Made by a program: the position numbers and the translations under genes. From contig JAQGDQ010000139.1 of the NCBI GenBank assembly GCA_030141605.1, positions 434,001 to 498,000 of the forward strand: DNA of 64,000 bases. Direction: 5' to 3'. This DNA is from Tubiluchus corallicola (Eukaryota > Priapulida > Priapulimorpha > Priapulimorphida > Tubiluchidae). Positions 1 to 64,000 of the stretch are shown here, piece by piece (position 1 is the stretch's first letter; each line of letters begins with the position of its first letter). The notes beneath the pieces were generated by a model, which ran no database searches, had not been told where the DNA came from, and saw nothing but the letters and a program-made list of their open reading frames with translations.

Positions 1-562
1 TTAATTAAAGAATTTTTCTTTGTGAAATTTGACTGCCTTTAAATTGGCTCATACACAGTATAATAAATCTCCAATTCATCAACCATTGTTAGAACACGAT
101 AGTATCACTCTAGCAAAACAAGATATTAGATGCACATTACTTTGATTAATCTCGAAAATTAGAAAGATTAAATTAAAAATCACAATAATAAACTTGTCTG
201 AAGGATAGAATAATATTTGTGAAATATCTAAAACTCTTAATTATGTAACTTGATACACATGGCACTTTGCAGCCATTTTAGTTCATTTACAATTGCTGTA
301 ACTTTCAAATCTGCCAATGTGCACTAAAACTAAAAGCAGAATGTCCGCAATTGAGAGTCAAAAAGGAGAATGAATAACGAACACACAAAATCACATTTTG
401 GTCGAATTATTTTTAACCATAATTATGACTGGCTTTTAGTACACCATTGATCTAAAATATCGAGTGTTGTCTGGGTTCTGCTTCTTTTATATCAAAATCA
501 TCAATCAGAATGTACTTATAAGGTAACTTTATCAAGTGTTGTAAATGATACAGAATTTGATT
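1..562. other. 3' flank / 3' UTR of the TEP1-like gene
   Basis: AT-rich sequence downstream of the TEP1 stop. It probably contains the 3' UTR, but I found no clear AATAAA on the minus strand here, so the polyadenylation site is not placed. No other gene is visible. Confidence 0.4.
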
Positions 563-3500
563 TTAAGCAGAAGTTTTCTTGGGATAATGAAGTTTCAGAA
601 AAGTAATGCGCCCCAACATGTCTCCAGCTACAATCATGTTCTCTTTTGCCTGCATGGCCGTTATTTCTGTCCTGGCTGTGTACTGTCCAAGCTGAAAACA
701 AAACAGTATGTCAGTATCCTTTATACATGCTTACACAACATGTTCAACAATTATTGACAAGCATGCCCTTTGTTGCTCTTATATACCTAACATTTATATA
801 TACAGTACTGTTTATTTTAATGAGATTTATATTTTTTACTAATAGTTTCCTTTTTTCATTTTATAGAAGGCAATTTTCAGTACAGGAAGGAGATTTTCTA
901 AACCACTCTAGAAACAAATAAAACTAGTTAGTTAATTCATCATTTCTTATATATTCCAGTTTAGCTGATTTGAGCTTTTGGAATTAATGACTCAAGAGTT
1001 GAAGAAGGAAACTGTCTCAGGGAACATTTCCAGTCCTGGTATAGAGTTTAGGAACTCATCCTATATCCTATTAAGCACAGAGGCAATCTTTTTTATGTTG
1101 TCTTATAGTTTAAATTAAGTAAATAGTAGGTTTGTTTTGCAATACTTGAATTTGAAATCAGAATTATATCATTGTATATTCTTATTCATGGCACATCATC
1201 ACTTTTTGCAAAAGCCGTTTAGGAGCTCATCAGCCAAAACGAAGTTTATTTGTAGTTGTAAATGTGCGGCACGCTAGCTGTGTGATTATTCTTTTTTATA
1301 TACTTTCATAACCAGTTGGGCCTACTACTGAAACTTAATTTTGCTATGGTGCCATGTATAGAGAGCAGCTATAGTGTAGTGCACTTATCACAGACTTAAG
1401 GGTTTCACATACATGTTACTTTAAATTGCGTCCAGACACATTTAATCGAGCAAAGACTAAGCATAGTTAAAAATGTTCTATGAATACATACCTGTTTGTA
1501 AGTGTTTGTGTGCCAAAGTTTTATCTTCTTATCATTTGAGCCAGTCACAAGCAAATTTCCCTGATCAATGAGAACTATACATGTAATTTTGTCATTGTGA
1601 ATCTGCAAAATGAAAAGCATTTAATGTTGAGATAAATACAATATACAGTATATTTCAAGGGTGCAAACTTGGAACTGTTACTCTAATTAGATCCATACAA
1701 CAAGTCAAAATAACTGAGGACTGTATTGGTTTAATATATGGTGCACATCTTGTGTAACAATACTGTAAGTATGTTTAACTTAATACTTGATTTAACACAA
1801 AACGTCTTACGGCAAATTCCTATGCATTGTTAGTGGTATGGTTTCATTTGGTATAGAATGATTTAGTGCATCAGTTTTGCAGATAATGCACAAAATTAAA
1901 ACCTGTCCGAAATGTTAATACAACTGCAGTAGATTTGTTAGGTACTAGGTAGGTCTACAAATTCTTGTTAATTTTCAGCTAGTATTTGGTGTCACTGGAG
2001 TTCCTACTAGCTCTCATATGTATAGAATTTTTATAGAACTTTACAGAACTGTCAGAACACTTCATTATAATATTATATAAGCTCCATTATGGTAGAATGA
2101 TTAGCACACACAGAGAAAACATAAATGTTGAAAAATATTGTTTCGGCTTGTTTTGCAGTTGTTCTTTATTGTGTGCACAATGGAATGAATAACTCCCCCA
2201 ACACCCCCCCAGCAAAAGAGAAAGAAAAAAATGCACATGAAACAGAATTCTATAGCAACCGCGTTATAGGCTTCCGCACTCTGTAATCACATGCGAGTCG
2301 ATTTTCCATCGTTGGTTAGGTGTTGCACCGCAGTTGTTGATGAAACAATGCACACAGCAGCAAATTAAACAGTGCTTGTTTTGCAAAATAATGTTACTGT
2401 TCTCTGTTTTTCTCTAGCGCACATGGTCACCAAATTAAATGTTTTTGTTTCGTGTTTCATGTTTTTTTCGGGTGCATTAGATTTAAGAATTAATTAGTGA
2501 TCAAGCATGCAGTTAGGTTATCTAACCTTCTGGTTGAAGACAGGTGTTTGGGATCCATCTAGCACACTATACACAGAAAGATAACCTTGTCCATCTCCAG
2601 CATACACGTAGTTAATCCATGGGGACAATCGACAGCTGTAGATCCAGCCTCGTGTTGTAGTCGAAAATTTGTTTATCAGATCTAGCTCATTCTGAAATAA
2701 ACATTAAACATAGTTTTTAACAGTCTTTACAAGAAACCTTCTCTGCACAGGACGACTGTAAAAAAAGTTTGGTTGTGATACTTTTTCTAGGCAACTTTTC
2801 TTACTCGTCTGTCTCAGTTTATGCATATGCAGCTTTTATTATCTTATTTTTTGTATATTTACCACATAAACCATACAGAAAAAAATTCTAGTGAATAGAG
2901 CTGGAACACTTAATAAAGAACCTTTTATAAAGAGACGGTAAAACATGCAATTTTCACCATACTATCTGTTGACAGAAAGAAAAGAGAAAAAGAAAAAAAG
3001 CACAGAAATAGTTTTGAAAATAAGATTGATATTCTCTCAGCAGTTTTGAATGGGTATATTACATTTTTTTTTAAAAATGTGGACAGTTTTAATTACTTTA
3101 AGACCTAGCAGTGCTTTTGTTCTCATTTTCGTACATATTAATTTCAGTATTGTTTTTAGTTTACTTTTAGTTTGTAATTATTTCTGTTGTATGGTTTAAA
3201 TGGCTTTTGCTGAAATAAAATAGGAATCTAATCTAATCTAGTGTTAAAATCTAGATCTGTTTAGACAAGGCACTGAACCAACAAAAGTGCCTTAACCACC
3301 ATCCCTAGACAAAGTGAAAAGCCAGAGGCAAAACAACAGATGAAATCACATACTTCAGTCGCTATAAACACGCACAGTGTCACAGGTTTCACAACATGCA
3401 GAAACTTTTTTAAACAATAGTTTTTGTACGTGTCAAAAATTCCACACACAACTTTTGACAAAAGTTTGATTTTTTTAAATTTTGACCTAGCAGAATTTTG

Positions 3501-6500
3501 ACTATTAAGCAAGCAAGATGTACAATATATTTAAGAGTTATGACTATTTTTATTTATGCTTTATTTCACACAAATCAAATACAAATAAAGCCAATATTAA
3601 AACTATATATAAAGAGTGAATATGTCCGAGGATAGTACAACAGTAAGTCCTAAATAAGGAATAAGTAGAACTAAGTAAAAACATAAGAACAGATTTTTAT
3701 AACAGGTCTAATTACTACTCTGAGTAGCACTGGTCAAGATTTTTCTTTATTAATTCTTGTTTTAGTAAGCAGGAAATTTTTTCTTAGCCTGTGAAATATA
3801 CAAATAAGAAATTTTCATCTTATGTAAGAGATTTTAACTAATAAATCACATGAAATTAACGACTATGGATGACAAAAATGTTCTTAATTTAGACATGCAA
3901 CATTTTTTGCAAGTATCCAGTATTTTGTGAGTCAGTAAGATGACATTATAGTGAATTATGTTAACTATAAATGTTGTGAGATATAGAGGTTTTGTTGTCT
4001 TATAACGCTTGATTAGGAAATGATTGAAAGAGTGAATCAGCATCTAGCTAACTGGCTAACTGATGGACTCATTGAATGAGTATCTGACAAAATCTTGAAA
4101 TAGTCTGACTGACTGAATGAAAAAAATGAAAGACGACTGACTGATTGAATGAATGCAGACAGTCAAACATTCAATCAGCTGACAGGCCAACTGGCATGCA
4201 ACAAAAAAGCTTCCAACCAAGGAATGAGGTAAGAAGTAATCATACGAATGGACAAATGAACGAACAAACAAACAAAGGAAATGAGCAACAAATCAATATA
4301 CCTTTTGTAATTGTTCTGTTTTCAGACTACTAGAAGAACAAGGGGCCATTGAAAACATCTCAGATTCCACTCTGAACATTTTTCTCATCTTTAAAAAAAG
4401 AATATGACCTACAAACCGGGCATATCTGCACAAGTCACTTCCTAGTTATAGCCAGTGAGTGTTATGTTATGCAAAAATTCTGCCGCTTGATCCGTATCAC
4501 CATCAAACAAATATGCTCCAGATGTTTAACCAAGTCCAAAGTTCGTCTGCCTCACCACCGTGCACGTGTGCTGCAGGTAGTAAGAGCAGCGGTAGCAGCA
4601 TGGTCAGGGTGCGTTACCATAAGCGCTTGATCTACATGCTTTGCTTGTGCGTAGCCTCTACTATTACAATGCTTTGCTATGTAGTGAGGTTTCAAAAAGA
4701 TGGAGAACTTGTTTCATCACCGGGCAGCATCACCGCAGTCACCCCCACATATAAAAATGATTATCGGTATGCAGCTGACTGGTACAGCTCTGTGTGCTTT
4801 AATGAAATCAATTATGAGCAGTTTGATGTGCTAGGCTTAGTAAAAAGGATAGAAAACTGGAAAACTTCAGATAATACTTACTGCATAGCAGTGTTTAACA
4901 GATTTGATAGTGTATATAAAGTTAGTCTACGGAGAGGTACATTATACATGCCTAAACAGTTTCGTGGAAAAATGTTTGACTGGCTCGGTAAAAAAGAGGA
5001 TCTTTTTCGAGAAATGGAGTCACAGAATATAGTTCATGTGTACAACAAGTTGACACACGATTACACAATTTTTAATCCTGTCAGGTCAAAACGTCCGACT
5101 TCTGAGCCACCCAGTGGTCAGGACGCTCGTGCCAAAGTTGACAGATTGTCTGAAAAAACTAGTCACGACTGTGATTTTTGCAACTACTTGCAGATGACGG
5201 CTGCTGATTCGTTCGGAAGAGTTGAATCTGAATTTTCTTTTTCAGCTGCCAATGCTTTTAAGTTGGATGCATGGCATGCTTTATTTGTTCCCAGGCAGCA
5301 TCATCCATTAAACATAGATGATCAATTATTTCTCGATTTGTTCATGAAAACTGCAATGACGTGGTTTGAACAAGTGCATTCTTTGCATCCCGAGTATCAA
5401 TACCCCCATATGACATGGGACAATTTGCCTCAAGCCGGAGCTAGTCAAATTCATCCACATGTACAGGGAACTTTAGCGATGGATCAGTATTACGGAACAA
5501 TGGAGAATATTAGAGATGCTGCACAAAAGTACAGTGAGTTACATCCGGGCAGGAACTACTTTACTGACTTGACAGAGATGCATCATGGACTAGGATTGGC
5601 TGTGACTTTTGGAAAAGCAGCAGCACTAGCCCACCTGACACCTCGTTTGAAAAACGAAGTCATAGTCATTTGTGATAAGGCATCGGAGGACTTTTTTAGA
5701 ACTGTGTATTTTGTTATTAAAGCACTAGTGGATGACATGCGTGAATTAGCATTTAGTGCAGCCATAGTGCTGCCACCTATGGGTAAAAATACAATTGTGA
5801 ATGCAATGCCAGCTTTTGCACGTATTGCAACTCGTGGTAAGGAAGATGTCTCTGACATCAGTGCATTTGAAATGTTTACGTTATACAATGTAAATCAAAA
5901 TCCTGGCAAAGTAATTACAAAGGTTAAGGAGTCTATAGAAAAGAGAGGTGTTCCCGTTCGCTTGTAAATGTAGTTCGGCATATTAGTAAAATATATGTGA
6001 CCATGAAATTACACAGTTGTTTTCCTTAAAAAATGTTTTTGCATAGTATTCAGTAAATATGCAAGCCACAGGAACTTTCTCCACAACATATGGCATAGCT
6101 TATTTCAGTGCTAATCTGTGTGGTAATTTATGTTAATAAAAATTTACCTGTCCGTAAATTTATGCTTCTATCTTAAATTTTCACCTACATTAATTTGTGA
6201 ATGTAAATAACAAGAAATTTGGGAAACAGCAAGTTTCACACCCTGTTCTATGTGACAGTGCATCACTTCACTGGCATCACAAGGTAAAAAAGTAAAGTTA
6301 AGGTGAAATGTTTCAGTGTCACTTGCTACTAATGATCTGTGGGTTAGCATTCCGTGTAAGGTTACAAGAAATTAATTATTCGATGTTACTCTGAGACTTT
6401 TAAGATATAATGTAAAATGTCTGTAAGCAGAATAGTTAAAAAGTACCTACCTACAGCTTCCTGCTGGCAGTATTAAGAAAGTCTTAAGTTTGTAAGATAT

Positions 6501-9500
6501 TGGCTGCTTGGAGGGAGGGAGGGAGAGAGAGAGAGAGAGGGGGGAGGGAGAGAGAAAGAGAGAGGGAGAGAAAGAAAGAGAGAGAGACGTGCACGCACAC
6601 ACACAGACACGCACACACAGATACGCACGCACGCACGCACACACACACACACAGATGTTATCGAAATGTACTATATATGAAATTGCATAACGTTTCAAAT
6701 TTGTTCAAAAGCAAGCACATGGTAGCAGACACGCACGATGCAACAGTGTATACACGGATGATTATCATCTGTTGTGAGCGTTGGTAATGCACAATGACCT
6801 CACAGCGTTACAGATTCTGGCGGAAGTAGCACAGAATTTAACTTACAATCTGCTGAACAAACAACAGGGCAATTCATCCAAGCGAACTGCTGCCTTTTCA
6901 ACAAAAAAATCTAATCTGCTGTTCTGCTTCCGTGCAGGTATTGCTGTAGCGAGGGAAAACAAGCCATGCATGGGTTACCTATTTTACGACTGTTTCTACT
7001 TCAGCAACAAACTTTCAGACCAAAAATGTGTAACTCTAATCAATTGATTATTGTAATTTATGCTGATATACTTACATATATTCATTTACTTAAATATTGC
7101 ATTCAATTTTTAATAGTATTTTAATAATAATTATTCTGTTAATACTGTAAAATAATTATCATCGCACAATACGTTGTTTTCACTGTACAATGCTTGCACG
7201 ACATGTAAGTTACAATGTACAATGTACAATGATGTAACAATGTACATATTATTGTTGAGATAATAATCGAATTCATTGCATTTTGTAGAAATGTTCATTT
7301 TTCACTATAATACGTACAGAATGAAAGGAATTTCGAGTTAGATGAGCAAATAAATAATAAGTACATGCAACGAAGCAAACTGCTGTATCTCTAAATTAAA
7401 GGAATGATGTGACAAAAAGATAAAAAAGATCAGCGTAAGTGTGTATACCGAATGTGTAAATGTTGAATAGAGAAATATGAGGCAGCATGAACTGTATGAC
7501 ACCATGAAAAAGTCTGAGAACGCTTTGTACTTGTAGTCATTCATTACGAATACGATAATATTTTAGGCACGTATAATTGGTCACCAAGCCCAACAAAAAC
7601 ATTAATTATATTGATCATGTTGGTGTAACACTTAAAATTTTTTCTGCATAAGTAAATGTTTTTATTAAACACGTAAATAAAGAGAAACAGTTACAAATTA
7701 CTTTGATACAAAACAATTTAGTGAGCATCGTGACTGTTTCATAGGTAAACACCTGAAATAAAGAATATACTAAAAACAAATTAAATTTATTAAACCAGGG
7801 GACTAAAAGTAAAAATTATGATGCATTCTGTCAGAAACGGACAGATCTGCATCTCAGCAGTAAAGAATAATTATGTACTCTTGGGAGCTCATGACAATTG
7901 AGTAAATACTCTTGTTGATCAAAAATTAGAACAATTATTGGTAAACTAGACAGCATGCTCCCATGTAGAGGCGCATATCAAGGTAATGACAAATTTAACA
8001 GTTTAACTTTATAAATAATCATTTTTTGGTAGCCATAGTAAAAAGAAGCTTGTCACATGGAATAAATATTTACTCACTATAGTTGATTTGTTTCATGAAA
8101 GGCTGTGCTACTTACCTTCCAAACAAGTTGTAAGTTTACACTTACTCTTCATGATTACCATTAAATAATAATAATTGCTACTCGCTACTCAATAATTGCT
8201 TTACTGTAAATCTAGTCATTATCTAGCTGAAAAAGCATGCTACTGATTAATAAATTTACAATTGACAGAACCACTGAGTAATTGACTGATTGTTACATGT
8301 TTCATTCATTTACTCAGTTATTGTTTTGCTTGTTGCAAGTTTTATTAAACTAAAGGTTGTATGCTGTATTGTCTGCAGGTTAAAAGAGAAACTGTAAATT
8401 TTTCTTATCTAAGAGGGAAATATAGTGAGAAAGAGAAAAACACGGGAGACAGATAGGGAGGGAGAGAGGAAGAGAGGGAAAGGATAAGAGTGATTAAAGA
8501 GGTAAGAAGGAGAGAGGGAGAGGCAAACAGAAAAAAGAAACCAAAGGTTTTATCCTACTAAAATAGCAGAACTTGCAACTAAAAGCGCAACCACGATTTT
8601 TCTGTTAAAAATATTTGGAGTAAATACTTTTTTGGTGAAACGAGTTTTCTAGGACAAATATTTTCTGTGAAAGTTTGTTTTTTCTGTGATAAAAGTTTTC
8701 TGGGAAATGGACCTAAATCATTTCTATCACTGCCAGTGATTGTATAAAATTATCAAATCGGTTGCATACCGCCTAAAATTAAGTTTGCATACTGCGGTCA
8801 TAGTAATTTATAAGCTGCTAGCTTGGTTTTATACAGCTAGTTGTTATTTGTTCACTCATTCGTCTGTCCATTCATTCATTCATTCATTTGATCACTCATG
8901 CACTCATTTATTCATTCCTTCACTTATTTAGTTAGATTTACTTTTATTAATTTTTGTAGAAATTTTGATAGCTAGTTTTCAGTGAAACATTTTTCAACAT
9001 ATAAATCCAACATATAAGAAGCCTGAGATAAAAAATTGAATTTATAAACTAAACAGCTGCTCTGTATCTAGAAGAGTCAGTGTAACAGACCATTCATACA
9101 ATTTTAAAGATAACAAACAAAACTTGGAAATTTTTTAGAATAATGATGACACAAAACACTAACTAATCTCAGTGTTACAGAACCCAAGCTGCAATATCAA
9201 TACTCATCATTTCATTTGTTTATTCCTAAAAGATTCCAAAATGATTCAGACTGTAGAAATTTTGTCAGATTGACAAAACTTGCAAATGGATGAAGTTTTG
9301 ATAATTTTATACAATCACTGGCAGTGATAGAAATGATTTAGGTCCATTTCCCAGAAAACTTTTATCACAGAAAAAACAAACTTTCACAGAAAATATTTGT
9401 CCTAGAAAACTCGTTTCACCAAAAAAGTATTTACTCCAAATATTTTTAACAGAAAAATCGTGGTTGCGCTTTTAGTTGCAAGTTCTGCTATTTTAGTAGG

Positions 9501-12500
9501 ATAAAACCTTTGGTTTCTTTTTTCTGTTTGCCTCTCCCTCTCTCCTTCTTACCTCCTTAATCACTCTTATCCTTTCCCTCTCTTCCTCTCTCCCTCCCTA
9601 TCTGTCTCCCGTGTTTTTCTCTTTCTCACTATATTTCCCTCTTAGATAAGAAAAATTTACAGTTTCTCTTTTAACCTGCAGACAATACAGCATACAACCT
9701 TTAGTTTAATAAAACTTGCAACAAGCAAAACAATAACTGAGTAAATGAATGAAACATGTAACAATCAGTCAATTACTCAGTGGTTCTGTCAATTGTAAAT
9801 TTATTAATCAGTAGCATGCTTTTTCAGCTAGATAATGACTAGATTTACAGTAAAGCAATTATTGAGTAGCGAGTAGCAATTATTATTATTTAATGGTAAT
9901 CATGAAGAGTAAGTGTAAACTTGCAACTTGTTTGGAAGGTAAATAGCACAGCCTTTCATGAAACAAATCAACTATAGTGAGTAAATATTTATTCCATGTG
10001 ACAAGCTTCTTTTTACTATGGCTACCAAAAAATGATTATTTATAAAGTTAAACTGTTAAATTTGTCATTACCTTGATATGCGCCTCTACATGGGAGCATG
10101 CTGTCTAGTTTACCAATAATTGTTCTAATTTTTGATCAACAAGAGTATTTACTCAATTGTCATGAGCTCCCAAGAGTACATAATTATTCTTTACTGCTGA
10201 GATGCAGATCTGTCCGTTTCTGACAGAATGCATCATAATTTTTACTTTTAGTCCCCTGGTTTAATAAATTTAATTTGTTTTTAGTATATTCTTTATTTCA
10301 GGTGTTTACCTATGAAACAGTCACGATGCTCACTAAATTGTTTTGTATCAAAGTAATTTGTAACTGTTTCTCTTTATTTACGTGTTTAATAAAAACATTT
10401 ACTTATGCAGAAAAAATTTTAAGTGTTACACCAACATGATCAATATAATTAATGTTTTTGTTGGGCTTGGTGACCAATTATACGTGCCTAAAATATTATC
10501 GTATTCGTAATGAATGACTACAAGTACAAAGCGTTCTCAGACTTTTTCATGGTGTCATACAGTTCATGCTGCCTCATATTTCTCTATTCAACATTTACAC
10601 ATTCGGTATACACACTTACGCTGATCTTTTTTATCTTTTTGTCACATCATTCCTTTAATTTAGAGATACAGCAGTTTGCTTCGTTGCATGTACTTATTAT
10701 TTATTTGCTCATCTAACTCGAAATTCCTTTCATTCTGTACGTATTATAGTGAAAAATGAACATTTCTACAAAATGCAATGAATTCGATTATTATCTCAAC
10801 AATAATATGTACATTGTTACATCATTGTACATTGTACATTGTAACTTACATGTCGTGCAAGCATTGTACAGTGAAAACAACGTATTGTGCGATGATAATT
10901 ATTTTACAGTATTAACAGAATAATTATTATTAAAATACTATTAAAAATTGAATGCAATATTTAAGTAAATGAATATATGTAAGTTTTTAGTTTTGCCCTG
11001 CACTGTTCACACGTTCTCCAGTTTTACACATTTTACCCATTTTCCTAGGTTATGTTTCTGCTGGCCCAATGATAAGTGATTCATTGAAGTATGACAACTT
11101 AACAAGTATGTAACTTAACAAGCTATAGGAGGAAGAATACCTAGGCAGGATAGGTATAATTACATCAGATAATACATTTTTATCAGTTTTAACACACTTT
11201 GCAAAGCTGTAACCTGTTACTGTAACCAGTAACCTTATACTTAGTTGATTTATCTGTTTCTGTTTTACATTCTCATGTGAATCTAATCTTCATTTTCACC
11301 GTTATCACATTCATTTTTCGTTGTCATTTCTTACCCTTACTACCACCTGGTGCCGGTATTTCACTCTCTCTGCTTATTTGATTTCACACTTTCTACATAT
11401 CTTGTTTTCATATTACTTTCTGCTCAGGCCTGTATAAGTTTATCTTCTGTGCCTGAGCCGATACCTCAATATCTGGTGAAACTAGTTTTTGTTTTGTTTG
11501 CATTAGTAATAGCTTACATTGTAATAAATGTAATAATATATTATTTATGGCATTTTGGAACTAAACTAAACTAATCTGAACATCATGTGTTATAGTTAAT
11601 TGGCTCAAAGTGTATTACCGAAAGCTGCTGTAAGTGTTTTTATGCTCATAATATCCGATGTGCTTCAGCTAGCTCTGCTGCTTTTATCGTCCTTCTTTTT
11701 TGTAAGGTCTCAGTGGCATGCACTTTCTAGAACAATTGCTCAATCACTGACAGTTTTGTCTTGCGTGCTTCTTGTATAAATGAAATAATGAAACTGGCAG
11801 GCTGGTCAATTTGTTCTATTTTTCTGCTAAAAACTATAAAAATATGTTTTACCTTCTGTTTGTATAGAAAATCTATTCTGCAAATCTTGCTGTAAAATTC
11901 TAGTTAATTTTTGCTATTTAAATTAAGCATATGTTACAATATACAAGCTACCAGATAGTAAATTTGTTTACTTTGCAAGTAACAATTTCTATAACACTTG
12001 CTAGCTAAAGTGTTCCCAAAAAGCAAACAAGAATTGTATGTTACAGTTAACTGTTATTGGCTGAATAATGCAATTATATAGTTCCAATTATCAAATTCTT
12101 TGGCACTTTTCACGGTGGCTTCACAAGCTTTGCTTCTTGACCACCATGCAGAATATATTTCTGTTTGGTAAACTATAATGTAGTTTAGTTCTGCTACAAT
12201 TATTGTAACTATATTTGATTTTTTTCCTAGTTGTAGGGTGTAATAGTTATAAGATAATAATGCAAATTGTAATGTAAAATTATATGCTGAGGCAAATTAC
12301 AAGAAAATTACTAATTACAAAAAACTGGATTATTTAGATGCTTTTCCTCAGACTTCAAGTGAACAAATGTTTAGATTTTGTTTTATTTGATGCTTAATTC
12401 AGGACTGTATATCAATATTGTCATAATTATGTGTCTGATAACAGCTTGTTTGGAGTGAAGCAGTTCTTATTCAATTACTAGTAGAACCTTATCCATGTTT

Positions 12501-15500
12501 TTTCGATAATACGTTGATACTGTGCAGGTTGGATGTTGCCCACCTGTAGGTTTTAAGTGTCCTGTGTAGTCTCTAATGTGACTTGGGATAGAATGTGTAA
12601 ACTAAGCGAGGCTTATTTGTACGGTGAAGTTGTATTGTCAATCTATCCCAAGATACTTAGCACAAAAAACTAAATGGGCAACCTTTATCGTCCTTCTTTT
12701 TTGTAAGGCCTCGGTGGCCCACAGTTTCTAGAACAACTGCTCAATCTCTAAGCACTTTGTCTTGCGCTAAGCATCATCGGATAGAATCACAACGAAATTT
12801 AAAGTCAAACTAAACCTTTAGTATAATAATACGTTAAACTTCAATGTCTGTTGGGGTTGTACAAGTGTTGGCTCAGGTTCACAGTCTAGTCTCTGAGAAA
12901 TGTTCTTGATAATGAGGAAAGTCCCAGTCTCATCACAACCATCAACATTATGTGGACTTTATAGTTGATACTGGTATTCCAACTTGCAGATAAAGATAAA
13001 TCCTTTATTTTAGGTTTCTCTTTAAAAAATTGCAAGAAGATAAAAAGATAAAGAAATTAAAAAAATTAAAGAAGAATTATATAAAACTATTTATAGATAT
13101 TCAGGTTACACTATTAAAATAAATAAAATGCATTAGACACTAGCTTTTATAAACAACCCATTTCACCATTTTTGCCACATTGAAGATGCTTACGTCACAG
13201 CCTACAATAATGAGAAGCACCAAATTCTTTGACATTTTTAATCTAATCCGTACAATATAACACTTCCTCTTAAGTACCACCCAATTCAACTGTGTTTCTT
13301 CTAGCTGTGTAGGGATAACCAACATTGAAAAGTTTTTGCTAACACTTTGACGTAGGTGGCAACAATGTTTACCAAGTTAGTTTCCATGTAGCTAAAACCA
13401 TAAATTTTAGGTTCAAAAGCTTTAAAAACTGTCAATTCCACTACTGTGCTGCACTTTGAAAATATTGACACTAATACGTTAAGATTTTCTGGGTGATCAT
13501 GTCAGTGTCAACCCTATTATCATTAGTTAGCACATATCCTAGATATTTCTCTTTACGTGTACAACACCACATAAGTTAACTGGTGCAAAATTGATATCTA
13601 GCATGCATTTAGCTGTAATTGTCATTATTTTAGTTTTAGTTTTTGCTGTGTTAAAAATTTGATATTTTGCTCATTGCGAAAAGTAATCAATAATTGATTT
13701 TTGCAGTGTGCTGAACTGTTCTAAAGCCTGTTTGTATTGTTGTCAATGGTAGGTCTCTTTAATGCCTACCATAACATAATGTGTTATCACTTTGTTCGCG
13801 CCATTTGAAATTCTATCATTAGAATTACTAGAACTCATTAAAGATAAAATATCACTTTTGAGAATTGTTGTTGTTTTTAACTGCTGGGTGTCATAGGCTA
13901 CTTAACCGATAGCTCTGTTTAATAAAAAGGGAAACTGTAGAAGTTACAAAAATATAATACTTCATATTTGATCATGTACAATTTTCATATTTACAGGCTT
14001 TTTTAAGGAAACATAGAAAAATTTAAGAACATCTTTTAGAATGTAAAGCACAGAATCAGAATCATAATAATTTTTTTGCCTTCAAATAATTACTGGATGT
14101 GAATAGTTATAACAGTTTACAAAACTGAGAAAGGACGGGATGGCGAATTACCAAGTGGTCATCTAGTCTGATAGCCCTGAATAGTAAGTGTCACTACAGT
14201 TGCTGCATGGCAAGTAAAAAAAATGTTTTTAAATCATACATCATAATTTTTTTACCAATTTTGTGACTTCATTTGTTAATGGATAATAAGCACTGAGCTA
14301 TTGCAACTTAATGCACTTCTCACAACGTCTCACAGTTTCCGACTGGCCTCCCACAGTTTTTGTAGTTGTCTTCTGTATGTATAAACATGGTTAAGACAAC
14401 TGTGCAATTTAGAGGTTTTACATACAACACTGCTTTTGACTACTGTGTACTGACCTTAAGGAGGACACAATCTGCCAAATAGCTTTACAAATTTCTGAAC
14501 AAAACAGTGAAGTAGGTGAACGCTTTGATGCGTAAAAACTACATATCCCCAGAAATGCTTTCTCAAAACTGTAACAACTAATAAAGACAAAACTGCCTTC
14601 AAGACTCAGTATGCTAAGTGAGTATTATTATTAAATCTAGAAGATTAGTACAGAACAGAAAGTTTCTATAGTCCAAACAGTCTGCACACATTCTAACAAG
14701 GGGAATTTTCTTGCAAATTTCAAAAATGATGAGGAAATACAATCATAAAAAGCAGCAAAAAAATAAAACATAACCACAAAAACATCTAATGAAAATGGTT
14801 TCTGGTTAAGCAAAATGAACAGCATTACAAACAGTGAATAGAAACCTATCCAAGCTTACCTTTTTCGAAATGGATACCAAGTCAACCTTTAGCTGGTTCT
14901 GTACAGCATAAGCCACATGAGTTTGGGAACTACAAGGATCCAGGAAAACATCCATGCAGAGAACAAAATCATTAAAGTTCCTGAAATGCAAGTTCCAAAC
15001 TGATATGGAAGGTAAACATTTTTATCTAATTCAGGTTTAAGCAGTTTCTATAGACAGGAAAAGAACCAAAACTGCTCTTTACAATGCAGAAGCGTCAAAT
15101 TTGGGCTAGGACTTATCTGCGTATGAGATGCTAATGGATTGTGGTCTGCCAAACAGGAACATTCAAGTCACAACAGATGCTATGATTATATTATTTTCAT
15201 TGTGACATCTTCATCATATTTTCATCAAGACAGGTTTGTAAAACAAGTTTGAAAACATACTATCTCCACAACATGTCAAAATGTTGTGTTAAATGCATAT
15301 CTGATATGACATAACTTTTCTGCTTCATTACTGTTAATGCTGTGTTAGTTCACCAACCTCTTAAAATTTCTTTTTCCTTGGGAAGTTTTACTCCTTGATG
15401 GTGAAAAGTGTGTGAGTGTTCCATTCCAGTCTCCAATAAAAATGTCCCGTCGCGCAGTTGTCAAAATTGTAGTGATATACTCATTATGATCAAATAGTCT

Positions 15501-18500
15501 ACAAAAAAACCATCACATAAATAAAAGAAGGTTAGATATACACAAAAAATCTTACATTGAGAACTACTTGAGTGTGAGAGGAGAGAGAGAGAGAGAGAGA
15601 GAGAGATGGGGGAGAGGAAGAGAGGGGAGACACACACAGAGAGAAGACAGAGCAAAAAAAGAAAGAAGGAAGAAGAGCTAAGACATATTCTAAAACTTAC
15701 TCACTAACTACCATTTTTGAAAAGTCTTTCCACAAGTAGAGATTCCTTTCACAAACGATAATCAATCCACTGGTCGCACGATCAAAGCATATTCTACTAA
15801 TCTCTCTACTTGGACAATTCTTAACAAAATCACATAACTGCAAAAAGTAAACAAAATTCATTATTGCTTGCAGTACAACAACACTTTATAATGTCATAAA
15901 GATAGAGTAAAGTACAAATTAAGGCTCTGTAAGCACAATTTCTTATCTATTGAAAGTAAAGAGAACAAATTAAAAACTATAAATTACTGCAAGGTTTCTG
16001 ATATATTAGCATATTAAATCCAGATACATGCAAACAGAAATTGACAAGACACATAGTGCATGACGAAGAGCTGGAGATATAGACAGAATAGTATGCACTC
16101 TGGCAACACGCCAGCCTTATGGCGTACCTCCAGCAAGCACCGCATGTCAGGGTGTACTAAGGAATCTCACCCATAGGCAAAGAATTAACCGCTCCAAACT
16201 GCATCCTATCCTGTGAACATCTCTCTTGTGTGAACTGTTGTGTATTCTTTAGGCATTTAATAAATTATTAAATCTATACTATTATTGTTCGTCATATGTT
16301 ATGTGTGAGTGGCATAACTGAATTTCTCTCATCATTACCCCATTTTGGAAAATACACCATACTAGTTACCAGATAATGTAGTGATCCGCCACACGTCATG
16401 GACCATTAGTGAATCAAAACTTAACTTTTTATTTGAAAACGTGACTTGGAGGACATACTAAACAAAAATGTCTATTGACGTTTCTTTTGTATTGTTCAAG
16501 ATATTCCATAATTAGAATAAAATGACAGAGTTTCTCAACAAAACAGTTCTAGTAAAAGAGTAAAGAAACAATAAAGTAGCTGGTACCTGGAGCTTCGAAA
16601 TGATAGCTAAAAAGGAAGTAGAAAGATGGACAATGGTCATACAAAAGAATATATATATATTAGGTGACACAAAAATGTGCCGAAGATTGATCACGATACT
16701 ATAAGAAAGTAACTGCTTGACACTTTTCTAATGTCACTGATGTTACAGATTCTCATGTATAAACACCAAGACTTGAGGTCACTGCCTTACAGTTTTCTAG
16801 TGACACTGAAGTTTTAAGACAAGTTACAAAAATAAAGGCTGGAAAAACTTTTGCATGTCATTATTCTTAAAATTTACAGAAGTGCTCTATGTGTCCACCA
16901 TTTTCACTGCAAACTAGAAGAACGCTTTTCTTCCAACAGCTGATGTAGTTTCTCACTTCTTTAAGGGGTATGTGTTCCCAGCACTCAACATTTTTTGCCT
17001 TTTGTTTCTGTAAATGTGATTACAAGGCCATCAAACACTGTGTTTGTCTTTATGTAAAAATTCTGATGTGTTCTCTTCGAGATAGACTTTTGTTGCTGAA
17101 AAATGTTCTTGCATCACATTGTTCTTTCCTGTCTAACATTCTCATTTCTTCTAAACATGGGTATTCTTTTGTATGATTTTAAATACACTTGTTTTGTCAT
17201 CGGCTGTGTGGATTTCTGGTTAACAGCATGATTTTGTGAAATTTCTCATTGTGACTCAAAAGCACCAGATTTTTTTTTCGAAAGACTATTTTTAATCTAC
17301 ATATTCCTGATTTACTGAGGTGCACGCTATTCTTGGTCGACCACCTCTAGGTTTATTTACTGAGGTGCACACTATTCTTGGTCGACCACCTCTAGGTTGA
17401 TTCACTGAGGTGCACGCTATTCTTGGTCGACCACCTCTAGGTTGATTCACTGAGGTGCACGCTATTCTTGGTCGACCACCTCTAGGTTGATTCACTGAGG
17501 TGCACGCTATTCTTGGTCGACCACCTCTAGGTTGATTCACCGAGGTGCACGCTATTCTTGGTCGACCACCTCTAGGTTGATTTACCGAGGTGCACGCTAT
17601 TCTTGGTCGACCACCTCTAGGTTTATTTACTGAGGTGCACGCTATTCTTGGTCGACCACCTCTAGGTTGATTCACTGAGGTGCACGCTATTCTTGGTCGA
17701 CCACCTCTAGGTTGATTCACTGAGGTGCACGCTATTCTTGGTCGACCACCTCTAGGTTGATTCACTGAGGTGCACGCTATTCTTGGTCGACCACCTCTAG
17801 GTTGATTTACCGAGGTGCACGCTATTCTTGGTCGACCACCTCTAGGTTGATTCACTGAGGTGCACACTATACTTGGTCGACCACCTCTAGGTTGATTTAC
17901 TGAGGTGCACGCTATTCTTGGTCGACCACCTCTAGGTTGATTTACTGAGGTGCACGCTATACTTGGTCGACCACCTCTAGGTTGATTTACTGAGGTGCAC
18001 GCTATACTTGGTCGACCACCTCTAGGTTGATTTACTGAGGTGCACGCTATACTTGGTCGACCACCTCTAGGTTGATTTACTGAGGTGCACGCTGTTCTTG
18101 GTCGACCACCTCTAGGTTGATTTATTGAGGTGCACGCTATTCTTGGTCGACCACCTCTAGGTTGATTTCTTGAGGTGCACACTATTCTTGGTCGACCACC
18201 TCTAGGTTGATTTACTGAGGCGCACGCTATTCTTGGTCGACCACCTCTAGGTTGATTTACTGAGGTGCACGCTATTCTTGGTCAACCACCTCTAGGTTGA
18301 TTTACTGAGGTGCACGCTATTCTTGGTCGACCACCTCTAGGTTGATTTACTGAGGTGCACGCTATTCTTGGTCGACCACCTCTAGGTTGATTTACTGAGG
18401 TGCACGCTATTCTTGGTGGACCACCTCTAGGTTGATTTACCGAGGTGCACGCTATTCTTGGTCGACCACCTCTAGGTTGATTCACTGAGGTGCATGCTAT

Positions 18501-21500
18501 TCTTGGTCGACCACCTCTAGGTTGATTCACTGAGGTGCACGCTATTCTTGGTCGACCACCTCTAGGTTGATTCACTGAGGTGCACGCTATTCTTGGTCGA
18601 CCACCTCTAGGTTGATTCACTGAGGTACACGCTATTCTTGGTCGACCACCTCTAGGTTGATTCACAGAGGTGCACGCTATTCTTGGTCGACCACCTCTAG
18701 GTTGATTTACTGAGGTGCACACTATTCTTGGTCGACCACCTCTAGGTTGATTTACCGAGGTGCACACTATTCTTGGTCGACCACCTCTAGGTTGATTTAC
18801 TGAGGTGCACACTATTCTTGGTTGACCACCTCTAGGTTGATTTACTGAGGTGCACGCTATTCTTGGTCGACCACCTCTAGGTTGATTTACTGAGATGCAC
18901 GCTATTCTTGGTCGACCACCTCTAGGTTGATTTACTGAGATGCACCCTATTCTTGATCGACCACCTCTAGGTTGATTTACTGAGATGCACGCTATTCTTG
19001 GTCGACCACCTCTAGGTTGATTCACTGAGGTGCACGCTATTCTTGGTCGACCACCTCTAGGTTGATTCACTGAGATGCACGCTATTCTTGGTCGACCACC
19101 TCTAGGTTGATTCACTGAGGTGCACGCTATTCTTGGTCGACCACCTCTAGGTTGATTTACTGAGATGCACCCTATTCTTGATCGACCACCTCTAGGTTGA
19201 TTTACTGAGATGCACGCTATTCTTGGTCGACCACCTCTAGGTTGATTCACTGAGGTGCACGCTATTCTTGGTCGACCACCTCTAGGTTGATTTACTGAGA
19301 TGCACGCTATTCTTGGTCGACCACCTCTAGGTTGATTCACTGAGGTGCACGCTATTCTTGGTCGACCACCTCTAGGTTGATTTACTGAGATGCACGCTAT
19401 TCTTGGTCGACCACCTCTAGGTTGATTTACCGAGGTGCACACTATTCTTGGTCAACCACCTCTAGGTTGATTCCCTGAGGTGCACGCTATTCTTGGTCGA
19501 CCACCTCTAGGTTGATTTACTGAGGTGCACACTATTCTTGGTCGACCACTTCTAGGTTGATTTACTGAGGTGCACACTGTGAAGGATTTTAGGTTATTTC
19601 ATCACTAAAGTGTTCTCATTCTGTAACCCCCCCCCCCCATATACTGTCCTTTTAACTGCATTCAGATGTGTCTAGAGCTAGTTTACCTGGCTAGTTGGCA
19701 GTCTGTTCTTGGCTAAGAGAGTTGTTGTTGTTGTTGTTTTTTCTCAGTTAAACCATTTATTTGTCAAGAGTAGTAGAGCCATGATGTAAGTTTATTTTGA
19801 TTATTCAGTTTCACTTTATTATTAATTTCTTTGTTTTCTTTTTGGCTCAAATTAGTTTGTTATATTTTGTTATGATTTTTTTACAGATAAAACGTAATAA
19901 AGCTACTCAAACATGAATTTTTTTGACTTTGGGCATCATGAAATAGTAGTCTCTCACACACACTATTCTTGGTCGATCACCTATAAGTTGATTTCTATTA
20001 TCTCCCTTATATTGCATCTTTTTTATTATCCTATTCCACTGGTTAATTATTGATTTTTTTATTGCTTTGCTGCCATTCTATTGAGTGTTTTATATGTCAA
20101 CCTGGCAATTCTTCATTTGATGACTAGCTGACACTGTTCTGGCATTTAAATTGTTAATATGCAAAAGTATTTAAGTCATAACGTAAAAACTAAAAAAAAA
20201 ACTACAAATTTATGGCCTTCACAACCAAATAAATGTATCATAATACATGTGTATTGTGCTGTAAAAATATAAGACAGTTGCTTCTAATATTATTGTAGTC
20301 TAAACTTTGGCACATTTGTGATTCCACCCGACATGTTCATACTTCATACAAAACAACTCATGTGTGAATACTTCTTGGAGAAGTAAACAATTAACAGAAG
20401 AGAAATGTTGCTTTATTGCAAACTGTGAAAGGAATCTAAATTTACTGTAGAAGCCTCCAACCGAAATGATGTCATCTGACAGTAGATTCAGGATTTGTTT
20501 AATTGCACAGCATAAAAAAGGAATTCAGTCCACAGTATTTCATTATTTTTTTCATAACAACTAGACTGCTTTCCTACTATTTAAGGCATTAGCTATACAA
20601 TGTTTTTAAACGATTTTCAGCTGGTTATTTTTGTAGTTATTTATTCACACATCTGAGGTAATTAGATGCTACTAAGGCAGTGAAGGTGGAGCAAATTTAA
20701 GCAAAGCATTTATGTACTCTAATCATGGTGGTCTGTGATTTTATGCTTCTGTGATCTTCCCTTGTATTTTCCACTGGCTTTACTGCTGTGTTGTTTCCAT
20801 GCCATTCTTTTTAGTGTGATTTTTACCTTCTACATTTATCTGAAGATAAACTAACATTTATCTGAAGATAAACTATAACAGGTAGTTTGAGACATTGTGC
20901 TCTTTTGTGCTTGTGGTTTCTTTCATAATAAAAGTTTGATTCTCTCATCATCAGTGAAGATTTATTGCTTTTTTAATTATGATGAGATTCTTTTATTAAT
21001 GAATGACAGAAATAAAAGAGTTTTGCAAGTCAGCAAAAAAATACAAAAATGAATAACATAAAATACAATGTAAAGACAAGCAAAGCAAAGTGGAAAATAA
21101 CATGAACACAAAGAGCAATACAGTATATTAATGGATCACCTTGATTTTTGTTACCAGTTTTGCACTATCATGGCCATCAAAATTCCACAGCGCCACAATT
21201 CCATCAGAGCTGGCTGTTGCCAGGTTACTTCTCTGAATGGCCACATCTACAATTCTTGTTTCATGTTGATGCGCTGGGACTTCTGTATTTATATTCCACA
21301 TTCGAATGCTGTGGTCCAAAGAACTGGACAGCATTTTGTCCTTTTGGGTGATAGTCACTGATACAACGGGACCCTGGTGCCCCGAAAGAGTGAGCAATTC
21401 ATTGCCCTGCAAAAGAATAGGATAGTGAAGACAGTGAAAATACACTAAAAATCATGATAGCACTGAGACAGCTGAGGCAGCTCTTACAAAAACTTCGAAA

Positions 21501-24500
21501 TCCCAGTTGCGGCTACAATACACCAGGGTTCGGATGTAAGAGAGTAAGTTCTTAAAGTTCTTTAAGTTCCTAAAGTTATTGAGTTCTTAAAAAACTAAAT
21601 AATTCAACAAAAGTCAAATTTAACGAAGAAGAAGTAGATGAAGAATAAACAAAAAGGAGAAAAAGCAGTTATAGCAAAATTCACTTTAATACCTCATGAG
21701 TGCACCTGGTGCCACTCCATGTGCATATTGCCCAACTGGTTGCTAGGTCTTGTTGATACTATTAACATCCTAATGCAAATCTAATCTTTTCATTCTTCAT
21801 TATTATTCCATTACCTCTCTCATGACAACTCCACATTTTCATATTTTTCAGGCTTTCTTTTCTTTTATATTGTACCGTCTGCTCAGTTTTGTGGACAAGT
21901 CCAAAAAATGACAGTCACACAACAGTTGAACTATTAGATAAATTAAGATGAGGAAATCTCGTTGTTGGAATGGTTTAGAAAATCATGTACAGTTTGTAAT
22001 GGGCTCGTCATTCTAATGCTAGACACAGTCACTGTTGTTTAGAACTAGAACTGTGAAATCCCAGTTCCAGCTGCAAGACTACAGGGTTTAGAATTCTGAT
22101 GTCAGTGGTCAGATTTAAAGCTGACAAAGCCAGTTATTAATAATCAAAAAAGGCAAATAAAATCGCCATCAAATTTCATTTAACAACACATAAATAGAAA
22201 GTCAGGAAGTCCTGATAGAATAATACTAATGTCGAACTAGTGATGGATAGATGGTGCTGTGTCTCTAAATGTAAAATTAAGCATAAAACATCAATTGAAT
22301 TATTAAATTACTATTTTAATATATTACATCATAAAATAAACTAAATAATTCACACATATATTGATGAGACAGCTGTCTTTTAAGTGCCAAAGAGAAAAAT
22401 TGTACTCACAGCCTTACCTCAAGGGGCCGCCACAGTTTTACGCTACTATCGTCAGAAGCAGAAACTACTAAGACGTCACCAATAACATCTTTCTCTTTTG
22501 ATTTCTGCCTTTGTTCTTGGTTTTCTCGCCAGTCATGCAAGTCCATCTGTTTAGCCCAGTCACTAATAGGTTGCCATTCTTCAGTGTCTGCTTCTTCCTC
22601 ACCTAACAACAGCAGGAATGAACCTCACTTAGGATGTGTAGTGAAGAGCAAATGTAACCTAGGACCTAAAACCTCGTGGCTAGTAATTTATAAAAGGCAT
22701 GTGACTTTTACATCATCAACAAATCAAAGACGATATAGACTATTCTGATAAGCATTTGTAGTATATTACACATACAGTGCAGAATCCAAAAAACTATAAG
22801 ATATTTTTCGTTAATAATATTTTTAGAAAATCACAATTAAGAATATAGAAAAACATGACCTTTCAGTAACCTGACTCTGTCCTTTCAAGTAGCACAGAAA
22901 ACAGAGACAAAAAATTACAAAAATAACAGAAATTTTGTTCATTTAATGAAAAACAAGTTGGAGGCTCAACGCTCGCACTACAGATAGTGTACAACTTGTA
23001 CGACTCAAATCTCATGCTACAGATAGTGTACAACTTGTACGACTCAAATCTCATGCTACAGATAGTGTACAACTTGTACGACTCAAATCTCATGCTACAG
23101 ATAGTGCACAACTCGTACTAATTAAAAAAAGCTCACACTGCAGATAGTGTACAACTTGTACTACTCAAAGCTCATGCCGTAGGTAGTGTACAACTCGTAC
23201 TATTCAAAGCTCATGCCGTGGGTAGTGCACAGATTTTTTTTGTATACTTTGAAGCATTTAGCTCCAAAAAGGAAGTGGGTTATTTCCACTGACAAAATCT
23301 CGCAAACTGATATTTATGTTTTAGCATACGAATTACAAATGCAAAGCAAAAATTTTAAATGTAAAGCAATTTAAGCTGACAACAAAGATAGGTAAGTCTC
23401 TTTAATAATTCATATTCTTCCAATTTTTACATATGCATTTCTTCCATTTTTTATTAATTGATTCAAATCTCATCAATCAGAATTTTTCCATGTTGATAAA
23501 TTACATGACTTATATTTTAGGATGGTGTTTTTTGCAATAGTGACTTTAAACAGCAATCAGCTTTCAAATACTAACCACCATCTTGACTAGCTGTAATAGC
23601 AATATCACAGTCATTGATTCTCTGCGTATGTCCGATCAACGTGGTTATCTCAGCTCCCTTGTGTGACCAAACTTTCACAGTATTATCAGAAGAACCAGAC
23701 ACAATGCAGCCAGACTGAGAAAAAAATCGTGGACTAAGCAAATTTTAGCATTAGTGAAAAACAGTAAAATCAAACAGGAAAATATTTTGTTGTAATTAAC
23801 TGTTTATCAAATATATGTTAATGCCTCAAACAGTCTCTCACATACAATATTACAACGATGTTGCTAATTTAATTTTGTCACAATGATGTAAATAATAGGT
23901 GAAACAAATTGAACTTTGAACAATGTAAGTAAAGTTTCTTGCATCAAAATTCTAACAAGCCAGAAACATTAATATTTTGTGTAAGCACATTTACAAATTA
24001 AAAGTAACTAGTTGCTTCTTCTTCCTTCACACATTGACAAATTTGCAATGTAACTTAATCAAAATGTACTTATACACACGTATTTTCATTGTGTAATAAA
24101 TTCTACTCGATTTAATTCAACAAACTAGTACCTTAAAGGCTACAGAATTGACAGCTGCTTCGTGTCCAGAAAAACAGTGCTTTTCCTCGCCTGTTGTTGC
24201 ATTCCAAAGTTTGATTGAAAAGTCATTAGACCCAGTAATCTAGACAAGTAAATTAGAAATTAAATGCATATACATACTACACTAACTTATCTTAACTACA
24301 TTTGCAGACCTAGATTGCTAGAAATTTGCATTTCAATTTTTTATTTTATTTTATTTTAATAAGTTTATCTTATTAAGAACTGGACTAAAATAAGAATTGA
24401 ACATTATTCAATAACAAGAAACACAAAAACACGTTATGCGCTGGCAGCCATATTCCGACAATACTTTTTCCCCATTTAAATTCCATTAATGTTTGCCTAA

Positions 24501-27500
24501 TTATGTAATCAACAAATAACAAATTCATACTGTTTAAAATGAACAAAGACAAATGAGTATTACACTAGTTCACTAACCAAGACTGTGGCGTACATATGGC
24601 TAAATGGAAGAGGTTAGTAACCTGCTATAACAAGTGCTGGCTTACTTGACATACCAGGCTGAAATTATTCCCAAACCATTCAATATGTCTTTAAACTAAA
24701 TCATACTAATACTTCCCAGTTATTAAGCCAATAAGTTTTACTGAAGTATGTAATTCATTAAATCAGGCTTTACTGCCTTTGCTTTATTTAACTCTCATCA
24801 GACAGATGTTTTTCTATACTGGTCGGCCATAGTTTTATATTAACGAGACAAACCCAAAATTAAAAGACAAAAACAATTACAATTCATTGTTAGAATCAGT
24901 CACCAAGTGATTAAAAACACCCTATCCATAAACTGCATTCTACATGGATGATTTGTACCATACATATACTTGAATTTATTTTGGATTTATTAGAAGTATT
25001 TCTCACAACTTGCACATAACGATTAAAAATGCAGAACAATCAAAATCACACACCTAATCAAGCAGATCGTTGCAAATGTCACAATGCAATATGATTGTAA
25101 ATGTCACACTTGCAATATGATTGTAAATATCTACATTCATTTTGTTAGAATGAAAAGAGAATCTTAGCTGAGACAAAAAGAATTAATTCTTTCCCATGAG
25201 AACCTACCAGATACTTGCTATTGTCCGACCATGCACAGCAGGTAACCCAGTCATTGTGAGCCAAATATATCGTTCTCTGAGCTTCTACAACATCTTTGCT
25301 GGTGACGCTCCACATCATGACTGTTTTATCATGGCTTCCAGTGGCGGCTATGGTGCCATCTGGAGATAAAGCACAGCAAGAGACAGGACCAGTATGTCCT
25401 GTGAGCACATGCTGCTTTGCAATATTTCTTCTGGAAAAACGTTAAAGCTGACTTTAATCAGGTTTTTAGCAAACCCGTAAAAAATATTAACGCATTGTCA
25501 AAACAAGTATAATGACAATATCATGGAGAAAAGGACCTCCTTATGGGTTATCTTGCAAAGAAGTAACCAAAAATATCAACAGCAATGTCTGAAAACAGGA
25601 AATTTAAAAAAATGTGGTATCGTTTAACGTCACAGGAATTTTAAGCACATATTTTTCTGAACCTAATAATAACTGTATAATTTTACAAATAAAGCACAAT
25701 TTACAACTTTTGTTTTCAAAATCTCACATGACAAAACAATTATCTTTCACTTCAGTCAAGTGTTATTCACTGAAAAATACTTGCGTGAATGCAGCTTAAG
25801 GTCATATCCATTGCGAACTGACTTAATCATAACTCTTGAATTTATTTTTTTATATCTTAAAGAATCACTGATTTTGAAAAATAATAGTAACTATTGTTGA
25901 AAGTGAATATCTTATGATGAATTTTTATCATAGGTTATTACTGCTAACCATAACAGAACACAAAGAAATAAGAATACTCTCACACATAACAGCACAAGCT
26001 GTTTGGTTATGGCATCTATATTTATAACTTTGGCACACTGAGGCCATTGCTTAGCTATATTTTTTAAAGTGCATGAGCTGGCACTCAAAGCCGAGTATGC
26101 CTAGGATGGCAACTAGAGTCCTGTTCTCCTGCCTGAGCGGAGCATGCCTCGAAAAACTCCAGCACTGAATTGGCAGCCAAGCGCAGAACTACCTGACCAT
26201 AACAGCTTCCCAACGTAGGAGAGGTTCCCAAAAATAATGGAGCTCAGCATAATAATCAAAGCTGAAGTTATATTCATTTAGCAAATAAGCATTACATACG
26301 TTGTCTTGGAATGAGTTGATATGTCGCTAGCAGAACTATCAGTACTACTATCACAGAAGAGTTCCATGTGATCAAACATGCTGTAAAAAGTCAGTCGTGC
26401 CGTGAAGTCTTCCGACGCTGTCAACAGAATCATTTCATGCTCCTTGAACATGGCAAAGGAGAATGACAGCACAGGCTTCCCATGTTCTTCACAACTTAAT
26501 TTATGCTTTTCTTTATCAGTGATTATCAATTGATCATTTTGTAATGCGAGTAGTAGCTGTGCAAAAATAGAAACAAGATTAATTTTTTCTATTTGATTCT
26601 CATCTAAATTAAATTTCAATACATTAATTATTTCTACTGTCACTTTCTGATGTAATAGATTTAAGTCCCATATTCAAGCACTCTTTATTTAAAGCAGTTG
26701 GACAGATATGATTTCATCGAATTTCCTTCTGCTCTTCATTGATGATCACTTTATGTACAAATTTTAAACAGCAGAAAAGGTTCTAAGATATTATTTATGG
26801 GTATGACATCGTACTTGAGTGATATGAAACAAACACGTGAAACAAGCCAGTTTGCTGATAATGGCTTGGCTCAGCCCGCATGTGATGGCAACATTCTAAT
26901 GGCGGCTATATTAAAAAATTTTGGAAGGAGTTTACAATACCCCACACGATTCCTCCAACTTTAGCCCTAATCCAAACCCAACCCTAACACTAACCACAAC
27001 CCTAATCCTAATCCTAACCCTAATCCAAATCATAATACCTAACCTTAATCCTAATCCCCTTAATGAACTAATTTTTGAGTGGGGAATAGTGAACTTTAGC
27101 CAAAATTCCTATTTTTGGTTCCGACATCTCTTAGATAATTATCTGAGGTACCACAAACCCAAATTACCTCAGCAGCATTCTGGAGGAAGTATATTTGATT
27201 CAAGTTTTTTGGCCATTGCTTGGTAATTGTCATCACCATGGCATCCTATTTCTTAATTGCACAACTAGAGCTCGGTTTTCACTGCTGTGCAACTTTAGTT
27301 GGTATCAGAACAACAGTCTAGGAGAAATAACGAGAAAAACACTAACAAACACGAATGAGACAAAGGGTCGATGCGCCCTTATGAATTGGCCGCCAAATCA
27401 ATTATCTCTCTAAACTGAAACTTAATCTGTAACCCTCCTGTAGACGATGTAGAAAATAAATATTAAATACCTGCACCATTTTAGAGCTTGATCCAACAAA

Positions 27501-30500
27501 GCCAACAAATACAAGATCAGATGCATCATCCTCATCATTAGTTATGGACATGAGCTGTGATCTTGTGAAATGAACAATACGAACACATCTTAGTGTGCCT
27601 ACCTTAGTGGACACAGTGGTAGAATCACCTAGAATAAACAAACATATATCATTAAGTATCAAAGCCATTTTGATAACAAAGTCATGCTACGACTTTTTTC
27701 CTATTTCATATTACATTTTTACTGTAACAATGTCAAGAAGCCATTGTTTGGAACACAGATTTAGGGAAGCGGAGAAGCACAATCTCAATAACAGAATAAA
27801 CACCACATCTATTGGTTGAAAACAACATCTTTTATCCTGGCTGGTTAAAACTTCAGAGCGATGTTTCAGGTTAACAAATATAATAACCCATCATCAGACT
27901 ACAAATGAAAATAAAGGCATAAGTGACATAAATACAATTCAATCTTCTTAGGGTAAAGAACAAATAGATAACAAAAATAAACTAAAATTACTAACCATAC
28001 TATAGAACCATCTGTTTGCTATCACCAACTACTCATTCTATCAAACACATGCTTCAGCCATTATTACAATGAAAAGGAGATAGAAAGAAGTGCAGTAATG
28101 TACAGTGAAGCCAGTCAGAAACGGAAAGAAATTTTGGGAAAAATTAATATTATTTTCTTTAAAGGCACAGATTGGTGTCACAAATCAAATTAGAAAAACT
28201 TCGAGGAACCAAATTGTCAGCATAACCAGTCATTAAAATAATACTCATACAAATATGACCTGGGGCTGCTTTACTCAATAAATGAGGTTGTACAGTATGC
28301 TGACTGAGAAAAGGATTTCTAAGATAAACATTTTCATGTTATTAGTGTAGTAAGCATAGTCTATCACAATCTTACTGGCTAAAATCTTCTAGCCGTTTCT
28401 GTGACAAAGAGATTAAATTTGCAGCTAAGCAAAGATGAAATTTGCTGCGTGTTAATTGCACAAACCTGTTTTCATGTTTATAATTCTCATAGTGTCATTG
28501 TGGTAACCAATCACAATGTAAGTTCCTTGGTCAGTTATGGAAACACATGAAGCATAACCGCTGTCCTTATCTGACTTGTAGGTAGTAACCAACTTGCCAA
28601 AATTACCTGTCCATACCTTAAAAAGTAAAAGGCAATTAGGGACAATTTTTTGATCTTCCAAAACCTTTGTTAGTTACATTTAAATTCCAACTTCCCCGAG
28701 TTTCATAATTCTGAACATTACAGCAAAATATACAAGCTGTTAAAGCATCCTTTTCGTTGCACCTATATAGATTGCTTGATGTTACAAGACTGATGCTTAC
28801 GTTTAAGGAATGTAATGCTTCATAGACGAAATCCAGTCATTAGTCACATTCGCTTGCAATAATGAGGAAGGTTCAAAACACATTTACGAACATACTATGA
28901 ATGACAAACACACAGATGATCTGGAAAGTTTGTTAACTGAGGGTGATTACTTACCTTAATCTTTCTGTCATCACCAGCAGTAACAAGTTTATCGCCATTT
29001 GCAGAAAACATGATGCTATTAACAGGCATAGAATGACCTCTCAAGTTACCAACCTAAATCATTACAAATTAGCATTAAAAGATGTGTGGAGTAATTTGAC
29101 AGCTTTAGAAAATACATATGATCACAATGAGCCAATGCAAGTTAATTGCATGTATTACTTAGCTAAAATTAACTTTAATTAGCTTAATCTCGTACTGTAA
29201 GTGGCACTATTGCTCTATGCTCAAAAATACTGTCACTTTTATTCATTATACTATTTCTGGTCTAATAATAAGACAATGTTTAAATGTGTGTAACAATGTT
29301 ATGTAGTACACAACAAAAGTATTTTGAAGTAAAGTGACGAACTACTGCATCCTGGGATAAGATCAATAATCGAACAAATATGAACACGGGAGAGAAAAAA
29401 CTTTACTCAGCCTTAGCTATCTGGAAAAATGATGTTCTTATACTTAAGTAGATTCGAATATTTTGATTTTTTAGGAGAAAAACGAGAGAATTTGAAATGA
29501 AAAATGTGTAATATGACAAAATGTAGCAAAAAGTTGTAATATGTCTATGTTAACTTTCAGAAAAGTATCCTGAAGGACGAAATAAATCACACAGGGAACA
29601 GGTCAAGTTATTCAGTTAGTTTATTGGCACTTACATTTTTACAGTCAGGGAAAAACACCCACACTATATCACCACAATAAAATTTGTCCATCATCAAATT
29701 ATACAGCTGTACATAAAGTGTACAAAAAAATCATTTACAAGACAACTACATCATTTAATGTGAATGATTGTTTGTTATTAAACAAGACTATCGTAGGTGG
29801 CTTAGATCCATTCCCAAACCATATAGTATTTTTATGATATTATGGTATCGTTACTAGTAATAATGCGATATAGTGTTCCAGCTAATAATACCATATGTTT
29901 GAAATTTAAACTATTGTGTTCAATAATTTTAGTCCATTCAGTCTCAGAGTGTCAATGCTCAGAGCAACAAAGAACTTAGAGGTAAGTCTCTTTATTAAAT
30001 GGGATGCTGTGGTGCAACATTAGCATACCTAATTCCAAATCAGATGACTGTGTGTTCACAATGCGGTCAATTTCAGTTTTTACTGTCTACTTTTAGCTTG
30101 TGTCCACAATAGGTGTGTCATAAGCAAAAACAATCAACAACGATCAACAAGAAAATCTTTTGCTTGATGTTTTTAAAATGCTTGCCAGGCATTTGGTCAG
30201 CGTTAGCCAGTAGGTATAAATTTTAATTTTGCAAGCAATTATAGGCCTGTAAGCTAGTTTTATCATAAAACAGCAATTTCTCTATTCGAAACTCAACACG
30301 TTTTTACACTTACAACAAATACTTAGTGTTTAATAAACAGAAGCTGTTACGAGAGGACAAAATATTTAGGGTTTAGACACTTTAGTCAAGCTTCAGTCCA
30401 CAAAGCAATACCTTCACTCCATTTTTTGCAGAAAACAACTCTACACTTCCATCTAATGTGGCAGCCACAATGTAGATGCCATTTGGTGAGAAAGTAACAG

Positions 30501-33500
30501 ATCTGATAGATGACTGACTTCCTCTAATAATCTAAAAAATAACAATTTGTAAACGTAGAGCTCTAGAGGAGGAAGCTGACATGTAACATGAAATGGAACA
30601 GCAAATTAAGTAAATTTAATCATCAGTCAGTTGTAGTAAATAGTTTGTTCTAAAAATAGCAGATGACCACAAAGTGTGTTTTAAATAACAAACGTATTTG
30701 CTTCAATTTACACAAGGTTTGTGTCTCTATGCTTCTGTACTAATTAGCACTGAAAACATACAGCATCATGAATGATAGTAGACGTAGCCTCTACACGTTT
30801 CCAAGGAAAAAGCACAAGCAAAAATGAATTACAATATTACAATACTTACTGCAATTCGCTTCTGATTGAAAATGTCATACAGTTTAACAGAACCGTCCCA
30901 ACTTCCAGACGCAACAATTTGTGTACTGGGATCTAAAGTCACTGTATTGATTGGTCTCCTACAAATAATGGCCATGCAACAGAACAAAATTATGATAGTT
31001 TCTGAATAAGTATCACAATATTACTGACAGAAATAGAGTAAAATTAGATATGTAATAGTCTGGTGGCTACAGACTGTCAGGTTTTATAAATGCCAATTGT
31101 CACTAAAAGGTGATTTGTGAAGAAGTGACATATGTTAATTAAAAACTCAATAATAGGTATAGCTATATTACTTTTCTACAAATTGTGTTATCTGAGTGCC
31201 TTTTGCAACATCCCAAACTTTCACTGTACAGTCCCAACTTCCCGATACAATGGCTTTCCCTTTTGGATCAGCAGCACAACTGCTTACACAGCGTTTGTGT
31301 CCTTTCAGCACATGTAACCTGAAATAAGATGTAGTGACTCAAACTTACATAAAAATGTTAATTAAAAATTTAAAAATGCATTCATCATAGCTTCTGCATG
31401 AAATTTCTGTTATACATCTCTTATACGGCACAAGACAGAATATGTCGCTTATGGCCATCCTGCAAAGTCTTTGAGATATTTTCACTTCAATTGATCAACC
31501 ACAGTTATACATACATGAACTGAGAAGTCATGTCTACTTCAATAAATCTAAAAAAATATATTGAATTGAACTGACTCGACAATTTTATTTCGGATCATTT
31601 TATAGATTTAAACACCATGTAAGTGTGCGGAGAAAAATTGCCAGACTCACGCAAATTCAGAAGCAAACAATGGGCATCATTTTGTAAAACAGATTCTATG
31701 CTCCACCACTGGCAAACAATGGGCAGCACATCCTCAACTCGTTCAGGACCGAACCATTCAAAATAGGTCTTGTAAGACCTATGACTTTTCTGCTATTGTA
31801 TGAGCACAGACATAATTAAACGATTATAAATTAGGTACTGTACTTTTCAGGAGACTCTCACCTATCCAATCGTACTATCTATTCAAATATTTAGAAGTGA
31901 TTTAGTTGGATAAAATAAAAAAACCACACCATTTTCATGCACTCCAACTTAGCCTATTGAGTAGTTAGTCTGGTGTATACTTGTGTGATCGTACACACTA
32001 ATTTATTGATCGCCTGCTTGCCATGGCCCGAGCTGTGCAGCGTTCTGCTGTTATTCCAGGAAAAACAACCGATCAACCAAGGACAAATTAAAGTTGTTTC
32101 ATCTTTTAACAAGAGTTCCTCCTTAAAAATAGAGTAGGCACGAGGCCAAAATGTATCAGAGTGTTCTGTCAGGATAGTTGAAATTTTCCGCATTAGCCAA
32201 TTTCACACAAGGGATACTGTACATTGTTACAGTGCAAACACTGCAGTTACTGAAAGCTTTTTTCATTTTTTTCCATCAAAAATAGATTTTGAATTTGTGA
32301 AAGGTAAGCAAATGCATTTCATATATACTTTTGCATAAAAATGCATTGCGTGAGGAGTAGAAACCTAAAAAAAGATGATCAAATATAACGCAATCTCTGC
32401 TTAGAGAGAGCAGTTTTTCATGAACCATGTAAAACGCAGCAAACGCTTACGGTCCTGAAAGAGTTAAGCAAAAACTATGCTATTGAATGCTATGCAAAAA
32501 CAGTAATTGAGTGGCACACTCGAGAAGTATTGATCGATAATGCAGGCTAGCAAACACTCTGTGCACCTGAGCAGAATTTAAGTCTATGTTTCAGATATAG
32601 TCCATACATTTGATTTGTCAATTTTTTTAACTGCTACTGACACTGATTGCAGGGTTGCATTCGGTAATCTTACCTATGTCCTTCAGTAATGCTCCAAAGT
32701 GACAATGTATTATCAAGAGAAGCGGAACATAAAATATTCGGCCCAGCAAAGCAGACACTGCTAATGGACTTTGAATGACCCACAAACATTTTCTGCTCTT
32801 GACCTAAAATGCCCAAATATGCAGGCTACAATGGCATGCTATGTCACAATGACTATAGTCTGAGGAGGCAAACACAAGCGCCAAGTGCAACAGTATTCAC
32901 AATAATGTTGCACAATATTTTTGCTTCACACACACACAACACAGTAGAATTGCATAATGTTAAATATCACATATGGATGCTCAGTATAATTGTGCAATAT
33001 ATTCAACATTTAATATTGTGCATGTGTACACTTCTTTGGTGTAGAAGGTTGGTTCAGAATTCCCTTAAAAATGCTGCAGCCACGTCGCAAATTTAGGAAT
33101 AATCATTTAAATAACAATAAAAAAGTAGCTTTGTAAGATATATAGCTTAAACAAGGCAACTTGAATTTTGGTGAAGAAAGAAGTGACTTATAAAGAGAAA
33201 TATTCAAACTGGAAGAGGTAAAAGTGAACTGGCAACTATGTTTTGGGTAGTGCCCGGAGAGAGTTACTAACGAACCTAGTTGGCCACAGTACACATACCA
33301 CTCACATGAAAGCATGCGTGCCCATCAACTCAACAATAAATGGTGCTATAAAATTTATAGTCTGTCCTATTTATTTTTACACTTTTTTCACTTTAATTTA
33401 TTTTATTGTATTTTACAGATTCTTTAGTGAAGGCACAAATAGTGGTTATAAAAAGACCTTATTGAACAATATTTAATTTTAATGTGATTTTTCCAGGTAT

Positions 33501-34063
33501 TCCGTTCAAAACGGTTCTATATCTCCCACTTTCAAATAATTACGCTAGTGTTCACAAGAAAATTTTCATAAGAATTGTCATTAAATGATAACTATAAATA
33601 AACTTAAACTTAATAACTTTGCTGGAAAAGTAAATATAATATTCTTGTTACTGTTTTGGCTTGTAAATTGAAAAACAAATGGCTAAAATTAACTTAAGCT
33701 GTTATTTTTAGTCACACAGATAACAAAGTAACAAAGAAAAATTTAATTTTGTTAAACATGTTCATTAATTAACAATGATTAGAACAAAAATCAACTTCTA
33801 AGTTACCGGTTTCGGTATCGTTAATCCAGACGATGCCATCAGCACCACCACTGGCAAACTGAGTTTTACTCAATGATGCCGCTAAGCAGGTAACTGGTAA
33901 AGGATAGTCTGGCAGAGTTAACAAACAAGGCTCAGAGCATTGCAACTTGTTTGTCACTTCAAGAATGTGCTGTTTCAAACAGGGTTGTTTGTCTTTAGCC
34001 TCTAATGCCACTAATGATGTCTCGTCCTCGTTCAATGCTTGCTGCCAAATCAGTATTGGGCAC
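563..34063 (-). CDS. TEP1: TEP1 segment: C-terminal WD40 repeats (exons 20-39 seen)
   Basis: Twenty exons encode about 1,050 residues, most exons carrying about one WD40 blade. Clear examples are [20 protein letters not shown] (34063-33807), [16 protein letters not shown] (31318-31172), [14 protein letters not shown] (30958-30850), [18 protein letters not shown] (24239-24132), [16 protein letters not shown] (23714-23576), [13 protein letters not shown] (22602-22418) and [19 protein letters not shown] (1602-1492). Two or more seven-blade propellers are expected; the family uses them for protein or RNP contacts. The last exon ends in [17 protein letters not shown] and three more residues before TAA. 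Exon 22602-22418 carries a charged insert ([20 protein letters not shown]) inside a blade. Confidence 0.9.
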
Positions 34064-36262
34064 CTTTAATAAAATAAGAAGTAATCTGGTTACAGGATCA
34101 GTTTTTAAACTGTCAAACTAAAACTGACGTGTTTAGACAACATCAAACTTTACTCCGTCAAACTCTGGTAAGACCTACTCAACGTCAGACAAATTATAGT
34201 GCCAATATGTAGACATGTTATGTTGTTTATTGGAGTAGCTTGTACAGTTTGCACGATTAAAAAAGGAGAAATTGGGAAAGAAAGAGATAAAAAAGTGTGG
34301 ATGAAAAATAGCTGCAGCGAAGAATTGAAAGAGGTGAAGTGAACTGAATTGATTGAATTAAATTGAATGATGAATGAGCATGCGACGCTACTGGCTGTTT
34401 AATCTGAGTTTGTCAATTTTTCTTTGTAGAATTCAAGATGATTTGATACCATCAAACTTTGTTTGTCAAACTAACACTGACAAACAAGTTTGACAGAAAA
34501 AATTGATTGTCTAAACTCTAAACGGGTCTCAGTAATGTCTGCAGAACAAATGCTATGAAGTAAAAAAGACATTAAAGACAAAAACACAGACAAATGGCCA
34601 ATATTAAATGATAGCTGACACAAAATGCAAGTTGCGAAAAAGGACTATTTGAGTTGCAAATACCTACAGTAACAACAGATTAGTTAAGAAATAAAGAACT
34701 TTTAAAAAGATACAAGAAAGTCAAAAGGTTTGTGTCAACGTTTCTACCATGAAGCAACAGAGACATGCAGGAGTTTTTACTATCAGTATTTAACAAATAT
34801 TGCTTACTTAGCCAATTTGTATGTCATGCTAAGAGCAGTTCTGCGAGCACCTGCTACAGAAGTTTAATGAAGAAAACTTGGTTAGGATTCACACAACAAT
34901 ATTGCCTAAAGTAGACTGTGAAAAGAAAATTTATAAAACCAATGCCTTAAACAAGTGGGGAACATAATCATTACTGCAATAGTAATAATGGAAACTTACT
35001 TTAATAATATGTGCTGATGAATTGAAACGAAACTCTTGTACTGCTGAACTGCTCCGTTCTCAACAAATTTCTGTCTGTCTCGTTGAGCAGTTAGTGAAGC
35101 AGAATTTCCATAGCCTAAGAAATCCTCAAGTAAATGCACTCCTAAACCGAGCTTGAATTTTGCGTAAATGAAATTAAGGTTGCATAACACCATCTCTAGT
35201 TCTCGGTAGCTTCCACTGCAGGCCTAAAATCAGTTAATGTTACAATCAGTTTCCAAAGTACACTATCACACGTCCTTTCCTTAAACTGCGTTGCCTGTTA
35301 CTAACATGATGTTTTAAAACTACACATAATAAGTAAAAAACTGACTGTATAAGTGAAACCAAAAGCATGATGTTAGTGTTGTTACAAATCCCATCTCAAC
35401 CTCTACTAATTTACTAAACAAATTTCCAGTTTGTATGTGTTCTAATTTGGAATCTCAGAAATAGTCTTGCCATATTCGAACTTTAGCCACAACAGTTTTT
35501 CCTGTCTTGGCTTATGTAGCTTAATTGGGTCAGCTAGCAACCACTCCTGAGCAATCAATTAATACTGTCAATGAAATTTAAAAAATGGTTTAAAAAATTA
35601 GGCTTAATGAGTATTAACCGTGTTATTAAAACAGTATGCAAGAAAACAGTATTATCTATCATCAACCAAAATTGAAGTCTGAGACAAAATCAGCCTTACT
35701 AAATGATATGGCATTTCACTAAATGCTCTAATATTATTTCCAGTCCAGGAATCATCTCTACACGGATCAGCTTCTAACCAATAATAAGCTGCCAAAAGCC
35801 GGTGCAGAAAAGCTTCAGTTTCTGAAGCCATGCCACGCATGTACCTCGTCTTCACAGCTGACTTGATATCTGTGTGAGCTAAATGCAAAATACTGAAAAA
35901 AAAAACAAATCTGATACACCATATTGACGTGGGATGCACGGCTGAGTAGTTAAGGTATCGTGCCTGGTGAATGAAGTTAAGAATGGCACCAAATGGATGG
36001 GTGAACTGATTCGACATTTCGTTCGAGGCGATTTCATTTGCCATGCTATTTCTGGCTGTTCACCTCACCTAAGATGTATGTGATTGTAAAGTATGCTGGT
36101 TTAGAAGCTCATTTTAGAAGCATGGCCTTGCCAATGAGTTAGGTTCCGGTCAAGCCACAACAATCTAACTCGAATAGGACCTGCCATTGTAATTACTTGT
36201 GTTTTGCTATTCAATATGTATATATATATATATATATATATTGCTATTCAATACATACATAC

Positions 36263-36318
<56 letters not shown>

Positions 36319-39300
36319 AATGCTGGATTCCAGCTTCCAGGACTCTGAATTGTATAGTAGAAATAGATTGAACATAAAATGTAATAAAAGCCTGTAAATG
36401 ACTCTTGTAATCATTTCACGCATTGAAATACGTTTAAATTCTTGCAGTAGATGGGTGATGTGTGATTTTAGTAGGTTACAAGGTAAATGTTGGGCATGCA
36501 CAAGCACCTACAACAAGTGCTGATAAAAACAGGAACATTCTAAGAAAATGCTAATACTTGTCACATCCTGTTGGCCTCAGGAATCCTCGTACGGCTCGTA
36601 GTAGCCTGGAAAACACAGCTGGTGGCAGTACATCATTAGGTTGCATTGAAAGTTTTCTTATTTCATACATACTGATTTTAGATGCTTTAATTTTTACATT
36701 GCAAATCAGGTGATAGTAGCTTAGCAAGTAGTGCACTTCACTCTCTTGTAAACCTTCAAAATAAAATTTTAACAAAAAATATTAAATACATGCTATCAAT
36801 AAAAATATGAAAGTAGATACAAAATTCTAGTTTGATAGATTTTAATTTTGTTCAGTTGACATCATTTGCTAAAAAATTTGAGTTTTGGAAAACTAACGAA
36901 GAGCAAGTTTCCGTGAAAATATCATTTGAACCTGCAGTATACTCAAGAGAAATGTACAAACCTCAGTTTAATTAGTGGACACTCCAAATACACCTCATAA
37001 AACTAGGTAGTTCTTTACCTGTCTAGATTATAAACAATAAGCTAGCATAGTCATTAATAACTACTACAAATAAACCTGGATTTTAAATTTTTTTACAAAA
37101 TTCAACTGGTCAAAAGAAAGGACATGTTAGAGCATTAAAAAATAAATAAATGGGATACCAAAGTCCAAATCTGATGAGTAGTGTGGCACAATGAATAGCC
37201 GAGTCATCACTGCTACTGCTACTACATGCCTTGCTACTCAAGTTAAGCAGCACTGAGGCTGGTCATGGAATGGTGAGTGCCTGTCTGGCTCAATACTTGC
37301 TCTTGAGAGTTTCATTCACCACACTAATTCTGGGATATCGTACGGATATGATACATACACGTCCAAACAGGGTTAAGATCATTCTGCTGGTTCATTGTCT
37401 TAGAACTACCCTTGACAATGAGTTAGGTTCTGGACCTATCACAACCATCCACATGAAGTACCATTGATTGCTAGACTGCGTGTAGAATGTTGAAGTCCAA
37501 GAAAAATTCTTACCACAGCGACTGCATGAGAGCAGGCAAAGCACAGTTGACAACAGCTCCTTTCCATGATCCTGCTCAAGTCTTTGCAAGATGTCCTGCA
37601 ACAGATTTGCTGTTGTGTGTGGTAGAGACATGAGTTTATCTGAGATCTGGAATTATAGGATATAAGTGATTATAACTAATACTACTAGTCAAAAAAAACA
37701 GCAACATATGGCAAGGATGAATGGATTTCTACATAAAGTTATAGACAACAGTTTAGGATGGCAGAAAAACACACAGAGGTCAAGATTACAATATTCACAA
37801 CTAAAATCGTAACATCAAACAAATCAAGAAATGAGTTTATCCAAGACTTTAATATATTAGCACGGAAAATGGTGCATTATGGCTGAAAATGAGTCTGCTT
37901 TCAGTCCGGGAGGTCGTGGGTTTGATATTGTGGCTAGGTCGTGCCAAAAACTTTAAAAATTGTAATTGCTATTGCTTGCCCTACATTGATAATTAAAGTA
38001 AAAGTGGGATAACATTCTTCGTCTGTTATGCAGGTATAACTCATTATTTACAGTCGGCAATGTAAGCGAGAGTAAGACCCATGGCTTGTGTCGTCTGCTG
38101 AATTCATATGCAGTAGGTGCCACTTAATAGACTCACGGTTAATAGACTCAATCGCTTAATTCACTCAAAAACGCCTGGTATGGGCCGCTTCTATTCAAAT
38201 GCACATAAAAACTGTCGGTAATTGACTCAAATAACTCCGCATAATTGATTCTATATTTTTGCTTCACAAGCTTCAATAAGACACTTTCGTGTAACTAATG
38301 AGCTTTTATGACTTTTATATCATCTTAGTTCGCTTTTGTACTATAATATACATAGAAACAATCATGCTAAGCACTGTTTTGTTTGTAAGCAGGTACGTTT
38401 ATCACATTATGCTAATTATGATTGCCTAATAGTTTGCTTTGACCTACCTGTCCACTGCAATTAACCTCGTTGCCCAAAAATTCCTGGAAACTAAACATTT
38501 AATCACTTGTTCAGCGGTTTGTTTTTGAAGCTCTGGCTGTCTTTGTCAGAAAGTTTTATTAGTTAGATGTTGCTGTTATGCCAGGGATGCAGGTACAGTA
38601 CAATAAGTACGTCATAAATACAAGCAGGAGGTAGGCGAAACTACAGACGAAGCTATTTGCAGGGAAACAAGCGCACCACCAACAGTTCCAGCAGGCCAAG
38701 TATTAAGTATTTTACGAGAATTTGTGCATCATGCAACAACAGATTTTCAACATTTTTAACATTGTGAGAACTTTGTGAGCCAACTTCTTCGTGGTAAAAT
38801 GAAGCAGCTGACTTTGAAGGAATTTTTGTAATTTCTGCAAATAAACAGAATTGTGTGATTTAGACAAGTATACTTTTTAATTTATTGCTAATTCACTTAT
38901 ATTAATATTTCAAAATATTTTTTCCAATTTTTAACTGGACAAAGGAATTTAGGCATTACTCCGTTTCTGAAATTTATTAAAAACTTTGCAATACTAAGCC
39001 GATGACTCATACTTTATACTAGTAATACTACACCCATCGGTTAATAGGTTCAGTCAGTTAATTGAGTCAAAACACTTCGGTCCCAAAGTGAGTCTATTAA
39101 GCGGCATCTAGTGTACTTCATTTAAAATGTAAAATTGTTCACCTTCTCAAATACACCAAATACTCTTAGTTCTTCACATGCGAGCTTGAGGAACAAGGGA
39201 TGTGTAGCCTCTCTCTTAGACGTGAGCAATTTCATCTGTTACAAAATAAAACTAGGCTGTCTCAACTTTATAAGTTATCAAATGCTATTGAATTTGACAA

Positions 39301-42300
39301 TATATTAACAAATAGATAGGAAACACACTTTATTTAATATTTGCGGAAAATTACATGGAAAGCTTTGCAGAATAAATGTATACTAGTCTTATAGTAAACT
39401 TAGGCCAGCTTGCTCATACTTACAAATGACTTCAATAAATTGGTCATCAATAGGCTATCAACAATAAGAAAACGAAGAATATAGATGGTCTAATGGAATA
39501 CCTTTTGTTTTTATTAAAAAAATTAGGAAAAAAAAGTACTTCTGTATTTCGTCAATATTATTCAATGATTTCGCATTTTAAAGATGGCTGCATATTACTA
39601 ATTTTTACATAGGGCCCATAATAGGCCCTGAAAGGTCAGTTTTCTTGTGGTTTTTGAAATAAACACATAAAATTCAGCCATGAAGCTATGTTGACTTTAG
39701 AAGTTTCATTCATCTGTCATCTTGATTTCCTTTTTTCTATCACTTCACTATTCTCCTACCTGGTTGTTGAATGCACTCTCATCCAGGACTTTCCGATGAG
39801 TTGCCAATGTTTGGCGAATGAGTTGAGCCTTTTCCCAGATATCTAGTCCTCCAAGAGGAATATCAGTTACACCTCGTTTTTGTAAGAAATGGTGAACGTC
39901 ACATCCCGTTGTAACACTCATGACAAGCACAACATTCTAAAATAATATTAAATTTTATCACTGCAAAATTACTGTAAGATATTGATAACAAAGAAGAACA
40001 ATAATTATAAAAACATGTAATAATAATGGAGCAATATATGTAAGTATGAACTTATGCACATAAGTATGAGTTTATGCTGGATCTCATGATCCACTCAACA
40101 CCCAGCCAAGTTTCTTGTATCGCTCTGATTTCCATGCACTGGAGAGTGGATATTAGGCTTTCATCAAAAAGTTATTTCTATCCCACATGATCAATGTTTC
40201 GATGCACAAAGAATTTTTACGATGGGAAAACTGTTTGAGCAGCACGACATCGACAATAGGAACAATACTGCATTCTTTATCAGACTCAAAAAATGGATTT
40301 TATTCACATGGTAAACACAATAGAAAGAGAGAAAGAAACAGAGAGGGAGAGGGAGAGGGAGGGAGCAGGAGGGAGTGGAAAGGGAGGGAGCAGGAGGAAC
40401 GGGAGAGGGAGGAGAGGGAGGAGTTTGTCACCATAATGCTGTTGTGGAAACACTACACCAATTCTCTATTCACATTATGGATATACAGATAATCATACGG
40501 GGTCTTTTCTACTCAAGTTAGAAGAAAAGAAAAATAATTGTTCACCCTTTTTATTTTGTGGCATTTTATTGGAAGTTTAGATTTTTTGTTGTTCTTTGTT
40601 TTTTGTTGTAGTTTAATGATTCAAGCTTATATTTTGGAAAAGGCATGGAAATTCAGCTTGGACGTAAAACAGTTTCTGATCAGTTTTCTGAACTAGATTG
40701 TTTTATTTCAAATTATAAGCAAAAGTGTTTAATTCAAATATAAGCAACAAACATATACAAAGTTTACCTTCAAAGAAAAAAAAATCAATTTAATTTAAAT
40801 AGACAAAAATTAAACTAGATACTTTTGGTAAAGGATCAGGTATCCAGTGAAGATTTCTGCCTTGTTGCGTATTTTCAAGTAAATCCAATCCATCAATGAA
40901 AAGCACTAGTGGTGAAGACAGATACTCTGTTGCCTCTGACAAAAACTCTGCAAACTTTTTTAACAAGTTCCTAAAAAATGTTCATATTCATATGAAGAAT
41001 AACAATAGAATCTAAGCAAACATTTGATACCAATTTTTAACTATACATATTAATTCCAAAACAAATTCCTGAAATAGAGCGAAAAGCATTTATACTAGAG
41101 TTTAGGCAAATATGGCAAAACTAAACTTGTTTTAACATTAATATTAATTTGAGAGGAAAAATTAGTTCTGACTGCTATTGTACTCTTCAATGAACTAACA
41201 AGGAGTATAATGAAAATTTATTTTGAGGCAGTCAAACATAATTCCTTTGTCATCATTGTTTTAGTATCTTTTTACATTCTAAAACATGGCACGCTCCACC
41301 TGTCCACCGCCACTGCACACGATGCATCATCCCTCAAATTTAGAGTTATATTTGTTAAATTGTTTTGCAGTATACGTCAGTAGCTAACCCCCTTTCGGGT
41401 TTTTAGTTGTTTGAAGAGTTTTACATAATGCTATAGGAAGAGGAGATTCGTGAGCTTACTCCAAGGATTCTTCTTCACCACATCATACAGGCCATGAAGG
41501 AATTTAAGATGTAGTGGGGTAATATCGGCCTTCCAGCTTTTATACACTCAAATTAGGTCAGGCTACCTAGACTGGCTTTTTATAGAATATATAAAATATT
41601 TATACAGTATTCACATATAAGTTGTATTTATAATTAATATGAATGCAAATACAAGGTAAATCATTGAAAAAATCTAAATTTTGGCAACATTACCACATTA
41701 TATCCTACATCTTTTCCACACATCATTACATGCAAAAAACAGAAGCAATCTTTGTGCTATTTAAATATTAGAACAGAATTTTACAAATTCTGGACTCTAG
41801 AATCAGCCACTTTTATTCCTGAACATACAAAAATCTTACATTTAGCTTTTTATAGATTTCTCTTGTTGTACATACACGGAAATAAAATAATAACAAATGA
41901 AAAAATGTATACTGACGGAACTGATAATGAGACAGTGTTTAAAAAATTTCCCCAAAAGATCAGCAAATTTGTATATTATCTGCAATTGGAGTGGTTTATT
42001 TTACTTTCTGTTAATTAAATACTGCAATTATAAATGAAATTATAAATCATACTTATAATCAGATGGAACAGCAAGCTCCAAAACAAATCTTTGCTTGATT
42101 TCATGGCAAAGCCTAGTCAGCATAGCCTGTACGCTTGCAGAACCTGAGGTCGCACCAATAAAATGAGGGATGACACCGAGAGAGGATTTACAAAAACTGG
42201 AATCGCAGTATCTACTCATCACAGTTGCCTAAAAAAAACTCGGAATGTGAACAAAAAATTCAAACCATAATATTATTTGAATTGTGTATACTAAAATAAA

Positions 42301-43394
42301 CAACAAAACTAAAATAATGTAATTAACACACTCAGAACGAAACTAAAAAAGCTTTATAAAAGTTTAAATTTCAGATTAAAAGATCAATTTTATATCTATC
42401 TATTAGCTAGAGTTAAGTCTCTGTCATTTCATATATGGAACTGCTGGATAAAATGCTCTACCAGTTTTGCAAGTCTTCATTGGTGATTCGTTTCTTCATA
42501 CGTCATAACATGGGGCCACAATCAGGAAAATATGTTTAACACTATGTTTGTGTGGTATAATGATGAAAGATTTAGACATACTTGACACATATCAACTATA
42601 CACTATTTAATTTTAATTTTAATTAATACATGTATACTAAATATATATATATATTTATTTATATATATTGTGTAGAGTAAGTCCTCGTTTAATGACCCCC
42701 CGTTTAGCGACGTTTTTGTTTTAACAACACTGAATATTTGACATCTGTTCCTCACTTAACAACACATGTTTCAGTTTAGCGATTATCTTTTTTACTTTGC
42801 TCAAAGCCATTTTTTATTATATCAACAACTTTTTTTATCAAATTGGAAGCACTAACATGGAACATATTGCATTATTCTGTTCTAAAAACGTACTACTAGC
42901 GTAAAACACAGTAAGTATTATAATGGTTTTGCTTCCTGACTGATTATGTACTAAATGCTAGCTGATTGTATTAAGCGAGATCTATTTATATGCCTCCAGA
43001 CACCTGAGTTCAAACTTTATGCCAAGGAAATTTATCTGCAACCTGTTGCTATAGCAACCACCAAGTACTACATTCATGAAATGATCCCAAGGTTGCTCCA
43101 GGGCTTGGCTTTCACTACACAGTGTCCAAACACTAACTGCCTACATATAGGGTTTCAACGTTAACGAAGAAGAAACCGGCAGCAAGCCTAGCTAGGTCGT
43201 GGTAAGAAAGGTAGTTAGTTTCAAGCAAATAGAAAGAAATTAATCAGTAGAAATATGAATAAAACTCATTTAACTGATATGATTTTTGTTGCGGGAACTT
43301 ATCTCAATTTTTTTACATTACTTTCTGTGGAGGTCTTGGTTTCATTAAAGACATTTGCTAGAAAGCATCAGTGTCGTTAAGCAAGGACTTATAG

Positions 43395-43425
<31 letters not shown>

Positions 43426-46400
43426 AACTGATGTGTATTGTTCCTGCTACAATGATACACTTTAACATGAAATTACAATTACATTAGCTTTACTATTTTG
43501 AGAGCTCACAAAAAATACCATTAAAGAACTTTTTCCACTACCAGCCTTTCCTGAAAGCACAATTATGCCTTGGCTGCATTTGGTTATCTTGTCTAAGCAG
43601 TCTACAACAAGAGCTGTTCTCCCAACGAAGGTTTCTTTTTTCGATTCAATGAAAGCAGCATGCATTGATGTTTCATATTCAACTTCATCCATCATGTCCT
43701 CCTGTCGAAAAATAAAAACAAAAGAATAATACCCTGACAGCACAGTTGTTTGGTGCCAAAATGTTTTTGAGTTGGTCACTTGCAAAGTAACTCTGTAAAG
43801 AGGTTTGTTTTACCGTGATGTTGTTCTTGTTCTCGTAATTTATCCAATAAGTTTTTATCAGTTTTTAATATTGTGATGTCACATACAGTTACTTTGTGTT
43901 GCAAATTTTTATGAAAAAATGGTCACCATGGCAACACTAAATGATGTTCTAAATGCCATATCTAAGCAGGTAGCTGGAAAAATTCAGTAAAATGTAACCC
44001 AATGCTTCCCATTCCAGACTGGTTTTATTATTACTTTGTACGAACTATAAAAAGCTCTGAAACGTAGAAATGAACTGGACTGCATAAATATATTGATGGA
44101 AAAACATCAAAGAGTTAAATAATTCACATTGTTTAGCTTATAGCACAATTCTGGGTCTTCATTAACTTTTTCAGAAACTTTCGTAATGATCTGGTTTTTG
44201 GTATGAATTATGTCACATGTTTAGCGTTGATTCTACCAACAAGAACAGTAACTCTGAAACAGAATTACTAATACTTACTTCTTCAGGACAGAGTTTCATA
44301 ATAGCATTCCACGCGTTATTCAGCACCCGATTTCCAAATAAGTCTAGTCCTGCAACTATAGGTCTTCCATCGACAACACCTCCCCAGTAACATGGATATT
44401 CATCGTACAGTTCTAAACCGCTAACTCTAACACGTGATTTCAGCTTCTTTACAAGTTCATCACATCTTCGGTTCTCTGCACAGAAATCTTCACGATACTT
44501 TTTCGGTACAGTTCTGAAAAATAATTATATTGAATATTGTAAGGAATGCAGACGATACTGATAATAGTATAAATAGAGACTTAACACAAATTTAGAGCAG
44601 AAAAACTTGCCAGAAACTGCAGAAAGCTTTCTTGTGTTCTCGATCTCAGGAGGAATGGGAACTGAGATGGCAAAAAACCCTGCTGAATTATGAAACCATT
44701 ACATCCACAGTCAACTTAGAGGCAATAGTTTTCAGGTAGTATGTAATGGCTTCGTAATGGACAGAACTAATGCAATGGAGGGACTGCCGTCGTAACACTA
44801 CCACAGATAATGGTTTGTCAAGGAAGTAGCATGAAGCACGCAAGAGAATAAAAGTTCTAAACAAGTAAAGAGAGGATGCATTACATCAAAAAAAGTTGAA
44901 AAAAAAATTACAAGAGCGTTGCAAGAAAATTTACACAAGCAGTTAAAGAAATACCTAACTAGAACTTACTTTATGAAGCTATTATTGCGAATAAAGAAAA
45001 AAGCCGTTTCCTGGGCTTTGTCTGGATTCGCCAGTGCAGCATAGTGCATTTCTAGTTCTGTAACAGATGCTCCCGGTGGATAACTTTTCAGCCAATCAAG
45101 ATCTGGATCCTCGGTGACATCATACAATTCAGGAATCCATCCATATCTTTCGCCAATAATGCCGACAAATAACTGACATGATTTTATTTCTGACAGGCAG
45201 AGATCCAAATTGCTACAAATAGATTTTTACATTTGTAATCTGTTTACCCAAAAAGAAGTTATCTACTACTCAGGCTAATGAAATGTTTTTGTATTCTCAT
45301 TTCAAACTAATTAAATTAGATCCTAATCTCTAGAGGAAAAATATAGTACTTCTGGAAAAAATGAAAATCAAGCAAATGAATGCGAAAATAAATTTAGAAA
45401 GTGCTAACATTCTTGCAAATAAGTTAAATCAGTTTCATCCAACCTTCGCAATAGAACAGGTGTCTAAATTATGTTAGCATATGTATTAGATTTAGTGCCA
45501 TAAAATCAAACATGTACAATGCAAGACGAAAACATACCAGAATTAATTTTATAATGTAGACGTATACCCGGCTTGAGAAGATGCAGACTCAGTGATGCCC
45601 CATCGCAGGTCTACCTCGTAAACATTAATGAGACGGTCCTTTGCACGTGCTCTCAGCTCCGGAAATACAAATCTAGTAAGAAGGTCACGCTCTCCGTGCA
45701 TGTCACGAAATGTAGATGAAATAAATACACGTATTGAACGCCACCTGTCAAGCAGATGAAATGAACATACATATTGACATTGGACATACCCGTTGAGCAG
45801 ATGGAACGAACGTACATATGAACATACCTGTCGAGCAGATGAAATGAACATATGAACATACCGTCAAATGCAAAAAGTTGCACTTCAAGAAGCTCACTCC
45901 TATTACAAGTATTCATTTCCACATTTTTTGCCTAATGAAGCCTTCCAACCTTTATTTTTCTGTTTTATCACTAATGCTGTTTTATTCCTAGAAGCCAGCA
46001 CTTCATATAGGCAAGGAGTACATTTTAAAATGAATCGACCAGAGTTTATTAACCACACTAAAATACTTATAAAAATATCAATCTTCCCTCAATGGGAGAA
46101 AGATAGAGAACAGGCAAATGAAACTACTTTAAAGCAGTTTTTCCAATGGTGTCCATCCATTAAAGAACCAGGCCTGATGCTGCTTAACTTTTACAGTCCT
46201 AGCACACTAATGCATTTTGGTTCTGTCCTGCGTGGTTAAACATGTCCTACCAACAAAGATTAAATGTTAAGTTATGTTTGACCAAAATCTGCTTCTACCT
46301 TCATCAGTATGCAAAGGCATAACACAGAAAGAGAAAAAGTATATCAAAGCTGTCCACTGTACATACTGTGGTGCTTTGGTAATGCGAGGAACCTTCTGTT

Positions 46401-49400
46401 CTACAGGAATGATGGCTGGTTTAGTAAGAGGGCTTTGAACAACAGCTGTCAGATTGTATGTTTTGTCAACATTCTCAACTTGTTTGAGAAGACCATCATC
46501 ACCCTGATTGCTAATATACCTGAAATTTAACAAAACAAATTTTACCTGAAATTAATATACCTGAAAATTTGTGCCTTGACTTCACCTGCAAAAATGGACA
46601 AAGTTTTTTTCTACTCTTAAAGGGGGAAAGCATGACAATGAAAAAACTGTTGAATGGAAACTGTTCTGTGCTAACTGAGGCTGTTCCGTGAAAACAATAT
46701 GAAAAATGTTATTACATCTTATTTATTTTCTGGTTAACTTAAGCATATATGTTATATATATGTTTTTGTGTCCGTCAGTGAATTAAAAAGCAACTGCTTT
46801 TCATAATTATGAATATTAGTACTGAGCTGTCTATCAAGAAAAAGAAAATATTTTTTTTTATTTGACCCAACATATGAGACAAACACAAAAATGACAATTA
46901 CAGCTACAAGCCGTGTGTGCAGACAAAATAAATACAAAATATTTAAATTCAAATTCTACAGGATAAAATAATACACAGTAATTGATCAAGAAAGTACTAC
47001 GTAATATATGACATGGTTCTGACATCTATGTAACTATGTCAAAATGCTGAAGAATGCAAGTTTTAGGAGAGAACTTTAAGGACTAATCAGAAAAGTTATT
47101 TAAAGTAAATTACCGTAATATTTTGTCACTGAAACCAACGATTGAAATATCTTTCTCATCATGAGCCTCATGCTGGCGTTGGTTCCTCTTATTACTAGAT
47201 CTTGCCAAGTCGATATTAACCCGTATCAAATCAGGGTTAACCAAGGCTCTGTATTTATCAACAAATGATCGAAATGTTGGTACGGTATCCCCAGTCTGTT
47301 TGTCGTCAATGTTTACAGTGTTGGAAAGCACTATAACAGTATCTACCTGCAAAATTGATTTAAAATTGTTACTATACTTTAGGAAATTATGACAAAAACT
47401 GAGGAATGTGACTTGCACAAAATATGGAATTATAATTAGCAACCACATGAGGCGAAAAAATACAGCAGATAAAAACACAAGGAAAAAACATAAAAGTAAA
47501 CACAGGAAATATGCAGAAGGAAAACATACACACATCTGTGTTTTGTTACTGCACTTGCATCTTTTTTTAGTGTGATGTCCTTTTTGCATTAATGATATAA
47601 ATAAAAAATGAAAAAACTCCAAAGCCTTGTTTTGTAGTTTTTGTTTTTTCTGTTTTTGTTCGTTTAGTTTTGCCTGAAGAAGAGCTACAGTGGTAGTTCG
47701 AAATGTTGTGACTTTTTTCATGTTTTTCAGACAAGGGTGTTTTGTTTGTAGGATTTTTTTATTTATTTTTGCTCTGCACCTAGGCATCTTAAAAGGATAA
47801 AATATAAGAAGCAGTTGCTGCAAAATGAACAAAATAAATGCTCCTGAGAAAAGAGGATAGCGTTTAAAAGCCCATGACAATTTGCAAAGTAAAACATCTG
47901 TTTTAATTTATGCTCCCATTAGTCTTTAAATTAAACAAAATAAAATACTGAGGAAAGGATAAAGTCAACTTATTGAAAATAATGTTAATTAAGAACTTAA
48001 CTATATTATAAAAAGGTGGGCTGCATTTGAGGAGTTTCAGTAACCATAGAGCAATAGTTACTCAGATTCAGAGATAGTGCTCTCACTTTAGAACCTATAC
48101 TAATGCCTGTATGCTAGCTCCACCTGCACAGATGTTGTGCACCCTACCTGTGCATTATACCATCTCTCTATGCATGACTGCATCTCAGTCTCTCCAGTAA
48201 GAGCTCATCTTTATACACCACCATTGGCAGAATAATTTTGCAGCAAATGGTCAAATATTTGTCTAGGCACGTAAAGCAACAATTATGTGCTATTAACCTA
48301 TTAGATTAGCTAGCTTTTTTGATACCACTGATTTGTGCACAAGGTAAGTCAAACCTTTACTTGAAATTTAAATAATTTCATGTAGGGTTTTAAAATCATT
48401 TTAACATTTTATTGTTTGTGACCTTTGGTGTGTCGGTCTACAGATGTTGGCAAGCCCAAATTTTATAGCATTTTAAAATAATATCAGTGTAAAGTTTTAA
48501 AACATTTTTGTGTTTTTGACATAATTCTTTATCATTGTGCTATATACCATCTTATAATGCGGTCTCTAATATCATATATCACATAAACTGTCTCTACACA
48601 AAGCAAATTACAATGACTTAATTTTGTGCTGTATTTTCATACTTTACTTCATGCAAACTTTCAAAACTACAGTGAAATTCAATTGTTTAATATTGAAATA
48701 AAAAAATAAATGTATACATAAGGCTAAACTTCAAAATTCCTTGAGTTTATTTTGAGATAAAAATACGTGGTTCAGCCTGACGATTAATGTCAATTGTTTT
48801 TTTGTGACAAATTGCATCATTGTAAACTATAGATAACTGCACACCCCTATTAGGGGTGAGCAGTTATCTACTGGAAAGCGAATTCGAGTCGAATCGCATT
48901 TGTGAATTTCGAATTCAAGTCGAACCAAATTTCAGTATTTCGAATTTGAACAGAGTTTGAACGATTTTCGAACCACCAGTAAAAAGCGGTCTTACAAAGA
49001 TCATGAATATTATTCGATTTTGTTCTACAGTAAAGCTACAAATAATTTATTAAAAAATTGTGCACAGAAATAGCAGCTAAATTCTATGATGTTTCAGACG
49101 TTTTAATGATAAAGAACGTATGTGGTTAAAGTGCTAAATTATTAGAATCTATAATAATAAGTTCCAATCGAATTCGAACTAGGAAAACTCGTTCAAACAT
49201 TTGATGCTCACCCCTTAGTACCAACTGGCAGTTCAGTGGTCTGAAGAACTGAAGCTGGCCATGGAAGTTGACCATGTTTGTCATGATGTTCTAATTAATT
49301 TTCAGCTGAGTGCTTCAACTATTACATCAGCAGATTCACACAAACATAATAACTAAGAATGAATAATTCAATAGTATAATGAATACCCTCATCGGGGCAC

Positions 49401-52400
49401 CCTACAGCAAGCATGTAGTTCAGGCTACCCTGCCTGGAGCTATAAAGTTTAGGGTTGGGCTACTGATAGTGAGTGTCTTATAAGGAAATCTGCTTAAAAT
49501 AGGTGCTTTGTCACACCCATAACAGCAAGTGAGCAGTTAGCCTTGACTTCTAATGACAATGTGAACTAATCCAGGATCTTGAAACGTGAACTTGAACGTT
49601 ATTGTCTGCTTGAATGCATCTTTGCTGCTTTTACCATTTGATAATTAGCTTTACAGGCATGATAAATTTAACCATACAACACCTTTATCACAAATTATGA
49701 CAGGGAGTTGTCTTTCATATTTCTAATCAGGCGAACTTAACTAATTATTATAAGCTTAACATTGAACATGTTGCAAAGGTGCAATTAATTTTATACGAAA
49801 TCTGGAAGAAAATAAAATTTGATTCTAAACTTGAAAGGCAAGAATTGTAAAAAAGCTGGCAAACTGCTTGGATTTGAACCGGTCACCTTCTGCTTACAAA
49901 GCAGATGCCTTAGACTGCTAGCCACTGTATTCCCCAGTGATCAAGGCAGTCCAGAGTTCATGTTCTCTAAAGGTCCCAGGCTCAAATCCAAGCAGTATCC
50001 CACCTTTTTTACATTCTATAGCTTTGAAGTTAAGAACAAAATTTAATTTTTGCAAGTTTCTGCGACATTAAGACTAATTTAAAATTAAGTATTTAGCAAA
50101 TTGTCATAAAAATCGAGTGACAGACCAATTGTGGAATATGGAGGCTGCCATAAACAACTTATTCCTCCGTTACAAAACAAAAGGAGGAAAGAAACATTTA
50201 TGGAACTTGTATATAAGATGAAGAAAAATTAAATCAGCCACACATGATGTCCCACAGTTGATGTGTCTTATAAATTTGTTTATGCAATAACAACAATTTA
50301 ATGCACCATATCAATAGATGGGTGACGCATGAGAGATTCAACAACTATCTAGTTTTCCATCAGCTTTGTCTTATAATTATATTTCATAGAGGGTTGCCAT
50401 AAATAGTAATATTTTGAGAGGAAATCGAATTAAATCTAGGGAACAGACTTGTCAGTAAAGTGTGAGTAAAATGACCACTAAAACAACCATTTTACTGGTT
50501 ATTTTTTGGTAAATCGGATATGAGTAGTAGCAACCAATAAACTGCATTAGAGATCATAGTTTATTTTTGTAGCACAACTTTGTTACAAACAGAAACAACT
50601 CATGACTTTGATAGCAATTTAATCTTACAGGTCACAGAATTAAAGAAATAAACATTTTAGTTGTCAAAGTGACAGATTGTTTAACTATATCACCTTTGAT
50701 TCGATTCTGATAATATAGCTCAGATTAAAAACACCAAATTTATTTTACAGTTTTCAATGAACAGCCGAGTTTCTTTGACAAGCCGTGCTAATTTTGGAGC
50801 TAAGCTCATGATAATTATTGCTGCTAGCATGTAGACTGATTACCATATAGAGTAAGAACAGATTAGCCCGCATGTAATACATTCATTGCATGCCATTGAC
50901 AAACAGCGCAGTGAGAAACGTTCCTTCCAATGTTAAAAAACAAGCACTTTGCTGCTCTTTCTTGCTACACTAAGAGTTTGTCACGCCGAGAAAATACTCC
51001 TTATAGTCACGGGGCATGGTCATTGATCAATTGCCGTTTCAATGCGATATGTATGCTCCCTCCCCCGCTTTGCCAAAACAAGCTAGCTTACGTTTTTAAT
51101 TTACTTAAGTCTAAGACCCTAATAGGTGTCGTATCACATGTGTCTAAAGCTTACACGTCCGCTTGGGTAATCAGATATAACACATCTCATTACAGATACC
51201 ATAGCGTGAATATAACTAGACCCTTGGGATGTTACATGATGAACAGCAAACAGCCTTACAGCAGTTTTTCTAACTAAATGAAATCGCTATATTGTAACAC
51301 CTCTCATTACTCTTATCATAAACTACAATTTCCACACAACATTCTGCTAGACCTTTGCGTTAATCTCAGACGACTACTCTTCCAAATAAGGTCGTTGGTC
51401 ACACATGGCTGGTGTAGCAAGAATACTCAATGTTGGCCCTCAATTTATGGCCAAATCCCGCACCCACGGGCGGACAACCCCCTCTCCAGTAAAAACTATA
51501 GCGTGCCGTAGGTCTGGCATACTAAAGACGGACACACAGGGCCTACGAGTGCGAATAGAATCATAACTAAAAAAATGTTAATTCCATCAACGATGATTCA
51601 AAACTACAGTTTAATACATTACTGAGAGCCTCAGAGTATTTCTACTTCGGTAGATACACATGCCAAAAGAGAACGCACAACTACTGCTAGTTGCTTCCCC
51701 CAGGCTATTAATGACTAGCTATACCAGCAGTTGATACACTGGTGATGACATAAGCAGGTAGGTTCGTGATATTACTCATGGTGATAATAATAAGAGCGGA
51801 AGACAGCGGTTTTCAGTAGTCGACTATGCGATCACAAAAAGTGAGTGTTGTGAACGAATGCGCGAAAAGTTTTTTCAATTTTTTTATGTTTAACACTGCA
51901 AAGTAGACTGTACAAGGTAACTTAGCAATTAGTGAAAAAGTTGTTGAATTTTGTACAGCAAAGGTGAACCACTGTTATCCAATTGTATGTTTAAAATGCA
52001 TTCAGAGATAGTTATCTATGTGTTATATTCATAGTCATCAACTGAATGAAATAGTACTTACATGTACAGAACATTAATAAAACATTTAGGTAAGTTTAAA
52101 ATGTTCATTATAGTGCACGTCAAACAATAGTGATTTTAAAATCTACAGTGTAAATCAAATCTTATATTATTTAGCTATTTTAAATCGTCATTTTAGTATT
52201 AGTTTTATGCATTTTTTTCTGTACAGCGTTCAAGTACGTATTTATATGGACTTTACGCTACACAAAAATAAATAAACTTGAAATTAAACAGATATTAAAA
52301 TCACAAGCATTATTCTGACTCAGGTTCCTTAGAAACAAATCAATTGTGGAAATTTATCTACCTAAATCAGGTAAAATAAGCAAATCTGAAATTTGTAAAA

Positions 52401-55400
52401 ATTTAGGCATAAGTTGCCCTGGCTAGGCTAGAGCATTCAGTATACAAAAAAAAGAAGAAAAAAATTTACACAATGCAGAACGTTAACAACTAATTTTAGT
52501 GTATCAGTGGAGGGATAAAGTAAAATGGCAATACGAAGACAAAACGACGAGTAGTTTGTGGTTATTATACAATTACATGATAACAATAAATAGATAATTC
52601 ACAGCAACCATTAGTGTTAATAACACTGCTTCACAAATAATGGCGCTCATTACTATGGCAATTAACGCAATCAGCTGATGTTACAAACAACAACGATAAA
52701 TATAATTTGCGCCTTTAAGCTTAACAAAATAAAGTCGGTAGAATTGAATTATAGAATAATTATAGAATTACAGAATTGAATTATAGAATTAAACATGATG
52801 AATTCAGTGAGCTTTGCTATTATATATAGTTGATATACTGTGCAACATAAGCAAGCTTTTTAGTCTCTGGCTTTCCATTTACCCCTTGTTCTTTAAAAAC
52901 GAAAAAAACAAACAAAAAGTAAGCAAGCAAGTAAATAAATAAATGAAATCAAAACGTTTTGTTAAGTTATCATAACTACATTGAATTTAACTGTAAGTAG
53001 TGGGTTAGTCCACGAAGTAAAAAAAACGCAGATGCAAATTTTGCAGTCTAAAACACAGTTTAATAACTGAATTTTGTAACAGTTAACAAAAAATACCTAA
53101 AGTAGGCTTATTAAAAATTTTGTATGACTCAGTAAAACAGGGCCCAGCTATCATAAATTCAACAATTTTCATAACGTAAGCTCTATTGAAACTCTACAAT
53201 GGCAGAAAGAAACAGATATAAATAACGGAACACAGTCTTTTCCTAACTTTTGAAAAAAATTGGCAGAAAGTGGAATATTTTTTGTGATAACTGAAAAGAA
53301 GAGTAACAAATGCCCAGTTATTTCTAGGCCTAAAGTGAATTGGAAGAAATATTATAATACAATGTCTGCAATTCAAATTAACGGAGTTTATGAAATTGCA
53401 AAAATGTCCTTGCTTCAAAAACAAACTTCAAAGTACAGCTAGTAAGAAACCCCAAACAAGAATGAAAGTATGTAATAACATCCTCATCCTAAGAATGTAA
53501 CAAAGTCAGAATATCCATGTTCTCAAATTCGGCATGCAATCAAGATGACGTTTACAACGAGGAAGAAAGTATGGAGGCTTTGTACATTGCACAGATAATT
53601 TGACATTTTGTATAGACTATCTTCCTAACTTAATTAATCAGCCAACAGAAAAAACTTTCCAACTCTATGCCTCAGGTTTGCACTGCCTGCACAATTCAGG
53701 GTCATGGGTTGCAAATGATCTTTCAATCTTTGGCATTATCTTGAGATTTGTTGGCATATTGTAATTACACGTTTCACACTGTAGCAAATATTTCACTTTT
53801 AAGTGGATGGCTTTAACTTTGAATAACCTGTAGTACGCTGCAACATTCTGTTAGTTTTTTCTTTGCCACAAAGAAAAACTTAAACTTTGCTTTTGTATCT
53901 ACATGACCTTTTTGTGACCTTTACCTCCATTACAATATCATCTTGCTAGAATATCATCATTCTTGCTTTACTTAAGAACCTGATAATGTTTGACATATTT
54001 TGTATTTTCAGACATATGGTAATGGATCTCTACTGTGCTCTGGCGGTAACCATACTACTGTGTAACTTCACATATAGTTCTGGTCAAAAGTCACAAGATA
54101 TACATCAGCCACACAGTGTGAACAAAGAATTAACACCAGACATTACAGGTGCTCATCTAGGCTTAAATGAAACAGAATTATGTAATAAGACTAAAGCTCG
54201 CTTTAGATCCACTTTACACGCGATCACACAGACGTCCATCTCAGTAGAGTGGGTGGTGTGCCGTGCATTCGAGCAGATACATGGATTTCGAGCATATTGG
54301 CGACAAGTCGGGATTGATTCACCAGATGCATGGTAAGTATTCAAAGATAATATAATATATAATTAATGACAGTATTGTTTACATAATTCTGTAAATGTTG
54401 GTTAAAAAGATACTACCTTATAAAGGTTTTTCTTTTTATGGTCTACACGCAGAGGTCACAGATGTGCTATTATTACTAGCAGTGCTTAAAAATTAGTGTT
54501 GCCATCTATTAAAATTAATTTGGAATTATCAAAAGCCTATTTACTCTTAAATGACAAAAACAATGCAGGGAGAATCAGGACTGCATGGATTAACAGCCTT
54601 CTTCTAAGACTAGTAAATATATTATGCTTCTCTAATGTGGCTTTCACAGTATACAATCCACTTTGGCAGTTTGTTTGATGGGGATATCTCAGCTCAACCT
54701 TTGATATTCTCAACCACTTGTTGTTGTTGGAAACATTTAAAATCTAAAGCTGATATTGTGGATGATGCCACATCTTATTTAGACAACACTTCACATGATA
54801 CTTTATTAGGCAGAATTTCTTCTAATAGGCATAATATTTCATATGCTGCCCACAGGGGTCCTGCCTTGGACATTGTTTTTTATTATTTATTTGGTATAAT
54901 ACAATTTCAAGGCATTTACCCAAAACGCACATGCTAATGACTGCCAAGTTCATTTATCATTTTAGTCCTTCAAGCACTGCTTTAAAACAGTTGCTTCTAC
55001 TGCTATTCAAAATTGCATTTTTGATATAAAAGAATGGATGCTCTTGCAAAAACTTAAACTAAACAAAACTCACGGGAAAATTTATATCAGTTAGAGCTAA
55101 ACAAAGTCGTTAAAAGTCCACATGAATCTGGAAGAATTGCAGAAATGAAGGTTATTTTGAATTATTACTGTTTACTATATTCATATTTTGTATCATATGA
55201 CAGTCCATGGATCAAACCACAGACACGATGGTTGTAAATCTAGCTACTTTTAGTTTCTTGTATCGGTGTTTTTAAGACCATCTACTGACATGATTAAAAA
55301 TCATTTTGGACTTAAACAGCAAACATCGCAAATTCTTCTATCTTTGTCTTTCTGACTTTTGATTTTTTTAATTAAACTGTATTATTTTACAGGACAAAAA

Positions 55401-58400
55401 GTAAACCATTGCATGAGGATATACGGCATTACACCATAGAGGGTCTAAATCCTGGTACAACTTATGAAGTATGTATTGTAGAGGTTATGATAGATGGTAA
55501 TGAAGGCAGCCCACGCTTAGAAAAATGTGGTGAGGCCATTACGGAAACAAAAATAATTGTGGCCCTTGCATCACTGACAGGTGTTTTTGGGTTTCTTGCC
55601 ATAGTCTTAGCAATTGCAATATGTTGCATTTTAAAGTTTAATAAAGAAAAAATTCATAGAGAGCGTGCAAAAGCCAAGATTGAAGTTAGTCGACCGATGC
55701 AAAGCAGTGGCTACCTCAGTGGTGGATCAGACTGGCACAGCACAAGGACACAATCAGACTTCATTCCAGAAGGAGCAGAATCGCAGCATGTGAGCAACGT
55801 TAGCGGTTACAGTCAGAACAGCCAGTTATCTACAAAATCAAACAAAAGCTACCCGAAAGGACCTCTTCCACAGGTGCCTGATAGAAACGACAGCTTCTTT
55901 AATACAAGTGGTGGCACTCCGACACGAAGCAGACGTCGCAATGATTACGATCACAAACCACCTCTGCCGACATCACTGCCTCCCGATGACATACCATCTC
56001 ATCCAAGAGGTTCGGGCCCACCAAGCTATTATGACAGCCGTCAGCCAGCTCCGCTGCCAAAAGAAGTAATTTTGAATCCCAGGCATTTAACAAATACAAA
56101 TGAATCAGAAAAATATATGCCCATGGATCCAATAGCGTCACTTCCGCAGGCACCCGTTCCAGCAAGCAGGAACATCGCTCCTTATAAATCTACTGAACAA
56201 GGTGTATTTGACGATGAGTATTTACGGCCGAGTGATGCAAAAGAGGAACACGTGTACCATTATATACCTTATGAATCGATATCTGGGGATGTGAGTAATA
56301 CGGCCCTTTAATATGTACAAGACAGTAAACTTCAAGTATTAAACCATGGCCTAGTGCCGCAGTGCACAGTCTTCGAATGGAAATGGTGAACAAGCAAAGA
56401 AGAATATTTTAATATGCCATGGTAACAGTGTGTATGTGTGTGTGTGTGTGGGGGGGGGTAGGACGTGAGGTTCTGCAATACACATACAGAAGTACTGAAG
56501 GAGAGAATAATTTAATGATGCACAAATTACAATAAAATGAGCAATAATATAGTGCACAGAATTTACAGATAATTTGCTTCTTAAGCTAGAAAAAGGCAAA
56601 ACTCTTGTTAAGCAAAAATTAAAAGTTCTCTATTATTGAACAAGAGAGTGAGTTGACAATTTAGATACCTGGTTTGTGACTTGCTGGGCCTGCATTATAG
56701 GAACTGAAATTCAAAATTTTTGTGATTTATTTAATTATTTTTAATAATTTTCACATTTCCAGTTAACCAATAATGTCAGTGAAAGGTCAGACTCTAGTGC
56801 TAACTCTAGCTGTGTTCGATTAACACAAACAGTACAACAGTACATTTGTACTACAAGCTCTGAAATTGTACTAGGCTCTCAAGACTGGGTTCATTAACAT
56901 TGAGTCTTTGTGAACTTAGAGACAGTGGGATAACAGCAATAAAAAATCTACCTCTTAAAAGTACTGTGAACCAGAAAAAAGTGCATGCTAATTTTTTTGT
57001 GAATTAAGTTTCAAGCTTTGTATAGAAAGTGATATTGTCGCAGTGCAGCATTCCAAGCAAACTATACAGGTTAAAGATTAACAAAAATTTATGCATCTAG
57101 TACACTGTGAAGTTGCTTGTTTAACATAACTGATTATGTTGAACAATTAATTATTTCATAGCTATTAAACTAACAGCGTGCATCAAAACAATAATGTCTC
57201 CAGGCCAAATGAAGCACAAACTGCTATCAGCTTTTGTATTTATAAATACTGACTCTAATGTTTAATCACCAAACTACTGCTTAATAAGCAAGTGTTGAGT
57301 AATATGAAGTGACAAAACCAGGCGGTGTAACACATGCTTTGGCAAAACTTACATCTAATATTATTCAGCGTTTTACAGTTTTTAAACTAATATACACTAC
57401 AAAACAATATGCTGCTACAGGGAGTCAGTGAGCAACTAATGTAATTTATACAACCGGAAATTAATAAACAAGGATTCCTTACAGAATTTGCAAAGATTTT
57501 TAGCGTGCACTAATTTTATGGTTTACAATACCAGTAAATGCAATAATCAAATCAAATGCTTAAAATTATTACTCGATGTGGCAATTCAAAACTTATTACA
57601 AAGTGGTCAGCTTATAATTTTTTTGAACATAGGATCAAACAAAAAATAATAAAATCAAACTTTTTAGAGGTTAAAATACAGCTTAGACTTTTAAGAACCT
57701 TGCCAACCCGATGTCAACAACATAAACATTACTTTTGTTGAAAACAAAGCCAAATTTATTGTAGACTACATAACCTAGTTAACACACAGAAGTGTGTCTG
57801 CTCATTATATTGTTACACAAACATGCCTTTGATGTAAAATAATGAAATTTGCTAACTTTGAATAGTGAAACTGCTGCTGGTTGTGATTGTGTAAACTTTT
57901 GATCATTTTTATATTCAGTTTAAAATCCCTATCTAATGAAAATATTGATCTTTATAAAATGTTATGTAAAGCTATTGTTATTTTGAACATTTTGTTTTCA
58001 TTCTTTTACTGTGAAATGTGAACAATTGAGCTTTTAAACTTTCACATTATGTAACAAAAACTTATTTAAATATTGAATCGCAAACAAATCTCTGTTTTTC
58101 TTCTTTTCAAAAAGACAGTTATTTTGTAGTCTTGTTTAAAAAAAATCAACCATTGGTAAGTAGCAAGTAGGCTCGTACATAACCAAGCACCTCTTATGGA
58201 TTTTCAGTTTCTAAATATGCATATAGTGACAATTATTTTCGTTGACAAAAATAAAAATGTGGTGAACAAAACCGACACGAAAACAAAGACTACAGCAGCA
58301 GCAGGAGCGGCTGCAACAACAGCAACAGTAACAGCAACAACTGCTATAATAATGTTTCTATTATGTACATTAATATTAAAAGATGACGAACATGACAACA

Positions 58401-61400
58401 CAATGAAGTACCGCACTCTATAAATGAGGTAAAACAGCTAAGAAACACTTGTCACCCTCATAAAATTACGATTTATAGCATCAATGGATATTTAATGGAA
58501 CAGGCAAATGACAAAAACAGGCAAACTGGAGCGCCAAATTCTGATTTTCCTGAAAAGCACAAGACACCAGCGCTTTTTTTTGTCACATAGGCTAAAATAA
58601 GATATAAAAAACTTTAGATTTCAAAAGAAATTGTGTAAAGATAATCCTACCTTTTCTCTTGCGAGCAACAACTTATCCAGGATAGAAACAGGAAATTTTG
58701 CAAAGTTCTTTGCCTCTTCAAAGACAAATGAAAGTGCTTCATTTTGCCTGTCTGTATTCAGTAGCTGAAAAAAAAGTGAATAATAAGCAAGAGTATAAAA
58801 ACCAAATTTAATTGAAAGAGATAAAGAATAACAAGTACAAAAATGTGCATGTGTTATTCATTTTGGACTATGCAGTGACTTGGTTGTACTACAGTTACTC
58901 GGAAAGCAAAAGGTTCTGGGTTCCAATCCCAGTGGGACAAAATATTTGAGACTTTGTAACTTAGTATTGCTTTCACATAGTCATAAAATTGTGCTATTTG
59001 TAAGCAGCTTAAGTGATAGTAAATTTTTATCATGTGCAAACAGTAACATCGTGTGCGTGACATGATGCGATAAGTGACATCTGTATAATATTTCATGTGC
59101 AAAATAACACTGTTCAGAAAGTTAAGTAACACTATTTAAATAAAAAGCAAGTATCTGACTTATAATGTTTCTCTGCAAATTCTACCAACCTCTGCATGTG
59201 CACTTAAATTATGTTAACATAGCACTATTTCTGTAGCTCGTGAAAAAGTTTTTGGAGCAACAAATTATGAGTCATTTTATAAACATATTTTCAGAACGCA
59301 AACAAACAATTTTGGAAGGGTTTCATTAGGACCACAGCTTTCTACGAAAATTTTTTATATCTGATATAACTCGGGGAAAGTCAATAATTAGCAAACCAAA
59401 CTCGGGATATCTGTCACATTATCCTGGTAACATTTAACACAAGGTATCAGGTTCTCAAGCCCAACTGAATATCGATCACTTATGTTATGCATCATGTCAA
59501 TGACGTCTATTCGACACTCACTCCATGTTTTGGCACTCATAAACCATGGTTGTTTACCTGGTAGAGGGACGACACATCCAAACATGATAACATGATTGGG
59601 ACAGCTCAGCTAATTCAGTGACTCATCCTAGAGGGATAACCTTGATAATGGGTCAGGCTCCGGACATACTAGAAACATCCGCCTTGAAGAAGTAGTAATA
59701 CCAATTCTTCAAGTAGTATTCTTGTAATACCAATACAGAAGAGACCTAAAAGGATCAACTGCCTTTCTTTGTAATCGCTAAAATGCAGCCATTATAAACA
59801 AATTGAAAAAAAATAAAATGTAAAAAACACAAACTTTTGCTAAGTCCATCACTCGCTTCATGTTGTCTAGAATTGTTCCCTCCTTGAGCTGAACCTGCTG
59901 ATGTGATTCATCACCATAGACGATTAATTTACTCTTCTCACAAGCTTGCTTACACATCAGACCCAGCAATATGCCCATTTCTGCTACCTAAAGTAAAATA
60001 GCTATTATCCAACTAATATGGTAAGTATTTCAAGTGCATAAGAAGGCAGTAATCTACCACTATGAGAAAAGTTGTAAAGCTAATGTAATACTTGCATTGT
60101 ATCTTTATTCTTAAAATTTTGGGAACCTATTGTCAAGTCAACGACCAAGATCTTACATAGTTTTCTTTAAAAAAAGAGTTATTGTACAGAAAAAACAGTG
60201 CAGTAGAAATATGCTGATATGCATATATTTGAACGATAACAAAGTTCAAAATGGAAAAATTTGATTTATGGAAATATAATATTATTTTTAAGTCATTATA
60301 ATGTCTTTAGTGTGAAATATAATATTATTTTTAAGTCATTATAATGTCTTTAGTGCGTAATGTAGGTTTATTTCGGGCAAAACAAGAAGTGTTATTTAAA
60401 GGATAAGTAGACCAAATCTTAAACTGTATGTGAAAGTAATCTACTCTTTAAAATATTGAAAGGGAACATACTATTTTTTCAAGAATGACTTACATGAAAG
60501 AATTATGCAATTTCGCATTTGCGTCACTAGTCCTGCACTGTTACATGCATTTCACCATTCGCTAGTTAGACGGGCACTACTGCCTGCATTTCGGAAATGC
60601 GTTGCACAAAAAACAGGTACTGTACCGCTCAGTTCAGATGTGTTTCTTTGCGACATACTGCACACGTTCGACAGCTCATGCGTGAGCACAGCAGTAAATT
60701 TGAAATTTTAACTTTTATCTTAAAACTTACCAAGTTTTAGTATAATACACCGAATCTCTTACAGTAGCACTGTACTTTAATCTTTGCTTTCACAAACAGA
60801 TACAACATGCCCGTGGAATGTTTGTGCTGTTGAAAATTATGTTCTTTTGTGATATCATCAATAGTTAGGCTCACCTGCCTAATTAAGATTTTAATCTATG
60901 ATTTAATTATCAGAAACGCTTTCGCAGTATTATTGGTGTTAAAATGCATACTTTTTACCGTACTTGAAAATAGGGTATGATATGAAAAATCATCCTGTCG
61001 TCCTTTAAAGATGCACACTTCCAGCTATTATTGCAGCATACTTTTTTACTAATTACTAATCTTAATTATGTTCATAATTACTAATCTTACTAACCCTAAT
61101 CTACATTACACCAAATCCACTGATACATAAATTTTCCAACTTCGCATTGTCCAATTTTGCAGGTTTTGAGTATAATTACCTTAGGTTTACAAATAACTTA
61201 AATTATGTTCTATAGCTAAAATCAGTTACATTTATTAAAGGAATCCCTATTGACAATTGTGCACTTAACTACTCACTAATAGCTACATGTTTAACAAGGT
61301 GGCTGACTCTGATAACTTCCAGTTTTTTGTCATCCTTTTGCCAATCAACACTGTATTAATTTTTATATATTTATTAATATACATGCAATTTTGCTTTTTT

Positions 61401-63292
61401 ATAAACTAATAACATTGTTCTCGTATTGAATATATTTTATATAGGTGAAGAATAAAATACTTATTTATTTACATACTTACTTACTTAGTAGCATGACTTA
61501 GCACATAAATGAATTTCATTCTGATTGTATCACATTTCAGCATATTTCTATTGCACTGTTTAATTAGAATTACAGTTGCGGTTTACTTTATTTAACATCG
61601 GTTTGCAATACAAAGAACATTAGTCTGTAAAAACTATTTTCCGACATAAATACAAAACCCTTGTATCCGGAATAGAAACAATACCTAATCAAGTATTCTT
61701 TAGGCTATAGTGATTTAATGTTTTTTAATTAGGTTGTGTTTTTATTGAAATTATGTGATGTTTCTTTTGAAACACCCATAGAACTGTGTTGGCATCTTTA
61801 TTCACTGTTGCTAGATTCTAATTTAATATAATATTGTACGCAGTTAAGTGTTTGTTAAGTGTATTTTCCTATCAGCAATGAGTAAACAAATTAATAAATA
61901 AACAAATAGATACATGCATAAATAAATAATATGCATGTCCTTAATTGACTAAAATGTAGGAGTTTCTTTACATACAAGAAAGAAACAGTCAATTATTTAC
62001 CTGTTTAGCTCTACCTAAACCTTTACTAGCTGAGCATGGTACAAGCATATCCCGGCCTACATCACAAAAGATAAGAGCAGAGCCTTTTATAGGTTCAATG
62101 TTGTATGTCGTTGCAATTTGAACTGCGGTGTCCAAGGCTTTTCTGTATTGATGCAGTAATGCAACTGAGTAGCTGAAATTCCTGTAATAATGAAAAATGT
62201 CAAATATATCCACATATTTCTCTGACCTAGATCTAGGTCTATAATTAGTAAAAGACTGGAAGAAAACAATAGCACTCAGTAGAGCACAGACCGGTCTGTC
62301 TGTCTCTTTTGAAGAAAATAATGAAAGAGAAAAACAGATCCAGCTCCACACTAAAAATTTGTGGATTCTTCCTTGTTACACATGCCAACTCCCTCCAGAA
62401 AATTTTGTGAAAACTGCTCAAGAAGTTTTTGCGCAATCCTGTCAACTAAAACACAAACAAAAATAAAACCAATAGAGATGATAACATAACGTCATTGGCA
62501 GAGGTAATGAACAAAGAAATTCAGCAGTGATTTACAGGAGATTTTTACAACAATCTAATAAAATTCTAAAATGCTGCAACCTTAGCCATCATTAGCTACA
62601 CATTTTTTTGCAATTAGCACTAAAATTTAGGAAATTAAATGGTTTGACACTATCACATTTGATAAATCATAATGCAAAATGAGAGATAATCATGAGATAT
62701 GTGTTTTTCCAAGTGTGAACAGCAAAACTGTATATGACTATTGTATATTTTGTATTCTGTTTCTAAATCATCCAAAGCAAGTTTTCAAGGTGAGTATTTA
62801 GTGTGCATAGTTAAACAATGCCATGCCTGGTCAGTAAACAGATGATTGCCTTCTTAGTACAATGCTCGTTGAGGACTATTTCATCTGCCATGCTAATTTT
62901 AGCTACTTCTCATGCTGAAAAAGATGTATTACATCTATATATGGCTAAGATGTACTACCAGAGCTCTCACCGTCTTATTATACTGAAATAGCTTTGATAA
63001 TAAGCCAGATTCTGGTCCTGTCATAACTGCCAAATAAATAAATAAGCTTGCTACTAAATACTCGAATATAGTTTCACAACACTAACTGTAAAAAATGCCT
63101 AACATGTCCATACATATACATATACATACGTAGACCAGTACTTCATTTTGGCTAAATGCTTCTGTTTTTGTTTTTCTCTGTAGGAAATCCTGCCGCGATG
63201 AGCTTTCATTCTATTGCTAGCTCTATGCGATAATATCTTTCTTTTACCACCTTTCAAAGGCACTTCAACAACTTGGCGCTTGGTTTGAAATG
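563..63292 (-). CDS. TEP1: TEP1-like telomerase/vault protein, 39 exons, 5' end missing
   Basis: TEP1 is known as a protein component of telomerase and vault ribonucleoproteins; that role is inferred from domain order (TROVE/vWA, DUF4062, NACHT, WD40). Exons in coding order: 63292-63130, 62438-62382, 62181-62001, 59987-59835, 58764-58651, 47346-47114, 46519-46367, 45744-45568, 45212-44970, 44513-44279, 43701-43483, 42228-42053, 40970-40823, 39936-39760, 39235-39143, 37646-37514, 36753-36558, 35892-35700, 35223-35000, 34063-33807, 32803-32674, 31318-31172, 30958-30850, 30531-30412, 29053-28955, 28616-28466, 27628-27471, 26556-26300, 25430-25208, 24239-24132, 23714-23576, 22602-22418, 21406-21140, 15837-15701, 15498-15358, 14980-14860, 2691-2527, 1602-1492, 691-563. 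Every junction has AG acceptor and GT donor and keeps phase; the total is 6,422 coding bases, about 2,139 residues, with the stop at 563-565. The least certain exon is 62438-62382. Two introns host other genes on the plus strand. Confidence 0.9.
2692..4512. other. TEP1 intron, left part, no gene seen
   Basis: AT-rich intron sequence upstream of the nested GalT-like gene. Positions about 4040-4290 are a degenerate array of short ACTG- and GAAT-type motifs that produces spurious open frames on both strands. This stretch must also contain the promoter and any 5' UTR of the nested gene, but I see no TATA box I would defend. Confidence 0.4.
4513..5967 (+). CDS. Membrane-anchored HIT/GalT-like nucleotidyltransferase or phosphorylase
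   Basis: This intronless gene encodes 484 residues from the first in-frame ATG at 4513; the frame is open back to 4459, but only through a GTG. Alternative starts are 4522 and 4600. A short Ser-rich, Cys-containing N-terminus and basic RVRYHKR precede one hydrophobic segment (about residues 38-59, [15 protein letters not shown]), giving a type II membrane topology, perhaps in the Golgi or ER. The large C-terminal domain has a CDFC pair, as in zinc-binding GalT, and [15 protein letters not shown], the G-x-S-x-x-HPHxQ active-site pattern of galactose-1-phosphate uridylyltransferase and other HIT-superfamily transferases. The His of HPHVQ would be the nucleophile. Substrate is unknown; overall similarity to true GalT looks low. 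It lies antisense inside a TEP1 intron and may be a retrocopy. Confidence 0.85.
   Translation: MLQMFNQVQSSSASPPCTCAAGSKSSGSSMVRVRYHKRLIYMLCLCVASTITMLCYVVRFQKDGELVSSPGSITAVTPTYKNDYRYAADWYSSVCFNEINYEQFDVLGLVKRIENWKTSDNTYCIAVFNRFDSVYKVSLRRGTLYMPKQFRGKMFDWLGKKEDLFREMESQNIVHVYNKLTHDYTIFNPVRSKRPTSEPPSGQDARAKVDRLSEKTSHDCDFCNYLQMTAADSFGRVESEFSFSAANAFKLDAWHALFVPRQHHPLNIDDQLFLDLFMKTAMTWFEQVHSLHPEYQYPHMTWDNLPQAGASQIHPHVQGTLAMDQYYGTMENIRDAAQKYSELHPGRNYFTDLTEMHHGLGLAVTFGKAAALAHLTPRLKNEVIVICDKASEDFFRTVYFVIKALVDDMRELAFSAAIVLPPMGKNTIVNAMPAFARIATRGKEDVSDISAFEMFTLYNVNQNPGKVITKVKESIEKRGVPVRL
6135..6140 (+). terminator. Polyadenylation signal AATAAA for the GalT-like gene
   Basis: AATAAA lies about 170 bases after the stop codon on the same strand and is the first canonical signal there. 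Position is seen; use is inferred. Confidence 0.5.
6510..6656 (+). repeat. Compound (GA)n-(CA)n microsatellite
   Basis: A GGGA/GA-rich tract (about 6510-6590) passes directly into a CA/CGCA tract (about 6593-6655). It creates several false open frames on both strands. Confidence 0.9.
7070..8757 (+). repeat. Left arm of a 1.69-kb near-perfect inverted repeat
   Basis: This arm is the reverse complement of 9297-10984, with identical length (1,688 bp) and no net insertion or deletion; paired positions sum to 18054 throughout. I noted only two substitutions, at 8111/9943 and 8498/9556. The arm contains a GA-rich tract (8440-8525) and a 68-codon frame (7338-7544, minus) that is repeated exactly in the other arm; nothing in it looks like a known protein. 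Outer flanks show no obvious target-site duplication. Confidence 0.93.
8758..9296. other. 539-bp spacer of the large inverted repeat
   Basis: Single-copy sequence between the arms, with a degenerate (TTCA)n tract at about 8865-8930. No coding potential recognised. Confidence 0.8.
9297..10984 (-). repeat. Right arm of the 1.69-kb inverted repeat
   Basis: Mirror copy of 7070-8757 at over 99% identity as read by eye. If transcribed with the TEP1 pre-mRNA, or from the other strand, the pair would fold into a very long hairpin. It could be a foldback element, a recent inverted duplication or an assembly artefact. Confidence 0.93.
11673..11769 (+). repeat. Direct repeat copy 1 (about 90 bp)
   Basis: Begins TTTATCGTCCTTCTTTTTTG and matches 12684-12770 with scattered substitutions, including shared TTTCTAGAACAA and TTTTGTCTTGCG motifs. 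Likely a dispersed repeat family or a local duplication. Confidence 0.75.
12684..12770 (+). repeat. Direct repeat copy 2 (about 90 bp)
   Basis: Second copy, about 1 kb after the first, in the same orientation. Shared blocks include TAAGG(C/T)CTC(A/G)GTGGC and GCTCAATC. Confidence 0.75.
12830..12960 (+). repeat. SINE-like family, 3' tail copy
   Basis: Contains TTGATAATGAGGAAAGTCCC followed by CATCACAACCATC, a diverged version of the tail found at 36133-36180, 37411-37460, 59640-59690 and 62993-63032. The 5' half is not recognisable. Confidence 0.5.
15580..15660 (+). repeat. GA-rich microsatellite
   Basis: (GA)n followed by GGGGAGAGG and ACAC/AGAG variants, inside the 202-bp intron between exons 15701-15837 and 15358-15498. 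Confidence 0.85.
16867..17005 (-). pseudogene. Tc1/mariner (IS630-like) transposase C-terminal relic
   Basis: The minus strand reads about 45 codons ending at a stop at 16867-16869. The stretch [18 protein letters not shown] and the end [12 protein letters not shown] resemble the C-terminus of Tc1/mariner-superfamily transposases, where a W-x-x-I and a GGHIEH-like ending are common. Upstream sequence has no continuing frame and I saw no clear terminal repeats, so this is a fossil fragment in a TEP1 intron. Assignment is from recalled family features and has not been searched. Confidence 0.55.
17309..19578 (-). repeat. 45-bp minisatellite, about 50 copies, open on the minus strand
   Basis: The unit is exactly 45 bp (for example GAGGTGCAC at 17317 and 17362). 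On the minus strand it reads as 15-residue repeats, [15 protein letters not shown]. Two long frames result (17292-18182 and 18282-19442), broken by one substitution that turns CGA into TGA at about 18282. Each unit contains GTCGAC and a possible GAGGTG/CACCTC hairpin. The right part has a 225-bp higher-order period (five units), shown by marker variants at 18941 and 19166. The array lies in the TEP1 intron 15838-21139, whose flanking exons join in phase without it, so it is most likely noncoding. Confidence 0.95.
19579..21139. other. Intron sequence after the minisatellite
   Basis: AT-rich DNA. It has a poly-C run at about 19627-19638 and a decayed solitary piece of the 45-bp unit at about 19962-19997. 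No gene supported. Confidence 0.5.
22976..23232 (+). repeat. ~39-bp tandem repeat, about 6 copies
   Basis: The unit begins CTACAGATAGTGTACAACTT and continues with GTACGACTCAAATCTCATG. The first three copies are nearly identical and later ones diverge. The minus frame gives the repeated peptide [13 protein letters not shown], but this sits in the intron between exons 23714-23576 and 22602-22418, so it is probably noncoding. Confidence 0.9.
26961..27060 (+). repeat. Degenerate telomere-like (CCCTAA)n tract
   Basis: Roughly fifteen CCCTAA, CCTAAT and CCAAAC-type hexamers in a row, including AACCCTAATCC. TTAGGG is the usual animal telomere repeat. This is an interstitial tract within a TEP1 intron. 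Confidence 0.8.
27860..27898 (-). ncRNA. Hammerhead-like motif, possible retroelement 3' end
   Basis: On the minus strand CTGATGA (27897-27891) is followed by a possible stem GGGTTA/TAACCT and then GAAAC (27867-27863). This is the conserved core order of a hammerhead ribozyme. Stem III and stem I are not evident, so it may be a decayed copy such as those in Penelope-like elements. Confidence 0.3.
35000..37646 (-). CDS. TEP1: TEP1 segment: helical region between NACHT and WD40 (exons 16-19 seen)
   Basis: Four exons (37646-37514, 36753-36558, 35892-35700, 35223-35000) encode about 250 mostly helical residues. Recognisable pieces are [33 protein letters not shown], a MPYHL motif, and a final stretch [19 protein letters not shown]. 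The YHL and AKF motifs sit where TEP1/NWD family proteins have a winged-helix and superhelical linker before the propellers. The donor of exon 35892-35700 was placed at 35699/35698 because only that GT restores phase with the next exon, although the frame stays open further. Confidence 0.82.
35935..36185 (+). repeat. tRNA-derived SINE-like element, fullest copy
   Basis: The head has an A-box-like GCTGAGTAGTTAAGG. The middle has CGTTCGAGGCGATTTCATTT and GCCATGCTATTTCTGGC, and the tail has CCTTGCCAATGAGTTAGGTT. Middle and tail recur at 37185-37465 and 62815-63035. It lies in the TEP1 intron 35893-36557, antisense to the gene, and is followed by a (TA)n tract. Confidence 0.65.
36215..36316. repeat. 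(TA)n microsatellite, two blocks
   Basis: Two TA runs separated by a repeated TTGCTATTCAATA motif. The local duplication of that motif suggests slippage or a nested insertion. Confidence 0.9.
37185..37465 (+). repeat. SINE-like family, second copy
   Basis: Shares the middle block (TTGAGAGTTTCATTCACCAC) and the tail (CTTGACAATGAGTTAGGTTC then CCTATCACAACCATCCACAT) with the copy at 35935. It lies just downstream of exon 37646-37514 in the next intron. Confidence 0.6.
37860..37945 (+). repeat. tRNA-like pseudogene or SINE head
   Basis: Ends GCACG (37860-37864) and CGTGC (37940-37944) could pair as an acceptor stem. It has an A-box-like TGGTGCATTATGG and a B-box-like GTGGGTTTGATATTG. The anticodon arm is imperfect, so a working tRNA is unlikely. 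Confidence 0.5.
38111..39113 (+). mobile_element. Tigger/pogo-like DNA transposon remnant with TIRs
   Basis: Terminal inverted repeats: CAGTAGGTGCCACTTAATAG at the left end and, reading in from the right end, CACTAGATGCCGCTTAATAG, three mismatches in 20, each continuing ACTCAC. TA follows the right end. Sequence at about 38697-38831 reads as a broken transposase C-terminus ([12 protein letters not shown], then [20 protein letters not shown]), similar in pattern to the end of pogo/Tigger/jerky-type transposases. The element is about 1 kb, internally deleted and has a stop, so it is dead. Confidence 0.65.
39143..43701 (-). CDS. TEP1: TEP1 segment: NACHT ATPase (exons 11-15 seen)
   Basis: Exon 43701-43483 contains the P-loop [19 protein letters not shown], with the Walker A pattern GxxGxGKS intact. 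Exon 42228-42053 has [15 protein letters not shown], typical of the NACHT strand after the P-loop. Exon 40970-40823 has Walker [15 protein letters not shown]. Exon 39936-39760 has the sensor strand VVLVMSV and a winged-helix start with [10 protein letters not shown]. Exon 39235-39143 has [20 protein letters not shown], a motif common to TEP1/NWD NACHT proteins. The domain is expected to bind ATP and drive oligomerisation or assembly. All key residues are present, so an active nucleotide site is likely. Confidence 0.92.
40320..40425 (+). repeat. GGGA/GA-rich microsatellite
   Basis: Purine-rich degenerate repeat (GAGAGGGAGGGAGCAGGAGG types) inside the intron between exons 40970-40823 and 39936-39760. 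Confidence 0.85.
42677..43393. mobile_element. MITE-like element with ~20-bp TIRs in a TA-rich site
   Basis: Left end GTAAGTCCTCGTTTAATGAC; reading inward from the right end, ATAAGTCCTTGCTTAACGAC. The element is about 715 bp and is flanked on both sides by (TA)n tracts, as expected for Tc1/mariner/pogo-type insertion at TA. The short internal frame at 42955-43164 is not recognised. Confidence 0.65.
43395..43421. repeat. (TA)n microsatellite
   Basis: Simple TA run immediately right of the MITE-like element. Confidence 0.85.
44279..46519 (-). CDS. TEP1: TEP1 segment: DUF4062 region (exons 7-10 seen)
   Basis: Exon 46519-46367 is a low-complexity linker of about 51 residues. Exon 45744-45568 has the DUF4062 hallmark [18 protein letters not shown] and then [12 protein letters not shown]. 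Exon 45212-44970 continues with [17 protein letters not shown] and a conserved [12 protein letters not shown]. Exon 44513-44279 carries [11 protein letters not shown] and leads into the NACHT module. In family knowledge this Rossmann-like domain lies directly N-terminal of the NACHT ATPase in TEP1 and NWD proteins; its function is not established. Phases agree at every join. Confidence 0.9.
45745..45866 (+). repeat. Short tandem repeats abutting the DUF4062 exon acceptor
   Basis: Three diverged units of about 35-40 bp built from GAGCAGATGAAATGAACATA and CATACC(T/C)G. The first unit includes the splice acceptor side of exon 45744-45568, so several cryptic acceptor-like sites are duplicated here. 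Confidence 0.7.
47114..63292 (-). CDS. TEP1: TEP1 segment: end of TROVE and vWA-like domain (exons 1-6 seen)
   Basis: This segment is roughly residues 1-300 of the visible protein. The first exon is very basic ([20 protein letters not shown]), which fits the linker before the last TROVE helices. Exon 62181-62001 carries a vWA first strand, [11 protein letters not shown], followed by 59987-59835 ([20 protein letters not shown]) and 58764-58651. Exon 47346-47114 starts with the next vWA strand, [10 protein letters not shown]. In TROVE proteins this region binds small RNAs and the vWA fold contributes. Here the metal site reads D-V-G-R-D instead of the canonical D-x-S-x-S, so metal binding may be lost. 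The intron 47347-58650 is 11.3 kb long and hosts the fibronectin-domain gene. Confidence 0.85.
47674..47710 (+). ncRNA. Hammerhead-like core motif, possible retroelement 3' end
   Basis: CTGAAGA is followed by a 7-bp hairpin GAGCTAC-AGTG-GTAGTTC and then GAAATGTTGTGAC. The order matches a hammerhead core with one change in CUGAUGA (U to A), so cleavage would not be expected. Similar 3' motifs occur in Penelope-like and related elements. Confidence 0.3.
48848..49217. mobile_element. hAT-like MITE with 13-bp TIRs
   Basis: Left end TAGGGGTGAGCAG; the right end is TGCTCACCCCTTA, its near-complement. The interior is full of TTCGAATTCGAA-type palindromic pieces. Size is about 370 bp. I could not find a convincing 8-bp target duplication, so the superfamily is tentative. 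Confidence 0.6.
49864..49942 (-). repeat. tRNA-like sequence, Thr(TGT)-type anticodon arm
   Basis: The minus strand shows an A-box-like GTGGCTAGCAGTCTAAGG, an anticodon arm CTGCT-TTGTAAG-CAG with a TGT triplet, and a B-box GACCGGTTCAAATCC. The acceptor stem does not close well, so it is more likely a tRNA pseudogene or SINE head than a functional gene. Confidence 0.5.
49930..49998 (+). repeat. Second tRNA-like sequence, head-to-head with the first
   Basis: B-box-like AGGCTCAAATCCAAGCAGT at 49978-49996 is the inverse of the first element's ACTGCTTGGATTTGAACC at 49863-49880. An A-box-like TGATCAAGGCAGTCC precedes it. Confidence 0.4.
50880..51560 (+). other. Unrecognised, more GC-rich block with two open frames
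   Basis: Plus-strand frames of 115 codons (50930-51277) and 77 codons (51278-51511) abut each other. Base composition is visibly less AT-rich than its surroundings and a TAACAC-TCTCATTAC motif occurs twice (about 51179 and 51296). No domain is recognised; it may be a fragment of a transposable element. Confidence 0.35.
54016..56311 (+). CDS. Single-pass membrane protein with one fibronectin III domain
   Basis: Two coding exons, 54016-54332 and 55393-56311, joined GT-AG inside a Trp codon, give 411 residues. A splice acceptor (TTTTCAG ending at 54011) lies just before the start, implying an upstream 5' UTR exon. The protein begins with a signal peptide ([14 protein letters not shown]), has N-glycosylation sites (LNETE, CNKT), one fibronectin type III fold ending in [13 protein letters not shown], and a membrane segment ([20 protein letters not shown]). 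The 230-residue tail has proline-rich SH3-type sites ([15 protein letters not shown]) and tyrosine motifs, among them EKYMPMD, a YxxM site. This suggests a signalling or adhesion receptor; no ortholog is named. It lies antisense within a TEP1 intron. Confidence 0.85.
56431..56459 (+). repeat. (GT)n-(G)n tract
   Basis: GTGTGTATG(TG)n followed by nine Gs, in the 3' UTR of the fibronectin-domain gene. Confidence 0.85.
56531..56536 (+). terminator. Polyadenylation signal AATAAA, fibronectin-domain gene
   Basis: First canonical AATAAA after the stop at 56311, same strand. Position seen; use inferred. Confidence 0.45.
56537..58650. other. Intron sequence without a recognised gene
   Basis: AT-rich. 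A short CAG/ACA-rich stretch at about 58285-58345 gives poly-Ala/Thr frames on both strands. Nothing else supported. Confidence 0.5.
58866..58940 (+). repeat. tRNA-like pseudogene or SINE head
   Basis: A-box-like TGACTTGGTTGTAC and a perfect T-arm CTGGG-TTCCAAT-CCCAG. The anticodon arm has mismatches and there is no clear acceptor stem. Confidence 0.5.
59570..59700 (+). repeat. SINE-like family, third tail copy
   Basis: Carries CCTTGATAATGGGTCAGGCT then CCGGACATAC, matching the tail of the copies at 35935 and 37185. The head is diverged. It lies between exons 59987-59835 and 58764-58651. Confidence 0.5.
60271..60356 (+). repeat. Perfect 43-bp tandem duplication
   Basis: Two adjacent copies beginning GAAATATAATATTATTTTTA and ending TGTCTTTAGTG, within AT-rich intron DNA. 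Confidence 0.9.
60400..61990. other. TEP1 intron, no gene seen
   Basis: AT-rich sequence between exons 62181-62001 and 59987-59835. The plus frame 60505-60711 has no recognisable domain or splice context. Confidence 0.5.
62815..63035 (+). repeat. SINE-like family, fourth copy
   Basis: Shares CGTTGAGGACTATTTCATCT-GCCATGCTAATTTTAGCT and the tail TTGATAATAAGCCAGATTCT-GGTCCTGTCATAACTG with the copy at 35935; ends in a short (AATA)n tail. Confidence 0.6.
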
Positions 63293-64000
63293 CTGCAATT
63301 GAAAACAAAAGTGCAAGTATTTTGAAGAAAAACGTAAAAAAACATAAGCCAAGAGCTGGAAACACCTAACTTTTGTTATCAGGAATCAATTAGGTCTAGT
63401 CATGTCTGAAATTTCAATTTGTCATAGAACGAGTTTCATCTTAACAAATTCATATCGGTTCCAACATTATTTAGCGAAGCATCATAATAGTCCGTCAGAA
63501 GTGGTGCTGACAAAAAAACAGCACAGCAATGTCTAGTTGTTTGCTGGATTAATTGTTGCATTTGCCTGTCTCGAGGGCAGACTTTTTTTATTTTAGAATC
63601 CTGTCTGCCAAATGTCTGTAATAGACATAACAGGCACATGCTGCTGCTGATGATGGTGACGATGATCACTTTGAGGCAAGTTTAAATGAGCCTAAACAGA
63701 TTAACCAGCAAAAATGTGAACTAAATAAAGCTATTAACTGACTAATTATTATAACCTTAATGTCGAGATTATTATTAATGGTAATACTAACCCACAAATA
63801 ATTAAATTTTGATGCAAGAGTGAAAGACAGGAAATGTGGAAAAGCTCGAATACAGGCTAGATTTGAACCACGGACCTTTACATATTCAAATGCACACATT
63901 TGAAATAATTTAATTACTTGTAAGATCAGCAGCCAGCAGAATCTTGCAGCTGTTTCTAATGGTAAAGAACTCATAATAACTACTTTAAACCTCAATAGCT
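63293..64000. other. Right edge, TEP1 intron or unidentified upstream exon
   Basis: The exon before 63292-63130 must end with one extra base. A minus frame at 63437-63611, after an acceptor-like TATTACAG, reads TFGRQDSKIKKVCPRDRQMQ, but no good donor gives the needed phase, so I do not call it an exon. A B-box-like GTGGTTCAAATCTAGC on the minus strand at about 63856-63871 suggests another tRNA-derived repeat. Confidence 0.35.

What the first reader, a model, noticed from the sequence alone, without database searches (positions are those of the whole stretch)
7070..10984. 1.69-kb inverted repeat, over 99% identical, inside a TEP1 intron
Two 1,688-bp arms with no net indel and only two noted substitutions flank a 539-bp spacer. 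In a genome with obviously decayed repeats this implies very recent origin, active gene conversion, or an artefact. No target duplication or transposase is visible. A transcript through it would form an exceptionally long hairpin, a possible source of small RNAs, and such palindromes are normally unstable.
Basis: seen in the sequence. Interest (0 to 1): 0.75.

Follow-up and report, generated by a model that had tools for sequence, protein, structure and literature searches.

The report
Young inverted duplication in an intron
A 1.7-kb stretch of intron DNA has recently been copied back-to-front half a kilobase downstream, most likely by a slip of the DNA-copying machinery; this is an unusually clean and large example of a known kind of mutation, not a new genetic element.

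Summary
The inverted repeat is real in the assembled sequence. The arms are 7070-8757 and 9297-10984, 1,688 bp each, with no indels, three transition differences (not two) and a 539-bp spacer. It is not a dispersed foldback transposon: each arm matches full length only at these two places in the 343.5-Mb assembly. Part of the arm is an old, decayed dispersed repeat that was duplicated with it. The junctions point to an origin. If the right arm is an inverted copy of the left arm placed between the spacer and its right flank, the two breakpoints show 3 bp (TTT) and 4 bp (AAGT) of microhomology. If the left arm is the copy, both show 0 bp. About 0.05% of random placements do as well. This fits a back-and-forth template switch (four-point type 3-2-1-4), or an equivalent templated repair insertion. 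Sharp edges and 0.18% divergence argue for a young event over an old repeat kept alike by gene conversion. An assembly or read chimera is not excluded: there are no reads here, and the assembly holds redundant and inverted-duplicate contigs. It lies between exons of a minus-strand TEP1-like gene, so the pre-mRNA could fold into a long hairpin; no function is shown.

The parts
7070..8757 (+). left arm A (inferred source copy)
   Evidence: full-length match elsewhere only to the right arm
8758..9296 (.). spacer S, single copy apart from a short ATTC-rich repeat at about 8844-8958
9297..10984 (-). right arm A' (inferred inverted copy of A)
   Evidence: microhomology polarity
9293..9299 (+). AAGTTTT at the spacer/right-arm junction (TTT microhomology of the outward switch)
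10981..10987 (+). AAGTTTT at the right-arm/flank junction (AAGT microhomology of the return switch)
9260..9278 (.). 8-bp perfect short hairpin (3-nt loop) ending 18 bp before the inferred switch point; only 1.3% of window positions have one as close, but it was noticed after the fact
8412..8732 (.). old dispersed repeat inside the arm (about 72-85% identical to dozens of copies), duplicated together with the arm; mirrored in the right arm

Best explanation
A recent inverted duplication made by DNA template switching or an equivalent templated repair insertion. The ancestral order was U-A-S-V (left flank, arm, spacer, right flank). A growing strand reached the end of S (about 9296), left its template, re-primed on TTT at the far end of A (8755-8757), and copied A backwards to 7070. 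It then re-annealed through AAGT at the place it had left, and went on into V. The result is A-S-A' with no loss of flank. Shown: the anatomy, the single-locus status, the microhomology and its polarity, and the sharp edges. Inferred: that S and V were once adjacent, that this happened in vivo, and the enzymology (fork template switching/MMBIR versus polymerase-theta-like break repair). Consequence, also inferred: the TEP1-like pre-mRNA carries a 1.69-kb near-perfect stem, a possible ADAR or Dicer substrate, probably without selected function.
For: Right-arm-as-copy gives 3 bp and 4 bp of microhomology at its two junctions, left-arm-as-copy gives 0 and 0; a positional null gives joint p about 5e-4 for at least 3 and at least 3. 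Only two full copies exist in the genome assembly. Outer flanks share no significant similarity. The three differences, at arm positions 1042, 1062 and 1429 of 1688, are not at the outer edges; divergence is 0.18%, 95% CI 0.04-0.52%. The order matches event type 3-2-1-4, one of the two majority patterns that generate single inverted repeats in great apes (PMC7954356).
Against: No outgroup or alternative haplotype with the empty site was found: the joined S/V site is absent from the assembly. The microhomology is short and was examined after the fact. Great-ape short-range events have a median of 12 and a maximum of 128 nt, so 1,688 nt is far longer and would need a processive MMBIR-like process. 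In vitro chimeras can also be inverted and use microhomology.
Confidence: 0.72

Rival explanations
1. Assembly or sequencing artefact: inverted chimeric molecules (MDA or ligation/nanopore fold-back) or a graph error made the second arm.
For: Inverted chimeras are a known artefact of MDA and of nanopore ligation libraries (PMC1855051, PMC13141652). This assembly holds identical sequence in several contigs (C45/C2048/C2100/C2197/C2212 and C2264/C2138/C1787, 100% over about 3 kb) and a contig (C917) whose two ends carry inverted copies 99.15% alike.
Against: There are no Ns, and the locus is internal to a 518-kb contig and unique. A simple fold-back chimera would continue from A' into the mirror of U, but V follows. 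Joins made by overlap need long overlaps, not 3-4 bp. The arms differ at 3 sites, so one is not a plain duplicate of the other in the assembly.
Confidence: 0.17
2. [quoted passage not shown]
For: Such maintenance is documented for C. elegans inverted repeats (PMC1803023), and 99.8% identity alone cannot tell it from youth.
Against: All four boundaries drop from identity to background in one step, with no decayed homology beyond them. The differences do not gather at the outer edges. The junction microhomology is still legible.
Confidence: 0.07
3. Transposable element with very long terminal inverted repeats (foldback type), or two opposed insertions of one element; the AAGTTTT repeat would be a 7-bp target duplication.
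For: A 7-bp direct repeat flanks the right arm.
Against: No other full copy in 343.5 Mb. No target duplication flanks the whole IR or the left arm. No family is recognised in the two arm ORFs scanned, of 66 and 74 aa. The flanks of the left arm match the split 4+3 pattern, which independent insertions would not.
Confidence: 0.03

Closest known systems
Template-switch mutations, four-point model, type 3-2-1-4 (Loytynoja and Goldman; PMC7954356)
   Same: order of switch points; reverse-complement copy placed next to its spacer; return to the original template; creates a hairpin
   Different: 1,688 nt copied, against a median of 12 and maximum of 128 in great apes; ancestral state not observed here
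FoSTeS/MMBIR and templated insertions at breaks (PMC10766186, PMC11724301)
   Same: short microhomology at both junctions, nearby inverted copy
   Different: simple two-junction event, no deletion, triplication or further rearrangement detected; mechanism not observed directly
Near-perfect long inverted repeats of C. elegans (PMC1803023)
   Same: long, nearly identical arms around a spacer of a few hundred bases
   Different: non-genic intron DNA here; no evidence of long-term maintenance
Hairpin-RNA (hpRNA/endo-siRNA) loci
   Same: a transcript through the locus would fold into a long near-perfect hairpin
   Different: no small-RNA data; intronic; no target known

Membership tests
Template-switch / templated inverted duplication | near-identical reverse-complement copy close to its source | tested here: met
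Template-switch / templated inverted duplication | microhomology at both junctions with consistent polarity | tested here: met
   3 and 4 bp against 0 and 0; null about 5e-4
Template-switch / templated inverted duplication | ancestral state lacking the copy, in a relative or other haplotype | tested here: inconclusive
   empty site not in the assembly; no relatives are held
Foldback / long-TIR transposon | multiple dispersed complete copies | tested here: not met
   only these two full-length matches
Foldback / long-TIR transposon | target-site duplication around the whole element | tested here: not met
   flanks ...GCTGATAT and TTTTAGTT...
Gene-conversion-maintained inverted repeat | IR older than the divergence of its arms; present in relatives | not testable with these tools
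   no related genome held; sharp edges speak against it
hpRNA / endo-siRNA locus | phased small RNAs from both arms | not testable with these tools
   no RNA data
Known structured RNA | Rfam match | tested here: not met
   no match in the window at gathering scores

The most novel reading that the evidence does not exclude
The duplication has created a new, expressed intronic hairpin-RNA locus whose 1.69-kb stem is diced or edited and affects expression of its TEP1-like host gene, a long hairpin born in one mutation.
Probability: 0.07. Interest if true: 0.5.

Novelty: new member of a known kind. Interest (0 to 1): 0.22.

Why it matters
If real, it is a clean young example of a kilobase-scale inverted duplication whose two breakpoints and direction of copying can be read from one sequence. 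It links short template-switch mutations to larger MMBIR rearrangements and shows how a long hairpin can arise in one step. By itself it changes no principle.

Tried and rejected
Transposon: rejected for lack of copies, of a target duplication around the IR, and of recognised coding families. Left arm as the copy: zero microhomology at both junctions. Older, larger inverted repeat: no significant similarity beyond the arms, and the only spacer self-match is a 25-bp local hairpin. Empty site in another haplotype: none in the assembly. Using repeats that span the junctions to verify the ancestral order: not possible, because the dispersed repeats matched in the spacer and right flank end well away from the junction. 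Rfam: nothing.

Full report
Observation. The inverted repeat is present exactly as described: arms 7070-8757 and 9297-10984, each 1,688 bp, spacer 539 bp. The arms align without indels and differ at three sites, all transitions, not two. No other inverted repeat of this class occurs in the window (next: 81 nt at 78%) or in twelve 10-kb pieces from other places of the same genome (longest 183 nt at 90%; one piece holds 2,500 N). The feature is therefore exceptional locally. The sample is a very small part of the genome, so its genome-wide frequency is unknown.

Surroundings. The gene on the minus strand is TEP1-like. WD40 exons match Beta-prop_TEP1_2nd (25145-25441) and the C-terminal TEP1 propeller (1405-1620), and a weak TROVE match lies at 62004-62375. 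The exon at 1477-1599 is the best match to the TEP1_C model in the genome. The repeat lies between this exon and the next clear exon at 21128-21451. Short minus-strand ORFs between them look exon-like but have no family match, so the exact intron was not fixed. A plus-strand 502-aa ORF (4459-5967) with a weak hexose-1-phosphate uridylyltransferase match lies in the same interval.

Copy number. Searching the assembly with one arm finds only the two arms at full length. The many further matches all fall in arm positions about 1342-1663 at 72-94% identity (the higher values only over short pieces): an old dispersed repeat that was present in the arm before duplication. The spacer and both flanks are also single-copy apart from short old repeats. 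This removes the ordinary foldback-transposon reading, within the limits of the search tool.

Junctions. Write the locus as U-A-S-A'-V. If A' was inserted into an ancestral U-A-S-V, its first 3 bases (TTT) equal the first 3 of V and its last 4 (AAGT) equal the last 4 of S. If A was inserted into U-S-A'-V, the corresponding numbers are 0 and 0. In 400,000 random placements in the same sequence, 0.05% give at least 3 and at least 3. The pattern appears as a 7-bp direct repeat AAGTTTT around the right arm (9293-9299 and 10981-10987). A target duplication of a mobile element would look like this at A', but it would not explain why the left arm begins with ACTT and ends with AAA, exactly the two parts of that repeat. 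Template switching with short homology at both switches explains both. The order of the switch points is 3-2-1-4 in the four-point model, one of the two majority patterns that generate single inverted repeats (PMC7954356). A perfect 8-bp hairpin ends 18 bp before the inferred exit point; about 1.3% of positions have one as close. This is a suggestive, after-the-fact detail.

Age. Divergence is 3/1688 = 0.18% (95% CI 0.04-0.52%). Similarity stops abruptly at the boundaries, and the differences are not at the outer edges. An old repeat kept alike by conversion would be expected to show frayed edges (inference). So a recent event is preferred. No absolute age is given because the species and its mutation rate are unknown.

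Artefact. This is the main rival. Inverted chimeras arise in MDA and in nanopore ligation libraries (PMC1855051, PMC13141652), and the assembly has visible faults: several contigs share identical 3-kb stretches, and contig C917 carries inverted copies near its two ends, 99.15% alike. Against it: the locus is internal to a 518-kb contig, gap-free and unique; the arms differ from each other; the far side continues into V and not into the mirror image of U; and overlap-based joins would not leave 3-4-bp homology. Reads would decide this and are not available here.

Function. Transcribed from the TEP1-like promoter, the two arms would pair into a 1.69-kb stem with a 539-nt loop. Template switching has been proposed as a source of new RNA hairpins (PMC8794818), and hairpin RNAs are reported among small-RNA loci of the sponge Amphimedon (PMC6211395). 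Nothing here shows small RNAs, editing or selection. No known RNA family matches. My working view is a neutral or mildly unstable duplication.

Verdict. Observation confirmed; recent templated inverted duplication is the best explanation (0.72), artefact second (0.17). New member of a known kind; modest interest.

Noticed in passing
window 4459-5967 (+): Single-exon 502-aa ORF on the strand opposite TEP1, with a weak match to hexose-1-phosphate uridylyltransferase (NF008724, E 0.022) and an HPHVQ motif; possibly an intronless gene nested in the TEP1 interval.
   Followed up: partly
G000 C45, C2048, C2100, C2197, C2212; and C2264, C2138, C1787: Several long contigs carry 100% identical sequence over about 3 kb (L034-L041), pointing to redundancy in the assembly.
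   Followed up: partly
G000:C917 8001-12000 and 102501-106500 (L031, L032): The two ends of this 114.6-kb contig hold inverted copies 99.15% identical at mirror positions; the middle is not palindromic. Large inverted duplication or joined haplotypes.
   Followed up: partly
window 17292-19598 (-): Long minisatellite whose repeats stay open in frame on the minus strand (repeated [15 protein letters not shown]).
   Followed up: no
window 11239-11592: Old dispersed repeat of about 350 bp, 70-83% identical to dozens of genomic copies, in the right flank of the inverted repeat.
   Followed up: no
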